Positions 1-64,000 of a DNA stretch of 64,000 bases are shown piece by piece. A model generated the notes under the pieces. It was not told where the DNA came from and did not search any database. It saw nothing but the letters and a program-made list of their open reading frames with translations. This DNA is from Aggregatilinea lenta (GTDB lineage Bacteria > Chloroflexota > Anaerolineae > Aggregatilineales > Aggregatilineaceae). Numbering within the stretch: the first letter of the stretch is position 1; each line of letters opens with the position of its first letter. A program made the translations under genes and the position numbers. Location: positions 124,001-188,000 of the forward strand of contig NZ_BFCB01000002.1 of NCBI RefSeq assembly GCF_003569045.1, in the 5' to 3' direction.

Positions 1-158
1 CTGCGCGCGGCTGCAGTGGGGTGGTAATTCAGGGAATCGATGGCGGCCAGCACGCGCTCGCGCGTTTCGGAGCGGACGAGCGGGCTGCTGTTCAGGACGT
101 TGGAGACCGTACCGACAGAAACCCTGGCGAGCTTGGCGACATCACGAATAGTTGTCAT
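1..158 (-). CDS. LacI-family transcriptional regulator, N-terminal part only
   Basis: Only the first 52 codons lie inside the window; the gene runs off the left edge. It starts at the ATG at 158 and opens with a LacI-type helix-turn-helix (IRDVAKLARVSVGTVSNVL), followed by the usual hinge-side helix (SETRERVLAAIDSLNYHP). The family binds palindromic operators and releases them on binding a sugar through a C-terminal periplasmic-binding-like domain, which is not visible here. A perfect palindrome with a central CG lies 14 bases upstream of the start, so autoregulation is likely (inference). It follows the glucan synthase gene on the same strand, but a regulatory link to it is unproven. Confidence 0.9.
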   Translation of the reverse strand, partial: MTTIRDVAKLARVSVGTVSNVLNSSPLVRSETRERVLAAIDSLNYHPTAAAR

Positions 159-171
159 GTAATCCTCTAAT

Positions 172-185
172 TTGAACCGGTTCAA
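172..185. promoter_or_regulatory. Probable LacI-family operator
   Basis: TTGAACCGGTTCAA is a perfect 14-bp palindrome with a central CG, the typical form of a LacI-family operator. A second related half-site (TTGGTTCA) follows at about 212-220. It sits just upstream of the LacI-type start at 158, in the gap between the glucan synthase stop (292) and that start. Confidence 0.65.
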
Positions 186-291
186 TTACACCATAAAATT
201 GCTTGTTTGTCAATTGGTTCAGGCTATTTGTAGTCAGGACCAGATCCTTCCGCCAATACTCATGGTGACCTCACCCTCTTGAGATACGGCG

Positions 292-3200
292 CTATTCTTC
301 GGCACCGAGTCCTTTTTCCTTAGTTGAATTCTTAACGGATCCTGGCCTCATTTCCACAGAAACTCGATGTTCCTTTCCATCATCCAGCAGAGGCACCCGG
401 TTTGTAGGGAGCGCCTGTCCATCCACGATGACTTGTTCAACACCATGGCTCCCCCCTGCCGGATTCTTGACCGTGACAGTATAGAGTGCGGTTCGATACC
501 GGTACGTCACTTCAAAACCCGGCCAATGAGGCGGAATGGAGGGATCGACGTGCAGCGTGTCACCTTCCCGGCGGAATCCGAGAATCGCTTCCACTCCGAG
601 GCGATACATCCAACCTGAGGAGCCTGTATACCATGTCCATCCACCTCGCCCGATGTGCGGAGAAACACTATAAACATCGGCGGCAATAACATACGGCTCA
701 ACCCGGTATCGTTGTGCCTTTTCGGGCGAATCACTATGGGTAATAGGATTGAGCAAGTTAAATAACTCCATTGCCCGCTCTCCCTGCCCCATCTGTGCAA
801 ACGCCCAGGCCGTCCAAATAGCGGCGTGTGTGTACTGGCCCCCGTTTTCACGAATGCCGGGTGGATAGCCCTTGATATACCCCGGATCATACGGGGTCCG
901 ATCGAACGGCGGCGTGAAGAGCCGGATCAGTGCATCTTCGTCATCAACGAGGTGCTGATCGACTGCTTGCATTGCCTGGAGGGCGCGATCCGGGTTTGCC
1001 GCCTGCGATAGAATGCCCCACGATTGAGCGATGGAGTCGATCCGGCATTCCGCATTCTCCGATGATCCCAGCGGCATCCCATCGTCGTAAAAGGCCCGCA
1101 GATACCATTGGCCATCCCAGGCGTTGCGTTCGAGCGCTTGTTTCAGTTCGTTGATACGGCCCTCCAACAGGCGCGCAAAACCGTCGTCGCCCAGATCACC
1201 ACAAAGCGGGATAAACTGAGACATCGTCGCACAGAGGAACCAAGCGACCCAGACGCTTTCGCCTCGCCCCCCCACGCCGATACGGTTCATGCCGTCATTC
1301 CAATCTCCCGCTCCTATCAAGGGAAGGCCATGCGGGCCGGAAGTGAACCCTTTATCCAGCGCACGGCGACAGTGTTCGTATAGGGTGAATGTCTCCGTAG
1401 TCGATTCGTAGAAACCGTAGCGTTCCTCTTCTTCCGGCTTCAGCGGCTCACCCTTGAGGAAGGGTAGATACTCCTGCAAAACCGCACGATCTCCGGTGGC
1501 AGCCACATATTGCGCGACGACAAACGGCAACCATAGCAAATCGTCGGAAAAGCGGGTGCGGATGCCTCTCCCTGAGGGGGGGTGCCACCAGTGCAGTACA
1601 TCGCCCGCCTCGAACTGGGAGTGCGCCGCACGCAGGATATGTTCGCGCGCCAGTTCAGGTCGGGCGTGGAGCAACGCCAGCACGTCCTGCAACTGGTCAC
1701 GAAAACCAAAGGCGCCACCGGATTGATAAAGCGCGGAGCGGCCCCAGATACGGCAGGACAGAGTTTGGTAGAGCAACCACCGCAGGACCAGATTCATGCT
1801 CGGCTCTGGGGTGTGAACCGTTACTGAAGTGAGCAGGTCTTCCCAGAAGGCTGTGACCTGATCCCACGCCCGGTCAACCTGCTCCGCATCCCGATATTTC
1901 CGTGCAAGCTGCAGTGCCGCTTCGCGGCTTCCACCCTGGCCGATCAGGAAATAGACGTCTTCACTGGCACCGGGCGGCAGGTCAATATGGAGTTGAATAA
2001 CGGCGCAGGGATCGAGTCCGGCCTGCACAGTACCCGCCAGGCCGACGCGATCGAGCGCCGCAGGGTGACGATAATCCCCTAACCGGCCCAAAAACTCGGC
2101 CCGATCCGTTGTCAACCCGTGCAGCTCCTTGCTGGCCGCAGCAAACGCAACAAACTCCCCAAATTCCATGCTGTACGGGTTACGGGCAAGCAGGGTCTGG
2201 TTGTCGACATCAAGATCAGACACGATATATTGCTGGCTGACGTCTTTGACGGTGCCCAGCACCCACTCCACATAATAAGTCGCCGTAATCCGCCGTGGAG
2301 ACGGCAGTGCATTTTCGAGTCTCAGCCGCACGATTTTGACCGGATCGTCAAAGGCGGCAAAGAGGCACATCTGCTGCTTCAGACCGTGGCTGTGGTGCTC
2401 AAAGACCGTGTAACCCGGCCCGTGGCGGACGAGATAGGGGTCTTGTGTTCCTGCCGGGAGGGGCGTTGGCGACCAGATCGCCGCCGTCTCTTCGTCTCGC
2501 AGATAGAGTGCCTCACTGGGAATGTCACGTACCGGATCATTCCGCCAGGTCGTCAGGCGGTTTTCGCTGCTGTTCCCATTCCAACTGAATCCGGAGCCGG
2601 ATTCTGACACCGTAAACCCAAACTGTGGGTTGGCAATGACATTAATCCAGGGGGCAGGAGTCTGCTGGCCATCCTGAAGATAAATGACGTATTCGCGCCC
2701 ATCAGGGCTGAAGCCGCCCCACCCATTATCGAACAGCAGATTCTGAGGGCGTTCAAGCGGTGGCATAGCCTCTTCAGGATGGGAACCGGGTAGAGGTATG
2801 AAAGGTGGCAGATAGACAGGCTGCTGTAGCAAAACTTCCATCTGGGTATTCAACGGGCCTCGCTGGCCATCCAGGTACACGCGGGCCGCTGTCTCCAGCA
2901 AAACTCGGCTCACATCAGACAGTTGCTCGGCGCTCAGAACAAAGATCCCGTCATGGCGATTAATCCAGATTTCGTTGCCCGTGCGCACAATCAGACGATA
3001 AACCTGATTGTAGAGTTCCTGTGTGTAACCCGTATCGCGCTGATTCAAGATGACCAGTGTTATCTTCAAGCCGCGATTGCGCCAGTAGGCATGTGCCTGG
3101 AGCAGCCGGTGTACCAGCTCAAGCTCGGTTTCATCGCTGACGCGTACCAGCAGAATCGGATAATCTCCCGAAATTCCCAATGCCCACAATCCGGATTGAT

Positions 3201-6200
3201 TCTGGTTGTTAGTGGCCAGCGTTGAGGGATTGGCTCGCAGCATAGGCTGCGGAAAGAGCAGAGCACTGAGGAGTTTTTGAAGCAGTTCCACCTGATCCGT
3301 GCTCAAAACCATCTGCCGCAGTTCATGCTCGCTCCGGTAACGGCTTTGCTCAAACGCACGCTCAATCTGCGGCCAACCCTGGTAAGCCCCGGCTAGATTC
3401 ACCAGTTTCCGGCGCGAGCTACCGGCCATCGTCAGGTAGGCGATCCGCGCCGACGAATAAGGCTGGAGTTCAATCTGCTGGCCTAATGAAAAAATGGGGT
3501 CGAGCGTTGCGCCGACCGTACCGGGCAGCCGCTCGGTATCGTGGGCAAGTGCGCCCGGAACTCGCGCGCTCCCATTCCTTCCAACAAAAACCGCACGATC
3601 CGTTTCATAAAGCGCGGGCCCGTCTTCATCCGCCTCAATAACGAGGGCATGCAGCAGATACAGCGGATCTTCCTGTTCCGAACGTGGACGACAGCGGAAT
3701 AGCAGCCCTTTTACGTCGGGAAGGTACTCGCTCTCAATAAAAAGTTTGTTGAATGCCGGATGGCGCTGATCGGCATTCCGGGGGGCAAGCACCACCTCGC
3801 CGTAACTGACAAGCGACAAACGACGCGGGCTATCGCCATGATTCGTCACGGTAATGCGGCGAATTTCCAGATCGTCATCGGGCGCAACAGTGATTTCCAT
3901 GTGGAGCGAAATATCGTGATCGCGCCGCCGGAACTCGGCCTTATGGGCATGAAACAAAACTTCCTGGGACATGGCAGGGGTCGCGGAAGGTTGGTACCCG
4001 GCGGACCACCTTTCCCCGCTATCGCGATCAAGGACATAGATCCAGGTGCCCCAATCTTCGAGTGTCGTATCGGCGTGCCAGCGGGTGAGCGACGTTTCCT
4101 TCCATTGACTGAAGCCGCTGCCTGCCCCGGTAATCAGTACGCTATAACGTCCATTCGATAGGTAGTGTACCTGCGGCACCACACCACCCACCGAAACGGG
4201 CCAGGGAGCAATTGCGACCCTGGTTTGATCGACGCCGATATTCTGGCTTCTCTCAGGCATCGGTGGCTGCGTGACAGCATGCGGGATACGTTCCTGCAGC
4301 AGCAGTTCCACACTTTGCATCCGGGCATCGCGGTGAAAGCGCCGAACCATGATGTCGTCGTAGAGATGGTTCACCAGCGAGACGATAATCATCCCCTGGT
4401 GATGGGCCATATACTCCTGCACGACTGCGCCCGTTTGGCCCAGCGGCAGCCTGCTGGCGGTATAGTCGATGGCCTCGTAGAAGCCGTAGGTGCTGATGGC
4501 CGCGGCTTCCTTGAGCCGGGATATGTTCTGCATGACAGCCTGTGGTGCGAGAGGCAGCGCGATCACTGAAGCATAAGGGGCAATGACTAAATCAGCCGCT
4601 TGTCCGCGCTTAAAAGCCAAACGAGGCACGCCAAACGCACGATATTGGTAGTTGAGGTTGCTGTCAAACGCATAGTAGCCTGATTCAGAAATTCCCCATG
4701 GAACATTTTTCTGCTGCGCATAGGCGATCTGGTGCTGTACGGCAACCTGGCTGCTCTGATAAATCAGCGTGTTCTGAAAATGCCTGACCAACAGCCAGGG
4801 CATCAGGTATTCAAACATGGTACCGCTCCACGACAGGAGCGCCTGTGCTCCATCGAGTGCGGACAAGGGGCGAGCCATATGCAGCCAGTGTTGAGGGGGA
4901 ACATCCCCTTTGGCGATGGCAATATAGCTGGCAAGTCGTGCTTCGGACGCCAGCAAATCATAGTGACTGTTGTCGAGTGTTTCCGTTGCCTCGTTATGGC
5001 CGATGTGAAACAAGCAACGATAGGAATCGAACAGGAAGCCAAAATCCATCTCCTGCACGTACTGCTCCGCCACTGCCCGCAGGTCGGAAAAACCGACCAT
5101 CAAAGCAGTCGCGGCGCTCAATGCAGCACCTAACTCATTCCATAAACGGCTGCACCAGGCTAAAGCCTCCTGTTGTTCGTTATTCTGAGACGGGTGGGCA
5201 ATCAGCGCTTTCTCCAGGCGCTGTAATTGCTGCTGACCGTTCCGGTAAACCTCCGTAATCTGGCCAAACGTTGGGAGGACAGGCAGCGCATCCACCAGCG
5301 ACTGCCACTGGTCACGAATAGCGGCGGGAGACTCTGGCGATGCCAAAAGAGTGGGCGGCGCACTAAACAGGGGAAGCCACGGCAGCATAACATCCATGTC
5401 TCGCTTCATCGAGAACAATTGCGCCTGACTGCGATCCAGATAGATGCGCAGATCGGCACGCAGCGTCTCGTCGAGGCTTTCACCTTCAGAGTCAATAAAC
5501 AGGGCCAGTTGTTGTCCAAACGCAGGCCACCGTTGGTCCAGCAATCGGGTGAGCAGCCCTGCCCAGCTCGCCGGTTGATCGATAAGGCTCTCAATCTCGT
5601 CCCGGATGGAGCCAAGGCTATCTTGCAGCGTGACTGTTCTGGCACTCGTGCTCGTTTCCCTGAGGCCATCCATGATCTCGTTCAAGACAGCCAGAGTGTC
5701 CAGTATGCCTTCCCATCGCTGGCTGCGAAAAACGGGAATGTCCCACAGATCCGCGAGTCCTTGCGACAACGCGAGCAGGCAGCCAGCCAAATTGCCACTA
5801 TCCACCGTGGACACATAGGCGGGCGGCAGCGATTCAAGAGTCTGCGTGTTGTACCAGTTCAGGAAGTGCCCACGATAACGTTCCAACTGATCCAGGGTTT
5901 CAAATGTAGAACGCAACCGGAGCGCCAGGTCCAGTTTCCCGACATACCCAAAGTCATAAGCGGCCAGAGTCGAGAGCAGCAACAGACCAATATTCGTCGG
6001 CGATGTTTGGTGCGCAACGATATGACGCGGCGATTCCTGGAAGTGATCGGGAGGCAGCCAATGATCGGCAGGCCCAACAAACTGTTCAAAATAAAGCCAG
6101 GTGCGGCGGGCCAGGATTCGCAGTTGTTGGTGCTGTTGGGGTGACAGCGGCGCTATGTCCCGGTCCACTGGCTGGCTGACGAAACCGACCAGCCAGGGCG

Positions 6201-8901
6201 CCAACAGCCAGAGCAAAAGAAACGGGCCAGCAGCCAGCAACCCGACCGGATTCACGAAGGCGACGAGCAGCCCGATGCCCAGGCTAATCAGTTCCGCCAG
6301 CAGCATCTCAGAACCCTTGACCCGGTGTGCAAACTGCCGTCCGGCATGCGCGGCGGTCGTCCACTGGAGCAGGTGTTTGTGCCGGATCAACCGGGAAATC
6401 GTGACGAGGATCGCCCTGAGATTCGTGATCGCTTCAAATGGGAGAAAAACGAGCATGAGCAGCCATCGCTGTAGATCATGGCCATTGTTATTCTCTAGCA
6501 GTCCGCTGATTCGGTTTGGCACGAAGGGCATTGATGCGAACAGCAGCACGAGCAGCGTCCAGGCAAAAACCGAACCGGGCAGCCACAACCACCCTGCCAC
6601 AAAAAGAAGCAGCAACGCCGGTTTATCCAGACTGCGCCGCAAGTTGTCCGCAATCTTCCAGCGATCGACGAGCGAAAAAATGTTGGAGAGGCGCGATTCA
6701 GCCGCGCCGGGCACGCGCGGTAAAAGCCAGGGCAGCAGCTGCCAGTCGCCGCGAATCCAGCGATGCAAACGGCTTACATGCGCCAGATAATGGGAGGGAT
6801 AGTCTTCTAGCAGGACGATATCTGTGACCAGCGCCACACGGCCATGGAGGCCTTCAAAAAGATCGTGACTGAGCAGCGCGTTTTCGGGCACGCGATTCGC
6901 CAGACTGCGCTCAAACGCGGCGACATCATAGATGCCCTTACCGACATAAATCCCTTCGCCAAACAGGTCTTGATAGATGTCAGAGACCGCTAAGGTATAG
7001 AGATCAAGCCCCGTGTCGCCCGCAAAGAGACGCGTGAACCGCGATCGATTGGCCGCCACGGGCAGAACCTCGATGCGAGGCTGCAAGATCGTAAAACCAG
7101 AAACGACGTGCGTTCCATCGGATGAAAACTCGGCGCGGTTCAGCGGGTGCGCGAGGGTTCCGATCAGGCGGAGAGCGCTGCCCTTGGGCAAGACCGTGTC
7201 CGCATCCAGCGTGATGACGAAGCGGATCGAGGTAAGGCGGCCCGGATCGCCAATCAGCGTGGTATGCGAATCAAGATTTCCTGTCAGTAAGAACTGGTTA
7301 AACTCGCTTAGCTTGCCGCGCTTACGCTCCCAACCCATCCAGGTGTTCTCTGCCGCATTCCATCGCCGCTCACGCACCAGGCAGTAGAAGCGCTCGCCTA
7401 CCGAACTGCGATACTGAGCGTTAAGCCCGGTAATGCGCCGGTTCAATTCATCCAGCAGCGCCTGATCGCCCTCCATGTGTTGTTCCGCGGCATCGGCAAA
7501 ATCGGCCAGTAACGCAAAATAAAGCCCCGCTTCTGGATTGCGCAGGAAGTGCATCTCAAGCTGCTGGACCAGGGAGTCGACCTCTTTGATGTCGGTAAGC
7601 AACACCGGAATCACGATCATGGTCTCGCAGATACGGGGAACACCCTGTTCAAAGTCCATCTTGGGGAGAATGCGCGGCCTCAGGGTATGGGTCAGAATCC
7701 AGTTCAACAGGCTGACCGCCGTGGTGATTCCTGGTATGAGCACCAGCAGGCCAGCCGCAAACGCCTGCCCGATCGAAGCGCCTGAGGCGCGCGCGTAGGC
7801 GACGGCTCCCAACAGAATAAGCAGAGTCAGCCCAAGAATACTACCGAGATAGATCAGGGCCGGGTGTCCAGTGAGCCAATGCCCTGCTCGCATTTTTAGC
7901 GAGGCCCGGTAACCGATCGCCTGATCCAGTTGTTCCAGACCCCGATCCAACAGGTAATAGCCGACATGAACTTGACGGCTCCCCATCACCGCTTCCTGCC
8001 CATTCCCCGAAAATGGGAGGCCGCTTTCTTCGGCGGCGTGCTGCGCCAAGCTGACAGCCACCTGAGCAACCGTCTCCTCATCCTTTTCAGACGCCAGTGC
8101 GCGTTTTTCGATCACCTTTCGATAGGCATTGCGCGTTTCAAAATCCATATTTGCATAGACTTTGGCTGGGTCCTGCTTAAGAATCTGTTCGGAAAGGCTG
8201 AGAGCTTCAAAGAAGATGCTCCAGTCCTGTGTATTGATCATCCGCAGACTGGTAATGCAGTTGGCAACGGCTGTCTCTGCCGGAACATCGGACGTCAGGC
8301 GCGGAGGCAGGGCAGCAAGCTGCTCGGTTTCCACCTGAAGCCCAGCAAGCTCGTTTACTGTGGCCGCGAGCACCTCTAAAATCCTCAAGCGCAGCATGGT
8401 TGGGAGCGCCCACAGCTCGCCCATGCTCAATGGTGCCGCTCGCTGGTAACTCTTCACGAAGTCTTTGATCTGTTGGAGAGCAATATTTGCGTCGCCGTGG
8501 TCAATAATGGCATGCGCGACCGAATAGACGCGCGGATAACCCGCCCAGTTTGAACCGGTCAGGACAGGCAACTCCCGATAAAACGATGCGGGCATGTCGT
8601 CATGGACCTGCAGCAGACTTTGCTGCACGAGATAAAAGTTGTCGAGGAGCCATTCGCCCGCATAAGAAACCACCAGATCTTCCTCGGCAAGCTGGGTGAA
8701 ATATTGGTGGCCCCGCTCCAGCGCCCCTTCGATCAGCTCGGGCTTCTCGAGCAAGGGAATCTGACGCCGAGCAGCCTTGCGCGCCACAACCTGCTCTTGG
8801 GCAAGTTGGAACGCCACAGCCTCCAGGGAGTGACGTGCAGCCAGCGTCTCAGGGAGCGCCGGAGCACTCCCTGAGAGGGATTCAGTTTGGGGAACGACCA
8901 T
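292..8901 (-). CDS. ndvB: Cyclic beta-1,2-glucan synthase (GT84 + GH94, NdvB/ChvB type)
   Basis: At 2,869 residues this matches the very long NdvB/ChvB/Cgs proteins, which polymerise UDP-glucose into beta-1,2-glucan and cyclise it. Membrane segments lie near residues 345-410 and again near 770-910. Between them is the processive glycosyltransferase domain with a DADT motif (about 565), SHDLFEG (about 680) and the RLHRWIRGDWQ motif (about 715). A glucoamylase-like segment follows at roughly 1,400-1,520, and two GH94-type regions fill the rest. The last contains GDWNDG near residue 2,530, matching the catalytic Asp region of GH94 phosphorylases. The start is four bases after the stop of the universal stress gene, so the two are probably co-transcribed. 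Whether the product is cyclic or linear cannot be read from the sequence. Confidence 0.9.
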   Translation of the reverse strand: MVVPQTESLSGSAPALPETLAARHSLEAVAFQLAQEQVVARKAARRQIPLLEKPELIEGALERGHQYFTQLAEEDLVVSYAGEWLLDNFYLVQQSLLQVHDDMPASFYRELPVLTGSNWAGYPRVYSVAHAIIDHGDANIALQQIKDFVKSYQRAAPLSMGELWALPTMLRLRILEVLAATVNELAGLQVETEQLAALPPRLTSDVPAETAVANCITSLRMINTQDWSIFFEALSLSEQILKQDPAKVYANMDFETRNAYRKVIEKRALASEKDEETVAQVAVSLAQHAAEESGLPFSGNGQEAVMGSRQVHVGYYLLDRGLEQLDQAIGYRASLKMRAGHWLTGHPALIYLGSILGLTLLILLGAVAYARASGASIGQAFAAGLLVLIPGITTAVSLLNWILTHTLRPRILPKMDFEQGVPRICETMIVIPVLLTDIKEVDSLVQQLEMHFLRNPEAGLYFALLADFADAAEQHMEGDQALLDELNRRITGLNAQYRSSVGERFYCLVRERRWNAAENTWMGWERKRGKLSEFNQFLLTGNLDSHTTLIGDPGRLTSIRFVITLDADTVLPKGSALRLIGTLAHPLNRAEFSSDGTHVVSGFTILQPRIEVLPVAANRSRFTRLFAGDTGLDLYTLAVSDIYQDLFGEGIYVGKGIYDVAAFERSLANRVPENALLSHDLFEGLHGRVALVTDIVLLEDYPSHYLAHVSRLHRWIRGDWQLLPWLLPRVPGAAESRLSNIFSLVDRWKIADNLRRSLDKPALLLLFVAGWLWLPGSVFAWTLLVLLFASMPFVPNRISGLLENNNGHDLQRWLLMLVFLPFEAITNLRAILVTISRLIRHKHLLQWTTAAHAGRQFAHRVKGSEMLLAELISLGIGLLVAFVNPVGLLAAGPFLLLWLLAPWLVGFVSQPVDRDIAPLSPQQHQQLRILARRTWLYFEQFVGPADHWLPPDHFQESPRHIVAHQTSPTNIGLLLLSTLAAYDFGYVGKLDLALRLRSTFETLDQLERYRGHFLNWYNTQTLESLPPAYVSTVDSGNLAGCLLALSQGLADLWDIPVFRSQRWEGILDTLAVLNEIMDGLRETSTSARTVTLQDSLGSIRDEIESLIDQPASWAGLLTRLLDQRWPAFGQQLALFIDSEGESLDETLRADLRIYLDRSQAQLFSMKRDMDVMLPWLPLFSAPPTLLASPESPAAIRDQWQSLVDALPVLPTFGQITEVYRNGQQQLQRLEKALIAHPSQNNEQQEALAWCSRLWNELGAALSAATALMVGFSDLRAVAEQYVQEMDFGFLFDSYRCLFHIGHNEATETLDNSHYDLLASEARLASYIAIAKGDVPPQHWLHMARPLSALDGAQALLSWSGTMFEYLMPWLLVRHFQNTLIYQSSQVAVQHQIAYAQQKNVPWGISESGYYAFDSNLNYQYRAFGVPRLAFKRGQAADLVIAPYASVIALPLAPQAVMQNISRLKEAAAISTYGFYEAIDYTASRLPLGQTGAVVQEYMAHHQGMIIVSLVNHLYDDIMVRRFHRDARMQSVELLLQERIPHAVTQPPMPERSQNIGVDQTRVAIAPWPVSVGGVVPQVHYLSNGRYSVLITGAGSGFSQWKETSLTRWHADTTLEDWGTWIYVLDRDSGERWSAGYQPSATPAMSQEVLFHAHKAEFRRRDHDISLHMEITVAPDDDLEIRRITVTNHGDSPRRLSLVSYGEVVLAPRNADQRHPAFNKLFIESEYLPDVKGLLFRCRPRSEQEDPLYLLHALVIEADEDGPALYETDRAVFVGRNGSARVPGALAHDTERLPGTVGATLDPIFSLGQQIELQPYSSARIAYLTMAGSSRRKLVNLAGAYQGWPQIERAFEQSRYRSEHELRQMVLSTDQVELLQKLLSALLFPQPMLRANPSTLATNNQNQSGLWALGISGDYPILLVRVSDETELELVHRLLQAHAYWRNRGLKITLVILNQRDTGYTQELYNQVYRLIVRTGNEIWINRHDGIFVLSAEQLSDVSRVLLETAARVYLDGQRGPLNTQMEVLLQQPVYLPPFIPLPGSHPEEAMPPLERPQNLLFDNGWGGFSPDGREYVIYLQDGQQTPAPWINVIANPQFGFTVSESGSGFSWNGNSSENRLTTWRNDPVRDIPSEALYLRDEETAAIWSPTPLPAGTQDPYLVRHGPGYTVFEHHSHGLKQQMCLFAAFDDPVKIVRLRLENALPSPRRITATYYVEWVLGTVKDVSQQYIVSDLDVDNQTLLARNPYSMEFGEFVAFAAASKELHGLTTDRAEFLGRLGDYRHPAALDRVGLAGTVQAGLDPCAVIQLHIDLPPGASEDVYFLIGQGGSREAALQLARKYRDAEQVDRAWDQVTAFWEDLLTSVTVHTPEPSMNLVLRWLLYQTLSCRIWGRSALYQSGGAFGFRDQLQDVLALLHARPELAREHILRAAHSQFEAGDVLHWWHPPSGRGIRTRFSDDLLWLPFVVAQYVAATGDRAVLQEYLPFLKGEPLKPEEEERYGFYESTTETFTLYEHCRRALDKGFTSGPHGLPLIGAGDWNDGMNRIGVGGRGESVWVAWFLCATMSQFIPLCGDLGDDGFARLLEGRINELKQALERNAWDGQWYLRAFYDDGMPLGSSENAECRIDSIAQSWGILSQAANPDRALQAMQAVDQHLVDDEDALIRLFTPPFDRTPYDPGYIKGYPPGIRENGGQYTHAAIWTAWAFAQMGQGERAMELFNLLNPITHSDSPEKAQRYRVEPYVIAADVYSVSPHIGRGGWTWYTGSSGWMYRLGVEAILGFRREGDTLHVDPSIPPHWPGFEVTYRYRTALYTVTVKNPAGGSHGVEQVIVDGQALPTNRVPLLDDGKEHRVSVEMRPGSVKNSTKEKGLGAEE

Positions 8902-8905
8902 ATGG

Positions 8906-9850
8906 TTACAACCTGCTGGATTTCTCTCTGATCGGGACGTTGTGTTGGCTCATCGAGATATCGCTGGTAGGAAAATCCTGGATGACCAACAGGGGTTGGT
9001 TGATATAACTGATGAGGTTATAGGCGATGCTGCCGTAGGGCCACTGCGGCTCGCTCGAATACCCGTGAGCACTAAAAACAACCAGATCCACGCTTTCTTG
9101 CTGTACCAGATTGTGCAGGGCGATGCTCACTTTATCGCTGACCAGCAGGCGCGGCTCCGCCTTAGCGTCCACCCTTGACACGAGCTGTTCCAGATACTTC
9201 ATGGCCTCGGCGCGGTTTCGCTCGACAAGGCGATCCAGCAGCTCAAAATCTTCGGGTGAAGCGAGAGTTCGGCTGGGCATCTCTGGTTTACGCACGACAT
9301 GAGCCAGCAGCAAAGCAGCATCGGACGCCTTGGCTAAGTTAGCAGCTACCGGCAGCACAAACTCCGCTCGTTGAGATCCATCTAAGGGGACCAGTATTTT
9401 CTGGTAGCCGCGCGTCGTGATTTCATCTGAAACCTGTTCTGTAGAAGGGGCAATAAGCATTGGAACATCGATGGACCGCAACAGCGTATGAAGCTTTTCT
9501 CCAATGCTGGTTCCGTGTTTGGTGACCGCGATCAAATCCATGTGGTTATCCTGGGCATACCTGAGGATGCGTTCAACCGACCAGTTTTCCAGAATCGCCG
9601 TCTGCACCTGTAACCCAAGCTGTTGAAGTTGTTCAGCGACCTTATTGAGGCTGGATTCCGCTTCCGTTTTGAGCATGTGCCATTGGAACGGGTCGACAAA
9701 CTGCTCGTGAGGGCCTGATGCGGTGGGATCCAATACATTCAGCAGTGTGATGGAAGCCTCACTCGCTTTAGCGATCTTTGCTGCGTGTGACAGCAACTGC
9801 GGTGAAATCACAGGTTGATCGAATAGAACAAGGATATGCTCCAGAAACAT
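8906..9850 (-). CDS. Universal stress protein, two tandem Usp domains
   Basis: Two UspA-like domains of about 145 residues each make up this protein. The first opens with FLEHILVLFDQ, and the second with YQKILVPLDGSQRAEFVLP at about residue 150. The second ends with a PYGSIAYNLI stretch that fits the G-x9-GS/T ATP-binding signature of the family. I place the start at the ATG at 9850 because an AAGGAGG ribosome-binding site lies five bases upstream; an in-frame TTG at 9868 would put that site inside the coding region. Usp proteins are cytoplasmic stress and nucleotide-binding proteins. The next gene, glucan synthase, begins four bases after its stop, suggesting an osmotic or envelope stress operon. 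Confidence 0.92.
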   Translation of the reverse strand: MFLEHILVLFDQPVISPQLLSHAAKIAKASEASITLLNVLDPTASGPHEQFVDPFQWHMLKTEAESSLNKVAEQLQQLGLQVQTAILENWSVERILRYAQDNHMDLIAVTKHGTSIGEKLHTLLRSIDVPMLIAPSTEQVSDEITTRGYQKILVPLDGSQRAEFVLPVAANLAKASDAALLLAHVVRKPEMPSRTLASPEDFELLDRLVERNRAEAMKYLEQLVSRVDAKAEPRLLVSDKVSIALHNLVQQESVDLVVFSAHGYSSEPQWPYGSIAYNLISYINQPLLVIQDFPTSDISMSQHNVPIREKSSRL

Positions 9851-10218
9851 TTTGGCCTCCTTCCCCAAGATTGCGTCACGGTAAGAACTTCCAGTACTCC
9901 CAGCTCTGTTCTCTCAACAGCGGGTCGGCAGGGGACCGATTGGAAACGCTGGCTAGACTTACAGGAGTGACTGGTGTAAGACCTCAATGCGAGTCTTCCA
10001 CCAGATTTGAAGGCAGAGAACAGGAAAACGCCCTATGATCGTCTGCGGCAATCAAGGGCAGAGAACCTAACCGGTAGGTGTTTTAGCTTTGTCCGCATCT
10101 TTGTTCCGTAAAAAGATTATATCCATCTCCGGTGAACATGCCCCAACTGCGGAGACATGCTCCCTGTCCAGCGTACCGGCTGGAAGGTCCCCTGACCCAT
10201 ATTTCTAAGGCTGATTTC
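9851..10218. other. Intergenic, 368 bp, no gene seen
   Basis: This gap should hold the promoter of the universal stress/glucan synthase pair. No convincing reading frame, tRNA or strong hairpin was found. It contains short mirrored stretches, but nothing I would name. Confidence 0.5.
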
Positions 10219-10491
10219 TTAGGTGTGACGTTTTCGGCGCCCGCTAACCACGCGGATCACACCTAACAGCACAACGGCCCCCGCAAAAGCAACGAGGATG
10301 CTCCAGATATTGAGATCTGGGTCCTCTGTGCCAAATTGGCGAAACAGAAAACCACCAATCAACGCGCCAGCGATCCCCACAACGATGTCAAGCAGCAAGC
10401 CCTGTTGGCGACTGGTCCCCATGACCTTACCTGCGAGCCAGCCCGCAATCGCCCCGGCAATCAACCAGGTGAAAAATTCCATCTGATCCAT
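10219..10491 (-). CDS. GlsB/YeaQ/YmgE-type small membrane protein, copy 1
   Basis: This 90-residue protein has the family pattern: three hydrophobic helices rich in glycine (FTWLIAGAIAGWLAGKVM, then LDIVVGIAGALIGGFLF, then a C-terminal WSILVAFAGAVVLLGVIRV) and a basic tail. The family is annotated as transglycosylase-associated or GlsB stress-response membrane proteins; its molecular role is not known. A good ribosome-binding site (GGAAGG) precedes the ATG. Two paralogues lie at 12,222 and 12,618. Confidence 0.9.
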   Translation of the reverse strand: MDQMEFFTWLIAGAIAGWLAGKVMGTSRQQGLLLDIVVGIAGALIGGFLFRQFGTEDPDLNIWSILVAFAGAVVLLGVIRVVSGRRKRHT

Positions 10492-10600
10492 GATCGGGTT
10501 TTCCTTCCGCTTTAGTTTGTCACATCCACCATGAAGACCGGTGCGGTAAACAGTTATTGGACCACCTGGATTGTTGCAGAAGGCAGGAGTTAGTCTACTG

Positions 10601-10816
10601 CTACCCTTTCAGCTTGTCGGCCCACGCGTCTATTTGCTTGTCGGCCTCTTCCACGGCGATGCCATATTTCTCATGGATCTTTTCTGCCAGGATGTCCCGT
10701 CTGCCGTTGATCTGCATGACTTCGTCATCCGTCAGGTCGCCCCATTTTTTCTTGATGTCCCGGCTGAAGCGCGTCCACCTACTTGCGATCTCATTCCAAT
10801 CCTTAGTCACTGTCAT
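10601..10816 (-). CDS. CsbD-like general stress protein
   Basis: This is a 71-residue, strongly charged, helical protein beginning MTVTKDWNEIASRW with the CsbD-type core KKKWGDLTDDEVMQINGRRD and a C-terminal YGIAVEEADKQIDAW. CsbD proteins are small cytoplasmic proteins induced by general or envelope stress, with no enzymatic role established. The start has a GAGAGGAG ribosome-binding site. Its position between a GlsB-type protein and CorA fits a stress island. Confidence 0.85.
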   Translation of the reverse strand: MTVTKDWNEIASRWTRFSRDIKKKWGDLTDDEVMQINGRRDILAEKIHEKYGIAVEEADKQIDAWADKLKG

Positions 10817-10870
10817 CTCCTCTCCATCAACTCAACGCTGTGTTGCAGATTCAATTTACCGCATACTCGG

Positions 10871-10907
10871 CGCGAAAGCCCCCGCCTTTAGCCGTGGGGA
10901 GCGTCAC
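10871..10907 (+). mobile_element. IS200/IS605-like right-end remnant
   Basis: The stretch CGAAAGCCCCCGCCTTTAG followed by CCGTGGGGAGCGTCAC looks like the sub-terminal hairpin and terminal GTCAC found just downstream of tnpB genes in IS200/IS605 elements (family knowledge from memory). No tnpA or tnpB reading frame remains around it. It could also be the terminator-like hairpin of the adjacent small remnant gene. Treat as tentative. Confidence 0.4.
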
Positions 10908-10911
10908 TCAT

Positions 10912-11046
10912 CTATCCTTGAAAGAACGTTCGGACTTTCGCCGCAACCTGGCCATCCGTTATTTGCTTTATTTCTTCCACCCGGTCGGCGAGAGTCACAA
11001 TAACGGCCTGCCTGCGGTCAATCCACAAACCCACTTCTGTTTTCAT
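10912..11046 (-). pseudogene. Internally deleted remnant of a small conserved protein
   Basis: A 44-codon frame starts at the ATG at 11046 with MKTEVGLWIDRRQAVIV and ends with TDGQVAAKVRTFF. From memory, a widespread stress-associated conserved family of about 130-150 residues begins with the first pattern (usually MK..VGLWIDHRKAVIV) and ends with the second (DRQIAAKVR.HF). The whole middle is missing here, so this reads as an in-frame internal deletion rather than a genuine short gene. Its stop lies next to the IS605-like end at 10,871-10,907, which could explain the damage. The family assignment is from pattern recall only. Confidence 0.5.
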
Positions 11047-11116
11047 TCGTTGCACCCTTGGCTATAGCCTTGCCTGACAACTCCATCAAAATATGAACGT
11101 CATACCTATTCCACGC

Positions 11117-12121
11117 TCAAACCCAGTCGCGCCGCTGAAAAACCATGCGCATAGCCGCAATGGCTGCGATCATCATTAGCGTCACAACAACAGAAAGGGC
11201 CAAGCCATTAATTGGCAAAATCACGGATCTGTCGACAACGAAGAAATTCGAATCAAAAAAGCTTACGAAAAACGTGAAGGGCAGAAACACCATCGAAATG
11301 ATCGTGAGGCGATTGACCGCCTGCCCCACCTTATGCGACTGCTGCTGAGCGATGATGTCCAGCGCATTGTTGGCGAGGTCGCGCTGCGAGTCAATCACAT
11401 CATAAATACCCAGCAGCCGCCCATACAGGTGACGGAACAGATCGCGAATATCGTCGTCGCCGGAGACACGCTGTTCGCCCATAAGATTCGAGAGTACTTC
11501 GCGCTGTGGGGCGATCATCTGCCGGAGGCCGATGAGACGTTGTCTGATTCGATAAACCGATTTTTGCGCTTGTTTGTCCCCACCGTCATTCAAGAGTTTC
11601 TCTTCGAGATCGTTCAACTGGTTGTTGATACGATCCAGCAGGGGATAGTAGGTATCAATCACGTGCTGCGCGGTGAGATAGAGGAAATAAGCCGCTCCAC
11701 GGGGCCAGGAACCGGGGTTCTGAGCCACCCGATCGTAGGCCGCTTCTACGGCGGAAGCATCCGCCTGGCGAACCGTGACGTAGAAATGTTCACCGATGAT
11801 GCAGTGAATTTCTCGACCGACGACCCCGTTTCCACTGCCGGGCACATAGGGCTGAAAGAGTGACAGGAAAAGATAGCGCGGGTATACCAGCAAGGTTGGA
11901 CGGCGATCTTCTCGCAATAAATCTTCCACAACGTGGGGTGACAATTGCAGCCAACTTTCAAGCCAGCGAACTTCCTCTGATTCCGGCGTGACGATGTCAA
12001 TCCACATGGTGCAGCCTTCGGCGAGCCGCTTTTCCAGGTTGTCCTGCGCCAGATTACGATGCAGGATGACCGGATCGACTGAAGAATCAGCGTTGGGAGT
12101 AATGACCAACGAACGTATCAC
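11117..12121 (-). CDS. CorA-family divalent cation channel, atypical signature
   Basis: This 334-residue protein has a long charged N-terminal domain, a coiled helix with HLYGRLLGIYDVIDSQRDLANNALDI at about 230-255, and two C-terminal membrane helices, as in CorA Mg2+/Co2+ channels of the inner membrane. The loop between the two helices normally carries GMN. Here the equivalent stretch reads FLPFTFFVSFFDSNFFVV, so only the Asn remains and the Gly-Met is replaced. The start is the GTG at 12121, because an in-frame stop lies two codons upstream. Transport specificity is therefore uncertain; other CorA-like subfamilies with altered motifs exist. Confidence 0.8.
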   Translation of the reverse strand: MIRSLVITPNADSSVDPVILHRNLAQDNLEKRLAEGCTMWIDIVTPESEEVRWLESWLQLSPHVVEDLLREDRRPTLLVYPRYLFLSLFQPYVPGSGNGVVGREIHCIIGEHFYVTVRQADASAVEAAYDRVAQNPGSWPRGAAYFLYLTAQHVIDTYYPLLDRINNQLNDLEEKLLNDGGDKQAQKSVYRIRQRLIGLRQMIAPQREVLSNLMGEQRVSGDDDIRDLFRHLYGRLLGIYDVIDSQRDLANNALDIIAQQQSHKVGQAVNRLTIISMVFLPFTFFVSFFDSNFFVVDRSVILPINGLALSVVVTLMMIAAIAAMRMVFQRRDWV

Positions 12122-12221
12122 GTTTCACCATTCCAGCGTAAACATCCATGAAGGCGAGAAGGCTGTTTTGAAGGGACACAGACGTATTTAGCGTCCGTAT
12201 CCCTGGCGGTGCGCTTTCTTC

Positions 12222-12497
12222 TTAGGAAAAGAGCTTTCGGCGTCCGGTCAGCAAGCGGATCCCAACCAACAGCACCACCGCCCCGGTAAAAGCGACAAAG
12301 ATGCTCCAGATATCGAAACCTGTCGTACCTGTCGAACCGAACTGCTCAAACAGAAAACCCCCGACAAACGCGCCGAGGATACCCACCACGATATCCATGA
12401 GCAGACCCTGCTGACGACTCGTCTTCATGACTTTGCTGGCGAGCCATCCGGCAATCGCCCCGACAATCAACCAGGCGACAAATCCCATCTGATCCAT
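12222..12497 (-). CDS. GlsB/YeaQ/YmgE-type small membrane protein, copy 2
   Basis: This 91-residue paralogue is very close to the protein at 10,219: FVAWLIVGAIAGWLASKVM, MDIVVGILGAFVGGFLF and WSIFVAFTGAVVLLVGIRL form three hydrophobic helices. A GGGAGG ribosome-binding site lies just upstream of the ATG. Copies 2 and 3 are adjacent, pointing to local duplication. Confidence 0.9.
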   Translation of the reverse strand: MDQMGFVAWLIVGAIAGWLASKVMKTSRQQGLLMDIVVGILGAFVGGFLFEQFGSTGTTGFDIWSIFVAFTGAVVLLVGIRLLTGRRKLFS

Positions 12498-12617
12498 GAT
12501 CTGTATTCCTCCCGTGATTTACCGCGCTCAACATTGAACGCAGTGCAGGTGAACGGTTGTTTGGCGGGGATACGGGCAAATCGTCGTCCGTATCCCCTAC
12601 CGCCGCACGCCGATTTT

Positions 12618-12887
12618 TTAGGCGCTGGCCGTTCCCTGCCGACTGACCGCACGGATCAAGATCAGCAGCACGACCGCCCCGACGAAAGCGACCAAGATAC
12701 TCCAGATGTTGAGACCCGACGTACCGGATGAGCCAAACTGCTCAAACAGAAAACCACCGACCAACGCGCCCACCATACCGATCACCGTGTCGCCGATCAG
12801 CCCGAAGCGGCTCGGTACCACTTTGCTTGCCAGCCAGCCTGAAATCAATCCCACCACAATCCAAGCGAGCAATCCCATCGGCTCCAT
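12618..12887 (-). CDS. GlsB/YeaQ/YmgE-type small membrane protein, copy 3
   Basis: This is the third member of the set (89 residues): LLAWIVVGLISGWLASKVV, IGDTVIGMVGALVGGFLF and WSILVAFVGAVVLLILIRA. I use the ATG at 12887, which has an AGGGAG ribosome-binding site, rather than an upstream in-frame start that would add a charged extension absent from the other copies. It differs from copies 1 and 2 in the segment after the first helix (PSRFGLIGD instead of TSRQQGLL), so it is the most diverged. Confidence 0.88.
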   Translation of the reverse strand: MEPMGLLAWIVVGLISGWLASKVVPSRFGLIGDTVIGMVGALVGGFLFEQFGSSGTSGLNIWSILVAFVGAVVLLILIRAVSRQGTASA

Positions 12888-12981
12888 GATTTGTGACTCC
12901 CTTTTCATATTTACCGCATCCACGACTGAATGCGGTTGAAGGCGATTCCCTGGTTCACCTGACGAATCGCGACTAACAAGT

Positions 12982-13461
12982 TCAGACAGCTGCGCGTTGT
13001 GCCGCCGCCGCTGCCCGTGATTCGGCGAGGGTCTTCAGGTTGCGCAGATACCCTTCGATGTGTCCCATGCCGGAGCGTCGCCCCAACTTGCTCCACACCT
13101 TGTCCATAAACCCATCGGACAGCGTCAAGTTCTCCACGTAGTTAAACAACGTGCCGCCCTCAGCAGGTTCCAGGGTCCACGAGATTTCGTAACTCTCCGC
13201 GCCAGTACCAGACACCATCTTGAACATGATATGAGCTGGTTGCTTCCACTTGGTAACTTCAAACATGATCTTGAGCAGTGGTCCCATCCCGATTTTCTCT
13301 TCGACCACAAATGTCATTCCTACACCCGTCTTCCGTTCACTTGCATAGTGATACTCACGCAGCGCCGTCCACCATTTTTGTATCCAGGTAGGATCGATCA
13401 GGCATGTCCATACCTCTTCCGGCGGTGCCGCGATCTGGATCGATTTCTCAAACGTTGTCAT
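12982..13461 (-). CDS. SRPBCC/polyketide-cyclase-like protein
   Basis: The 159-residue sequence has the START/SRPBCC pattern: an opening strand FEKSIQIAAPPEEVWTCL, the WIQKWW helix, a central GMTFVVEEK...PAHIMFKMV sheet and a long C-terminal helix. These proteins form a hydrophobic ligand-binding cavity; no catalytic residues can be assigned. The C-terminus is an alanine-rich tail. It lies between the GlsB cluster and the SPFH gene, and its ligand is unknown. Confidence 0.8.
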   Translation of the reverse strand: MTTFEKSIQIAAPPEEVWTCLIDPTWIQKWWTALREYHYASERKTGVGMTFVVEEKIGMGPLLKIMFEVTKWKQPAHIMFKMVSGTGAESYEISWTLEPAEGGTLFNYVENLTLSDGFMDKVWSKLGRRSGMGHIEGYLRNLKTLAESRAAAAAQRAAV

Positions 13462-13536
13462 TGTATGGTCCTTTCACCTAGTAGTAGAGCTATTGGACAT
13501 TGTATTAAAATCCGTTCAGGCTCAGCGTTGCCGGAG

Positions 13537-14385
13537 CTACTTGTTTAAGTCGCGTCCGTTTTGTTTCTCACCCGGTGCACTGATCGGCACACTGCCTAAC
13601 AGAAGAGTCGGGCTGATACCGTGCTCGGTGATGACGACCTTTGTGTTATCCCGCAGCGAGGTTTCGACCATCTCCAGCTGCTTGAGGGTTTGGGCATTGC
13701 CGACGAAATACTTCTCCGCCGCCTCATTCACCAGGCGAATGGCTTCAGCCTTGCCCTGCGCGACCTGGATCACGGCTTCACGCTCTCCTTCAGCGCGCTG
13801 GATGAGCGCCAATTTCTGCTGTTGGGCTGCCTCGAACTCGCCCGTTGCCAGCAGTTTCATGGACCGCCGTTCTTGCTCGGCGGTTTTCTGTTTGTGCATG
13901 GCTCGCTTGATGTCATCGGGCGGATCAATCAAGCGGATTTCCACCTTGCTGACGGTCAGCCCCCACTCGACGGCGAAAGTGTTCAGGATGCGCTGCAAAT
14001 TGTTGGCAATTTTCTCACGCGCCACGAGGCTCTCATCCAGCGATAATTCGCCAAACTCCTGGCGCAGATTCGTCATCGCCAACTGGATGACCGCACGCTT
14101 CCAATCGTCGATATTATAGAAAGTACGTTTGATCCCTTCTTCATCAACGGTCGGACGCACCCACATAACCCCGTCTACCGTGATTTCAACGTTGTCTTTC
14201 GTAATCACCGGCTGAGGCTCGATATCCATCGTATGCTCACGCACATCGCGCACGCGGAGGATGTGAACAAACGGAACTTGAAATCCCAGCCCAGGCATCA
14301 CGAACCGGTTATATTTGCCCAGGGTTTCCTGAATACCCCGCTCGTAGGGACGTAACGTGTAGATTGGGCCGCGTAATGTCCTCAT
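13537..14385 (-). CDS. SPFH/band-7 domain protein (stomatin/prohibitin-like)
   Basis: The 282-residue protein shows the SPFH order: a leading RPYERGIQETLGKYNRFVMPG with the PGLGFQVPF turn, TMDIEPQPVITKDNVEITVDG in the core, then VEWGLTVSKVEIRLIDPPDD. A long coiled-coil helix rich in E/A/Q/K (EFEAAQQQKLALIQRAEGE and on) and a hydrophobic C-terminal patch (GISPTLLLGSVPI) follow. These proteins assemble on membranes as scaffolds or protease regulators. No N-terminal membrane helix is visible, unlike HflK/HflC. The gene ends in a hydrophilic tail. Confidence 0.88.
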   Translation of the reverse strand: MRTLRGPIYTLRPYERGIQETLGKYNRFVMPGLGFQVPFVHILRVRDVREHTMDIEPQPVITKDNVEITVDGVMWVRPTVDEEGIKRTFYNIDDWKRAVIQLAMTNLRQEFGELSLDESLVAREKIANNLQRILNTFAVEWGLTVSKVEIRLIDPPDDIKRAMHKQKTAEQERRSMKLLATGEFEAAQQQKLALIQRAEGEREAVIQVAQGKAEAIRLVNEAAEKYFVGNAQTLKQLEMVETSLRDNTKVVITEHGISPTLLLGSVPISAPGEKQNGRDLNK

Positions 14386-14408
14386 AGGTATCTCCTTTGT
14401 GCTGGGGG

Positions 14409-14792
14409 TTACTCACCAGCGCTAGCCAGTAATGTCCACTCGAAGATCAGCTCTTGATTGGGGGGCAGTGGTGTTTGTTGCAGGAATTGCTCATACCCAG
14501 CGAGGTTGATGCCGTGAAGCTCCTGCACTTTCTCCCGATACCAGCGATCAAAGGGGAGTTTAGATGCAATAATCTGGCCCAGTGCCCGGTCCACATCGGG
14601 CGCTTCCAGGGTAGTCACGGCCTCCGAACCGAAAGGTGTTTCCACCAGCGCCAGTCTCTCGCGCGTGATGCCCAGCCGCTGGCGGGAGGCTTCGTACATC
14701 TGCCGTCGAGAGCCGGACAACTCCTGGCAAAATCGACGCCAGGCTTCCACTTTGCCGGCCACAATAGGAAATGTCAGAATAATGCCAGCCAT
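14409..14792 (-). CDS. Conserved hypothetical, possible dimeric alpha/beta-barrel protein
   Basis: I do not recognise this 127-residue protein with certainty. It begins MAGIILTFPIVAGKVEAWRR and contains an internal RERLALVETPFGSEAVTTLE stretch followed by FDRWYREKVQELHGI. That alternation of strand and helix suggests a small ferredoxin-like or dimeric alpha/beta-barrel fold, as in antibiotic-monooxygenase-like proteins. No catalytic residues can be named. It follows the small gene at 14,867 and precedes the SPFH gene with about 23 bases between, so it is probably in the same transcript. Confidence 0.65.
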   Translation of the reverse strand: MAGIILTFPIVAGKVEAWRRFCQELSGSRRQMYEASRQRLGITRERLALVETPFGSEAVTTLEAPDVDRALGQIIASKLPFDRWYREKVQELHGINLAGYEQFLQQTPLPPNQELIFEWTLLASAGE

Positions 14793-14866
14793 CGGGAGAA
14801 TCCTCTCACGCTAAGTTTCTTTGCCTAGGCGGCGCTCCAGGTGCTGCTACGAGAAGCCCTATCATT

Positions 14867-15085
14867 TCACACACCGCCCTGTTGGGTCCATGGAATGGCG
14901 CGCTCTATCAATGCCAGCGCATTCTCTTCTGTCATGCGCCCATCTACAACGTCCACAATCCAGGGCAGCACCGCCCGTTCGTCCAGGCAATAGGCCAACA
15001 CGACCGTTCGAGTCTCACGAATTCTGCCGGACTGCTTGCCAATTGCGAGCCACTCATGCAACCGCAAATTTTGATCGGTGTTCAT
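14867..15085 (-). CDS. Small hypothetical protein
   Basis: A 72-residue frame begins at the ATG at 15085, preceded by AAAGGAA at suitable distance. The sequence (QNLRLHEWLAIGKQSGRIRE, then TVVLAYCLDERAVLPWIVDV) has a mixed helical character and no motif I recognise. Its spacing and strand agree with the operon that follows down to the SPFH gene, and it would be the first gene of that unit. Confidence 0.5.
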   Translation of the reverse strand: MNTDQNLRLHEWLAIGKQSGRIRETRTVVLAYCLDERAVLPWIVDVVDGRMTEENALALIERAIPWTQQGGV

Positions 15086-15326
15086 AAGGGGTTCCTTTCA
15101 CACCAAGATTTTCTGGCTGGTGCGGCGCGCAATCTTGAGCGGCCCATCCGCGAGTGGGTAAATTTCATTACAATCGAGATCTGGTTCTGGGGGGATAGGA
15201 ATGAACTGTGTCCGCTTTTGTCCAGCTCAACCAGTTCATACGATTTGTGAGGAGCTAGCTAAAGCCCGTTTTTAAGCTCTATAATCAAGCATAACGAAGC
15301 AGCGTCTCAAGAGCGTCACAAGGACT

Positions 15327-17708
15327 GTGATAGTGATCGCCGATTCCGCCCCCTTACATCTCCATTTGCTGGGACCTCCAGAAGTACGCCTTGGTGAAAA
15401 GCTATTGACGTTCCCCACGCGCAAGACGCTGGCACTGCTAATTTATCTGGCACTTGAGGGAGGATCACAACCACGCGAGCACCTGGCAACCCTCCTCTGG
15501 CCAGACGCAAGTCCCGAACGCAGCCACGCCTCGCTACGCAACACACTCAGCCACCTGCAAATTGCCTTGCGCCAACCTGACGGCCAGAGCCAGACTTTGT
15601 ATCTCGCCGTCACGCACCAAACGCTGGCGCTGAACCCCGACGCCGAAATCGACCTTGACTTGAAGGCACTGGAACGCGCCTATGCCGTGGCCCTTACAGA
15701 CCGTTCGAGCCGGATGCCGCCGGAGAGCCTGGCCAGTCTGCCCCTTTTAGAGTCAGCCGCCGCCCGCCATCGTGGCGATTTTCTCACCGGATTTTCGCTC
15801 GGGGATGCACCCGAGTTTGACAATTGGGCCGCCTTCCAACGGGAAGTTTGGCGACGACGCCTGGGCCTGATCCTTGATCGACTATCCGAGATCCAGTTTG
15901 CGAGCGGTGATTTCGCCAGTGCTGCTGAAAGCGCATCGAACTGGATCGCCCTCGATACGCTGAATGAGGTTGCCTACCGCCGTAAGATGCGCGCTCACTT
16001 CGCGGCTGGCGAGCGCGGCCAGGCCCTGGAGACCTATAACGCGTGCCGGACCGCACTCGTGGATGAGTTGGGCGTGGAACCTGAGCCGGACACGGAGGCG
16101 TTGGCGGCGCGTCTTCGCAGTCAAAATCCCCAGTTTCGCCCTGCGCCCCTATCAGACACCCCAGTTTCCTGCCTGGAAAACCTATTTGCAGGACGCAACA
16201 TCGAGCATCAGGCGTTAATTGAGCGCTACGAACATGCTGCCGCAGGTCGACCTCAGGTCGTGATGCTGCGCGGCGAGGCAGGAATCGGCAAAACCCGTCT
16301 GGCCAGGGAGTTCCTGGCCTGGGCCAGCGCGCAAGGGGCTGAAGTGTTGCAAGGAGGTGCTTTTGAGAGCAGCAGCCACATGCCGTTTCAACCGTTGGTT
16401 GAAGCGCTCCGGCTGTGGCTCAGGCGCGAAAACGCGCCAAAAGATCTCCTAGAAAACGCGTGGTTGTCCCGGCTGTGTCAACTTCTGCCAGAATTGTGCG
16501 ACCGCTATCCTGAACTGCCGCCTGTACAACTGGACGCAGAGACAGACCAGACAAAGATCTTCGAGCCGTTCGCACGCTTAACACTGGCCCTGGCCCATCG
16601 TGTGCCGCTGGTCCTGTTTGTGGACGACGCGCAATGGGCAGATAGTGCGACGTTGGATCTGCTGCACTATGCCATCCGGCGGTGGCGCGAGAGTGCGGCG
16701 CGGATCATGCTGCTGGTCAGCCTCCGTTCTGAAGCTCTGCATCCGATGACCCAGCCCTCACAAGCTGGCCTTATCGAGTGGCTGGAACATGTGGAGCATG
16801 AGTTAGCGCTCTATCATCTCGAGCTGGACCCTTTAAGTGAGACAGACACCGTGCAGATGATACTTTCCATCCTGTCGCCACCTGCTGCTGACTTCGCCGA
16901 GTGGGTATTCCACGAGTCGCGCGGGCAGCCGTTTTACTTGATGGAGACATTGCAGGATTTGCTCGAACGTGGCGCGCTCCATCCGAAACGGCGGACAGCG
17001 GATACATGGGTCTTTGAGGTCGACGCCGAACACGATCTTGGAAAAGCAGTTCGCGTTCCCTCAACTGTACGGGCCGTGATTCGTTCCCGGTTGTATCGCC
17101 TCAGCCCCAATGCGTTCACGCTGCTGACAGCCGGAGCCATTCTAGAACACCGGATCACCTTCGAGCGCCTGTGCATTATCTCCAATGTGACCGAAGACGA
17201 GGGATTGCCTGCTCTGGACGAATTAGTCAGTGGCCGATTCCTGCTCGAAGCAGGGCAGCATGGTACCGCAGGCGCCTATGCCTTCGCGAATGATATGATC
17301 CGTGACGTTGTTTATACCGAAGCGGGGGATGCACGCCGTCGACTTTTCCACAGGCGGACATTGGACGTCCTCAAAGCTACCAAGGACTCAGCGGCGGTGC
17401 TGGCTCACCACGCGCTTGCTGCCGGGCTGACCGAGGCTGCATTCCGACACGGGTTAGCGGCGGGGCAGGAAGCGCTGCGCGTCGGAGCCACAAACGATGC
17501 AATTGCTCATTTCGAGAAGGCGCGTCAACTGGATCGGGAGGGAACGTTTGCTGGTGCGGAGCTGGAGTCGCACAGACGCGATTTGTACTTGCAGTTGGGC
17601 CGGGCTTACGAACTGGGCGGCCAGCACGAGCAAGCGTTGGTCAATTATACTGAATTAGAGCGGCTGACACCAAACCAAAAGAACTCTGACACAACAATCG
17701 ATTGCTAG
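15327..17708 (+). CDS. BTAD/SARP-type regulator with AAA ATPase, C-terminus shortened
   Basis: The order of domains is a winged-helix DNA-binding domain (residues about 5-100, LHLLGPPEVRLGEKLL, then ARTLLWP-like region), a bacterial transcriptional activator domain (about 110-260, rich in helices), and an AAA/STAND ATPase. The ATPase has Walker A GEAGIGKTRLAREF (about 315) and Walker B VLFVDDAQWAD (about 430). One TPR-like segment (LYLQLGRAYELGGQHEQAL) ends the protein. Relatives usually carry many more TPRs, so 793 residues looks short. The frame stops 43 bases before copy A of the dispersed repeat, suggesting truncation. The start is one of two nearby GTG codons (15327 or 15333), with AAGGA upstream. 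Confidence 0.82.
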   Translation: MIVIADSAPLHLHLLGPPEVRLGEKLLTFPTRKTLALLIYLALEGGSQPREHLATLLWPDASPERSHASLRNTLSHLQIALRQPDGQSQTLYLAVTHQTLALNPDAEIDLDLKALERAYAVALTDRSSRMPPESLASLPLLESAAARHRGDFLTGFSLGDAPEFDNWAAFQREVWRRRLGLILDRLSEIQFASGDFASAAESASNWIALDTLNEVAYRRKMRAHFAAGERGQALETYNACRTALVDELGVEPEPDTEALAARLRSQNPQFRPAPLSDTPVSCLENLFAGRNIEHQALIERYEHAAAGRPQVVMLRGEAGIGKTRLAREFLAWASAQGAEVLQGGAFESSSHMPFQPLVEALRLWLRRENAPKDLLENAWLSRLCQLLPELCDRYPELPPVQLDAETDQTKIFEPFARLTLALAHRVPLVLFVDDAQWADSATLDLLHYAIRRWRESAARIMLLVSLRSEALHPMTQPSQAGLIEWLEHVEHELALYHLELDPLSETDTVQMILSILSPPAADFAEWVFHESRGQPFYLMETLQDLLERGALHPKRRTADTWVFEVDAEHDLGKAVRVPSTVRAVIRSRLYRLSPNAFTLLTAGAILEHRITFERLCIISNVTEDEGLPALDELVSGRFLLEAGQHGTAGAYAFANDMIRDVVYTEAGDARRRLFHRRTLDVLKATKDSAAVLAHHALAAGLTEAAFRHGLAAGQEALRVGATNDAIAHFEKARQLDREGTFAGAELESHRRDLYLQLGRAYELGGQHEQALVNYTELERLTPNQKNSDTTIDC

Positions 17709-17750
17709 ACCCAGATCATGCAATCTGAATCGGGGGAATAAGTCCAGTCT

Positions 17751-17862
17751 GTGGGGGTATTTGACGTATCCGACTTGAGTTTCCCCTGAAATGTTGGGTG
17801 CCATAAACCCCGATCGAAGTGTAGGCGTGTGCTGCCGAAAGAGCCGCAAGGCGCTCCCCCAC
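17751..17862 (+). repeat. Dispersed repeat, copy A (about 111 bp)
   Basis: This segment matches 31,451-31,562 with about 14 mismatches over the 97 bases from CGTATCCGAC onward, counted by eye. It includes identical blocks AAACCCCGATCGAAG and GCGTGTGCTGCCGAAAGA. Its ends are GTGGGGG and CCCCCAC, a 7-bp inverted repeat. It has no useful reading frame and lies in a degraded stretch just after the shortened BTAD regulator. It may be a MITE-like element or an insertion-sequence end; neither is proven. Confidence 0.75.
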
Positions 17863-17879
17863 GCAAGAGAAGGGAAAGG

Positions 17880-17904
17880 AAAAACGGGCGGAGCAAGCCG
17901 CCCG
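17880..17904 (-). terminator. Rho-independent terminator
   Basis: On the minus strand a CGGGCGG / CCGCCCG stem with a six-base loop is followed directly by TTTTT. It lies 88 bases beyond the end of the secreted-protein pseudogene at 17,992 and would have terminated it. Confidence 0.8.
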
Positions 17905-17991
17905 CACGGATCATGAGCCAGTTAACGAGTGAGAAAACAGCACTCTCGCTCAAAAGAGGCATAACAGCCTCCGGCAATCACGGTAACGTTG

Positions 17992-19262
17992 TTACTGTGC
18001 GGGACAGTCGTCCTCCGCGCTTACACAGGCGTCACTTACCCACCCCTCTACGCCATCGACTGATATACGATACCAGCCGGGGACGTGGTCAAGCGCTGGA
18101 TAGGTCTGGCTGTGCGGCAGTTCCGCGAGTACTTCCCCATCAAGATCCGGCTCTGCACGCAGATTTATGATATAAAGTGTGGTCACATCGCAACCATCGG
18201 ACAGGATGCTGCTGTTTTCGGGCTGACTAGTGTCGTCCGGTAGCGATTCTACCAATACAAGGATGCCCGGCTCGTAAATGGTCGTGCAGGTAAAGCCTGG
18301 GAAGTGTTCGTCCACCGTATAGGTCGAAAGCTCCTGCGGCACGCGCGGGGCCTGCTCCTGTGCCAGGAAGATCATGCTCCCCTAGCCGCGCAGACAGATC
18401 ATTGCCCCTGGCTCAAAGGACGTCATGCCGACCGGGATGAACACATCCATCGCCTGAATCACACCGGCATACCGCACAGACTCCACCCCGATATTGCCAC
18501 TGTTTGAGATCTGCACGCCGTACCAGGTCATGTAGTTCCGGTCCGCTCGCCGTCAGCGAAAAGCTGTTTGGCTGTAATAGCTGAAAGGTGGTCGTATTGG
18601 CGCTGGTGAAGGCAGGCGGCGACGAAACCGCATCCTGGACCTCCGAGCTGGTTACGGTCTGCGTATTGCTTTGACTCCAGTTATCGGTAATCGCGCCTGC
18701 TCGAACCTGGATAGTCACCGTTCCAGCGCCGGCCATCCCATTGACCCGGATGTTATACACAGGGGACGAGCCTGTCACAGTCGCGGTTTTAGTTCCCGGA
18801 GCCGCGCCACCGATAGTCACGTCGTTAACGTCAAAGCCATAGACCGGTCCGCTCGAGAAAGTGACCGTAAAATCGATGGGTGAATCATAGTGCGGGTTCG
18901 AGCCCTTTGCGGCGATGCTGGCCTCAGGGATCGGCGGGAATCCCCCACCGGTAGGCGTGGTCCAAAGCGTATCGAGCACCACCGTCGTGGTGTCGTTACC
19001 CGCGGTATAGTTTGATGGAAACATAATCAACCCATTAAAAGGATAACAATATCCTCACTGGAAGCCGATACTGTATAGCGTGAATTATCTGTAAATAAAC
19101 CTTGAAATACTTCGTTTGGTACAAAATTTGCTGCGGGTACACTCTGTATGGCGCGAAAAGTAACCGGGTAAAGATCAGCGTCCCAAAGCAGAATCGGGTC
19201 CCTGGAAAGACGCCGAAAGTACGCTAAGTTTGCGGGTTTTGTTTGGCAAGGAAATATAGGGT
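17992..19262 (-). pseudogene. Decayed secreted protein with Ig-like and SH3b domains
   Basis: Three reading-frame pieces line up as one broken gene. The first (about 19,262-19,035) reads DPILLWDADLYPVTFRAI and ends SASSEDIVILLMG at a stop. A second frame picks up with MFPSNYTAGNDTTTVVLD, continues through a beta-rich Ig-like domain (SPIDFTVTFSSGPVYGFDV) and loses frame near 18,545. A third frame then reads NYMTWYGVQISNSGNIG, to CLRG and a TAG at 18,384-18,382. After the stop the same frame continues as GSMIFLAQEQAPRVP and an SH3b domain (TLYIINLRAEPDLDG, then WYRISVDGVEGWVS). I know this C-terminal arrangement from Chloroflexi secreted proteins. Thus at least two frameshifts and one nonsense mutation; no signal peptide is found. 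Confidence 0.7.
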
Positions 19263-19723
19263 GTTATGAGCAAGAATCAGTTCTGAATCGACTTTTTGAC
19301 CCCTATAGCTTGTTAGCTTATACCACAAAATCACCTCCATGTTACTTTATGTTGATTTGTGTTCATTTATGTGATATTCTGTTATCAGATGGTTGAATAC
19401 GCTCTTTTGTGCCGTGGAGAACTTCGACCTTATGGCTGTGTGGTCATAGATAGAGACTTTTGCCTCCCGAGCCAAACCGTCTGATGCAGACCAGGATTGC
19501 CAGTTGTTCCATGAACCCAATTCCAGTTCAACTCCCTGACAGCACCCATTCCGAGCGGCTTGCACGCTCAACATTGCGGTATCCAACCCCACCCACACGA
19601 CACCGGCTCTCCTCAACGAGTGTGCGTAATACGAAAGGAGGTTTGCGCGCGATACTATTAACGATCAAAAACACCTGATCACCTTCTATTTTTGCTGTGT
19701 TTAGTGCCACGGAGTAAAAAGCT
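19263..19723. other. Intergenic leader of the polyol operon
   Basis: Apart from the phased repeat at 19,341-19,390 this stretch holds no gene I can support; an 89-codon minus-strand frame here has no family resemblance and overlaps the repeat. The promoter of the importer operon must lie here. A GGAG ribosome-binding site precedes the ATG at 19,724. Confidence 0.5.
19341..19390 (+). promoter_or_regulatory. Five-fold 10-bp phased repeat, probable regulator binding region
   Basis: Five consecutive 10-bp units read GTTACTTTAT, GTTGATTTGT, GTTCATTTAT, GTGATATTCT and GTTATCAGAT (consensus close to GTTNATTTRT for the first three). One unit per helical turn places all copies on one DNA face, which suits DeoR-family regulators that bind direct repeats. 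The DeoR gene at 29,059 closes this operon and is the obvious candidate protein (inference). Confidence 0.55.
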
Positions 19724-21064
19724 ATGTTACGACGAAAGACGCTCCTGTCCATTGTGTCACTCAGTCTGTTGCTTACCCTGGTCATCTCTCTGGTTCCCGC
19801 CTCGGCACAAGACGACAAACCCTATGCAGGTACGACGATCACATTCGCGGCGCAGTTCCACGCCTCCGTGGAGGGCCTTAAGCCGCTGATCTCCGAATTT
19901 GAAGAAGCTACCGGCATCAAAGTCGTCGTTGACGAGTACCCCTACCCCGACATCATTACCGCGCAGGAAGTATCCTACTCGGCGGGCAATGCCACGTTTG
20001 ACGTGGGCATGATGGACCCGCTGATCCTGGGCACGTGGTTCAGCGCCGGGTGGATCGAGCCGCTCGACGAGTACATGGCTAACGAAGACCTGACCGACGC
20101 CGCTCTGGTGAACATCGATGACTTCCTGGCGAAGGCTATGATCATGATGCACGACCCGTCCACCGACCAGTTGATGGGCCTGCCCTACTACGCGGAAAGC
20201 ATCGAGCTGATGTACCGAAAGGACCTGTTCGAAGCGGCGGGCATCGAACCGCCCCAGACAATGGAAGAACTGGCTGCGGCTGCGGCTGCGCTCGACGACC
20301 CGGATAACGGCGTCGTGGGCATCTCCCTGCGCGGCGACCGCGGCGCGGGCCTGAACGTCTACATCTTCACCAGCTTCCTGCGCGCCTTCGGTGGCGACTA
20401 CTTCGACGCGGACATGAAGCCGGTGCTCGACTCACCCGAAGCGATCGAAGCGGCGGCCTACTATGGCAAGCTGCTGCAGGACTCTGGCTTCCCCGGTCCG
20501 GCGGACATCGGCTGGGAAGCGACCCTGACCAACATGCAGCAGGGCAACGTCGCCATGATCATCGACGCGACCGTGTTCGGCGGCTCGCTGGAAGATCCTG
20601 AGCAGTCGCTTGTGGCCGGGAACGTTGGCTACGCGATGGTCCCCGAAGGCCCGGCGGGCCGCGCCCCAGCGCTGTCAGCGTGGGGCATGTTCATCCCCAA
20701 GGATTCCGAGAACAAGGAAGCCGCGTGGCAGTTCATTCAGTGGGCAACCAGTGAAGACATCCAGCTGCGCAGCGCCCTGCTCGGCCCGCGCAGCGACGTC
20801 ACTCGCACGTCGGTGTGGCAAAGTCCGGAATTCATTGAGATGAAGTCTAGCTGGGGCAACTGGTCTGAGGTGACGCTCGAATCGCTGGAAGAAAGCGTGC
20901 CTGAGTATCGTCCGCGTATCCCGAACTGGACCGAGGTCGGTGATCGGCTGGGCGTTGCGCTGTCCGAGATCATCTCTGGCCAGCGGTCGGCAGAGGATGC
21001 CATGACCGAAGCCAATGAAGATATCACCCAACTCATGATCGACGCAGGGCTGTACACGCCCTAA
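19724..21064 (+). CDS. ABC sugar transporter, substrate-binding protein (CUT1)
   Basis: This 446-residue precursor has a signal peptide (basic MLRRK, hydrophobic SIVSLSLLLTLVISLV, cleavage near PASAQ). The mature protein is a family-1 sugar-binding protein: LISEFEEATGIKVVVDEYPY near the N-terminus, a conserved GLPYYAESIELMYRKDLFE hinge region, and AWGMFIPKDSENKEAAWQF late. It captures the sugar or polyol outside the membrane for the permeases that follow. Dehydrogenases and kinases downstream point to a hexitol or other polyol. A strong hairpin follows its stop. Confidence 0.92.
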   Translation: MLRRKTLLSIVSLSLLLTLVISLVPASAQDDKPYAGTTITFAAQFHASVEGLKPLISEFEEATGIKVVVDEYPYPDIITAQEVSYSAGNATFDVGMMDPLILGTWFSAGWIEPLDEYMANEDLTDAALVNIDDFLAKAMIMMHDPSTDQLMGLPYYAESIELMYRKDLFEAAGIEPPQTMEELAAAAAALDDPDNGVVGISLRGDRGAGLNVYIFTSFLRAFGGDYFDADMKPVLDSPEAIEAAAYYGKLLQDSGFPGPADIGWEATLTNMQQGNVAMIIDATVFGGSLEDPEQSLVAGNVGYAMVPEGPAGRAPALSAWGMFIPKDSENKEAAWQFIQWATSEDIQLRSALLGPRSDVTRTSVWQSPEFIEMKSSWGNWSEVTLESLEESVPEYRPRIPNWTEVGDRLGVALSEIISGQRSAEDAMTEANEDITQLMIDAGLYTP

Positions 21065-21086
21065 CCGATCACCTGACTCGATGCAC

Positions 21087-21120
21087 GGCCAGCCGGACGC
21101 TCTCACACTTCCGGCTGGCC
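21087..21120 (+). terminator. Intra-operon GC hairpin after the binding-protein gene
   Basis: GGCCAGCCGGA pairs perfectly with TCCGGCTGGCC over a 12-base loop. No T-run follows, so it is more likely an mRNA-stabilising or partial-attenuation hairpin that keeps binding-protein mRNA above permease mRNA than a full terminator. Confidence 0.65.
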
Positions 21121-21185
21121 GGAACATCCAAACAACCCGTGACTGTGCGGCCCTTAAACGAAGACCCAGGAACGAGTAGCTTCTT

Positions 21186-22097
21186 ATGAACGCAGTCCCG
21201 ACCTCGATGCAGCAAGATGTCGGCTTTGTGCAGCGTCCTAAACCAAAGCGGAATTATACCTTAATTTTGATGCTGCTTCCGGCAGTGCTCTTCCTGCTTG
21301 TCATGTCGATTTATCCCACGGTACGACTGGTGCAGATGTCGCTCACCAACATGCACCTGCTGCGGCTGGATCAGACGCATTACGTTGGCCTGCAAAACTT
21401 CCAGCGCCTGGTGGACGACAAGACGATTCTGAACAGCTTCAAGTTTACCGCGATGTTCGTCGGCGTGGGCGTTTCTACGCAGTTCGTCCTGGGGCTGTCG
21501 ATCGCGCTGTTTCTGGACAGCCTGCGGTGGGGCAAAAATATCTTCCGCATCATCGCCTTCGCGCCGATGATGGTTCCCCCGGTGGTAGTCGGCATCACGT
21601 GGCGGCTGCTCTACGATCCGCAGCTCGGCCTTATCAGCTACTATCTTAACGAGATTTTCGGGACGGGGCGCATCGCATGGCTGGGCGATCCGGCCATCGC
21701 GCGGTGGGCAGTTATTATCATCGACGTCTGGCAGTGGACGCCGTTCCTCGCCATGATTTACCTCGCGGGACTGCAATCGATCCCGGTGGATTATTACGAA
21801 GCGGCCCAGATCGACGGCGCGAATGGCATCCAGACCCTGTTCCGCGTGACGATCCCGCTGCTGAAGCCGATCCTCATCATCGGCCTGCTGTTCCGCGTCA
21901 TCGACTCGATCAAGACGTTCGACCTCATTTACACCACGACCAAAGGCGGCCCCGGCACGCTGACCGAGGTCTTCAGCTTCAAGGTCTTCCAGACGATGTT
22001 TACCAACTACCGGGCGGGGTACGCGGCGGCGCTGTCCCTGGTCATGCTGGTCATCGTCACCCTGATCAGCAAGTGGCTCGTGGGCAAGATCCGGTGA
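21186..22097 (+). CDS. ABC sugar transporter, MalF-type permease
   Basis: This 303-residue inner-membrane protein has about six membrane helices, starting with LILMLLPAVLFLLVMSIYP after a short cytoplasmic leader. The EAA loop that contacts the ATPase reads EAAQIDGANGIQTLFRVTIP (about 205-225). It pairs with the MalG-type permease that starts 14 bases after its stop. No ATPase gene is present in the operon, so the pair must use a shared ATPase encoded elsewhere. Confidence 0.93.
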   Translation: MNAVPTSMQQDVGFVQRPKPKRNYTLILMLLPAVLFLLVMSIYPTVRLVQMSLTNMHLLRLDQTHYVGLQNFQRLVDDKTILNSFKFTAMFVGVGVSTQFVLGLSIALFLDSLRWGKNIFRIIAFAPMMVPPVVVGITWRLLYDPQLGLISYYLNEIFGTGRIAWLGDPAIARWAVIIIDVWQWTPFLAMIYLAGLQSIPVDYYEAAQIDGANGIQTLFRVTIPLLKPILIIGLLFRVIDSIKTFDLIYTTTKGGPGTLTEVFSFKVFQTMFTNYRAGYAAALSLVMLVIVTLISKWLVGKIR

Positions 22098-22111
22098 GTG
22101 GAGAGACGGCA

Positions 22112-22969
22112 ATGACGACGACATTCATGGATTCGAACGCCGGCTACCGGCTGCGCCGCACCACGCGGACGGGACTGAAGCTCATCGGCCTGATCGTGCT
22201 GAGCTTCTGGTCGCTGTCGCCTATCGTATGGGTGTTCTCGACCTCGATCAAAACGAAGGTCGAAGCCTTCGCGCTGCCGCCGAAGGTGTTCTTCCATCCC
22301 ACGCTGGAGCATTACCGCATCCTGTTCGACCAGTATGGCTTTCAGACGCTGCTGCGTAACAGCACCATCGTCGCCGGGGGCAGCACGCTGATTGCCATCA
22401 CGCTCGGCACGCTGGCCGCCTACAGCCTGTCGCGGATGGTCTTTAAGCGCAACAATGACGTCCAGTTCTGGATTCTGAGCATGCGTATGCTGCCGCCCGT
22501 GACGGTGCTGCTGCCCTTCTTCATCCTGTGGTCGAATTTGGGGATGCTCGCCACGTTCGTGCCGCTGATCGCCATGCACGTGCTGATGAACCTGCCAATG
22601 GCGATCTGGATCATGAAGAGTTTCTTCGACGACCTGCCCATCGAGACGGAAGAGGCCGCGCTCATCGACGGCTGTACCCCATTCGGCGTGTTCCGGCACG
22701 TGTCGCTGCGGCTGGCGTCGCCGGGCATCGTCGCGACATCCGCGCTGCTGCTGCTGCAATCGTGGAACGAATTCCTGTTCGCCCTGATCCTGACCAGTAA
22801 AGCGACGCGCACCGCCTCGGTGAGTCTGGCGCAGTTCATCACCACGTCGGGAACCAAATGGGGCGAAATTACGGCGGCCAGCACCCTGGTGATGCTGCCT
22901 CCGCTGATCTTCATCATCTTCATGCAGCGCTATCTGGTGCGCGGACTGACGGCTGGCGCGGTGAAATAG
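22112..22969 (+). CDS. ABC sugar transporter, MalG-type permease
   Basis: This is a 285-residue protein beginning MTTTFMDSNAGYRLRR, with six predicted membrane helices and the MalG-type EAA loop EEAALIDGCTPFGVFRHVSL. I chose the ATG at 22112 because it follows the upstream stop by 14 bases with GGAGAG ahead of it. A longer in-frame extension to the left would overlap the MalF gene and has no membrane-protein character. Confidence 0.93.
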   Translation: MTTTFMDSNAGYRLRRTTRTGLKLIGLIVLSFWSLSPIVWVFSTSIKTKVEAFALPPKVFFHPTLEHYRILFDQYGFQTLLRNSTIVAGGSTLIAITLGTLAAYSLSRMVFKRNNDVQFWILSMRMLPPVTVLLPFFILWSNLGMLATFVPLIAMHVLMNLPMAIWIMKSFFDDLPIETEEAALIDGCTPFGVFRHVSLRLASPGIVATSALLLLQSWNEFLFALILTSKATRTASVSLAQFITTSGTKWGEITAASTLVMLPPLIFIIFMQRYLVRGLTAGAVK

Positions 22970-22994
22970 CGCCTGCCAGGAGCTTAAATACGAC

Positions 22995-24011
22995 ATGCGT
23001 GCGGCAATTTTGTATGGACAGGAAAATATCGTCGTCGAAGATCGCCCCGATCCCGGCGCGCCCGCGCCGGATGAGGTCCAGATTCGGGTACGCGCCGTGG
23101 GGCTGTGCGGCTCTGACCTGAAGTACTTCTACAGCGGCGGCGTCTCCGGCGGTATCAAGCAGCCCTTCGCCCTGGGACACGAAGCGGCGGGAGATATCGT
23201 CGCCGTGGGACGTGACGTGGCGGCGTTTGCTCCCGGCGACCGGGTCGCGGTCGAGCCGGGTAAGCCCTGCTGGAAGTGCCCGCAGTGCCTCCAAGGCGAT
23301 TACAACCTGTGCCCGAATATGTACTTCATGGCGTCCCGTTCGCGTGATGGCGCGCTGCGCGAGCGGCTCAACTGGCCCGCGAATCTGGTCTTCCCGCTGC
23401 CGGAGCGCCTTTCCTACGATGAGGGCGCGCTGGTTGAGCCGCTGAGTGTGGCCTTCAGCAGCGTGCGCCACGCGCAGGTGACGCTCGGCACGCGGGCGCT
23501 GGTGCTGGGTGCAGGGCCGATCGGGCTGGCCGTGGCCCAGTTCGCGCGGCTGGCGGGCGCGGTTTACGTCGGCGTGACGGACACCGAACCGCTCCGGCTG
23601 AAGCTGGCGCAGGACCTCGGCGCGCACGAAACTATCGACGTGGCACACCTCACCGGGCCGGATCTGCCACTGGCCGAAGGATCTATCGACGTCGTGATCG
23701 ACACGACGGGCGTGGATCGGGCCATCGCGCAGGCGTTCCCGGCGATCAAACCGGCGGGGCGGCTGGTGCTGGTGGGGCTGAATCACGAACTGCTGCCGCT
23801 CTCGCTGCTGCAAATTGTCTACAAGCAGCTGACCGTGCAGGGTGTTTACCGCTTCAAGAATACGTACCCGTCCGTGCTGCACTACCTGGACGAAGGACAG
23901 ATCAAGGCTGGGCCGCTGATAACGCACCGGTTCACATTGGACGAAGCCGAACAGGCCCTACGCATGGCGGCCTGTCGCAGCGACGCCGTGAAAGTGATGA
24001 TCGAGCTATGA
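22995..24011 (+). CDS. Zinc-dependent sorbitol/threonine-dehydrogenase-type oxidoreductase
   Basis: This 338-residue medium-chain dehydrogenase oxidises a polyol or secondary alcohol with NAD(P)+. Catalytic-zinc ligands appear in VGLCGSDLKYF (Cys about 37) and LGHEAAG (His about 60). Structural-zinc cysteines are in CWKCPQCLQGDYNLC, and the Rossmann motif is LVLGAGPIGLAVAQ (about 172). The pattern fits L-iditol/sorbitol dehydrogenases, but the substrate is not proven. It overlaps the next gene by ATGA, indicating translational coupling. Confidence 0.88.
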   Translation: MRAAILYGQENIVVEDRPDPGAPAPDEVQIRVRAVGLCGSDLKYFYSGGVSGGIKQPFALGHEAAGDIVAVGRDVAAFAPGDRVAVEPGKPCWKCPQCLQGDYNLCPNMYFMASRSRDGALRERLNWPANLVFPLPERLSYDEGALVEPLSVAFSSVRHAQVTLGTRALVLGAGPIGLAVAQFARLAGAVYVGVTDTEPLRLKLAQDLGAHETIDVAHLTGPDLPLAEGSIDVVIDTTGVDRAIAQAFPAIKPAGRLVLVGLNHELLPLSLLQIVYKQLTVQGVYRFKNTYPSVLHYLDEGQIKAGPLITHRFTLDEAEQALRMAACRSDAVKVMIEL

Positions 24012-25174
24012 CCTCCGAGGATAAAACGCCGCTGCGCGCGCTGCATTTTGGCTCCGGGAACCTGGGGCGCGGCCTCGTCGTGCCGGTATTGGCCCAGGCG
24101 GGCGTGCACGTCGCCGTCGCGGACGTAGACGCGGGTCTGATCGACGCGCTGGCAGCGGCCCGGCAGTATCCGCTGGAAGTGATCGCGCAGGATGGGCAAA
24201 TCTCCAGCCAGACGATCCCGCTCACGGATGCGCTTCACATCGGGCGCGACCGTGCCGCGCTGGCGGAATGGATCGGCTGCGCGGACATCATCACCACATC
24301 CGTGCAGTTCGAAAACCTGCCCAAAGTAGCCGACACCCTGCGCGAGAGCGTGGCGCGGCGCCTGCACACGGGCGAGACGTTTTACGTCCTGGCGTGCGAA
24401 AACGTCGAAGGCTCCAGCGCACACCTCGCTTCGCTGATGGCGCTCGACGGGGTCGCCAGCGCGGAGCAGATCGCGGCGACGTTCCCCAACACGGTCGTGG
24501 ATCGCAATTCGCAGGCGCTGTGGCCTGCCTCAACCGTCACACGCACCGAAGCCTATTGGGAATGGACGGTCCAGGCTTCCGATGACGCACCTTTTCCCGT
24601 GTCGTCGCTGAACCGGGCCGCTGACATCACCCCGGCGTTCTGGCGCAAGCGCTACTTCGTCAATACCGTGGCGGACAGTCTCGCGTTTCTGGGCTTCATG
24701 CGCAGCCACCGCTACCTGCATGAAGCCTTCCGCGACCCGCTGCTGCTCGATCTGCTCGCGCCGATGTTCACCGAGCTTCAGCAAGCGCTGACCTTTGAAT
24801 ATGGCTACGGTGCGGATGAACTGTGGGCCTATAAGGAACGCGCGATCCACCGCTTGCAAACGCCGGGCATCGAGCGCCAGATCGGGACGGTCGCGCGCGG
24901 GGCGTGGCGCAAGCTGGGGCTGGACGAGCGCTTCGTACATCCCATCGGCACACTGATGGATCGTGGTATCGCCCCAATCGGGCTGGCGCGCGCCATCGCC
25001 GCCGTGATCTGGGTCGCCAGGGGTCTGGATGAAACGTCCCCGCTCGATCCCGATGACGTCCTGGCGGAAGTCCGCGACCAGTGGCAGGGCACGCCGTGGA
25101 GCGAGGCTTTTCAGCCGCTGGTATTAGGCCAACTGGGCTTTCTCAAACAGCAGATGAGCAGGATAAAGGCATGA
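24008..25174 (+). CDS. Mannitol-1-phosphate 5-dehydrogenase-like
   Basis: At 388 residues this has the length of MtlD and its N-terminus: LHFGSGNLGRGLVVPVL at about 14-30, the NAD-binding site of the mannitol dehydrogenase family, and the lysine/asparagine catalytic region KRYFVNTVADSLAFLGFM (about 215-235). MtlD interconverts mannitol-1-phosphate and fructose-6-phosphate. With a sorbitol-type enzyme and a kinase next door, the true substrate could be another hexitol or hexitol phosphate. The gene starts inside the preceding stop and ends in an ATGA overlap with the kinase. Confidence 0.85.
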   Translation: MTSEDKTPLRALHFGSGNLGRGLVVPVLAQAGVHVAVADVDAGLIDALAAARQYPLEVIAQDGQISSQTIPLTDALHIGRDRAALAEWIGCADIITTSVQFENLPKVADTLRESVARRLHTGETFYVLACENVEGSSAHLASLMALDGVASAEQIAATFPNTVVDRNSQALWPASTVTRTEAYWEWTVQASDDAPFPVSSLNRAADITPAFWRKRYFVNTVADSLAFLGFMRSHRYLHEAFRDPLLLDLLAPMFTELQQALTFEYGYGADELWAYKERAIHRLQTPGIERQIGTVARGAWRKLGLDERFVHPIGTLMDRGIAPIGLARAIAAVIWVARGLDETSPLDPDDVLAEVRDQWQGTPWSEAFQPLVLGQLGFLKQQMSRIKA

Positions 25175-26667
25175 GCATCCCGACGATTCTGGCCTGCGAC
25201 CTGGGCACGAGCCAATGCAAGGTGTCCGTGTTCGCCGCGACCGGCGCGCTCGTTGCGCTTGCGGAAGAACCCTACGCGACCGCCTACGGACCAAACAACG
25301 TCGCCGAGCAAGACCCCGAAATCTGGTGGGCGGCGCTCGTCAAGGCGGTAAAACAGGTCATCGAGGCTGCGTCGCCGGTCGCGTGTGTCGCCCTGACGGG
25401 CCAGATGTCGGCCTGTCTGCCCATCGACGGCGAAGGCCGTCCGCTGCGCCCGGCGATGATCTGGGCCGACCAGCGCGCCACCGCCGAAGCCGACCGGATG
25501 GAAGCGCTCATCGGGCGCGAGCGGTTGTATACCATCACCGGCAACCCACCCAGCCCGACCTACACCGGTCCCAAAATGCTGTGGATGCAGCAGCACGAGC
25601 CGGAGCTGTACGCACAGACCGCCGCATTCATCCAGCCAAAGGACTTCCTCGCGCTGCGGCTGACGGGCGCAATCGTCACGGACCATTCCGACGCCTCGTG
25701 TACCGGCCTGTTTGACCTGCACGCGCGGCAGTGGGATGAAGCGCTGCTGGCGGAACTCGGCCTCGACCGGGAGAAGCTGCCCGACGCCGTGCCTTCGACC
25801 GAGATCATCGGCACGGTGAGCGCTGAAGCCGCCGCCGTGACAGGCATCCCGGCGGGTACGCCGGTCGTGATCGGCGGCGGCGACGGACCAACGGCAGCCG
25901 TTGGCGCGGGCGTCACCGAGGCAGGGCGTGGCTACATCAGCCTCGGATCGTCCGCCTGGGTATCGTTCTGTAAGCCGGAACCGCTCTACGACCGTACGCA
26001 GCGCACCTTCAACTACTGCCATCTGGTGCCGGGCATGTATGCCCTCACGGGATCGATGCAAAGCGCCGGATCGTCCTACGCGTGGTGCGTGGATACCGTA
26101 TTCCAGGACCAGCGTGCCGCCGAAGGCGACTTCGACCAGATCGTGAATGCCCAGGTCGAGCGCATCCCGCCAGGAGCGGAAGGGCTGATCTTCCTGCCCT
26201 ATCTCGTCGGGGAACGTACGCCCTACTGGAATCCGCACGCGGCAGGCGCGTTCATCGGGCTGCACCCGCAGCACACGCGCTATCACCTGCTGCGCGCAGT
26301 GATGGAGAGCATCGCGTTTCACCTGCGGCTGATCCAGGACGTCTTCGCGGAACAAGGGGCCAGCGCGGATCGGCTGACGGTCATCGGCGGCGGATCGCGC
26401 AGCGCGGAGTTGATGCGAATCTGCTGCGACGTGTTCCAGAAGCCGCTGCTGCACGGCATGTTGACCACCGGGGCCACATCGTTTGGCGCGGCCATCGCCG
26501 GAGCGGTCGGGGTTGGACTGCTGCCGGGCTTCGAAGCCGGGGCGCAGTGGGCCGCCGCGCCGCAGGTGATCGTGCCCGATGCGGCGATGGCCGCCGTCTA
26601 CGATCCGGCTTACCAACGCTTTCTACGGGCCTACGAACTATTGGAACCGTTGTTCCAGCCCGAATAA
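25171..26667 (+). CDS. FGGY-family carbohydrate kinase (xylulokinase-like)
   Basis: The 498-residue protein starts MSIPTILACDLGTSQCKVSV, the first phosphate-binding loop of FGGY kinases, and carries GQMSACLP and the second-lobe GGGDGPTAAVGAGV and GGGSRSAELMRI motifs. It phosphorylates a ketose or polyol with ATP; closest by eye is xylulokinase, but fructose or another ketose produced by the adjacent dehydrogenases is equally plausible. The start is the ATG at 25171, which overlaps the previous stop. Confidence 0.9.
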   Translation: MSIPTILACDLGTSQCKVSVFAATGALVALAEEPYATAYGPNNVAEQDPEIWWAALVKAVKQVIEAASPVACVALTGQMSACLPIDGEGRPLRPAMIWADQRATAEADRMEALIGRERLYTITGNPPSPTYTGPKMLWMQQHEPELYAQTAAFIQPKDFLALRLTGAIVTDHSDASCTGLFDLHARQWDEALLAELGLDREKLPDAVPSTEIIGTVSAEAAAVTGIPAGTPVVIGGGDGPTAAVGAGVTEAGRGYISLGSSAWVSFCKPEPLYDRTQRTFNYCHLVPGMYALTGSMQSAGSSYAWCVDTVFQDQRAAEGDFDQIVNAQVERIPPGAEGLIFLPYLVGERTPYWNPHAAGAFIGLHPQHTRYHLLRAVMESIAFHLRLIQDVFAEQGASADRLTVIGGGSRSAELMRICCDVFQKPLLHGMLTTGATSFGAAIAGAVGVGLLPGFEAGAQWAAAPQVIVPDAAMAAVYDPAYQRFLRAYELLEPLFQPE

Positions 26668-26705
26668 CTCAATTTCCAATTCCCAAACACGATCAGGAGC
26701 ACATC

Positions 26706-27098
26706 ATGTCCAAGTTCATCACCAAGCCCATCCCCGCCGAACAACCGCCCATCGAGCAAATCGTGCGCCCGTGGGGATCGTTCAAGCAGTACGGGCACAA
26801 TGTCGAAATGACCGTCAGCCTGATGACGGTGAATCCCGGCCAGCGCCTGAGCCTCCAGCGCCACACCGCCCGCGCGGAGCTGTGGATCGTCATGGACAAG
26901 GGGGCGAAGGTCGAAGTGGACGACGCGGTGTATTACCCCGAACCCGGCGACGAGATCTGGATTCCCGTGCAGGGCAAGCACCGCCTGAGCAGCATCGAGG
27001 GGTCCGTCCGCGTGCTTGAAATCGCGTTCGGTAACTGGCAGCTTGACGACATCGAGCGGTTTGAAGACGACTACAAGCGCCCGTCCGAGGGGGAGTAA
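26706..27098 (+). CDS. Cupin, type II mannose-6-phosphate isomerase C-terminal domain
   Basis: This 130-residue single cupin has the type II phosphomannose isomerase pattern: RPWGSFKQYGHN, then VNPGQRLSLQRHTARAELW, then DEIWIPVQGKHRLSS. In longer GMP/PMI enzymes this domain isomerises mannose-6-phosphate to fructose-6-phosphate. Stand-alone versions occur and may serve other sugars. It follows the kinase by 38 bases and precedes a second PMI-like gene by six. Confidence 0.85.
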   Translation: MSKFITKPIPAEQPPIEQIVRPWGSFKQYGHNVEMTVSLMTVNPGQRLSLQRHTARAELWIVMDKGAKVEVDDAVYYPEPGDEIWIPVQGKHRLSSIEGSVRVLEIAFGNWQLDDIERFEDDYKRPSEGE

Positions 27099-27104
27099 GC
27101 ACGC

Positions 27105-28874
27105 ATGAATCCCGACAACTCGTGGCGGCGGACGTCACAGGACCTTCTGCCGCCCACCCGTCCGCCCGCAGCAGAGGGCCATTACGATCTCTACCCTAGC
27201 TTTCCGATCGAAGCAGGCAGCATCACGCAGGGATTCGAGGCGCTCGCGGCGCAGATCGCGCACAGCCCCACCGTCACCATCGACGGGTACGGCGGCGTCT
27301 TCTGGAAGCCGTTCCGTGACGCGCTCGATGCGGCGCTGCGCGCGCAGGGCATCACGGCGCAGTGGCACAACGTAGACGACGCGCTGCGGCCCCCGGCGGA
27401 AATCGAAGCACTGGTCGCGCCGTTCCTGGGGGGAGACGATCCGCTGTTCGGGACGCGCTTCACCGGAACGCTGCGTGACTTCTTCGACGGCGAGAAGCTG
27501 GCCGCGCTCATACCCTCACCTGCCGCGCAGATGAACATCATCTACGGTTGCGGCGCAGCCCTGGCCGGTTGGGACGGCGTGCTGGTATACGTCGATCTAC
27601 CCAAGAACGAGATCCAGTTCCGCTCGCGGGCGGGCAGCGTATGCAACCTGGGCGCAGCGGAGCTTCAGCCGCCGAAGGCGATGTACAAGCGCTTCTATTT
27701 CGTGGATTGGGTCACGCTCAACCGGCACAAGGCCGATCTGCTGCCGCATATCGACATCATCGTGGACGGCCAGCGCCCCGACGATCCGGCGCTCGTGCGC
27801 GGCGAGACGCTGCGCGGCGGCCTGCAGGCCATGAGCCGCAGCTACTTCCGCGTGCGGCCCTGGTTCGAGCCGGGTGCGTGGGGTGGTCAGTGGATCAAGC
27901 AGCACATCCCCGAACTGCCGCAGGACGTGCCGAACTACGCGTGGTCGTTCGAGCTGATCGTGCCGGAAAACGGCCTGCTGTTCGAGAGCGGCGGGCGCCT
28001 GCTGGAAGTGTCGTTCGACTTCCTGATGTACCACGATCACCAGGCAGTGATCGGTGACAGCGCAGATCGCTTCGGCTACGAGTTCCCGATCCGGTTCGAC
28101 TTTCTGGACACGGTCGATGGCGGGAACCTGTCGGTGCAGTGCCACCCCAGCCCGGACTACATCCGCGAGCACTTCGGGGAGACGTTCACGCAGGATGAGA
28201 CGTACTACATCCTGGACGCCAAGCCGGACTCGCGCGTGTTCATCGGCTTCCAGGACGACATCGAGCCGGACGCTTTCCGCGCCGCACTGGAAAGCAGTTT
28301 CGACGAGGGTGTTCCGGTCGATATCGACCGTTTCGTCAACTCCGAGCCGGTCCAGAAGCACGATCTGGTGCTCATCCCGCACGGCACGATCCACTGCTCC
28401 GGCGAGGGTGTGCTTGTGGTCGAGATCAGCGCGACGCCCTATATCTTCACCATGAAGATGTACGACTGGATGCGCCCCGACCTGGACGGCAAGCCGCGCC
28501 CGTTGAACATCGATCGTGCGTTCGAGAACCTGAACTTCGAGCGCAAGGGCCAACGCGCCCACGAGTTGATGTCGCAGCCTTACGTGTTGGACCGAGGCGA
28601 CGGCTGGCAGGTCATTCACCTGCCCACAACCGGCGTGCACTTCTACGACGTGCACCGGCTGGAATTCGAGCAGTCAATCGAGGTTGCCACGGGCGGATCG
28701 TGCCACGTACTCAGCCTGGTCGAAGGCGAGTCGATCTTGCTGGAAGCAGCGAACGGATCGCAGCAGCGCTTCAGCTACGCGGAGACGTTTGTCATCCCTG
28801 CGGCGGCCAGGCGCTACACGCTCACCAATCTCGGCACGAGCACGGCCAAAGTCGTGAAGGCATTCATAAAATAA
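27105..28874 (+). CDS. Class I mannose-6-phosphate isomerase-like protein with N-terminal extra domain
   Basis: The C-terminal part (about 300-589) is a class I phosphomannose-isomerase cupin with metal-binding stretches NLSVQCHPSPDYIREHFGE, DETYYILDAKPDS and LIPHGTIHCSGEG. The first 200 residues are not part of standard PMI (about 390-420 residues). They contain VTIDGYGGVFWKPFRDALDA and later WDGVLVYVDLPKNEIQ, which resembles a nucleoside-kinase-type fold with a degenerate P-loop (no GxxxxGK[ST]). So this is a fusion, perhaps with a lost kinase activity (inference). It is the last structural gene of the polyol operon. Confidence 0.78.
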   Translation: MNPDNSWRRTSQDLLPPTRPPAAEGHYDLYPSFPIEAGSITQGFEALAAQIAHSPTVTIDGYGGVFWKPFRDALDAALRAQGITAQWHNVDDALRPPAEIEALVAPFLGGDDPLFGTRFTGTLRDFFDGEKLAALIPSPAAQMNIIYGCGAALAGWDGVLVYVDLPKNEIQFRSRAGSVCNLGAAELQPPKAMYKRFYFVDWVTLNRHKADLLPHIDIIVDGQRPDDPALVRGETLRGGLQAMSRSYFRVRPWFEPGAWGGQWIKQHIPELPQDVPNYAWSFELIVPENGLLFESGGRLLEVSFDFLMYHDHQAVIGDSADRFGYEFPIRFDFLDTVDGGNLSVQCHPSPDYIREHFGETFTQDETYYILDAKPDSRVFIGFQDDIEPDAFRAALESSFDEGVPVDIDRFVNSEPVQKHDLVLIPHGTIHCSGEGVLVVEISATPYIFTMKMYDWMRPDLDGKPRPLNIDRAFENLNFERKGQRAHELMSQPYVLDRGDGWQVIHLPTTGVHFYDVHRLEFEQSIEVATGGSCHVLSLVEGESILLEAANGSQQRFSYAETFVIPAAARRYTLTNLGTSTAKVVKAFIK

Positions 28875-29058
28875 CGGAAGCTTGAGTCTGATGGGATCTG
28901 CAGGGCAACCCAGTCATACCTATTATAATGAGGTAATCCGTAACGAAACATACAAATTCTAGCGTGTGTATACTCATATACACGCAGTAATCCAGAACAG
29001 CCTTACAGGCGGGAAACATCAGGTCGTTGCATGACGCAACGAGACAAAGGAAACCAAT

Positions 29059-29829
29059 ATGCTTCCGGCGGCGCGACTCAATGCAATATTGGCAGACATC
29101 CTTGCGAAAGGCTCCGGCACGATCCCGGAGCTGAGCGAGAAGTATGGCGTTTCGGAGATGACCATCCGGCGTGACTTGAAATCGCTGGAGGAGCAAGGCT
29201 TCATCCGGCGCACGCACGGGGGTGCTGTCAACGCGGGCACGTCGCCCATCGAGCCGTACCACGAGCTGAAGATGGAGCACTCCGGTCCCCAGAAGGAGGC
29301 CATAGCGCGCTATGCCGTCGAGCACTTCATTCAGGACTCGGACATCATCATCCTTGAGGGCGGCACCACGATCGAAGCCATGCTGCCGTACCTGACGCGG
29401 TTCGAAGCGCTGACGATCATGACCAATAGTCTCTTCACCCTGAACGGACTCAAGACTAATGCGGGAAGCCATACGATCATCAGCAGCGGCGGCATGCTTC
29501 GCAGCGTATCATTCACGTTCGTGGGTCCGTTCGCGGAAAAAACGTTCCAGGAGTTCAACGCCAAAAGCGTGTTCCTCTCCGCGACAGGCTGGACGCGCGA
29601 GGTAGGTTTCAGCGACCCTGGCATGCTCGACACACAGGTCAAAAAAGCGATGATCCAGTCGGCGCAGCAGACAATCGTCCTGCTGGACTCCAGTAAGTTC
29701 GGCGTGACGTCGCTAACGACCTTCCTGAATCCGTTTGACGCCGATGTCCTTATCACCGATTCGGGTGCACCTAGAGAAGGCCTACGTGAAATCAGCGAGC
29801 GCGGGACCACTGTCTGCATCGTAGATTAA
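29059..29829 (+). CDS. DeoR/GlpR-family transcriptional regulator
   Basis: This 256-residue regulator has an N-terminal winged helix (GTIPELSEKYGVSEMTIRRD, then LEEQGFIRRTHGGAV) and a DeoR-type sugar-phosphate sensor domain (ALTIMTNSLFTLNGL, then VLLDSSKFG near the end). The family usually represses sugar operons and responds to a phosphorylated intermediate. The ATG at 29059 has AAAGGA ahead. It probably controls the operon at 19,724 through the phased repeat there. A hairpin GCGTGTGTATA/TATACACGC lies about 90 bases upstream. Confidence 0.93.
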   Translation: MLPAARLNAILADILAKGSGTIPELSEKYGVSEMTIRRDLKSLEEQGFIRRTHGGAVNAGTSPIEPYHELKMEHSGPQKEAIARYAVEHFIQDSDIIILEGGTTIEAMLPYLTRFEALTIMTNSLFTLNGLKTNAGSHTIISSGGMLRSVSFTFVGPFAEKTFQEFNAKSVFLSATGWTREVGFSDPGMLDTQVKKAMIQSAQQTIVLLDSSKFGVTSLTTFLNPFDADVLITDSGAPREGLREISERGTTVCIVD

Positions 29830-29941
29830 GCAGACGACTTCACACGTTACAACGAATAGAAACAGTTACGGGCCGGGGGCGGCCTGGTAATGCTGTGTTG
29901 CCTCCGCACCTTGCTTGAGTATTGGGGGAAACCAACCTGAC

Positions 29942-31072
29942 ATGGACGAACTATCGCATCGAGAGCGCGTAGCGCTCGCCTTCGATCACCGCGAACCGGA
30001 CCGCGTGCCCATCGACTTCATGGGGAACGCGTCGATGGTTCTGGACGAAACGTACTTTCGCCTCAAGGCGCACCTGGGTATCACGGGGGACATCCCGCCA
30101 GTGCGTGAGGGCACCACCGCGAACTATTACGACGAGCGCATCCTGGACATCTTCGACGTCGACTTCCGGCGCCTGTTCCTGCCCACCCACCCCGGCTTTT
30201 ACCGTACCCATCCCGATGGCACGTTCAGCGACGTCTGGGGCATGATCTGGCAGAAGAACGGCATCTTCGTCAACTGTATAAGCAGCCCGCTGGCCGACGC
30301 CAACCTGGACGAAATCGCAAACTACGCGTGGCCGGACCCCTTACAGGTCTGGCACGCCACCGGCCTTGCCGAGATGGCCCGGCACAAGTATGAAACGAGC
30401 GACTACGCCCTGGTCGCGCGCAACCCGATCACGTGGGGGTTTCTGGACCTGGGCTGCCGGATGCGTGGCATGGAGCAGTTCCTGATGGACCTGGCGCTCA
30501 ACCCCGAAGCTGCGCAACTGATCATCGACCGGGCGCTGGACATCTACCTGAACATTTACGCGATGTTTCTGCGCGAGATTGGCCCTTACGTGCAGGTGGT
30601 TGAAACCGCCGACGATCTCGGCACGCAGCGCAGCCTGTTGATCTCGCCTGACACGTACAGAACGTTCTTCAAGCCCGCCCAGACACGTCTCAACACGTTG
30701 ATCAAAGACTATGCGCCCCAGGCCCGCATCTTCTTCCACTGCGACGGCGCGATCACCAAGCTGATTCCCGACCTGATCGAGGCCGGGATCGAAATCCTGA
30801 ACCCGGTCCAGCCCTCCGCAAAAGGCATGGAATCGGCGGATCTTAAGCGCCAGTTCGGGGATCATCTGATCTTTCACGGTGCAGTAGATCAGAAGCCCCA
30901 GGAGGGCACCGAAGACGATGTTCGCGCTGAAGTACGGCGGCGCATCGACGCGCTGGCACCCGGCGGCGGGTACGTGCTTTCAACCTCGAACGTGATCGTC
31001 GATCCGCCGCTCGAAAACATCGTCGCAATTTTCAATGAAGCGCACAGCTATGGGCGCTACCCTGTCGGGTAA
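29942..31072 (+). CDS. Uroporphyrinogen decarboxylase/methyltransferase-family protein
   Basis: The 376-residue protein begins MDELSHRERVALAFDHREPD and RVPIDFMGN, the opening pattern of the UroD-like superfamily that includes corrinoid methyltransferases (MtaA, CmuA). Late motifs include ARIFFHCDGAITKLIPDLIE, FHGAVDQKPQEGT and GGGYVLSTSNVIVDPP. Its position with a sugar operon, away from haem genes, argues against haem synthesis. Such proteins are often found near sugar operons in this type of genome, with unknown function. The ATG at 29942 is used. Confidence 0.82.
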   Translation: MDELSHRERVALAFDHREPDRVPIDFMGNASMVLDETYFRLKAHLGITGDIPPVREGTTANYYDERILDIFDVDFRRLFLPTHPGFYRTHPDGTFSDVWGMIWQKNGIFVNCISSPLADANLDEIANYAWPDPLQVWHATGLAEMARHKYETSDYALVARNPITWGFLDLGCRMRGMEQFLMDLALNPEAAQLIIDRALDIYLNIYAMFLREIGPYVQVVETADDLGTQRSLLISPDTYRTFFKPAQTRLNTLIKDYAPQARIFFHCDGAITKLIPDLIEAGIEILNPVQPSAKGMESADLKRQFGDHLIFHGAVDQKPQEGTEDDVRAEVRRRIDALAPGGGYVLSTSNVIVDPPLENIVAIFNEAHSYGRYPVG

Positions 31073-31450
31073 GCAAGTATGTTTTGGGGGTCTGTGATCC
31101 AGAAATCGTAAGAGGTGACCTCGAACAACACCAGCAAATGGCACCGCGCTGGAGAGTTGAGGCGCGATTTTGTTTCAGCCCGTGGCCGAATAGGAGTATA
31201 AAGCTCCAAGATCTCCGGGCAAAGACGGAAATACATGCAAAATCCTCGAAATTCCTATCGCCGCAGCCATCTACGGTGTATTTCGGAATTTCGCCCTTCG
31301 GGCCGGATTTTGTTGGACACCGTTCGCGGTAAGCCGAGGGGAATGTGTTCCTCATATGATTCAAGAGAATACTTGAACCCTATATCCTAAGAAGGAATTT
31401 GTCCTCTTGTAAGGTCAAAAAGGTGCTCTCGTACTCCCGAAAAACTCCTT
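31073..31450. other. Intergenic, about 380 bp, no gene seen
   Basis: There is no supported gene here. The stretch contains a 9-bp inverted repeat, CGAAATTCC at 31,247 and GGAATTTCG at 31,285, with a 29-base loop. It may be a weak terminator of the UroD-like gene. Confidence 0.45.
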
Positions 31451-31562
31451 TGGGGGATACTTACCGTATCCGACCTGAGTTTTCCCTGACTTGTTGACTA
31501 CAACAAACCCCGATCGAAGCGTAAGCGTGTGCTGCCGAAAGAACCGCAAGACGCTCCCCTAC
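31451..31562 (+). repeat. Dispersed repeat, copy B (about 111 bp)
   Basis: This is the second copy of the element at 17,751-17,862, in the same orientation and of nearly the same length, sharing AAACCCCGATCGAAG and GCGTGTGCTGCCGAAAGA. Here the ends are TGGGGGA and TCCCCTAC, a weaker inverted repeat. It sits 35 bases upstream of the GntR promoter. Confidence 0.75.
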
Positions 31563-31597
31563 AACTATTCAATCACGGTCAGCACAGGCAATCGTGA

Positions 31598-31646
31598 TTG
31601 ACATCCGCTTAAGCAGATGTATAATGTCTGTAGTATGACTTCATAC
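31598..31646 (+). promoter_or_regulatory. Sigma-70 promoter with GntR-type operator
   Basis: TTGACA at 31,598-31,603 and TATAAT at 31,620-31,625 are 16 bases apart, a near-ideal vegetative promoter. Just downstream, GTATGA-CT-TCATAC (31,633-31,646) is a perfect inverted repeat, flanked by a further GTCTG...CAGAC pair. It would let the GntR protein encoded 40 bases on repress its own operon. Confidence 0.8.
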
Positions 31647-31686
31647 GTCCTACCAGACTACACCGGTTAAGTTGAGGCACGTCTCC

Positions 31687-32439
31687 ATGGCAGACAGGTT
31701 TGAAATCGGTCCGGTTAAGGGCACCGAACTTCTCTCCGATCAGGTTTATACCCATCTCAAGGACCGCCTGATCGCCGGTCACTTTCCGCCCGGCTTCAAG
31801 CTCCCGGCAGAAAGCGAACTGGCGAAAAGCCTCAACGTAAGCCGTGTGTCGCTGCGGGCCGCCTTGCAACGGCTGGAACTCGAAGGCTATATCGAGCGCA
31901 AACGCGGGGTCGGCACGTTCGTCATCGACCGCAATCCGCTCCACCTGGAGGCGGGGATCGAAAAGCTGATCTCAATGTCGGAGGTCATCCGTTCGCGCGG
32001 GCATAAACCGGGGACAGGCGAGACCAAAGTTTATGCACAATCGGCTGACGACGAGATCGCGGCGCGCCTGGGTCTCAATCCCGGCGATCCAGTGTCGGTG
32101 ATCGAGCGCGTGCGCACCATCGATGATCAGCCGGTGTTTTGGGACAGCAGTTGGTTCCCGGCCCGCGTACTGCCCCCGACCACCCCGCCCGCCAGCATCG
32201 GCGAGTCGCTATTCTCCTACGTGGAGCAGAAGCTCGGCCTCACCATCAGCCACGCGGTGGCACGCCTGCTGCCCGCGGTCGTGGACGATTTTCTGGCGGA
32301 AAAACTGGACGTGCCCACCAACACGCTCCTGATCAAGCTGGCCCAGGTCCACTACATTCAGGACAACACGCCTGTCTGGTACTCGACGCTGCTCTACCGG
32401 GAAAGCGAGTTTAGCTGGTACATCGTCCGCACGCGGTGA
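31687..32439 (+). CDS. GntR-family regulator, HutC/UTRA type
   Basis: The 250-residue regulator has a winged-helix N-terminus (KLPAESELAKSLNVSRVSLR and the following QRLELEGYIERKRGVGTFV) and a UTRA ligand domain from about residue 80 (IERVRTIDDQPVFWDSSWF and LLYRESEFSWYIV at the end). The start is the ATG at 31687 with GAGG nine bases upstream. It precedes a ribose-type operon and a consensus promoter with a palindrome, so it is likely the autoregulated controller of that operon. Confidence 0.92.
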   Translation: MADRFEIGPVKGTELLSDQVYTHLKDRLIAGHFPPGFKLPAESELAKSLNVSRVSLRAALQRLELEGYIERKRGVGTFVIDRNPLHLEAGIEKLISMSEVIRSRGHKPGTGETKVYAQSADDEIAARLGLNPGDPVSVIERVRTIDDQPVFWDSSWFPARVLPPTTPPASIGESLFSYVEQKLGLTISHAVARLLPAVVDDFLAEKLDVPTNTLLIKLAQVHYIQDNTPVWYSTLLYRESEFSWYIVRTR

Positions 32440-32601
32440 TCCGTGCCGCGACGCGGCGTCTTGCTCTTTATAAACCTGTTGTTCGACTTCACGGAATGCC
32501 CCTCCACTGCCACCCCATCGCATCTTCCGTCAACCAAACTTTATGTGCCCGGAACCAGCGTGGTTCCTTAACTATTTCGGATGAAAGGATGTTTGTTACG
32601 C

Positions 32602-33045
32602 ATGAAGACGCATGGGGTTCTCCATAACGATCTGGCGCGTGCCATTGCCCGAATGGGCCACGGAGATATGCTGGTCATCACCGATCGCGGCTTCCCGTTT
32701 CCCCGTCACCAGTACACGGAATGCATCGATCTGTCGATTGGCCGTGGCATGCCGCAGGTAGTCGACGTCCTGAAAGTGATCCTCGAAGAACTTGAGATCG
32801 AACAGGTCATCATCGCTGACGAAACCAAGACCGCCAGCCCTGAGACCTACGCCGCATTCAAAGAAGTGCTCTCCCCCATCAAGAACAAGGGCAACGACAT
32901 TGTGGAAACGAACATCCCCCACCCGGAGTTCAAGGACATGGTGTTGAACGGCGGCCTGGAGCGCAAAGAGGTCAAGGTCTTTGTCAAGTGCGGCGAGTTC
33001 ACTCCCTACGCCAACATCATTCTCGTTTCCGGCGTCGATTTTTAA
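32602..33045 (+). CDS. rbsD: RbsD/FucU-type sugar mutarotase (pyranase)
   Basis: This 147-residue protein begins MKTHGVLHNDLARAIARMGH with the active-site His in HGVLHND, and has LVITDRGFPFP and the closing VKCGEFTPYANIILVSGV typical of RbsD/FucU. It speeds interconversion of pyranose and furanose or of anomers so that the kinase receives the right form. An upstream in-frame ATG at 32,581 would extend it by seven residues. It is the first enzyme gene of the ribose-type operon. Confidence 0.9.
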   Translation: MKTHGVLHNDLARAIARMGHGDMLVITDRGFPFPRHQYTECIDLSIGRGMPQVVDVLKVILEELEIEQVIIADETKTASPETYAAFKEVLSPIKNKGNDIVETNIPHPEFKDMVLNGGLERKEVKVFVKCGEFTPYANIILVSGVDF

Positions 33046-33120
33046 TCCATTGCAAGATACGCCTGGCCGGTCGTCTGTCGAAACCGGCCAGACGCATCCT
33101 TTCCCGTGAAAGGTATCAGA

Positions 33121-33960
33121 ATGGATAAGCCACCCGTTCTGGCCGACATTTTCCACGTGTCCAAGCCGATTATCGGCATGCTCCATTTGCGACCGCTGCC
33201 AGGCTCGCCCCTCTATAAGCCGTCCGAAATCTCAATGGACAACATCATCGAGATCGCGGTTGAAGAAGCGCTCCAGCTCGAGGCAGCAGGCGTAGACGGC
33301 GTTCAAGTGGAAAACATTTGGGACTACCCCTACCTCAAGGAGTCTCAGATTGGCCATGAGACAACGGCTGCTCTCGCCGCCGCGACCATTCGCGTTCGGG
33401 ATGCTATCTCGCTGCCCGTCGGCGTCAACTGCCACCTGAATGCAGGCATGCAGGCGCTCGCCGTCGCCTGCGCGACTGGCGCGCGGTGGATACGCGTGTT
33501 TGAGTGGGTCAATGCGTACGTGTCACACGCGGGCCTGACGGAAGGCATCGCCGGGACGCTGTCGCGCTATCGCGCGTTTTTGCATGCCGAGGACATCAAG
33601 TTTTTCTGCGACGTGAACGTCAAGCACGGCAGTCACTTCATCGTGTCCGACCGCACGCTGGTGGAACAGGCGCACGACGCGGAAACGGAAGGGGCGGAGG
33701 CGCTCATCGTGACGGGGTTTGAGACGGGCCAGCCGCCCACCCCGGACAACGTGCAGGCCCTCAGCGAGCACGTCGGCATCCCCGTGATCATTGGCAGCGG
33801 CATGACGACCGAAAATGCCGCCAGCCTGCTCCAGTACGCCGACGGCGCAATCGTCGGCAGCTATTTCAAGCGCGACCACCAATGGAAGATGCCAGTCGAT
33901 GAGGCCATCGCGCGCGAGTTTATGGATCGAGTAAAAGAGTTTCGGGAAGGGCTGTCATGA
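33121..33960 (+). CDS. BtpA/SgcQ-family TIM-barrel protein, paralogue 1
   Basis: The 279-residue protein has the BtpA pattern: SKPIIGMLHLRPLPGSPLY at the N-terminus, GVNCHLNAGMQALAVACATG, and C-terminal IPVIIGSGMTTENAASLLQ with ADGAIVGSYFKRDHQW. BtpA was named for photosystem I assembly, but the family is mostly found in sugar operons (SgcQ of E. coli), where its reaction is unknown; it has a phosphate-binding TIM barrel. It overlaps the kinase gene by ATGA. A second paralogue is at 62,274. Confidence 0.87.
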   Translation: MDKPPVLADIFHVSKPIIGMLHLRPLPGSPLYKPSEISMDNIIEIAVEEALQLEAAGVDGVQVENIWDYPYLKESQIGHETTAALAAATIRVRDAISLPVGVNCHLNAGMQALAVACATGARWIRVFEWVNAYVSHAGLTEGIAGTLSRYRAFLHAEDIKFFCDVNVKHGSHFIVSDRTLVEQAHDAETEGAEALIVTGFETGQPPTPDNVQALSEHVGIPVIIGSGMTTENAASLLQYADGAIVGSYFKRDHQWKMPVDEAIAREFMDRVKEFREGLS

Positions 33961-34913
33961 AGACTCCAAATCTATCCGGTCATGTGCTCTGCATGGGCGC
34001 CATCAATATGGACCTGGTGATGTTCATGGCGCACCTTCCAGGCCCAGGCGAAACCGTAGTGACCGACAATTTCTCAACATTCCCCGGCGGCAAAGGCGGC
34101 AACCAGGCTGTCACGGCTGCCGTTCTGGGTGGCGAGACGCGCTATTTCGGCAAGCTGGCACAGGATTCATTCAGCGACCAGTTGATCGAAGCCATGAGCG
34201 GGCGGGGCGTGGAAACGGATTCCATCCTGCGGGAGCCAGAATCAACCGCCGGGATCGCCATCATCCGGGTGGATGCCAGCGGCCAGAACTCGATCTCCTT
34301 CACGCCCGGCGCCAACGCGCACCTGACTCCGCAAGAAGTAGGCGAAAACACCCCCTATTTCACGCCCGGCGCCATCCTGGTGATCACATGTGAAATCGAT
34401 GCTGAAACGGTCTATGCGGCAGTCCGGCAGGCCCGCGAGCAGGGGATGTTCGTCATCATGGACCCGGCCCCGGTACCCGCCCAGCCGTTCCCCGCCGACA
34501 TTCCCGCCTGCGTGGACGTGATCAAGCCGAACGAGACCGAAGCGTTCCACATCACCGGGATCGCCGTGAAGGACTTCGAGACCGCCGAGCAAGCCATTCG
34601 CAAGATGCTGGGCATGGGCTTTGCCTGCCCCGTGGTCACGCTCGGCGACCGGGGTGCGGTGGCGTACGTGGACGGCCAGATCAAGCGCATCGACCCGATC
34701 AAGGTGAATGTGGTCGACAGCACCGCTGCCGGAGACGTTTTTTCCGGCGCGCTGGCTGCGTCACTCGCGCGGGGCCAGCAGCTCGACGCCGCGCTCGACT
34801 TCGCTACGGCAGCGGCAGCGCTGAGCACCACCGTCCAGGGCGCGCAGACGTCGATCCCCTCCCTCGAACAGGTTGAGGATCTGCTCCGGCAGCGCGCGGC
34901 TCAGGGCGCGTAA
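33957..34913 (+). CDS. rbsK: PfkB-family ribokinase
   Basis: This 318-residue kinase shows GKGGNQAVTAAVLGGETRYF early, the VIKPNETEAFHITGI loop (about 185) and the ATP/anion-hole signature DSTAAGDVFSGALAAS (about 255), with the catalytic Asp in GD. It phosphorylates a pentose or hexose at O5/O6 with ATP. RbsD upstream and RbsACB downstream make ribose or a close analogue the likely substrate. Confidence 0.9.
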   Translation: MKTPNLSGHVLCMGAINMDLVMFMAHLPGPGETVVTDNFSTFPGGKGGNQAVTAAVLGGETRYFGKLAQDSFSDQLIEAMSGRGVETDSILREPESTAGIAIIRVDASGQNSISFTPGANAHLTPQEVGENTPYFTPGAILVITCEIDAETVYAAVRQAREQGMFVIMDPAPVPAQPFPADIPACVDVIKPNETEAFHITGIAVKDFETAEQAIRKMLGMGFACPVVTLGDRGAVAYVDGQIKRIDPIKVNVVDSTAAGDVFSGALAASLARGQQLDAALDFATAAAALSTTVQGAQTSIPSLEQVEDLLRQRAAQGA

Positions 34914-34915
34914 CG

Positions 34916-36454
34916 GTGGCGAAGCCCGCGAACGCAGCAGTGGGAGTGCAGGCATTGGAAACGAAAAAGGTTGCGCTCGAAGTCGTCAACGTCTCGAAAC
35001 GATATGGCGGGATCGATGCGCTCAAGAGTGTGAACCTGAGCCTCTACGAAGGCGAAGTATGCGCGCTGCTGGGGGAAAACGGGGCCGGAAAATCGACCCT
35101 GATCAAGATCCTGACCGGCGTGGAGTCGCGTGACGAGGGCGAGATCCTGCTGTACGGCAGCGCGCCGCACATCACCGATCCAGTCGCGGCGCGGCAGCAC
35201 GGCATCGCCGCCATTTACCAGGAGCTGAGCCTGATCGAGCACCTGACGGTCGCGCAGAACATCTTCCTGGGTCACGAACCGACCAAAACGCTGGGCTGGA
35301 ACGACAACCGGCGTCTGGTGCAGGGTGCGGCAGGCTACCTGCAGCGATTCCACATCGACATCGACCCGCGCGCCCGCGTGTGCGACCTGGGCATGGGGCA
35401 AAAACGCATCGTCGAGATCGTGAAGGCACTGACCATCAACGCGCGCATCCTCTTTCTGGACGAGCCGACAACCGGCATGAGCCAGCCCGAGATCGAGCGC
35501 CTGTTCCAGATTATGGGCGAACTCAAGGCCCACCGGGTGACGATGATCTACATCTCGCACTACCTGGACGAGGTGTTCAAAGTCTGCGATCGGGCGGCAG
35601 TGTTGCGCGACGGCCAATCCGTGGGCATCTTCCAGGTGCAGGACGTCGATAAGCCGACGCTGATCCGGGCCATGATCGGCAAGGATCTCCAGGCCGCCAC
35701 AGCCCGCGCGACCCGCGCCTTCCCACAGGACGCTGTCGTGCTGGAAGCGGTCGATTTCCAGGCGGAAGGCATGCAGCAGCCCCTCAGCTTCACCATCGCG
35801 GCGGGGGAGATCGTCGGCGTGACGGGCATCATCGGCTCCGGTAAGTCCGAGCTGGGACAGGGGCTGTTCGGCGTGACCCGGCAAACCGGGGGCACGCTGC
35901 GCCTGAACAAGCAGACGGTCCGCTTTCGCAGCCCGGAAGCAGCCCGCAAGCATGGCGTCGCGTTCATCCCCGAAGACCGCAAGCAGCAGGGCCTGCTGCT
36001 GCCGCATTCCGTCGAAGCCAACCTGACCCTGGCGAACCTGGATCGCGTGTCGGAGAAGGCATTTGTCGTACCGCGCAGGCGGCGGCGCTGCGCCACCGAT
36101 ATCGCGGAGCGGCTGCGCATCGTGCCGCTCAACGTCAGGATGCGCGCCCGCAATCTGTCGGGCGGCAACCAGCAAAAGGTCGTCATCGGCAAGTGGTTGA
36201 TCGGGGACCCGACGTTGCTGATCATGGACGAGCCAACCCGCGGCGTGGACGTGGGTGCCAAGACGGAGATCTACAGCCTGATCGAGTCGCTGGCCCAAAG
36301 CGGCAAGGCCGTGCTGGTCCTGTCATCTGAATTTGATGAAGTTCGGCGTTTGTGTGATCGCATTTTAGTACTGCGCCAGGGCGCTATCGTAGGCGAGATG
36401 CGCTCCGACGAGGCCAGCGGTGACCGGCTGCTTTCGTTGGCGCTAGGAGGCTGA
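34916..36454 (+). CDS. rbsA: Ribose-type ABC transporter, fused double ATPase
   Basis: The 512-residue protein contains two ATPase halves. The first has Walker A GENGAGKST (about 60), DLGMGQKRIVEIVKAL and Walker B ARILFLDEPTTG. The second has the looser GIIGSGKSELGQGLFG (about 305) and LSGGNQQKVVIGKWL with LLIMDEPTRGVDVGAK. Degeneration of the second Walker A is normal in RbsA. The start is the GTG at 34916, three bases after the kinase stop; later GTG codons are possible. Confidence 0.93.
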   Translation: MAKPANAAVGVQALETKKVALEVVNVSKRYGGIDALKSVNLSLYEGEVCALLGENGAGKSTLIKILTGVESRDEGEILLYGSAPHITDPVAARQHGIAAIYQELSLIEHLTVAQNIFLGHEPTKTLGWNDNRRLVQGAAGYLQRFHIDIDPRARVCDLGMGQKRIVEIVKALTINARILFLDEPTTGMSQPEIERLFQIMGELKAHRVTMIYISHYLDEVFKVCDRAAVLRDGQSVGIFQVQDVDKPTLIRAMIGKDLQAATARATRAFPQDAVVLEAVDFQAEGMQQPLSFTIAAGEIVGVTGIIGSGKSELGQGLFGVTRQTGGTLRLNKQTVRFRSPEAARKHGVAFIPEDRKQQGLLLPHSVEANLTLANLDRVSEKAFVVPRRRRRCATDIAERLRIVPLNVRMRARNLSGGNQQKVVIGKWLIGDPTLLIMDEPTRGVDVGAKTEIYSLIESLAQSGKAVLVLSSEFDEVRRLCDRILVLRQGAIVGEMRSDEASGDRLLSLALGG

Positions 36455-36455
36455 T

Positions 36456-37439
36456 GTGCTGCTTCGAAGTTCTCATACCCCATCGCTTTCCCCCAACCTC
36501 CGGCGCGCGCTGGCCGGGGTCCGCAAGGTCGTCGCCGGTGAACTGGGCCTCGTCGTCATGTTGTTCCTGATCGTGATCCTGTTCTCGACCCAGTCGGAGT
36601 TCTTCCTGGTCGAGCGCAACCTGTTGAACATCACCCGGCAGATTTCGGTCAATCTGATCGTGGCGATTGGCATGACCTTCGTCATCCTAACCGGCGAAAT
36701 CGACCTGTCCGTCGGCTCGGTCGCGGCGCTGTCGGGCATCGCGGCGGGCAAGACGATGGTCGAGACCGGCTCGATCACGCTCGGCATCCTGACCGGGCTG
36801 GCCGTGGGGTTGGGCGTGGGCCTGGTCAACGGCGTGCTGACCGTATATGGCAAGATCCAGTCGTTCATCGTCACACTCGCCATGCTGGGCATCGCGCGCG
36901 GTGCGGCGTTGTACTGGACCGATGGTCGTCCTATTTCCAATCTACCCGAGAAGTTCGATTTCTTCGGCGCGGGCTACGTGGGGCGCATCCCAACCTCGAC
37001 GATCATCGCCGTCGTCATCCTGGTGCTGGGCTACATCATCCTCCAGCGCACGAAGTACGGGACGTACATCCTGGCGACGGGCGCCAACCGCGAAGCGGCG
37101 CGGCTCTCCGCCATCCCCGTTGACCGCTACCGCATCATCGCGTTCCTCGCGTCGGGACTGTGCAGCGCGGTCGGCGGCATCCTGATCGCCTCGCGGCTGC
37201 TTTCCGCACAGCCGGTCGCCGCCGATGGTCTGGAGCTTAACGTCATCGCCGCGGTGATTTTGGGCGGCGCGTCGCTGGCCGGGGGTGTCGGGACCGTCTT
37301 CGGCACGCTCCTGGGCGCGATGATCATCGGCGTCATCGACAACGGCATGAACCTGACGGGCGTGTCGGCGTTTCTGCAGCAGATCGTCAAGGGCACGATC
37401 ATCCTGGTCGCGGTCCTTGCCAAGCGCGACAACGAGTGA
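36456..37439 (+). CDS. rbsC: Ribose-type ABC transporter, permease
   Basis: This 327-residue inner-membrane protein has many hydrophobic helices and the RbsC core LIVAIGMTFVILTGEIDLSV with GSVAALSG. The start is the GTG at 36456, since a full AGGAGG site sits at 36,445-36,450. It partners with the RbsA upstream and the double-domain binding protein downstream. Confidence 0.93.
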   Translation: MLLRSSHTPSLSPNLRRALAGVRKVVAGELGLVVMLFLIVILFSTQSEFFLVERNLLNITRQISVNLIVAIGMTFVILTGEIDLSVGSVAALSGIAAGKTMVETGSITLGILTGLAVGLGVGLVNGVLTVYGKIQSFIVTLAMLGIARGAALYWTDGRPISNLPEKFDFFGAGYVGRIPTSTIIAVVILVLGYIILQRTKYGTYILATGANREAARLSAIPVDRYRIIAFLASGLCSAVGGILIASRLLSAQPVAADGLELNVIAAVILGGASLAGGVGTVFGTLLGAMIIGVIDNGMNLTGVSAFLQQIVKGTIILVAVLAKRDNE

Positions 37440-37657
37440 CACCGTCCGAGCACAGGACGTCATCACAGCATCTCATGGCGCAACACTGAGAAGGGAGTCG
37501 GGTCGTACCCCCGAAAGGAGGAGCTACCGGAAAGAAGACTACCCATGCAGCGCTTCAGCACCCGAACACCCTGCTATCACTGCCGACCGGGGTGCAAAAG
37601 CGAAAAGAAACTACCTGAACAACGCTAATATTTGCAGTCCGCAGGAGAAAGAAAACG

Positions 37658-39433
37658 ATGAAAAAGACACTTCTGGTTCTTGTACTGGTTCTGGCCCTGT
37701 CCGTTCCGAGCGGGCTGGTATTGGCTGCGCCCCAGGCTCAGGCAGACACCCCGACCATCGGCTTCGCAGTCTCGACACTGGCGAACCCATTCTTCGTGAC
37801 GATGAAGGACGCGGGCGAGGCGAAGGCTGCCGAGCTGGGCATGGAAATGATCACGCTCGACGCGCAGGACAACAACGAGCGTCAGGCATCGCAAATCGAA
37901 GACCTGATCAGCCGCGGCGTGGACGTGCTGATCGTCAACCCGGTGGACTCGGACGCTGTGGCGACCTCGATCGAAGCGGCGAACGAAGCGGGCATGCCCG
38001 TCATCACCGTCACCCGTCCGTCGAACGGCGGCGAGGTCGTGCAGCACCTGGATATCGACAACGCCTACGCCGGGCAGTTGGTGGCCGAGCAGTTGGTGAA
38101 GGACCTGGGCGGAGAGGGTCGCGTGGCGATCTTGGAAGGCATCCCCGGTGCCCCTTCCGCCCAGCAACGCCAGGAAGGCTTCCTCGCGGTTCTGGAAGAA
38201 TACCCAGACATCGAGGTTGTGTCGAGCCTGACCGCCAACTACTCCCGTGAGGAAGGCGCGCGCGTGATGGACGACGTGCTGCAGGCCAACCCCGCGCTCG
38301 ACGCCGTCTACGGCCACAACGACGAGATGGCCCTGGGCGCCGTGCGCTCGATCAAAGCCGCCGACCGCATGAGCGAAATCAAGGTCTACGGCATCGACGC
38401 CGTCGACGACGCCTTACAGGCCATCAAGGATGGCGAGATGATGGCCACCGTCAAGCAGCAGCCCGACGTCGAAATGGAAACCGCCGTCGAGTCTGCCGCC
38501 CAGATCATCGCAGGTGAAGAGGTCGAGCCGCTCGTGATCATCCCCCTCGTCCTCGTGACCGCTGAGACGCTGGCGGCGGAAGAAGCGCCGGTGCAGGTTT
38601 CCGGCACGATCGGCTTCGCAGTCTCGACACTGGCGAACCCATTCTTCGTGACGATGAAGGACGCCGGTGAAGCGAAGGCTGCCGAGCTGGGCATGGAAAT
38701 GATCACGCTCGACGCGCAGGACAACAACGAGCGTCAGGCGTCGCAAATCGAAGACCTGATCAGCCGCGGCGTGGACGTGCTGATCGTCAACCCAGTGGAC
38801 TCGGACGCTGTGGCGACCTCGATCGAAGCGGCGAACGAAGCGGGCATCCCCGTCATCACTGTCACCCGTCCGTCGAACGGCGGCGAGGTCGTGCAGCACC
38901 TGGATATCGACAACGCCTATGCCGGGCAGTTGGTGGCCGAGCAGTTGGTGAAGGACCTGGGCGGAGAGGGTCGCGTGGCGATCTTGGAAGGCATCCCCGG
39001 TGCCCCTTCCGCCCAGCAGCGCCAGGAAGGCTTCCTCGCGGTTCTGGAAGAATACCCAGACATCGAGGTTGTGTCGAGCCTGACCGCCAACTACTCCCGT
39101 GAGGAAGGCGCGCGCGTGATGGACGACGTGCTGCAGGCCAACCCCGCGCTCGACGCCGTCTACGGCCACAACGACGAGATGGCCCTGGGCGCCGTGCGCT
39201 CGATCAAAGCCGCCGACCGCATGAGTGAGATCAAGGTCTACGGCATCGACGCCGTCGACGACGCCTTACAGGCCATCAAGGATGGCGAGATGATGGCCAC
39301 CGTCAAGCAGCAGCCCGACGTCGAAATGGAAACCGCCGTCGAGTCTGCCGCCCAGATCATCCAGAGCGAAGAAGTCGAGCCGCTCGTGATCATCCCCCTC
39401 GTCCTCGTGACCGCTGAGACGCTGAGCGAGTAA
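37658..39433 (+). CDS. rbsB: Ribose-type periplasmic binding protein, tandemly duplicated domain
   Basis: The 591-residue precursor has a signal peptide (MKKTLLVLVLVLALSVPSG, cleavage after LAAPQA or nearby). Two RbsB-type domains follow, residues 33-316 and 317-591. The copies are offset by exactly 852 bp (284 codons). By eye they differ at about a dozen bases, mostly synonymous, with one clear replacement (AGMPVITV versus AGIPVITV), until the ends diverge (AAEEAPVQVSG linker versus LSE). Both keep ANPFFVTMKDAG and VYGHNDEMALGAV ligand-loop regions, so both should bind sugar. Normal RbsB is about 300 residues. Confidence 0.9.
   Translation: MKKTLLVLVLVLALSVPSGLVLAAPQAQADTPTIGFAVSTLANPFFVTMKDAGEAKAAELGMEMITLDAQDNNERQASQIEDLISRGVDVLIVNPVDSDAVATSIEAANEAGMPVITVTRPSNGGEVVQHLDIDNAYAGQLVAEQLVKDLGGEGRVAILEGIPGAPSAQQRQEGFLAVLEEYPDIEVVSSLTANYSREEGARVMDDVLQANPALDAVYGHNDEMALGAVRSIKAADRMSEIKVYGIDAVDDALQAIKDGEMMATVKQQPDVEMETAVESAAQIIAGEEVEPLVIIPLVLVTAETLAAEEAPVQVSGTIGFAVSTLANPFFVTMKDAGEAKAAELGMEMITLDAQDNNERQASQIEDLISRGVDVLIVNPVDSDAVATSIEAANEAGIPVITVTRPSNGGEVVQHLDIDNAYAGQLVAEQLVKDLGGEGRVAILEGIPGAPSAQQRQEGFLAVLEEYPDIEVVSSLTANYSREEGARVMDDVLQANPALDAVYGHNDEMALGAVRSIKAADRMSEIKVYGIDAVDDALQAIKDGEMMATVKQQPDVEMETAVESAAQIIQSEEVEPLVIIPLVLVTAETLSE
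37754..39433 (+). repeat. In-frame direct repeat of 852 bp within rbsB
   Basis: Copy 1 runs from 37,754 to about 38,605 and copy 2 from 38,606 to the stop at 39,433. Differences such as GACGCGGGCGAG versus GACGCCGGTGAA show that they are two real copies, not an assembly echo. Confidence 0.92.
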
Positions 39434-39466
39434 CTCCGCTCACGCTAGAACCCGCACCAAAACAGG

Positions 39467-39505
39467 GACAGCCAGGCAGTGCCCAGGCCTGGCTGTCACC
39501 CTTTA
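39467..39505 (+). terminator. Intrinsic terminator of the ribose-type operon
   Basis: GACAGCCAGGC at 39,467-39,477 pairs perfectly with GCCTGGCTGTC at 39,487-39,497, followed by ACCCTTTATC. The T-run is weak, but the 11-bp stem 34 bases after the rbsB stop fits a terminator. Confidence 0.75.
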
Positions 39506-39652
39506 TCCCGTAGCCCTCAAAGACTCGATAGCATCCGGATCATTGAGCGCGACTTCGATAAGGGTCCGTTGACGGGCGAGGGGCGTACGCAGCTCATGCG
39601 AGGCATTTTCCACGAATTGGCGTTGTGCCTCAAATGAACTCTCCAGCGACAC
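39503..39652 (-). pseudogene. Sensor histidine kinase fragment (HisKA H-box)
   Basis: A 49-codon frame contains FEAQRQFVENASHELRTPLA, the phosphoacceptor H-box of HisKA sensor kinases, then RQRTLIEVALNDPDAIESL and a stop. There is no ATPase domain behind it, and the frame ahead is broken; an adjacent frame reading SGTVRVVREILPVVG may be the lost upstream part. It is a relic of a two-component system. Confidence 0.75.
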
Positions 39653-39735
39653 CTACGACGGGCAGAATCTCGCGAACGACCCGAACTGTCCCGCTTTCGG
39701 AGTCCGCCACACCCGCCGCTAAGGCACGATCTTGC

Positions 39736-40269
39736 CTAAACCAGGAGGGCAAACAAGTCGGTTAGGAGGTCATTGCCCTGCCTACTCCACGGCAGCGCAA
39801 ACACGTGGAAGGGTATACTTCCCATCGCTGCCCTGAACGTCGTCACCAGGCGCGGGCGGACCACCACTACTGCCAGGTCAAACTGCCCCACCCGCAGCAC
39901 CTCCAGCGCATTCACCCAGCCCTGGCCGCGTTCCAGCTCCAGTGGGCCAAGCTCGTCCACGATCAGCACGTCGCACGAGCGGGCCGCGTCCAGGCATGCC
40001 ATGCCCCAGGCAACCGTCTCCACATGAAACCGGTACCTGGGCGTTCGCAGCACAGCAGGCTGGCCATCAACCTCGGCCAGCAACCGGCGTTCCCCCGTCC
40101 GCACGTCGAGCAGGTCGATGCCGACCTTCTCTCCCCGCTCGAAGCGCCCAGGGCAGACGATCCCCGCGCAGTCAAGTCCGTTCGCCTGCGCGCGCTCAAC
40201 GATCTGGCCGCAAGTCGTCGTTTTGCCACTGCCCACGTCGCCGGTCAACACCGCAATTGCGTGCCGCAT
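39736..40269 (-). CDS. THEP1-like P-loop NTPase
   Basis: The 177-residue protein has Walker A LTGDVGSGKTTTCGQI right at the N-terminus and Walker B CDVLIVDELGPLELERGQGW, as in the NTPase_1/THEP1 family that hydrolyses nucleoside triphosphates. The family often accompanies metal or cofactor genes, and a role as a chaperone GTPase is possible. The ATG at 40269 is preferred over an upstream GTG because GAGAGG stands five bases before it. It is the last gene of the metal/oxyanion-type operon. Confidence 0.83.
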   Translation of the reverse strand: MRHAIAVLTGDVGSGKTTTCGQIVERAQANGLDCAGIVCPGRFERGEKVGIDLLDVRTGERRLLAEVDGQPAVLRTPRYRFHVETVAWGMACLDAARSCDVLIVDELGPLELERGQGWVNALEVLRVGQFDLAVVVVRPRLVTTFRAAMGSIPFHVFALPWSRQGNDLLTDLFALLV

Positions 40270-40278
40270 CCTCACCTC

Positions 40279-41124
40279 TCAGCCATTCCCATTGACGGAC
40301 CAGTACACCAGGGCGGCTTGCTCGTCGCGCGGCCAGACGTACCCACCGTCCGAAACCGTCAGCCGCTGGCACAGCAAATCCATCAAGAAGTCGTCGTGCT
40401 CGGTGGAGTTGGCCAGAGAAAAATGTCGTTTTACGTCGCTCAGCGCGCTGTTCAGTGAGGGGCTGAACCGGAGATCGCGCAGATTAGGCGTTTCGATCAA
40501 CACATTGGGATAAATGCCCATTTCCAGCAGGATGTTGTACGCAATCGTGAAGTTGGGGCTGTCGTACGGCTGGCCCCAGATACGCCGGGCCGCCGTCGCC
40601 AGGATGCTGTTAAGGTTCGGCGCCCGCAAGATCAAAAAGCACATCCGGGTTGTGACGGCGACCATCCGGCGGACGAAGGTCACAAAATCGGGCACGCCAT
40701 ACATTGCGTGCGCGCACAACGAAAAATCGTGCGGCGCAACGTCCACCTCTGGCCAGGCGCCCTGGATAACGCTGACATTGGTGATGCCCTGCCCCATCAC
40801 ATTCTCCCGCAGAATCGACAGCATCGCAGGGGACGGATCGAGGGCCGTGACGTGCGCGGTCTGCCCCGCGAACAGCGCCGTCCACGCCCCCGTGCCCGCG
40901 CCGATGTCCAGCACGGTGGCGTCTGGCGTCAACTGCGCGCGGATGAACGTCCGGCTGGAATCCGGATCGCGCCAGCGCCGCTTGACGTGCGTGTCAAATT
41001 CCCGTGCCCGATCCGCCCATAGATCCGCCTGCGGATCACGTCCTTCAGCCAGTTGCCGTCCGCGCGCCCGCGTCTCGACCAGATCGGTCCACAGGGTGCT
41101 CCAATTTGTCAGGGACTCCATCAT
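40279..41124 (-). CDS. Class I SAM-dependent methyltransferase
   Basis: The 281-residue protein has motif I ATVLDIGAGTGAWTALFAG (about 75) and the following acidic ALDPSPAMLSILREN, the Rossmann methyltransferase signature. Later VIQGAWPEVDVAPHDF completes the SAM pocket. The target is unknown. It is placed between the ABC ATPase and the NTPase in one operon, so it may modify a metal-binding ligand or cofactor (inference). Confidence 0.87.
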   Translation of the reverse strand: MMESLTNWSTLWTDLVETRARGRQLAEGRDPQADLWADRAREFDTHVKRRWRDPDSSRTFIRAQLTPDATVLDIGAGTGAWTALFAGQTAHVTALDPSPAMLSILRENVMGQGITNVSVIQGAWPEVDVAPHDFSLCAHAMYGVPDFVTFVRRMVAVTTRMCFLILRAPNLNSILATAARRIWGQPYDSPNFTIAYNILLEMGIYPNVLIETPNLRDLRFSPSLNSALSDVKRHFSLANSTEHDDFLMDLLCQRLTVSDGGYVWPRDEQAALVYWSVNGNG

Positions 41125-41216
41125 GCCTCGCTTATGATGGGCACGGCGGGCGATGCTCGGATCGCAGCCGCGCTCAGGATATCTGCAAATGTCGCAACAC
41201 TTCCGACCGGACGCGC

Positions 41217-42059
41217 TTACCCGGCCCGCTGCCCGTTCTTGCCGACTCCGCTGGCGGCAAGCTGCGCGTCGTGCCGGGCCGTCCGGCGCGGCAGAATCGC
41301 ACGCGTAACGCCGCCCTCGGCGATCACGTCCATCGCCATATCGTAGGCCGTCGCCAGGACGTCCTCGGTCAGCACGGCCTGCGGCGTGCCCCGCGTCAGG
41401 ATCCGTCCCGCCTTCATGACGGCGACCTGATCCGCGTACAGCAGCGCACTGTTGGGGTTGTGCGACGAGATCACAAACGCCACATCCTGCCGGGCCAGCT
41501 CGACGATCGTTTCCAGCACGGTATGCTGGTTGCCGGGGTCCAGGTGCGCGGTCGGCTCGTCCAGCAGCAGCACGCTCGTCTGCTGCGCCAGCCCGCGCGC
41601 GATCAGCGTCAGCTGCCGCTCGCCGCCGCTTAATTCGGTATAGGCGCGATCGCGGAACGCCTCAAGCCCGACGCGCACAATCGCGGCGTCCACGATCTCG
41701 GCATCGGTGCGGCCCGGCGTGCCCAGGAAGCCCAGGTACGGCGTGCGACCCATCATCACGACATCGCGCACGGTGTAGGCGAACATTGGCGCATGGATCT
41801 GCGGGACCAGCCCCACACGCTGCGCCCGGACGCTGGCCGCCAGCCGGTGCAGGTTTTCGTCACGGTAAAACACCTCGCCCTGCTGCATGGCGCGCACGCC
41901 GCTGAGCAACTCGAGCAGCGTCGTTTTGCCGCAGCCGTTGTGCCCCAGCAGGAACGTCACCGACCGAGTCTGGACGGTCAGGCTCACGTCCTGCAGGATC
42001 TGGCGGTCGGAGGTGTAGTGATAGTTGATCGCATCAGCGCGTAACAGATTCACTTCCAT
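41217..42059 (-). CDS. ABC transporter ATPase, FecE/BtuD/MolC type
   Basis: This 280-residue ATPase has Walker A LGHNGCGKTTLLELLSG (about 40), signature LSGGERQLTLIARGLAQ and Walker B SVLLLDEPTAHLD. It belongs to the class II importers for iron-siderophores, cobalamin or molybdate. Its start overlaps the permease stop by 10 bases, showing coupling. Confidence 0.92.
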   Translation of the reverse strand: MEVNLLRADAINYHYTSDRQILQDVSLTVQTRSVTFLLGHNGCGKTTLLELLSGVRAMQQGEVFYRDENLHRLAASVRAQRVGLVPQIHAPMFAYTVRDVVMMGRTPYLGFLGTPGRTDAEIVDAAIVRVGLEAFRDRAYTELSGGERQLTLIARGLAQQTSVLLLDEPTAHLDPGNQHTVLETIVELARQDVAFVISSHNPNSALLYADQVAVMKAGRILTRGTPQAVLTEDVLATAYDMAMDVIAEGGVTRAILPRRTARHDAQLAASGVGKNGQRAG

Positions 42060-43117
42060 CCGGTTTTGTTCACCCGCAGAATGAGCAGCAGCAGCGGCGC
42101 CCCGACGATCCCGGTGAAAACGCCCAACGGCACCTCACCCGGCAGCATCGTGCGCGACAGGGTGTCGATCAGCAGCAGGAAGATCATGCCCATCGCAATC
42201 GTCGCCGGGATCAGGCGCAGGTGGCTCGGCCCGACCAGCGTGCGCGCCGCATGCGGCACGACCAACCCTACCCAACCGATCACGCCCCCCACCGACACCG
42301 CGACCGCAGTCATCATCGTGCTGAACAGGATGATGATCACCTTGAGCCGCGTGGGATTCAGTCCCAGCGCCAGCGCCTCACTATCCCCCATCGACAGCAC
42401 GTTCAGCCGCCAGCGCACCAGCCACAACGCGGCCATGCCCGTCAGGGAGATCAGCGCCAGCGCGGGGATGTCGCGCCGCGTGACGGACGTCAGGCCGCCC
42501 ATCAGCCAGTACGTGATGGCGGGCAGCGTGTCGAGCGGATCGGCGACGTACTTCAGCAGGGACGTCAGCGAGGCGAAAAACGAACCGATCACGATGCCCA
42601 CCAGCGTCAGCATCAGCAGTGGCGCGGTGTGGTACAGGCGGCTCACGACGTAGGCGGCCAGCACGGCCAGCATCCCGAAGAAAAACGCGGACGCCTGCAC
42701 TTCCAGCGTGGAACCGTTCAGCAGTAGCACCAGCGCCGCGCCGAAGCCCGCGCCGGACGTCACGCCCAGAATGTTGGAATCGACCAGGGGATTCCGAAAA
42801 ATCCCCTGGAAGGCTGCCCCGGTCACAGCGAGATTGCCACCGATGAGCATCGCGGCGGCGATGCGCGGCAGGCGCACGCGTACCACGATGTCGTAGGCAA
42901 GATCGGGCATGTCGCTGGCGTTGTGGCCCACGGTCACCCAATCCGCCAGCGCACGCACCACGTCGCCCGCCGCGATCTCGTACCGCCCCAGTCCGATCGT
43001 GTACACGGCCAGCGGCAGCGGTAAAACCAGCAGCAGCAGATAGAGAACTGCCTGGCGGCGTTCCACACTCACCTGCACGCCAGGCCGCCGACGAGAAGCC
43101 GATCGAATCACGGGCAC
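42050..43117 (-). CDS. ABC transporter permease, FecCD/BtuC family
   Basis: The 355-residue permease has about ten membrane segments and the FecCD features RLPRIAAAMLIGGNLAVTGA, GAAFQGIFRNPLVDSNILGV and SVGGVIGWVGLVVPHAAR. Members form homodimers with two ATPases. Its GTG start lies inside the end of the binding-protein gene. Confidence 0.93.
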   Translation of the reverse strand: MPVIRSASRRRPGVQVSVERRQAVLYLLLLVLPLPLAVYTIGLGRYEIAAGDVVRALADWVTVGHNASDMPDLAYDIVVRVRLPRIAAAMLIGGNLAVTGAAFQGIFRNPLVDSNILGVTSGAGFGAALVLLLNGSTLEVQASAFFFGMLAVLAAYVVSRLYHTAPLLMLTLVGIVIGSFFASLTSLLKYVADPLDTLPAITYWLMGGLTSVTRRDIPALALISLTGMAALWLVRWRLNVLSMGDSEALALGLNPTRLKVIIILFSTMMTAVAVSVGGVIGWVGLVVPHAARTLVGPSHLRLIPATIAMGMIFLLLIDTLSRTMLPGEVPLGVFTGIVGAPLLLLILRVNKTGWK

Positions 43118-44508
43118 ATGTTCTGCAGGTCAGAATCCGTCACGCTATAGCCGTAGAAGCGGCTGTAGAAGTTGGTCACTTCCACCGGGCAGTCGAGATC
43201 AACCTGATCGGGATAGAGCGTTTCGGCCATCCAGATGATACCCAGGATCGAGTCCGGCACGGGCGTATCCCACGGCGCGACGAGCTTCGGCACGCCGTAG
43301 ACCTTGCCGTCCTGCACGGCCTTGATGTTCGCCCATTCCGGCGCGTCGAAGGCTTCCGCGCTCGCGCCACCGTACGGCGGGTAGAAGATCACGTCAGGAT
43401 TCCACACCGCGACCTGTTCCAGGTTCACGTCGTTCCAGTAGCCCACCAGATCGCTCGACACGGACACCGCACCCGCCGCCTCGATCATCATGGTCTGGAC
43501 CATGTCGGCGCTGGCCGCACGCAGCGCGTCAGTGCCAGAGAAGTACACACGCACCCGGTTTTCGATGCCTTCGGTCTGCGCCACGATCTTCGCCAGTGTT
43601 TCATCGTAGTAGGCGTTGAACTGTTCGGCGCGGTAGGCCGCGTCAGGGCCGAGCACCGCGCCCAGCAGGCTCATGGCTTCCTTCAGTTTTTCCGGCGATT
43701 CGCCGTCGAAGCGAATGATCGACAGCCCCAGCTCGCCGGCGGCATCCAGCCAGTCCGTACGCGCGCTCGCCAGCAGCAGATCCGGCTCCAGCGCAGCCAG
43801 CTCTTCGATGTTGGCTTCCTTCTGGCTCAGGGTCGAAACGGCGGTCAAAAGCGCGTCGAAGTTCGGATCGATGGCGCGCATGGCATCCTTCGCGGCATCG
43901 GTATTCGTACCCAGGTAGCCCGCAACCACCAGCCGGTCGCCCACGCCCACGCTGTACACATAGAAGGTCGCCATGCTGTACGGCGACGCAATGCGGCGTA
44001 CCGGCTGCGGGATGGTGACCGTCATGCCCGCCTGATCCACGATCTCGACCGAGTCCGGCAGCAAGCCCTGGTCAATGGCGACCTGCTGGCCATCTGCCGA
44101 GACAGTGAAGGCCGCGAAGTCCAGCGCCGCCACATCGACCGGATCGACCGAGCCACCGCACGAATTGGACGCGATCGCCCACGCGCCAATATCCGGCAGC
44201 GGCACGTATACGTCGCTGATGAACCCGCATTCAAATTCCAGCTGCGGCCCAGCGGCGGGATCGCCGGTGAGGATGACGTTCGCCTCAGCGGCGCGGTCAA
44301 GAATTTCTTCGGACGATTCCACAAACTCAACGTTCACGACGATATCCGCATGGGCCGCGCCAAACGCCGCCGCCCACGCCTCGACGACCGGCTGTACGGC
44401 AGTCGGCGCCAGGACGGTCAGGCCGTCCCCGGACTGGGCCAGTGCCGGGGCGACGCCGCCCACCAGCAGCGCGATCATCGCCAGTAAAAGTGATAGACGC
44501 TTCAACAT
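43108..44508 (-). CDS. Chimeric substrate-binding protein: ModA-like plus BtuF/FepB-like
   Basis: The 466-residue precursor has a signal peptide (LLLAMIALLVGGVAPALAQ). Residues about 25-150 resemble a class II anion-binding domain such as ModA (LTVLAPTAVQPVVEAWAAAF, then VNVEFVESSEEILDRAAEAN and VILTGDPAA). From about 160 it becomes a typical BtuF/FhuD-type class III protein (TVTIPQPVRRIASPYSMATF, EANIEELAALEPDLLLASA). Class III proteins usually have only the second part (about 300 residues). Oxyanion specificity such as molybdate or tungstate is a hypothesis only. Confidence 0.78.
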   Translation of the reverse strand: MLKRLSLLLAMIALLVGGVAPALAQSGDGLTVLAPTAVQPVVEAWAAAFGAAHADIVVNVEFVESSEEILDRAAEANVILTGDPAAGPQLEFECGFISDVYVPLPDIGAWAIASNSCGGSVDPVDVAALDFAAFTVSADGQQVAIDQGLLPDSVEIVDQAGMTVTIPQPVRRIASPYSMATFYVYSVGVGDRLVVAGYLGTNTDAAKDAMRAIDPNFDALLTAVSTLSQKEANIEELAALEPDLLLASARTDWLDAAGELGLSIIRFDGESPEKLKEAMSLLGAVLGPDAAYRAEQFNAYYDETLAKIVAQTEGIENRVRVYFSGTDALRAASADMVQTMMIEAAGAVSVSSDLVGYWNDVNLEQVAVWNPDVIFYPPYGGASAEAFDAPEWANIKAVQDGKVYGVPKLVAPWDTPVPDSILGIIWMAETLYPDQVDLDCPVEVTNFYSRFYGYSVTDSDLQNMCP

Positions 44509-44595
44509 GGAAACCCTTCCTCAAAGTGCACAGCAAGTAACACGCGCAGATGCGCCCCTGCCCGGACGCCCACTCCGGACCCAGCGCAGAAACAA

Positions 44596-44628
44596 AAAAA
44601 TGCCGCCAGCGGAGAACTGGCGGCATCA
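44596..44628 (-). terminator. Intrinsic terminator in the leader (expression platform)
   Basis: On the minus strand a perfect 10-bp stem ATGCCGCCAG/CTGGCGGCAT with a seven-base loop is followed by seven T. It lies about 90 bases before the binding-protein start and downstream of a promoter, so it must be regulated to let the operon be read. The loop TTCTCC is complementary to GGAGAA at 44,659-44,664 of the leader. Confidence 0.9.
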
Positions 44629-44639
44629 GACACAGAAAA

Positions 44640-44836
44640 CACCTTTGTCGGGCACCGATTCTCCTTTCCAAGTCAGCCCTAAGGCATCGGGAGGCTGCCG
44701 CGTTTCCGCGACAACCCTGCTCCGGCTTCCCCCAGGAAGCGGAGATCCTCGTTTGGAGGCGAGGCGGTGGCAGCCCATGACGGGGTTGTTTTAGGGCGAG
44801 CCACTCGGAGAAATAGAGCTATTCAATTTTGAAGAT
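44640..44836 (-). ncRNA. Candidate riboswitch/structured leader, class unassigned
   Basis: Between promoter and terminator the minus-strand RNA can form ACAACCC (44,783-44,789) with GGGTTGT (44,711-44,717), and GGCTGCC (44,769-44,775) with GGCAGCC (44,693-44,699). The pairings interlock, an H-type pseudoknot if simultaneous. A 10-bp hairpin lies at 44,720-44,744. The B12-box of cobalamin riboswitches is absent. The chimeric anion/cofactor-type binding protein downstream makes a molybdenum-cofactor or related aptamer one possibility; I cannot confirm the class from memory. Confidence 0.6.
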
Positions 44837-44842
44837 ACGTGA

Positions 44843-44871
44843 ATAGTATCACAAGAGGCGAGCGCAATCAA
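44843..44871 (-). promoter_or_regulatory. Sigma-70-type promoter of the chimeric importer operon
   Basis: On the minus strand TTGATT (44,871-44,866) and TACTAT (44,848-44,843) are separated by 17 bases. A start near 44,836 gives a leader of about 330 nt carrying the structured element and terminator. Confidence 0.65.
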
Positions 44872-45073
44872 TGTAAACTCTACGCAAGCATGATAGAGAA
44901 TACTGGATTTGACTACGCGCAACGATGCGCCTACAACGTATTGAAACCATCAGAGCAGTGGTGAGTCCAGTTTGGATATAGGGAATAGGGGGTATACGTA
45001 CAGTGTAGACAGGGTGTTGAAGGATAAAGGGCAGCGCAACCGCCGCCGCCCCTTAAGCGGAGCCGACGAAGCG

Positions 45074-45255
45074 GTTTTGATGCCGCCACTGCCCTCTTGC
45101 GAGGTTTCAATGATCGCCTGGACGAACGTGGGATCGCCTGGCTGCACCTGTTGCTCAATCTGCAATTGGCCCGCGGTGTGTCGTTTGATAACCTGAACAA
45201 TGCCTATTACGAAAACCGGATTTTGAAGCAGAAGGCATGGTCGCACGGTTTCTGA
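45074..45255 (+). pseudogene. Orphan C-terminal coding remnant, family unrecognised
   Basis: A plus-strand frame reads GFDAATALLRGFNDRLDERG, IAWLHLLLNLQLARGVSFD and NLNNAYYENRILKQKAWSHG before a stop at 45,253. The composition is that of a real helical protein, and the end looks like a natural C-terminus. The sequence before 45,074 is low-complexity and not coding. Its last 49 bases overlap, antisense, the end of the alpha-fucosidase frame. I cannot name the family. It may be a chance frame, though the protein-like composition argues against this. Confidence 0.35.
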
Positions 45256-46643
45256 GCGGGCATCTTGATATGCAGGCCAACGTTATCCTGGCTCCATTCC
45301 AGCCACCCAGCGCCCAGCAAGCTGATCTCAGCGATCTCACCCGTACCCGTGTCTAAGCTTCTAATCACCGCCTCGGCACCCGGCCAGACCAGCGCGATTG
45401 CATACAGGACATTGTCATTCGTTGTAAAGCGAAAGTCTTCACCTGTAAAAACAGACCGGTTGGTATCGGTGAATGACCCTTCACCCACCTCGGTTGGGCC
45501 TTCGCCATATATCCTCCACGGGCGGGTGTTATAGATTGCTTCACCGTTAATTGCCAGCCAACGCCCGATTGTCCGGAGAATTTGTGCATCCTGATCGGGA
45601 ACAGTACCGTCCGGTTTGGGGCCAATATTCAGCAGCAGCGCCCCATTTTTGCTCACCACGTCCACGAGATCAGCGATGATGTCGCCAGGGTCTTTGTACA
45701 CCTGATCGTGTATATATCCCCAGGACGTTTTGGCGACCGCGGTGTCATTCTGCCAGAACGCCGGATGAATACCCTTAAGCTGCCCGCGCTCGATATCGTA
45801 AACGGCTGTTCCTTTGGGAAACGCGTTGAGCTTATAGTTGATCACTCCTCCGCCCCAATTCGCCGCGCAGTTATAATAGTAAGCCGCGAAACGCTGCAAG
45901 TAAGGTTCAAAAATGTGCTGCTCAATCCACCAGTCAAACCACACGAACTGGGGCTGATACTTATCGACCAGCTCACAGGTACGCGCTAACCAGTCCTCAA
46001 GGAATTTAGCATGTGGACGCGGCTGCCAATCACGGCTAGCCCATGCCGCATCCGAAAAGGATACAGATGCGGCTGGTTGAGCCGGACCATAAAAATCTTC
46101 ATACGCCGGATCCTGTACATCGGACTCAAACCGGCGTCCGCCGTCAAAGAACCACCAATGCTCAGCGCGATGGCTGGAGACTCCAAAGGTCAGGCCATGT
46201 TTGCGAGCGGCAGCAGCCAGCTCGCCAACAATATCGCGCTTTGGCCCCATCTTGACGGCTGTCCAGTCGGAGAAGGAGCAGTCGTACATGGCAAAACCGT
46301 CATGATGTTCGGCTACCGGTACGACAAAACGCGCTCCAGCCTCTTCAAATAACCGCACCCACTGCTCGGCATCGAATTTCTCCCCGGTCAGTTGGGGAAT
46401 AAAATCTTTGTAGCCAAACCTGGATTGTGGGCCATAGGTCGTGACATGGTGCTCGAACTCGGGGCTTCCTTCAAGATACATATTGCGTGGATACCATTCA
46501 TTCCCAAAGGCCGGGACCGAATAGACTCCCCAGTGAATGAAAATCCCAAATTTGCCGTTTTGATACCAGTCGGGAACCTGATACTGCCGCAGCGATTCCC
46601 AGGTCGGCTCAAATTTCATTGGCTGCTGGCTTTGCGATGCCAT
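45207..46643 (-). CDS. GH29 alpha-L-fucosidase-like glycosidase
   Basis: The 478-residue enzyme has GH29 hallmarks: GKFGIFIHWGVYSVPAFGNE near residue 25, VPVAEHHDGFAMYDCSFSDW (about 105) and VWFDWWIEQHIFEPY (about 235), where the Asp of WFD corresponds to the family nucleophile. No signal peptide is seen, so it acts in the cytoplasm on imported oligosaccharides. The start is the ATG at 46643, with CGGAGAA ahead; an upstream frame extension overlaps the GH31 gene and lacks family similarity. It ends the LacI-controlled operon. Confidence 0.87.
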   Translation of the reverse strand: MASQSQQPMKFEPTWESLRQYQVPDWYQNGKFGIFIHWGVYSVPAFGNEWYPRNMYLEGSPEFEHHVTTYGPQSRFGYKDFIPQLTGEKFDAEQWVRLFEEAGARFVVPVAEHHDGFAMYDCSFSDWTAVKMGPKRDIVGELAAAARKHGLTFGVSSHRAEHWWFFDGGRRFESDVQDPAYEDFYGPAQPAASVSFSDAAWASRDWQPRPHAKFLEDWLARTCELVDKYQPQFVWFDWWIEQHIFEPYLQRFAAYYYNCAANWGGGVINYKLNAFPKGTAVYDIERGQLKGIHPAFWQNDTAVAKTSWGYIHDQVYKDPGDIIADLVDVVSKNGALLLNIGPKPDGTVPDQDAQILRTIGRWLAINGEAIYNTRPWRIYGEGPTEVGEGSFTDTNRSVFTGEDFRFTTNDNVLYAIALVWPGAEAVIRSLDTGTGEIAEISLLGAGWLEWSQDNVGLHIKMPAQKPCDHAFCFKIRFS

Positions 46644-46656
46644 AAGTTTCTCCGGT

Positions 46657-48972
46657 TTAGGTACTCTTTTTCGCGGGTAGCTTGGCGCTAACTGCTTCAC
46701 CACAGAAATTAATGACGTGATCTGGCTGAAGAGCTGGCTCCAGACCGACCCCATGATCACCGTTGACCGTCACCAATCGAAGTTCCCGGCGGCCTGGCTG
46801 ACCGCTGCATGGTCCTGCCGTAAAGCGACCAAGAGCGTCTTCCCAGCTTAAGGTAAACCAGCTATACGCGCCTTGCTCATAGCGGTAGCTGTCGCCTTCG
46901 TCTTCATAGACAGCAAACGAACCATCCGCGCCAGGATAAACACGAATTTCCCAGGGCGCGGCCAGTTGTTCGCCACTGTGCTGGATGTGAGGACCCATCG
47001 GCAGCAGGGAACCAGCCCGGACGTACAGCGGCAGAATGTCCAGGGTGGCATCCGCGTCGATCGTTTGACCGCCCTCATAGCGCTGCCCTGTCCAGAAATC
47101 ATACCAGGCAGTTCCAGCGGGCAAATAGACGGGTCGCGTCTGGGAGTCGGCTCCATCACCTGGGTGGGTGACCGGGCAGATCATCAGGGCCGGGCCGAAC
47201 ATATACTGATCGGTGATGTTATAAACATTGGGATCATGGCGAAAATCGAAGGCCAACAAACGCAGCATGGTCTGCGCATGGTATGTTTCTGCTCCGGCTA
47301 ACGAGTAGAGGTACGGCAGCAGCCGGTAGCGCAGCCGAGCAAACTTCACCAGCGTGTCATACATCAGCTCGCCCGGTTGGCCAAACTGCCAGATCTCCCG
47401 TGGCGTGTCTGTGCCGTGCGAGCGGAAAACAGGCAGAAATGTGCCGAATTGGAACCAACGCACGTAGAGTTCCCGGTATGCAGAGTCCGAGACGCCATCG
47501 GGATAGTCCCCCTGCCAGAACCACTCGTCGCGTGGGGCAACGAAAAAACCGCCAATATCGACTGACCAGTAACCCGCACCCGTGACGCTGAAATTCAACC
47601 CTTCAGCGATCTGTTTTGCGAAGATTTCCCAGGTTGCTGAGATATCCCCGGACCACGTGATAGTGCCATAGCGCTGCTGGCCGGGAAAGTAGGAGCGGGT
47701 CAGGTTGACCACACGTTTTTCCTCGCAAACGCTGCGCTGCCCCTCGTAGATGCCTTGGGAATGCAGCAGTGAATACGTATTGATGCGGGCCGGATCAAGA
47801 TACGATTTGGCGTATTCGGTATTACGGACCACCCGCTGCCAGGGGTCGGGTTTCACCGCGCCGTTCCAATCGGGTTCGAAAGGTTCAGTGGCGTCGCACC
47901 ACCAGGCATCAATACCATGCTTGAACAACCCTTCATACGCCTGCTGCCAGTAGAGTGCGCGCGCGGTGGGATCAAACGCGTTGTAAGTCGAATCGTCACC
48001 CAGCAGGAAACCGTGGTCGCGCATTTCCCGCTGATTAGGGCCGTCATGCTGAAAGCGAGGCCAAACCGAGATCATCAGCCGGGTGTTGAGCGCATGTAAG
48101 GTCTCGACCAACCCTGCCGGGTCAGGGAAACGGATCGGATCGAGCGTCTTCTGGCCCCACCATTCGCCGGGCCACGACTGCCAATCCTGAACAATGGCAT
48201 CCAGTGGCAGGCCGCGTGCGCGGTATTCCCGCGCCACTGCGATCAACTCCTCCTGGTCCATATACCGTTCTTTCGACTGGATGTAACCATAGGCCCAGCG
48301 CGGCAGCAGTGGCACCTGCCCGGTTAGGGTACGAAAACGGGCGACGATTTGATCGAATTCTGGGCCGTAAATGAAGTAAAAATCGAGTTCCTCACAGTGT
48401 TCGCTCCAGAAATAGGAGCCATAAACGTCATCGTGGAACGCGCTAAGCGAGCCGGTGTCCCACAGGATCGCATAGCCTCGCGTGGAGACAATCTGAGGAA
48501 TGGCGACCTTCAGGTTATGCTGGTAGAGATACTGGCCGTGCCCGCGATAGTTCAGGATCCCTTCTTCGTGCTGGCCCAGTCCATAGATAGCCTCCTCCGG
48601 CGCAAAGACCAGATCCAGCCGGGCTGCCCGATCGCCTTCGAGGTCTATGGTTTTTCCGCCCCCGTCTGGTTCGCGTACGAGCAAGCCACCTGCCGTATCC
48701 AGCCAGGTCATCGCGCAGGTAGCCTTTTGAACTACTACCTGGAGCTGGGACGTAACCAGCCGGATCGTCTGATCATCTTCGTCCACCGCCCATTCAATGG
48801 ATGGCTCGGGTGAGCGCGGCAACATCATCAGGCTGGGTGTGGTCCGGAACGCTTCACGCTTGGTGTACACGACCCGTACGATCTGCGGGCTAACCGGTTC
48901 AAGCTTGACCTGCCCAGCATCGGTCAGGAGCAGGAGGCTAGTCTCCTCGATTTTGGTGTTCAACAGTTTCAT
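46657..48972 (-). CDS. GH31 glycosidase, alpha-xylosidase-like
   Basis: The 771-residue protein has a beta-rich N-terminal domain and a GH31 barrel: YGYIQSKERYMDQEELI, VQDWQSWPGEWWGQ, WWCDATEPFEPDW with the nucleophile Asp (about 375), and RYGTITWSGDISATWE with the acid/base Asp. The stretch LLHSQGIYEGQRSV followed by VVNLTRSYFPGQQRYG resembles, from memory, the xyloglucan-type alpha-xylosidases of Bacteroides. It has no signal peptide. Its neighbour is a GH29 fucosidase 13 bases downstream. Confidence 0.87.
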   Translation of the reverse strand: MKLLNTKIEETSLLLLTDAGQVKLEPVSPQIVRVVYTKREAFRTTPSLMMLPRSPEPSIEWAVDEDDQTIRLVTSQLQVVVQKATCAMTWLDTAGGLLVREPDGGGKTIDLEGDRAARLDLVFAPEEAIYGLGQHEEGILNYRGHGQYLYQHNLKVAIPQIVSTRGYAILWDTGSLSAFHDDVYGSYFWSEHCEELDFYFIYGPEFDQIVARFRTLTGQVPLLPRWAYGYIQSKERYMDQEELIAVAREYRARGLPLDAIVQDWQSWPGEWWGQKTLDPIRFPDPAGLVETLHALNTRLMISVWPRFQHDGPNQREMRDHGFLLGDDSTYNAFDPTARALYWQQAYEGLFKHGIDAWWCDATEPFEPDWNGAVKPDPWQRVVRNTEYAKSYLDPARINTYSLLHSQGIYEGQRSVCEEKRVVNLTRSYFPGQQRYGTITWSGDISATWEIFAKQIAEGLNFSVTGAGYWSVDIGGFFVAPRDEWFWQGDYPDGVSDSAYRELYVRWFQFGTFLPVFRSHGTDTPREIWQFGQPGELMYDTLVKFARLRYRLLPYLYSLAGAETYHAQTMLRLLAFDFRHDPNVYNITDQYMFGPALMICPVTHPGDGADSQTRPVYLPAGTAWYDFWTGQRYEGGQTIDADATLDILPLYVRAGSLLPMGPHIQHSGEQLAAPWEIRVYPGADGSFAVYEDEGDSYRYEQGAYSWFTLSWEDALGRFTAGPCSGQPGRRELRLVTVNGDHGVGLEPALQPDHVINFCGEAVSAKLPAKKST

Positions 48973-48988
48973 AGGAAGGTTCCTGATC

Positions 48989-49861
48989 TCAGCCTTTGAC
49001 CGACCCGGCGGTCATGCCCGAAACAATGAAGCGCTGGCCAAGTAGATAAACCGCAATAACGGGCAGCACGGTCAGCACGATATCGGCGCTGACCAGATTC
49101 CAGGACGACTCGAATTGTCCAAAAAAGTTGTATACGGCAAGTGGCATCGGCCACTTCGAGCTGTCGTTGAGATAGTAGAGGGGGAAAATAAAATCGTTCC
49201 AGACCTGCAAAAAACTCAACAGCGCCGCCGTCACCAGCACGGGGGTCAGGAGTGGGAAGATCACCCCAAAGAAGAGACGTAGCGGCCCAGCCCCATCGAC
49301 GATGGCTGCCTCATCCAGCTCGCGTGGCAGCGATTCGACAAACCCGTAAATCAGAAAGGTGTTAAATGGAAGCTGCGTGGCGGCGTACAGGATGATGATG
49401 CCGATCTGGGTGTTAATGAGATGGGTCATCTGCATCACCTTGCTCAGGGTGAAGAAGTTGAACGGCATGGCGATGCCCATGATGATAAAAAAGTACAGAA
49501 ACTGGTTCAGGCGTGTTTTATTGCGCGACATGACATAGGCTGCCATCGATGCCAGAATCGTCGCCAACAGGGTAGCGCTTGACGAATAGAGAACGCTGTT
49601 GAAAAACGCCTGCTCCAGATTGGCCTGTTTGATCACGGTGGAGTAGTTTTCCAAATACAGCGTTGCCGGGCGCTCAATGCTCATGCTGCGGGCTTCTGTA
49701 CGATCTTTCAGTGAATTCACCACCACCAGATGAATTGGTGCGTACATTATCAGACAGACGAGGATCGCCAGCACATGATACATCCCGTGCTGGGCGCTTT
49801 TTTTCGCAGTCGGAAGGCGGCCAAGGCGAAGGAGCGTGGTGAAGGGTCCGTCGCTAGTCAT
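48989..49861 (-). CDS. ABC sugar transporter, MalG-type permease
   Basis: This 290-residue inner-membrane protein has six helices, starting MYHVLAILVCLIMYAPIHLV, and the loop DEAAIVDGAGPLRLFFGVIF. It overlaps the MalF-type gene by eight bases and stands 16 bases before GH31. It carries oligosaccharides with its MalF partner. Confidence 0.93.
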   Translation of the reverse strand: MTSDGPFTTLLRLGRLPTAKKSAQHGMYHVLAILVCLIMYAPIHLVVVNSLKDRTEARSMSIERPATLYLENYSTVIKQANLEQAFFNSVLYSSSATLLATILASMAAYVMSRNKTRLNQFLYFFIIMGIAMPFNFFTLSKVMQMTHLINTQIGIIILYAATQLPFNTFLIYGFVESLPRELDEAAIVDGAGPLRLFFGVIFPLLTPVLVTAALLSFLQVWNDFIFPLYYLNDSSKWPMPLAVYNFFGQFESSWNLVSADIVLTVLPVIAVYLLGQRFIVSGMTAGSVKG

Positions 49862-50732
49862 TGGTCCGCCCTTGCTCCATCAACCGGATTACAAAATAGC
49901 CGATGAAAACCATCACGAAAAATAACAGGCTGGAAAGCGCAGTGCCGATGCCATAGCGCCCTTTTGAAAACTCCTTAAAGATAGCGGTATACAGCACTTC
50001 CGTTGAATAACCGGGGCCGCCGTTCGTCAGTACATAAACCACATCGAAGATTTTCAGGCCGTGTAAGATGCTCAGCACGGTTGAAACAACCAGCGCTGGC
50101 ATCAACAGGGGGATGGTGAGGTGTCTTAACCGGGCAAACGCGTTAGCGCCGTCGATCTGCGCCGCTTCATAATATTCAACAGGGATAGTCTGGAGGCCAG
50201 CCAGCAAGATCACCATAATATAGCCCGCCCCTTTCCACGTATCCACGCCCATAATTGACAGCAGGGCCACATGCGGATCGGTCAACCACTGCTGAGTCCA
50301 CGCGCCCAGGCCTACCGCTTGCAGGAATTCATTCAACAGCCCACGGCGCGGGTTCAAGACCGATCTGAAAATGATGCCAACCACCACCATCGGCAGTACG
50401 GCTGGCAAAAAAATGATCAACCGGTACAGGCTGCGTAACCGCCTGATCCCGTTGTGCAGCAGAAGCGCAAACAACAAGCCCAGGACCGTTTTCAGCACGA
50501 TAGTGGTGAAAGTGAACACAAACGTATTGCGCGCATAGAAGATATAGTTGTCGCTAGAGGACAGCAGCACGCTGAAATTTTCAAGCCCGACATAGTTCAC
50601 ATCGGTTGAATAGCGATTCCAGTCGGTAAACGCATAACCCAACCCCATCACTGCCGGAATCACGAAAAACACTATATATAAGATGAGGGTTCCCAGGGTG
50701 AAGTAGAACGGATAAACTTTGTTGTGCAGCAT
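49854..50732 (-). CDS. ABC sugar transporter, MalF-type permease
   Basis: This 292-residue permease starts with FTLGTLILYIVFFVIPAVMG and has the EAA loop EAAQIDGANAFARLRHLTIP at about 200. It follows the binding-protein gene by 133 bases containing a GC hairpin. No ATPase gene is linked. Confidence 0.93.
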   Translation of the reverse strand: MLHNKVYPFYFTLGTLILYIVFFVIPAVMGLGYAFTDWNRYSTDVNYVGLENFSVLLSSSDNYIFYARNTFVFTFTTIVLKTVLGLLFALLLHNGIRRLRSLYRLIIFLPAVLPMVVVGIIFRSVLNPRRGLLNEFLQAVGLGAWTQQWLTDPHVALLSIMGVDTWKGAGYIMVILLAGLQTIPVEYYEAAQIDGANAFARLRHLTIPLLMPALVVSTVLSILHGLKIFDVVYVLTNGGPGYSTEVLYTAIFKEFSKGRYGIGTALSSLLFFVMVFIGYFVIRLMEQGRTND

Positions 50733-50815
50733 GTCTCGCCTCGGTAATGGAGTATCTCAACCCGGTCTCTGACGAGTGTGCTAAAATCGTGTCTGACTGG
50801 GCCGAATATGCAGTA

Positions 50816-50842
50816 GGGGCGGTGTCTTGCTCACACCGCCCC
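50816..50842 (-). terminator. Intra-operon GC hairpin after the binding-protein gene
   Basis: GGGGCGGTGT pairs perfectly with ACACCGCCCC around a seven-base loop. No T-run follows in the minus direction. It occupies the same position as the hairpins at 21,087 and 58,664. Confidence 0.7.
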
Positions 50843-50865
50843 GGCTTCAAGTTAATCGCTTGTCC

Positions 50866-52167
50866 CTATTCGGCCCAGGCTGGATCTTGTGCGGCCTGCG
50901 CCATATCGGCACGGCGTTCGTCGATGTGTTGCAGCACGTCAATGGGTTCGATGTCGCCGATGAACATCGCCGACAAATCCTGACCGATTTCCATCCACTG
51001 AGGGTTCAGATAGTTAACAGCGGTCTGATAAACGGTTCCCCGCTTATCGGCATAGGCATCAAAAAAGGCCTGTTCTTCCTCACTGTACTTGGATGTCACC
51101 CCGGTGAAGTTGAGCGAGGCGAATTCCGGCGTGTTGTCGATCATGTATTGCAGGTTTTCGGGGCGCGCGAGGAAACGCAGGTATTCTTTGGCTTCCTCAA
51201 TATGCTCCGAACCGGAGTAGATAAACTTGCTGGGGCCAGCGGGGTTCACATTGAGCAGTTGGTTGTCGGCCAGCGGCATCACGAAAAATCCGAAGGTTGA
51301 GGCAGGCACGCCAAATTCGGTCTCAACGATGTTGACGAAGGCTGATTGCCGCACGGTCATCGCATACTCACCGTTCGCCATAAATTCTGGTCCGTCGGCG
51401 TATGCATCCGCCATAGCGAATTCCCCAAAGAATCCCAAGTCATACATTTCCTTGAGCTGCGTCAAGGCCGTGAGCATAGTGGCATCGTCAGCGAAGATCG
51501 CTTCATTGGCGTTCAGCTCATCGGCCAGACCGGGGGTCATTTCTTCGTAGCGCGGGCCGAGTTCGGGGAACCACAGCACGTGGTGCCAGCCGTCCGAAAT
51601 AGGCTCGTAAATGGGGGCGATGTCTGCATCCAGAATAGCCTGGCAGACCGCTTTGAATTCTTCATAGGTGGTAGGAACGCTCAAGCCCAGGTCGGCAAAG
51701 ATTTCTTTGTTGTAGACGATGATCCAGGACGCCGAAGTATCCCACAACGTCATGCCATAGACCTTGCCATCGACAGTGACTTGGTCAGTCACCAGCGGAT
51801 CCTGCCGGGCAACCCATTCTTCATCCGAGAGATCCACACCGTTTTTGGTGATGTCATAGTTAACGGCCAGATCGGTTTTACCACTCTGTCCGCCAAAAAT
51901 ATCGGGGGCCTCACCGGTATTCAGCTTGGTTTGCAGGACACTAAAGTACTGATCGGACGGGATAATCTGGTAATCGATGTGGATACCGGTTTCATCCTCG
52001 AACTTAGCGGCCAGATCCAACTCGGATTGTTTGATCCAGTCCTGGCTGGCTAAGTAGGTGATCGTGGTGGCCCGTCTGGCATCGGCGCGGGAGATGGACC
52101 CAAACGCAGGGCCGACAAGCGCCAACACGACAAACAGGGTGACGAGGACAAGCGTTAGTTTTTTCAT
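50866..52167 (-). CDS. ABC sugar transporter, substrate-binding protein (CUT1)
   Basis: The 433-residue precursor has a clear signal peptide (MKKLTLVLVTLFVVLALVG). The mature protein begins TTITYLASQDWIKQSELDLA, typical of family-1 oligosaccharide-binding proteins, and has GKVYGMTLWDTSASWIIVYN at the hinge. It precedes the two permeases and the two glycosidases, so fucosylated or xylosylated oligosaccharides are the likely cargo. Confidence 0.92.
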   Translation of the reverse strand: MKKLTLVLVTLFVVLALVGPAFGSISRADARRATTITYLASQDWIKQSELDLAAKFEDETGIHIDYQIIPSDQYFSVLQTKLNTGEAPDIFGGQSGKTDLAVNYDITKNGVDLSDEEWVARQDPLVTDQVTVDGKVYGMTLWDTSASWIIVYNKEIFADLGLSVPTTYEEFKAVCQAILDADIAPIYEPISDGWHHVLWFPELGPRYEEMTPGLADELNANEAIFADDATMLTALTQLKEMYDLGFFGEFAMADAYADGPEFMANGEYAMTVRQSAFVNIVETEFGVPASTFGFFVMPLADNQLLNVNPAGPSKFIYSGSEHIEEAKEYLRFLARPENLQYMIDNTPEFASLNFTGVTSKYSEEEQAFFDAYADKRGTVYQTAVNYLNPQWMEIGQDLSAMFIGDIEPIDVLQHIDERRADMAQAAQDPAWAE

Positions 52168-52242
52168 GCGAACAAAACCCCTTTTTTGTTTTAATTGGCG
52201 AAGAGAACTGATGATGGGTGTTCGAACGAGGGCGGTTGTGTG

Positions 52243-53301
52243 TCATACCTCCTTTTGAAACCGCCCAGACGTTTCGCGGACGACCAGTTGTGGTGGGACA
52301 AGGATTTGTTGAACGCCGGATGTGCCTTCTGCGATTTGGTGCATGAGCATTTTAGCCGCCTGGTAGCCCACCTGGTGAAACGGAAAATCGACTGAACTGA
52401 GCAACGGGTGAAGCAGGTTAGCGATCTTGCCAGGTCCTATCCCGACAATGGAAAAATCTTTGGGAACAGAGCGATTCCGCTCTTGCAAAGCCCGGATCAG
52501 GCCGACCACCGTCCCACTATAGGCCATGACCATAGCCGTCAGGTCTGGCGCTTCATCCAGCAGATCGCAAGCCGCTTGATAGGCGTATTGAACGCCAAAA
52601 TCGACGTGACGGTAATAGAGGGGCAGACTATACTGACGCGCGACCCGTTCGTATCCGGTTTGCAACCAGTGGGCCGAGGAAAGCTCGCGTTCATGCTTGC
52701 TTGCTGGAAAACCTAGAAAGCCGATCTGCTGGTGACCGAGCGCGATCAGATGCTCAAATGCCTGAATCACGGCCCCTTCCAGGTCCAGATCGATGTAACT
52801 CAAGTCTTTGTTATCGGCACAGCGCCCGATCATCACGAACGGACAGTCACTGCTGCGCAGTAGTTGGACGCGCCAGTCTTCCAATGTAGTTTCCATCAGA
52901 ACAATGCCCCGAAGCTGGCCGGTGCGATAGAGATCGAGCATCTCAGGCGCGGATAGGTCGCGTGTCAGCAGATTGAGCGCGAAATTTTCCTCTCCGGCAG
53001 CGCTTGAAGCCCCCAAGATGAAGTCCAGTTCAATATCCGTGACTTCCAGCCGCGTTTGCGATAGCAGCGGGTAGTGCAGTGAAATGGTATTAGTTTTACT
53101 CTGCTGAACCGTCTGCACATACGGGGTATAGCCCAGTTCGTTAATCACTCGTTGAACACGGACGCGCGTTTTTTTGGCGACATCAGGTTTATTATTCAGC
53201 ACGCGCGAGACAGTGGAAATGGACACACCGGCAGCTTTGGCAACATCGGCAATGCTGATTTCGGATTGTTCGTCAGTCTCAGGCCCAAAGAGTGGCATCA
53301 T
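52243..53301 (-). CDS. LacI-family transcriptional regulator
   Basis: The 352-residue regulator has ISIADVAKAAGVSISTVSRV as helix-turn-helix, the hinge helix following NNKPDVAKKT, and a periplasmic-binding-like sensor domain. It stands upstream of the xyloglucan-type operon and 45 bases from a perfect palindrome at 53,346, so it probably autoregulates and controls the operon. The start is the ATG at 53301, with ATG codons in tandem. Confidence 0.93.
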   Translation of the reverse strand: MMPLFGPETDEQSEISIADVAKAAGVSISTVSRVLNNKPDVAKKTRVRVQRVINELGYTPYVQTVQQSKTNTISLHYPLLSQTRLEVTDIELDFILGASSAAGEENFALNLLTRDLSAPEMLDLYRTGQLRGIVLMETTLEDWRVQLLRSSDCPFVMIGRCADNKDLSYIDLDLEGAVIQAFEHLIALGHQQIGFLGFPASKHERELSSAHWLQTGYERVARQYSLPLYYRHVDFGVQYAYQAACDLLDEAPDLTAMVMAYSGTVVGLIRALQERNRSVPKDFSIVGIGPGKIANLLHPLLSSVDFPFHQVGYQAAKMLMHQIAEGTSGVQQILVPPQLVVRETSGRFQKEV

Positions 53302-53345
53302 CAAAGGTTTTCCCGATCATCGGCAGTTTCTTGCTAGCATTTCGG

Positions 53346-53363
53346 TACTCTACCGATAGAGTA
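53346..53363. promoter_or_regulatory. LacI-family operator
   Basis: TACTCTA-CCGA-TAGAGTA is a perfect inverted repeat with a central CG, upstream of the regulator at 53,301. It differs from the palindrome at 172-185, so the two regulators have separate sites. Confidence 0.7.
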
Positions 53364-53504
53364 TCATGAAAAGAATCAAGATGTCAACGAAGGGATGCAT
53401 TTCAAATCTGCGGCGAGATTTCAAGCGGTAGCCTGCGTTCCTCGGAAAGCCCTCACCGCTTACAGCGCTGTGATTTCTGGATCTGGATAAGCGGGAGATA
53501 CTGT

Positions 53505-53867
53505 ATGGAATGGGAGAGCAAATTACTACGAGGAGGTCCTCTTTACGCATGGGTCATAGAGAAGTTAAAGGTCCGTGGCGAATCGGTCAGTCGTAGCGTC
53601 GCAGCCCTTATCGGTATTGCTCTTTTTGCCCGTAGTCAGTCCGCTGATTCGGGATCGTTAGCCAAAAAGCGCATGGTGGCTGCCCCCGCAGCAGCCACTC
53701 TGGTCGCTCAGGCAGAGGCGACTTCATCCCCTCCCCCACTGTCGACGGAATCTGCGGGCAAAGAAACCTCGTCCAAATCCATTGCGGAACTAATGGACTT
53801 TTTGGCCAACAACGATCCGTATCCAGGACACAGGGGCTTAAATATATCTCTGGTTACGAAGGGATAG
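53505..53867 (+). CDS. Small hypothetical protein, doubtful
   Basis: This 120-codon frame has a GGGAG site before its ATG. The product begins MEWESKLLRGGPLYAWVIEK, has a short hydrophobic stretch (SVAALIGIALFAR) and an Ala/Ser/Pro-rich middle. No family is recognised. It stands alone between two divergent regulatory regions. Confidence 0.3.
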   Translation: MEWESKLLRGGPLYAWVIEKLKVRGESVSRSVAALIGIALFARSQSADSGSLAKKRMVAAPAAATLVAQAEATSSPPPLSTESAGKETSSKSIAELMDFLANNDPYPGHRGLNISLVTKG

Positions 53868-53886
53868 AGCTTGCTCTACCCGGTAA

Positions 53887-53936
53887 GGGCAATTCATGAA
53901 TTGCCCCACCAAACAAACGAGCGATGCAAGCATCGC
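53887..53936. repeat. Two adjacent perfect palindromes
   Basis: GGGCAATTCATGAATTGCCC (53,887-53,906) is a 20-bp perfect palindrome. GCGATGC-AA-GCATCGC (53,921-53,936) follows after 14 bases. They lie 115 bases beyond the end of the aminopeptidase gene. I recall similar palindromes scattered between genes in Chloroflexi genomes. They could form back-to-back hairpins; no T-run follows on the minus strand. Confidence 0.7.
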
Positions 53937-54051
53937 CCCCACGAAAAACCACCGGCTTACTTCTGCGTCACTGTACTGGCGGAATGTGTCAAGTTATGTT
54001 TATGGAAAGGGGTACAAGTCGAGTTCAGAGTATGCCAAACATAGCCCATGC

Positions 54052-55122
54052 TCAGACCAGAAACACCCCGTTTTCCAGCACCATGCGCCCGTCGAGGTAA
54101 ATCGCACCCTCGCCGCGCAGATCCTTCACAATATCCCAGTGCAGTGCGGACTGGTTGATTCCGCCGCACTCGTGGTAGGCGCGGCCCAGCGCCAGATGAA
54201 TCGTGCCGCCGATCTTCTCGTCGTACAGGATATCGTACGAATAGCGGTCGATCCCGAAGTTCGTGCCAACGCCGAATTCACCCAGGCGGCGCGCGCCGTC
54301 ATCCATGTGCACGATCCGGTCGAGCAGGTCCTGGTTGTCGTCCGCCGTGGCGCGCACGACCTCCCCGCCCTTGAATTCCAGGCGGATGCCGGGGATCAGC
54401 TTGCCCGAAGACACGCCCGGAAACTCGAAGAAGATCTGCCCCTCGGCGCTATCGTCCACAGGCGCAGTGAAGATCTCGCCGTCGGGCATGTTCAGCGTAC
54501 CGTCGCCTACTTCGTAGGTCCGGCCCCGCGTCGAAAACGTGATATCCGTCTCGCGCCCGACGATGCGCACCTGTTGCGCCGCTTCGAAGACATCCTTCAG
54601 TTCGCGGTAGCGCCGGGCTTCTTCCGCCCAATCACGTAACGTCGCGCTAAAGAAGAATTCCATCATATCGTCGAGGCTGGTCCCAGCAGCCTGCGCAAAC
54701 GACTCGTTCGGCACGCGGATCAGCACCCAGCGCGTTTGATCGATGCGCATGGCCGACGTCTTGCCCAACGCGCGGCGGTGCGCAGCCAGCCGGTCCGCGC
54801 CGATGCCCTCGAATTCGTGCGGATTGCGCGCCCCGCGCAGCCCGATGTAGACGTCGGCCCATTCCATGCCGTACGCCTGTATCTCAGGCACCCACTCGAT
54901 CTGCTCCATCGTGCCGTGGCGCATCAATTCGCGTTCCAGGTACGCGGATACGAACTCGACCTGCGGCAGCGCGCCCGCCCGGACCGCCTGGCTGTATACG
55001 CCCGTCACGAGCGGCAGCGTTTCCGTCTCCATCATGGTGATAAAAACACGCTCGCCCGGCTGCGTCCGCGTCGAATAGTTAACAAGGATATCCGCCAGCT
55101 GCATCCAGCGTGGATCGGTCAT
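54052..55122 (-). CDS. M29-family metalloaminopeptidase
   Basis: The 356-residue protein matches thermophilic aminopeptidases of family M29: LADILVNYSTRTQPGERVFI at the N-terminus, then metal-binding positions in the C-terminal half: LGEFGVGTNFGID, LALGRAYHECGGINQSALHW and the closing DIVKDLRGEGAIYLDG. It removes N-terminal residues from peptides in the cytoplasm. It is the last gene of an otherwise sugar-related operon, so the substrate may be a glycopeptide or amino-acid conjugate (inference). Confidence 0.88.
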   Translation of the reverse strand: MTDPRWMQLADILVNYSTRTQPGERVFITMMETETLPLVTGVYSQAVRAGALPQVEFVSAYLERELMRHGTMEQIEWVPEIQAYGMEWADVYIGLRGARNPHEFEGIGADRLAAHRRALGKTSAMRIDQTRWVLIRVPNESFAQAAGTSLDDMMEFFFSATLRDWAEEARRYRELKDVFEAAQQVRIVGRETDITFSTRGRTYEVGDGTLNMPDGEIFTAPVDDSAEGQIFFEFPGVSSGKLIPGIRLEFKGGEVVRATADDNQDLLDRIVHMDDGARRLGEFGVGTNFGIDRYSYDILYDEKIGGTIHLALGRAYHECGGINQSALHWDIVKDLRGEGAIYLDGRMVLENGVFLV

Positions 55123-55158
55123 CGTATCGTCCTTTGCGTTTCCATCATTCCGTAAATG

Positions 55159-56130
55159 CTACAGCTTGCCGTGCGCCCAATCGGGCAGCAGGTCCAGCAG
55201 CGTCTGGCTGATCGGCATCTCTTGCAGCACGGTATACGCCGCTGCCGGATTCAACACGCCGCGCTCGGTGATGATGCCGCGCACCAGTTCTGGCGGCGTT
55301 ACGTCGAACAGCGGCCCGACCACCGGCGCTTCGGGATATTCATCCTCGTCCAGCACGTCCTCGCGCGGGATCGGATCGACGCGGAACGGCAGACCCAGCA
55401 GCGTCGCCGTATCGAACTTGAGCGTATCGGCGGCGATGTAAAACGGCACGCCATGCGCCTTCGCCACCAACGCGGTCGGATACGTGCCCAGCTTGCACAG
55501 CGTCTCACCTGTCGCCGCGACGGAATCTGCGCCGACCATCACCACGTCGCTCTGCGGGACCAGCACGCCAATCGCCGCGTCGATGCTGACTTCGACCGGG
55601 ATGCCGTACTCGATCATACGCTCGACCGTCCACAGCCCTTCGTTGGCGGGGCGCGACTCGGTAACGATCACCCGCAGGCGCTTCCCCTGGTCGTGCGCGG
55701 CCTTGATCACGCGCCATACGGTCGAACTCATGCTGTACATGAACAGCGTGTCGCCGTCCTTCAGCAGTTCCGCGCCACAGCGCGCGACGCGGCCCAGCGC
55801 GTCTTCGACGAACTGCAAAAAGTCCGCGATAGTTTCCAGCAAATGCGCCCGGAGTGTAACGAGATCCTCCCCGCCGGCGCGGCTTGCTTCCACCTGCTTC
55901 ATGACGCGGTGTAGCGCGTTCAGCGGCGGCGCAAAGGACGGCAGCGCAGCGAACAGTGCGAGCGCAGCGGCTTCGACTTCCGCCGCAAGCGCCTCGCCCG
56001 TCGTTGCCGGGCTGCTGTCGATCACCTCGCGCACGGCCTGGCTCACTTCTTTCGCGGTGTCGGCAGCGCCGCCGATCACGTCGGCGTGAATACGCTCGAT
56101 CACCCGCCCTACTGCCGGGTGGTGTGCCAT
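55159..56130 (-). CDS. eIF2B-like sugar-phosphate isomerase (MtnA/R15P isomerase family)
   Basis: The 323-residue protein has the IF-2B fold motifs GDTLFMYSMSSTVWRVIKA, VTESRPANEGLWTVERM and VVMVGADSVAATGETLCKLG, with Asp and Cys positions resembling the MtnA active region. Related enzymes isomerise aldose-1-phosphates such as methylthioribose-1-phosphate or ribose-1,5-bisphosphate. The start is the ATG at 56130, since an upstream in-frame start would overlap the kinase. The kinase upstream suggests a phosphorylated sugar substrate. Confidence 0.83.
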   Translation of the reverse strand: MAHHPAVGRVIERIHADVIGGAADTAKEVSQAVREVIDSSPATTGEALAAEVEAAALALFAALPSFAPPLNALHRVMKQVEASRAGGEDLVTLRAHLLETIADFLQFVEDALGRVARCGAELLKDGDTLFMYSMSSTVWRVIKAAHDQGKRLRVIVTESRPANEGLWTVERMIEYGIPVEVSIDAAIGVLVPQSDVVMVGADSVAATGETLCKLGTYPTALVAKAHGVPFYIAADTLKFDTATLLGLPFRVDPIPREDVLDEDEYPEAPVVGPLFDVTPPELVRGIITERGVLNPAAAYTVLQEMPISQTLLDLLPDWAHGKL

Positions 56131-56198
56131 ACGTTTTTTGCCCTTTCGTCGTGGCGGCGGCCCGCCCTTCACCTTACACGGGCCGCCGCGCCCGCCTG

Positions 56199-57755
56199 TC
56201 AACCCTGACCTTGCAGCCAGGAGAAAAAGTCGTGCAGTTTCAAAAACAGTCCGCTTTGGTAGAGCGTTTCGTACGAGGCTTTGAACAGTTCAAAACTCCG
56301 CCCATACGCCTGCCTGGCATCCGATCCAGGCGTATAGGTTTCAGCCAGGCGGCTCAACGCCCGCACGCCATCCGCCGCGCTGCTGAAGATTCCCGTGCCC
56401 AGCCCGGCGCAGATCGCCGCGCCAACCGCCGCCGCGTTGCTGGTGCTGGAGCGCGTCACGGGGCGCTGCAAGATGTCCGCGTGAAGCTGACACCAAAACG
56501 GCGATTTACTCCCCCCGCCGGAAAGATACACCGTGCGAACCGGCGTGCCGCCCGCCTCCATGTGTTCCAGAATCCAGCGGCTTTCGTAACACATACCTTC
56601 CAGCATGGCGCGGATCACGTCCGCGCGGGTGTGCGTGATGTGCAGTCCCAGCAGCGCCCCGCTGCCCTGAGGAAAGTTGATCGGCGCGGTCGTGCCGTTG
56701 AAGGTCGGCAGGAATACGAGTCCCCCCGCGCCGGGCGCGGACGCGCTCGCCTGCTCCACCAGCAGATCGTACGGGCTGCGCTCACCCTGCCGCGCAACCT
56801 GGATTTCCGGTTGGGCGAACTCGTCCCGGAACCGCTGGAACACGATCCCCGACGCCTGCGTGTGCCCTTCCATCTCGTACTGATCCGGCAGCGCATGGCA
56901 CGCACTGGGAATGATCTCGCTCGTATCACGCGCGGGGCCGTCCACTGCCGCCATGACTGCCGTGGCCGTGCCCAGGTTGATCAGCCCCTGCCCCGGTTCG
57001 ATCATGCCGCTGCCCAACGCCGCGCACTGCTGATCCCCGCCGCCCAATACCAACGGCGTGCCCAGGCGCAGCCCCAGTTCGGCGGCGGCTGCCGGGTTGG
57101 AAAGCGTCCCGGCGACCGTGCCCGGCGCAGCCAACCAGGGCAGCAGATCCGCGCGCAACCCCAAACGATCCAGGATCTCTGGCGACCACTGCCGCGAGCG
57201 TGAATCCAGCAGGCCGTAAAACGTCGCGGTCGCGTGGTCCAGAGGCGGATCGTCCACGCCCATGCGCGCCATGATCACGCTGGCGATGGGCCACATGCGC
57301 CACGCGGCATCCACAAGACCAGGACGCTCACGCGCGAACCAGACCAGTTTGGACAGCGACGATACGAAGTAGATCGGAACGCCCGTGATGTCGTAATACG
57401 ACAGCGGCTCCATGCGCGCGCGGATCTCGTCCAGGTATGGCACGCCCCGGTGATCCATCCACACCACAAAGTCGTGCAGCGGCGCGCCCGTTTTGTCGAC
57501 CAACGCGAACGTGCCCCGTTGATGCGAAAACCCGATCCCCGCAATCGATGCCGGATCGATGGCCGCTTGCGCCAGTGCACTGCGTACCGCCTGCACCGTG
57601 CCCTGCCAGAACGCTTCGGCGGGCTGTTCCGCCCAGCCGGGCGCGGGCGCGCGCAGCCCGATCTCGACTTCGCCGCTGCCAATCTGACGCCCGTCGGAGG
57701 TGACGATCACCGCGCGAACGCCGGTTGTACCCAGGTCAACCGCTAACAGGCTCAT
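56199..57755 (-). CDS. FGGY-family carbohydrate kinase (xylulokinase-like)
   Basis: The 518-residue kinase starts MSLLAVDLGTTGVRAVIVTS, contains VLGGGDQQCAALGSGMI and VYLSGGGSKSPFWCQLHA, and has the usual two-lobe FGGY length. It starts inside the stop of the permease (ATGA), so it is translationally coupled. The substrate is unproven; it is only moderately similar in pattern to the kinase at 25,171. Confidence 0.9.
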   Translation of the reverse strand: MSLLAVDLGTTGVRAVIVTSDGRQIGSGEVEIGLRAPAPGWAEQPAEAFWQGTVQAVRSALAQAAIDPASIAGIGFSHQRGTFALVDKTGAPLHDFVVWMDHRGVPYLDEIRARMEPLSYYDITGVPIYFVSSLSKLVWFARERPGLVDAAWRMWPIASVIMARMGVDDPPLDHATATFYGLLDSRSRQWSPEILDRLGLRADLLPWLAAPGTVAGTLSNPAAAAELGLRLGTPLVLGGGDQQCAALGSGMIEPGQGLINLGTATAVMAAVDGPARDTSEIIPSACHALPDQYEMEGHTQASGIVFQRFRDEFAQPEIQVARQGERSPYDLLVEQASASAPGAGGLVFLPTFNGTTAPINFPQGSGALLGLHITHTRADVIRAMLEGMCYESRWILEHMEAGGTPVRTVYLSGGGSKSPFWCQLHADILQRPVTRSSTSNAAAVGAAICAGLGTGIFSSAADGVRALSRLAETYTPGSDARQAYGRSFELFKASYETLYQSGLFLKLHDFFSWLQGQG

Positions 57756-58624
57756 GCGTCGAGCGCCTCGTTTTTACGCAGCCGCGCGAACAACAGCGAC
57801 GTAACGATCACGATCGCGGCCAGGAACAGGTACGATGCGGCGGCAGCTTCGCCCATATTCAGCTTGACGAACGCCAGCCGGTAGATGTAATAGGCGAACG
57901 TCTCCGTGGACGATCCCGGCCCGCCGCCGGTCATGATGTACACCAGATCATACGCACGCAGCAAGTCGATCACGCGCAGGATCAGCGCGACCAGGATCAC
58001 GCTGCGCAGCATGGGAAGTTCCAGATACCAGATGCGTTGGAAGAAGTTCGCGCCGTCAATCGTCGCCGCCTCGAATGGTTCCTCCGGCAGCGACAGGATG
58101 CCCGCGTACAGCAGCAGCATCACGAAGGGCGTCCACTGCCACGCATCCACGAAGATCAGCGTGGGCAGTGCCGTCGCCTGTGTCGCCAGCCACGGCTGCC
58201 CGCCGATACCGATCACGTCCAGCAGGTAGTTGACGATGCCGAGATCGGGATGCAGCAGCATGCGCCAGATCAGCCCGACGGCGATGGGCGTGATCATCAT
58301 AGGGATCATCAGGATGGAAACAAAAGCATTCTGATAATGCTTAATGGCGCTCAGAGCGCGGGCAATCGCGTAGCCCAGCCCCAACTCGACAACAACCGCC
58401 CAGAACGTGAACCGCAGCGTCACCTCGACCGCGTTCCGCAGCTCGTTGTCCGTAAGTACTTCGTGAAAATTCGTTAGTCCCTGATAAGGCCGGTAAGTCG
58501 GGCGACTGAGGACGTAGAAGTAGAGGCTGGTCCGCAGCGAATACACCAGCGGGAAGACCAGCACGAGTAACATCGCCAGGACAGCCGGTAACACGAGCCA
58601 GTATCGCGTCGGGATCTTGGGCAT
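57752..58624 (-). CDS. ABC sugar transporter, MalF-type permease
   Basis: This 290-residue permease starts MPKIPTRYWLVLPAVLAMLL; the EAA loop is EAATIDGANFFQRIWYLELP. The ATG at 58624 has AAGGAT ahead; upstream in-frame codons encode an unusual hydrophilic leader crossing a strong hairpin and are not used. Confidence 0.92.
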   Translation of the reverse strand: MPKIPTRYWLVLPAVLAMLLVLVFPLVYSLRTSLYFYVLSRPTYRPYQGLTNFHEVLTDNELRNAVEVTLRFTFWAVVVELGLGYAIARALSAIKHYQNAFVSILMIPMMITPIAVGLIWRMLLHPDLGIVNYLLDVIGIGGQPWLATQATALPTLIFVDAWQWTPFVMLLLYAGILSLPEEPFEAATIDGANFFQRIWYLELPMLRSVILVALILRVIDLLRAYDLVYIMTGGGPGSSTETFAYYIYRLAFVKLNMGEAAAASYLFLAAIVIVTSLLFARLRKNEALDA

Positions 58625-58663
58625 TCGCCAAATCCTTATTCCCTGACGGCTTGAAAGCGCATG

Positions 58664-58698
58664 AGGGAGGAGGTGCGTGTTGCGTACTCCTCCTCCCT
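58664..58698 (-). terminator. Intra-operon GC hairpin after the binding-protein gene
   Basis: AGGGAGGAGG (58,664) pairs with CCTCCTCCCT (58,689). It is the third CUT1 operon in this window with such a hairpin immediately after the binding-protein stop. No T-run follows. Confidence 0.65.
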
Positions 58699-58715
58699 TG
58701 ACTACCGGATACAAA

Positions 58716-60038
58716 CTAGCCGATCAGCGGATCGCCAACCACGAGATCGTTCATTTCCGATGCGGCGTCATCCAGTGCCGCCTGCGGATCCTTGCCACCG
58801 GCCACCGATTCGGACAGCTCGCGGGCCAGGATATCGACCATCTGCGCGGCCCCACCGAACAGCGGCACGGGCTTCGCCGTGGCGATCATTTCCTCGATCA
58901 CGTCGTAGTACGGGTACAGTTCCAGCACTTCAGGGTCCTGGAAGACATCGTAACGGGTCGGTGCGCCGCCCAGAATCGCGCGGGCCTTCGCCGTGTCGAA
59001 CGATTCGACCCAGTTTATGAATTCCCAGGCCGCGTCAGGGTTCGGAGCACTGCGCGGGATCGCCCAGCCCCAACCACCCTGAGCGCCGCTGCCGCCCGGC
59101 GCGACGGCCAGTGCCGTCAGGCCAGCCACCTGCGACTGATCGGGATCGTCAAGCTGTGCGGGCATCCAACTGTAGGTGAGCATCATCGCCGCGTTGCCCT
59201 GGCGCATGACTTCGGCCTGCTCGTCAAAGTTGTAGCCCGTCGCGCCTTCCGGTGCGGCGTTTTCGTACAGGTCGATCATGGCCGTCAGCGCTTCGACGCC
59301 TTCGGGGCTGTTGACGGTCGCGTTCCAGTCTTCGTCATAGTACCAGCCGCCGAGGCTGAAGAGCAGGTTCGCCCATTCCGCGTGAATGCCCACGCCGCGC
59401 GCCAACTGCTGCGTCACACCGTAGAAGTCCACTTCGCCGTCGCCGTCCGTGTCGCGGGTCAGGAACTTGGCAACCTGAACGTAGTCCGCGACGGTGGTCG
59501 GCACTTCCAGCGGCACGCCGAATTCGGCTTCGTATTCGGCCTGCAGGTCAGGATCTGCAAAGATATCCGTGCGATAGACCAGGCCCATCGTGTAATTATA
59601 GAACGGCAGCAGGTAGGTCGTGCCGTTCACCGTACCGAGCATTTCGAACATGGCCGGGATGTAAACGCTGGTATCGAAGCTGCTCGCCGCGATGTAGTCC
59701 TCGAGGGGCAGCAGCCAGTCCGCGCCGACGAACTCACCGACCCACTGCTTGTCCACCACCACGACGTCGTACGCGCCCTGGTCCGCGATGAACTGGGGCA
59801 GCAGGCGCTCGTGAATGGCGGTGTAGGTCAACACTTCGATGTTGACTTCGATGCCGGTCTGCTCGGTGAATTCGGGGATCAACTGCTGGATGTACTCAGT
59901 GTCGGATACCGATTCCATCAGGATGTTGATGGTCGTACCCTCTTGGGCTTTCGCAGCCGGAACGATTCCGGCGGACAGTGACGCGAGCATGACCAGCGCC
60001 ATCACCAATGTAACGGTTCTTTTCAGGTGCACCATCAT
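58716..60038 (-). CDS. ABC sugar transporter, substrate-binding protein (CUT1)
   Basis: The 440-residue precursor has a signal peptide ending near PAAKAQEG. The mature protein starts TTINILMESVSDTEYIQQLI; the family-1 features LLPFYNYTMGLVYRTDIFAD and WGWAIPRSAPNPDAAWEF follow. It lies between the two permease genes, an unusual order in which MalG comes before it. Confidence 0.92.
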   Translation of the reverse strand: MMVHLKRTVTLVMALVMLASLSAGIVPAAKAQEGTTINILMESVSDTEYIQQLIPEFTEQTGIEVNIEVLTYTAIHERLLPQFIADQGAYDVVVVDKQWVGEFVGADWLLPLEDYIAASSFDTSVYIPAMFEMLGTVNGTTYLLPFYNYTMGLVYRTDIFADPDLQAEYEAEFGVPLEVPTTVADYVQVAKFLTRDTDGDGEVDFYGVTQQLARGVGIHAEWANLLFSLGGWYYDEDWNATVNSPEGVEALTAMIDLYENAAPEGATGYNFDEQAEVMRQGNAAMMLTYSWMPAQLDDPDQSQVAGLTALAVAPGGSGAQGGWGWAIPRSAPNPDAAWEFINWVESFDTAKARAILGGAPTRYDVFQDPEVLELYPYYDVIEEMIATAKPVPLFGGAAQMVDILARELSESVAGGKDPQAALDDAASEMNDLVVGDPLIG

Positions 60039-60237
60039 TGCCTCCTGTGGTCTTTCATCTTAAGAGTTTCACGAACGATAAACTAAAACCGACGCGGGCG
60101 AGAAAGATCGTCACCTGGGGCGTGCCCGTCCTCTCGCATGGGACAGATAGGCCGCTCACCTCTGCGTTGTGGTCAAATGCCGGCGTTGCTCCTTCCTCCT
60201 GCCCTCGATAATGGCCCGACGGCACGGCGATTTGCGC

Positions 60238-61119
60238 TCATTTCACCCCGCCAAAACTCAACCCTCTGACCAGATAGCCGCGAATCGAGAAGGTCAGCAG
60301 CACGACCGGTACGATCATGGTCATGGTCGCCGCCGAAAGTTCCCCGATCTCCACGCCGCGCTGCGTCAAAAAGTTGGCGATGGCGATAGGCAGGGTGCGC
60401 GTCTCGTTGCCTGTCAGGATCAGGGCGAACAAAAACTCGTTCCATGCGAACAAAAAGGTGAGGATGCTTGTCGCGGCAATGCCCGGCGCGGCCAGCGGCA
60501 GCGTGACGTGCCGCAAAACCTGAAGCGTGGACGCGCCGTCGATGTGCGCCGCCTCTTCGATCTCCGCCGGAACACCTTCGAAAAAGCTGATGAGCATCCA
60601 GATCATGAATGGAGCCGAAAACGTGAAGTAGGCGATGATCAAACCGGTATAGGTGTTTTGCAGGTGAAACGTCTGTGCCAGCAGGAAGAACGGAATCAGG
60701 ACCACGATGGCGGGCATCGTCCGGTTATTGAGCACCCACCCACGCAGGAAGTTCCCGCCCGTGTTGAACCGCGCGAACGAGTATGCGGCAGGTGCGCCGA
60801 TCAGCAGGCCCAACAGCGTCGTCACCGAAGCAACGATAGCCGAGTTCAAGAAATAGTTCGGAAAAGGATACTTGTTCAGCAGCGCGTCATAGTTTTCGAG
60901 CGTCGGCGTAAAAATCCATTTGGGCGGAATACTGTACGCAATCGACCGCGTTTTGAACGACGTTAGCAACACCCACAGCAGCGGCAGAATCACGATCAAG
61001 CTGGCCGCGATCACGATAGTATAGGCGACCATCGTCTCGATGCGGCGGCGCTGCGACTGAGTGATATAAAAGCGACGTGTTGAGCGCGGCGAGGTCTTGT
61101 TCGTCCTATTCCCTGTCAT
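60238..61119 (-). CDS. ABC sugar transporter, MalG-type permease
   Basis: The 293-residue protein has a basic N-terminus and six membrane helices, starting TMVAYTIVIAASLIVILPLL. The EAA loop is EEAAHIDGASTLQVLRHVTL. It lies upstream of its binding-protein gene, 20 bases after the LLM oxidoreductase. Confidence 0.92.
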   Translation of the reverse strand: MTGNRTNKTSPRSTRRFYITQSQRRRIETMVAYTIVIAASLIVILPLLWVLLTSFKTRSIAYSIPPKWIFTPTLENYDALLNKYPFPNYFLNSAIVASVTTLLGLLIGAPAAYSFARFNTGGNFLRGWVLNNRTMPAIVVLIPFFLLAQTFHLQNTYTGLIIAYFTFSAPFMIWMLISFFEGVPAEIEEAAHIDGASTLQVLRHVTLPLAAPGIAATSILTFLFAWNEFLFALILTGNETRTLPIAIANFLTQRGVEIGELSAATMTMIVPVVLLTFSIRGYLVRGLSFGGVK

Positions 61120-61139
61120 TCGACACTCCTTCGCCGGTT

Positions 61140-62168
61140 TCAGTTCAACCCTGGCAGCACGTCAGTCGCTACGAGGTCCAGACAGCTTTGCAAGGTCTGG
61201 TCCCCGGCGGGCACGGCGCGGATCGCGATCTGGCCGAAGCCCATCGCGCCGATGGCGCGCAGCCGGGCCGTCACCTCGGCGGGCGTGCCTGCGACCGCAA
61301 GATGGTCGATCAAAACGTCCGGGATTAGCGGTGCACTGTGGGCGGGATCGGCGTAGTAGGCGCGGGTTTTGTAGTCTTTTTTGCCCAACACCCGCACCAA
61401 CTCCGAAGGCATTTCGAACGGCGGCAAAACGTCCAGGTATGCGAGTTCGGGGTAGCTGGACCGCAGCGCCGAGAGGACCTTAGGGGCGACAGCAGCACGC
61501 GCCGTCGCCCGATCCGCGTGCACAGCCACGTCTACGCGCGAAATCAGCGTCAGGTCGTCCAGCGAGCGCCCGGCACGCTGCGCGCCCTTCCGCACCCAAA
61601 CCAATGCCCTATCGAGCACGTCAGGCGAGGCGTAATTCGCCACCATCGCGGCGTCGGCCACTTCGCCCGCCAGTTGCTGCGTATACCGCCCGTGCCCGGT
61701 TCCGATCATGATTCGTACGGATTCGGTCGGCGTGAAGTCCAGCGGGCGATCCTCCAGCCGGATCACTTCGCCCTCGTAATTCACACTCTGCCCCGCCAGA
61801 AGCCCGCGAATGACTTCAATCGCTTCGCGGATAGCCCGCGCCGGACGATCCTGTGTGATGCCCATCGCCTTCAGCCCGCGCCCGCCCGCGCCCAGCCCCA
61901 GCCATACCCTCCCCGGCGCAACTTCGGCCAGCGTGCCGATGGCGGCAGCGGTCATGATCGGGTGGCGCGAGTACGGATCGGTCACGCACGGCCCCAACTG
62001 AATCCGCGACGTATGTGCCGCGACCAGCGTCAGCCCTACGTAACACTCGCGGAAGAATTTCTCGTCGGGATACCAGAAGTGTGTGAACCCGGCCTGCTCG
62101 ACCTGGCGGGCCAAAGCGATCAGGTCGCCTGGCTTCAGAAGGGGATCGACGAGCACACCGTAGTCCAT
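61140..62168 (-). CDS. LLM-class flavin/F420-dependent oxidoreductase
   Basis: This 342-residue luciferase-like TIM barrel begins MDYGVLVDPLLKPGDLIALA, has FWYPDEKFFRECYVGLTLVA and RIQLGPCVTDPYSRHP, and GRVWLGLGAGGRGLKAMGIT, as in F420-dependent reductases such as Mer. The start is the ATG at 62168, with AAGGAAAG upstream; a longer frame adds an unrelated leader. The substrate is unknown, but its place in a sugar operon suggests oxidation or reduction of a carbohydrate derivative. Confidence 0.87.
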   Translation of the reverse strand: MDYGVLVDPLLKPGDLIALARQVEQAGFTHFWYPDEKFFRECYVGLTLVAAHTSRIQLGPCVTDPYSRHPIMTAAAIGTLAEVAPGRVWLGLGAGGRGLKAMGITQDRPARAIREAIEVIRGLLAGQSVNYEGEVIRLEDRPLDFTPTESVRIMIGTGHGRYTQQLAGEVADAAMVANYASPDVLDRALVWVRKGAQRAGRSLDDLTLISRVDVAVHADRATARAAVAPKVLSALRSSYPELAYLDVLPPFEMPSELVRVLGKKDYKTRAYYADPAHSAPLIPDVLIDHLAVAGTPAEVTARLRAIGAMGFGQIAIRAVPAGDQTLQSCLDLVATDVLPGLN

Positions 62169-62273
62169 GACTCGAGCTTTCCTTAACGAAGTGCGGGGTA
62201 AGACTCTGCCGGAACTGTGCCCGGCGGCGCGAACGAACGCGAACAAACCGGATGATACCGCGCCGGGCGGCGA

Positions 62274-63071
62274 TCAGCGCCCTGTTGCCGCCAAAAACCG
62301 GCTGACGCGCTCAGGATCGACCGGATTCCAGGTATACCCGTCCTGTTTCAGGTACGATCCGACAATCGCCCCGTCTGCCACGTCCAGGAACGCAGCGATG
62401 TTCTCTGCCTTGGTCCCGGTGTTGACCAAAACGGGCGTGCCGTCCACCGCGCCCTTCGCCTCTTGCAGCGCCGAGACGTTCGGTTCCGCGCCCGCCATCG
62501 GGCCGGACACAAGCAGCCCGTCCGCCAGGCTGGATACGGCCACCGAGCGCGCGACCTGCGCGATGGTGCGGTTCCCCAGCGGTGAGGCGAACTCGGGCGC
62601 GATGTTCATGAAGATCGCCACGTCTTCCGCGTCAAGGCGGCGGCGGTCGCGCAGCAGTTGGGCGGCGTCTGTGTTCCACAGCCCCATGTCGGATTCGTAC
62701 GTGCCGGTAGCGACCTCTCGAATGAACGAAGCCCCGGTTGCCGCCGCGATGTTGAGCGCGGCCTGCGCGTCCCACAGGAAGTCCACACCAAAGGGGCGAT
62801 CCCGGGGAGCCAGCTCGGTGACGATGTGCGTCATAACAGCCACGCCTTCGTACCCCGCCTGGAAGGTATAGGGGCGATCCCCTTCGTTACAGAACATCAC
62901 GGCGTCGAAGTCGGCATCCAGCAGAATCTCGAGATCGGACTTCATCGAGGCGATCATCCCCTTGATGCCCTTTTCCGCATCATAGAGCGGCGTGCCAGGC
63001 AGCGGCGGCACATGGGCCATGGCGATAATCGGTTTACGATGCGGAAATAAATCAGCAAAACGATTTTTCAT
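62274..63071 (-). CDS. BtpA/SgcQ-family TIM-barrel protein, paralogue 2
   Basis: The 265-residue protein begins MKNRFADLFPHRKPIIAMAH with PPLPGTPLYDAEKG, continues to DRPFGVDFLWDAQAALNIAA and ends with GTPVLVNTGTKAENIAAFL and ADGAIVGSYLKQDG. It has the same fold as the protein at 33,121, with weak overall similarity. The ATG at 63071 is chosen; an upstream in-frame extension crosses the regulatory region. It is the first gene of the eight-gene operon. Confidence 0.87.
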   Translation of the reverse strand: MKNRFADLFPHRKPIIAMAHVPPLPGTPLYDAEKGIKGMIASMKSDLEILLDADFDAVMFCNEGDRPYTFQAGYEGVAVMTHIVTELAPRDRPFGVDFLWDAQAALNIAAATGASFIREVATGTYESDMGLWNTDAAQLLRDRRRLDAEDVAIFMNIAPEFASPLGNRTIAQVARSVAVSSLADGLLVSGPMAGAEPNVSALQEAKGAVDGTPVLVNTGTKAENIAAFLDVADGAIVGSYLKQDGYTWNPVDPERVSRFLAATGR

Positions 63072-63112
63072 GGCTGGCTTTCTCTTGTGTGCTTGCCAAG
63101 GAGAGAGAACAA

Positions 63113-63171
63113 TGTTTACTATTGTTATAATAAACACGATTTTTGTTTGAAAGTCAACCATTCAAACAAAA
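63113..63171. promoter_or_regulatory. Divergent operator region for the DeoR regulator
   Basis: TTTTGTTTGAA (63,141-63,151) and TTCAAACAAAA (63,161-63,171) form a perfect 11-bp inverted repeat with a 9-base spacer. TGTTTA...TAAACA (63,113-63,136) is a second pair. TGTTT-type half-sites are known for DeoR-family regulators. It separates the BtpA-led operon from the DeoR gene. Confidence 0.7.
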
Positions 63172-63341
63172 TTGGGGTATTTTCTGGTAGACCGTACAGT
63201 TTTCGGCCTCCTTCTTTTGGTATAAAGGACAAATTTTCGCGTTATCGGAAGAAAGTGAGCTGGTATAAGATGAGAGCGCGCGTTATCCACAGCGCTTGAT
63301 GTGCCGAGGCCCTACCTATCACCGACCAGGGGAACACCGAT

Positions 63342-64000
63342 ATGCAGGCGAAACGACGAAAATATATCCTGGACCTCTTGATGGAACATCACGGTGTCAG
63401 CGTCACCGAGCTGTGCGAGCGCCTGAACGTCTCCGAAATGACCATCCGGCGCGACCTGCGCGCACTCGAATTGGAAGGTCTGCTGCGACGCACGCATGGC
63501 GGCGCGGTCAGCAACCTGGGCCGCAGCTACGAGCCACTGCTGCGCGTCCGTGCCGAAGAGAACACGGATCAAAAGGCGTCCATTGGCAAAAAGGCTGCCG
63601 AGATGGTCGAGGACGGCCACAGCATCGCGCTCGACGTGGGCACGACGACGCTAGAAATCGCGCGGGCGCTGCGGGATAAGCATAACCTCACCATTATCAC
63701 CGCCAGCCTACCGATCGCATTGGAGATTGTGTCCAACTTTTCGATGGAATCGGACGTGCGCTTGATCCTGACCGGCGGCATCGTCCGCCCCGGTGAGCTG
63801 TCGATGGTGGGCGAAATCGCGCGTCATACTTATGCCACGCTGCATGTAGACATCGCGTTCATCGGTGCGGGCGGGATCAGCCCCGCCGTAGGCATCACCG
63901 AATTCAACCTGGACGATACGCAGATCAAGCAGGAACTTCTTCGCACCGCACAACGCAAAGTCCTCGTGGCCGACAGCTCCAAGTTCGGACGCACGACGTT
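63342..64000 (+). CDS. DeoR-family transcriptional regulator, partial
   Basis: The right edge cuts the gene after about 219 codons. It begins MQAKRRKYILDLLMEHHGV, with helix-turn-helix ELCERLNVSEMTIRRDLRAL and RTHGGAV, and a sugar-phosphate sensor domain (ALDVGTTTLEIARAL, LTIITASLPIALEIV, ending VLVADSSKFG). The start is the ATG at 63342, with AGGGGA eight bases upstream. It is divergent to the BtpA-led operon, so it likely represses that operon and itself. Confidence 0.93.
   Translation, partial: MQAKRRKYILDLLMEHHGVSVTELCERLNVSEMTIRRDLRALELEGLLRRTHGGAVSNLGRSYEPLLRVRAEENTDQKASIGKKAAEMVEDGHSIALDVGTTTLEIARALRDKHNLTIITASLPIALEIVSNFSMESDVRLILTGGIVRPGELSMVGEIARHTYATLHVDIAFIGAGGISPAVGITEFNLDDTQIKQELLRTAQRKVLVADSSKFGRTT

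Follow-up and report, generated by a model that had tools for sequence, protein, structure and literature searches.

Why should a single secreted receptor of a bacterial sugar importer carry two nearly identical binding domains? The rbsB gene that raises this question lies in a 64,000-nucleotide stretch of the Aggregatilinea lenta genome (hereafter the window; contig NZ_BFCB01000002.1, positions 124,001 to 188,000), where it occupies positions 37658-39433 of the forward strand and encodes 591 amino acids uninterrupted in one frame (features are collected in Table 1). CUT2 substrate-binding proteins usually have one binding domain per chain, although this is not strictly a defining property of the family. 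A profile search finds two PF13407 (Peripla_BP_4) stretches in the encoded protein, each a domain (E 1.8e-137 for the protein as a whole; 457.5 bits, gathering cut-off 35.1). By its sequence it is a CUT2 or RbsB-type substrate-binding protein, and with two domains in place of the usual one per chain it is a variant of that family. Its N-terminus, read both by eye and by pattern, is signal-like and without a lipobox; as there is no lipobox cysteine, the protein is probably exported with cleavage by signal peptidase I.

Table 1. Features of the tandem rbsB gene and its operon (positions in the window)
Feature	Position	Strand	Remarks
GntR/UTRA regulator	31672..32439	+	upstream of operon
RbsD/FucU mutarotase-type protein	32581..33045	+	
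BtpA-family protein	33106..33960	+	PF03437
PfkB-family (ribokinase-like) sugar kinase	33957..34913	+	
RbsA-type double ABC ATPase	34916..36454	+	two PF00005 stretches
RbsC-type permease	36456..37439	+	PF02653
Signal peptide and short mature N-terminus (MKKTLLVLVLVLALSVPSGLVLAAPQAQAD)	37658..37747	+	no lipobox cysteine
RbsB-type domain 1, complete	37748..38578	+	PF13407, residues about 31-307
Inter-domain linker, about EEAPVQVSG	38579..38605	+	unrepeated; pLDDT falls to about 75-81
RbsB-type domain 2, including stop codon	38606..39433	+	98.9% identical to domain 1

The original prediction had described a secreted protein with a pair of RbsB domains in tandem, and a direct repeat of 852 nt in exact frame, and both descriptions are correct; the repeat register is exactly 852 nt. 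The two copies, compared from 37756 to 38572, differ at 18 bases, most of them silent, and the amino acid replacements between them are M113I, A285Q, and G286S (dS 0.076, dN 0.007, and dN/dS 0.09 by NG86 over 269 codons). Outside about 37756-38580 the similarity between the copies is at chance level; the C-terminal tail, like the signal peptide, is present in one copy only, and the two domains are joined by a linker of their own. A search for microhomology at the junction gave a weak match at chance level. Chance is excluded as an explanation of the repeat itself. An AlphaFold model of the protein (pLDDT 91.7, pTM 0.52; domain 1 mostly above 90) predicts that each half folds with high confidence and that the joint between them is flexible, their relative placement not being fixed. 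Foldseek comparison of this model with RbsB structures gives TM-scores by target of up to 0.92, as expected of a type I periplasmic-binding fold.

The tandem rbsB is the last gene of a six-gene operon with the order rbsD-btpA-pfkB-rbsA-rbsC-rbsB, and the presence of both an RbsA-type double ATPase and an RbsC-type permease places the locus among the CUT2 importers. The permease is presumed to be the docking partner of the tandem receptor, and the GntR/UTRA protein encoded upstream would be the regulator of the operon. A protein of the PF01208 (uroporphyrinogen-decarboxylase) superfamily is also encoded upstream, at 29915-31072. The likeness to RbsABC systems includes the rbsD, rbsA, rbsC, and ribokinase-type genes as well as the receptor, each half of which is RbsB-type and roughly 35-48% identical to solved ribose-binding proteins; known RbsB structures are those of Escherichia coli (2dri), Thermoanaerobacter (2ioy), and Thermotoga (2fn8). 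The solved RbsB homologs that were found are single-domain chains, whereas the window protein is double.

The charged contacts of E. coli RbsB with ribose are Asp89, Arg90, Arg141, and Asp215 (PMC12980723), and the columns that match these four are identical in both window halves. Arg90, Arg141, and Asp215 are kept, Thr stands at Asp89, and Ile stands at Phe214, both substitutions being common to the window protein and its relatives in Kosmotogales and Clostridia. Thus, the full set of four charged contacts that marks a D-ribose-specific RbsB is not present, and given these two substitutions the substrate is uncertain; taken together with the BtpA-family neighbor, this suggests that the importer may serve a sugar other than D-ribose. 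Since no compared pocket column differs between the halves, it is unlikely that they bind two different sugars.

The format is not confined to this gene. The genome (6.2 Mb in five contigs) has nine tandem CUT2 receptors, the window gene and eight other frames with two PF13407 domains, all eight of which adjoin RbsA- and RbsC-type genes. Halves of the same protein are 86-99% identical, and the tandems are 26-39% identical to one another. The suggestion that such a protein might be unique therefore fails, there being nine in this genome and dozens in its relatives. The same genome also encodes about ten secreted CUT2 receptors with only one domain, so doubling is not required. None of the 57 matches in the genome to PF01547, the CUT1-type receptor family, is doubled; in this genome the tandem format is restricted to the PF13407 receptor class, and the idea that receptors of every kind tend to be doubled was rejected on these grounds. 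Two other correlates also fail. The tandem as a substitute for a lacking lipid anchor does not fit, as nearly all single CUT2 receptors of this genome are also without a lipobox (tandems of the order lack one, and tandems outside the order carry one), and a two-gene permease does not accompany all tandems, as there is only one RbsC gene in the window operon and the ribose tandems of the order have two.

Tandem frames are common in relatives within the family and order (40 examined), the five well-assembled ones having 3, 3, 3, 1, and 1. Other families of the class have tandems as well, and across family, order, and class a few triples turn up besides. A phylum-wide sample showed no clear tandem outside the class, 99 PF13407 domains from ten genomes (Thermotogota, Bacillota, and Pseudomonadota) included no two in one frame, and the open reading frames of the 80 nearest GTDB loci included no tandem. 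In each of the 15 best plasmid records the match spans about 750-770 nt, or one domain. Halves are 84-100% identical in every one of the 27 tandem proteins analyzed first. In L286, L287, L288, and L290 (G002 and G013, draft assemblies) they are 100% identical in protein sequence. The copy number reaches three in L227 (G114:C4), whose domains are 65-71% identical, and at least three in L277 (G057:C70), a chain of near-identical domains that is cut by the contig end. L197 (G177:C54:31933-33735), from the same order, is unlike all others examined in that its halves are only 30% identical, and it could possibly be a dual-specificity receptor with a split of function like that of GlnPQ. Linkers between tandem domains range from about 2 to 82 residues and are conserved among orthologs. 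The model of L054, which has a two-residue linker, has a pTM of 0.81 and a better-defined domain arrangement; given this and the range of linker lengths, the physical coupling of the halves may differ among tandems. In short-read relatives many CUT2 matches abut contig ends (G033:C70:7-723, G038:C150:3-548, G038:C30:10-552, G008:C41:13-672, G040:C32:19-717, and G082:C148:1-789). This would be expected if near-identical repeats broke assemblies, and tandem counts are probably too low.

What keeps the halves alike can be read from orthologous tandems. Sites in a pair of orthologs from related species were classed as concerted (halves of the same protein agree), orthologous (domains at the same position agree), or cross (domains at crossed positions agree, a control), and the number of runs of concerted and orthologous sites was compared with that expected, using 2000 shuffles. 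The pair L054/L056, whose linkers are identical, has 42 concerted, 13 orthologous, and 0 cross sites in 4 runs (20.8 expected); L055/L057 has 20, 53, and 1 in 9 runs (30 expected); L058/L096 has 40, 56, and 0 in 11 runs (47.5 expected); and L062/L063 has 21, 25, and 6 in 8 runs (23.9 expected). The shuffle p-value is 0.0000 of 2000 for each of the four pairs. Gene conversion inside the gene, by which parts of an ancestral tandem were overwritten, explains this pattern; independent re-duplication would not, since no orthologous tracts would remain. The more distant pairs L083/L061 and L085/L059 are wholly concerted, which fits either conversion or separate duplications. The window gene itself appears to reflect recent duplication and/or conversion, and as it has no close tandem ortholog the two look the same there. 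Of the proposal that its near-identity implies a recent event or gene conversion, the second process is thus seen in the tandem relatives, and for the window gene the choice stands as it was worded. Pooled over 33 tandems dN/dS is about 0.21, and replacements stay suppressed in tandem pairs with dS of up to 0.5; the codon comparison indicates that both window halves are under purifying selection.

The origin of the window gene appears to differ from that of the ribose tandems of its order. In a tree of 99 domains (a quick method, LG+G4, with unreliable deep joins), the window halves cluster at 100% support with eight RbsBs, all single-domain, from Kosmotogales (Thermotogota) and Clostridia (Bacillota) and fall away from the ribose tandems of their own order. 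The Kosmotogales and Clostridia operons match that of the window over all six genes, in unchanged order and at 51-80% identity, with a single rbsB; the ribose tandems of the order have a different operon layout. It is most likely, judging from these sequences, that the operon was horizontally shared, in one direction or the other, and that rbsB was then doubled in this lineage. One tandem ancestor for all is not supported, as the tree, a quick one with long branches, would need 13 label changes, at least six of them forced by well-supported branches. Ordinary relatives without the duplication, which had been named together with assembly collapse as evidence against the repeat, thus do exist in Kosmotogales and Clostridia. 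No sign of collapse accompanies them, and so they point to the source of the gene and not to an artifact.

We consider it fairly probable that the protein is a divalent CUT2 receptor, twinned from a horizontally shared rbsB, whose halves have the same pocket and are tethered at the importer. An ordinary single-domain rbsB operon, shared with Kosmotogales and Clostridia, would be present in a tandem-making lineage, where the coding part of mature RbsB would have been duplicated head to tail and in frame, the copies being near-identical through a recent event and/or mutual conversion. In the exported protein each half would bind the same sugar independently, and either could dock on the RbsC dimer. 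During delivery by one, the other, loaded and tethered, would wait beside the importer. Such tethering would raise the effective concentration of receptor at the permease and might allow two deliveries per encounter; the original prediction had likewise proposed a possible gain in local binding capacity or two sugars per docking. This last part, a second site kept close to the importer during delivery from the first, we rate at slightly better than even, by analogy with GlnPQ, whose tandem domains bind independently and in which a longer tether slows transport (PMC8025302); GlnPQ may serve as a precedent for tethered independent domains. There is perhaps an even chance that the wider proposal also holds, namely that CUT2 receptors in the class, and above all in the order, have repeatedly been rebuilt as twin- or triple-headed proteins, among them one horizontally shared as a single-domain gene, and that conversion keeps the heads identical because multivalency aids uptake, a distinct format of ABC import.

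The strongest rival is neutral repeat dynamics, in which in-frame duplications are frequent, tolerated, and homogenized by recombination with no benefit to transport. The conversion tracts in orthologous tandems do betray active recombination, copy number varies up to the triple L227 and the chain in L277, several relatives have identical halves, and conversion alone could hold the halves alike with no advantage in having two. Yet doubling is found only in PF13407 receptors and in none of the PF01547 matches of the same genome, nor among the PF13407 domains of the ten genomes from other phyla; replacements are suppressed even at the higher dS values, and tandems recur and persist across genera with conserved linkers. 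We therefore regard the neutral reading as possible and rather doubtful. Gene dosage, in which each transcript or signal peptide simply yields more binding sites and tethering at the importer plays no part, would account for a single signal peptide followed by two complete identical domains, but it offers no gain per amino acid made, higher expression would be equivalent, and a linker that varies so widely across tandems is nonetheless conserved among orthologs; we think it improbable.

A receptor of dual specificity like GlnPQ, its halves binding different sugars, is very improbable for the window protein, whose halves differ at three core residues and agree in every charged-contact column, even though L197 indicates that diversification of halves occurs. 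Least credible of all is duplication of a single rbsB in the assembly, given the 18 base differences between the copies (many of them silent), the unique junctions, a genome in only five contigs with eight other tandems, and the many tandems in other assemblies, whose linkers are phylogenetically coherent. With the divalent, tethered receptor as the favored reading, its nearest known counterparts can be compared.

GlnPQ of Lactococcus lactis (SBD1-SBD2; PMC8025302), the closest known system, is like the window protein in having two complete domains in one chain of one ABC importer. It is unlike it in that its domains, which have different specificities and affinities, come from an amino-acid receptor family and not from the sugar-type CUT2 class, and are covalently joined to the permease; the window receptor is a separate reading frame with its own signal peptide and a separate RbsC, and its halves are 99% identical with the same pocket columns (a comparison of sequences only). 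OpuA-type importers (PMC2861598, PMC11065425) likewise have two identical receptor domains per working importer, but there the receptor domain is fused to the permease and the pair arises by dimerization, not by tandem duplication in a separate receptor. In the full text of 5.39 million open papers no secreted tandem CUT2 receptor is described, and tandem receptors appear only as GlnPQ-like permease fusions. The tandem, separate, homogenized receptor is a new form of a known kind of receptor, each half of which is an ordinary family member, and the evidence points to twin receptors as an undescribed two-headed format for nutrient uptake.

If this is true, multivalent CUT2 receptors would constitute a format of their own within ABC import. 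In addition, the orthologous tandems give a clear example from nature of gene conversion within one bacterial coding sequence, and they caution that genes of this kind may be broken or collapsed in short-read genomes. The number of receptors per ABC importer and the effect of a tether on uptake have been studied mainly in the permease-fused GlnPQ and OpuA; as related operons naturally have single, double, and triple separate sugar receptors, the role of valence is directly testable.
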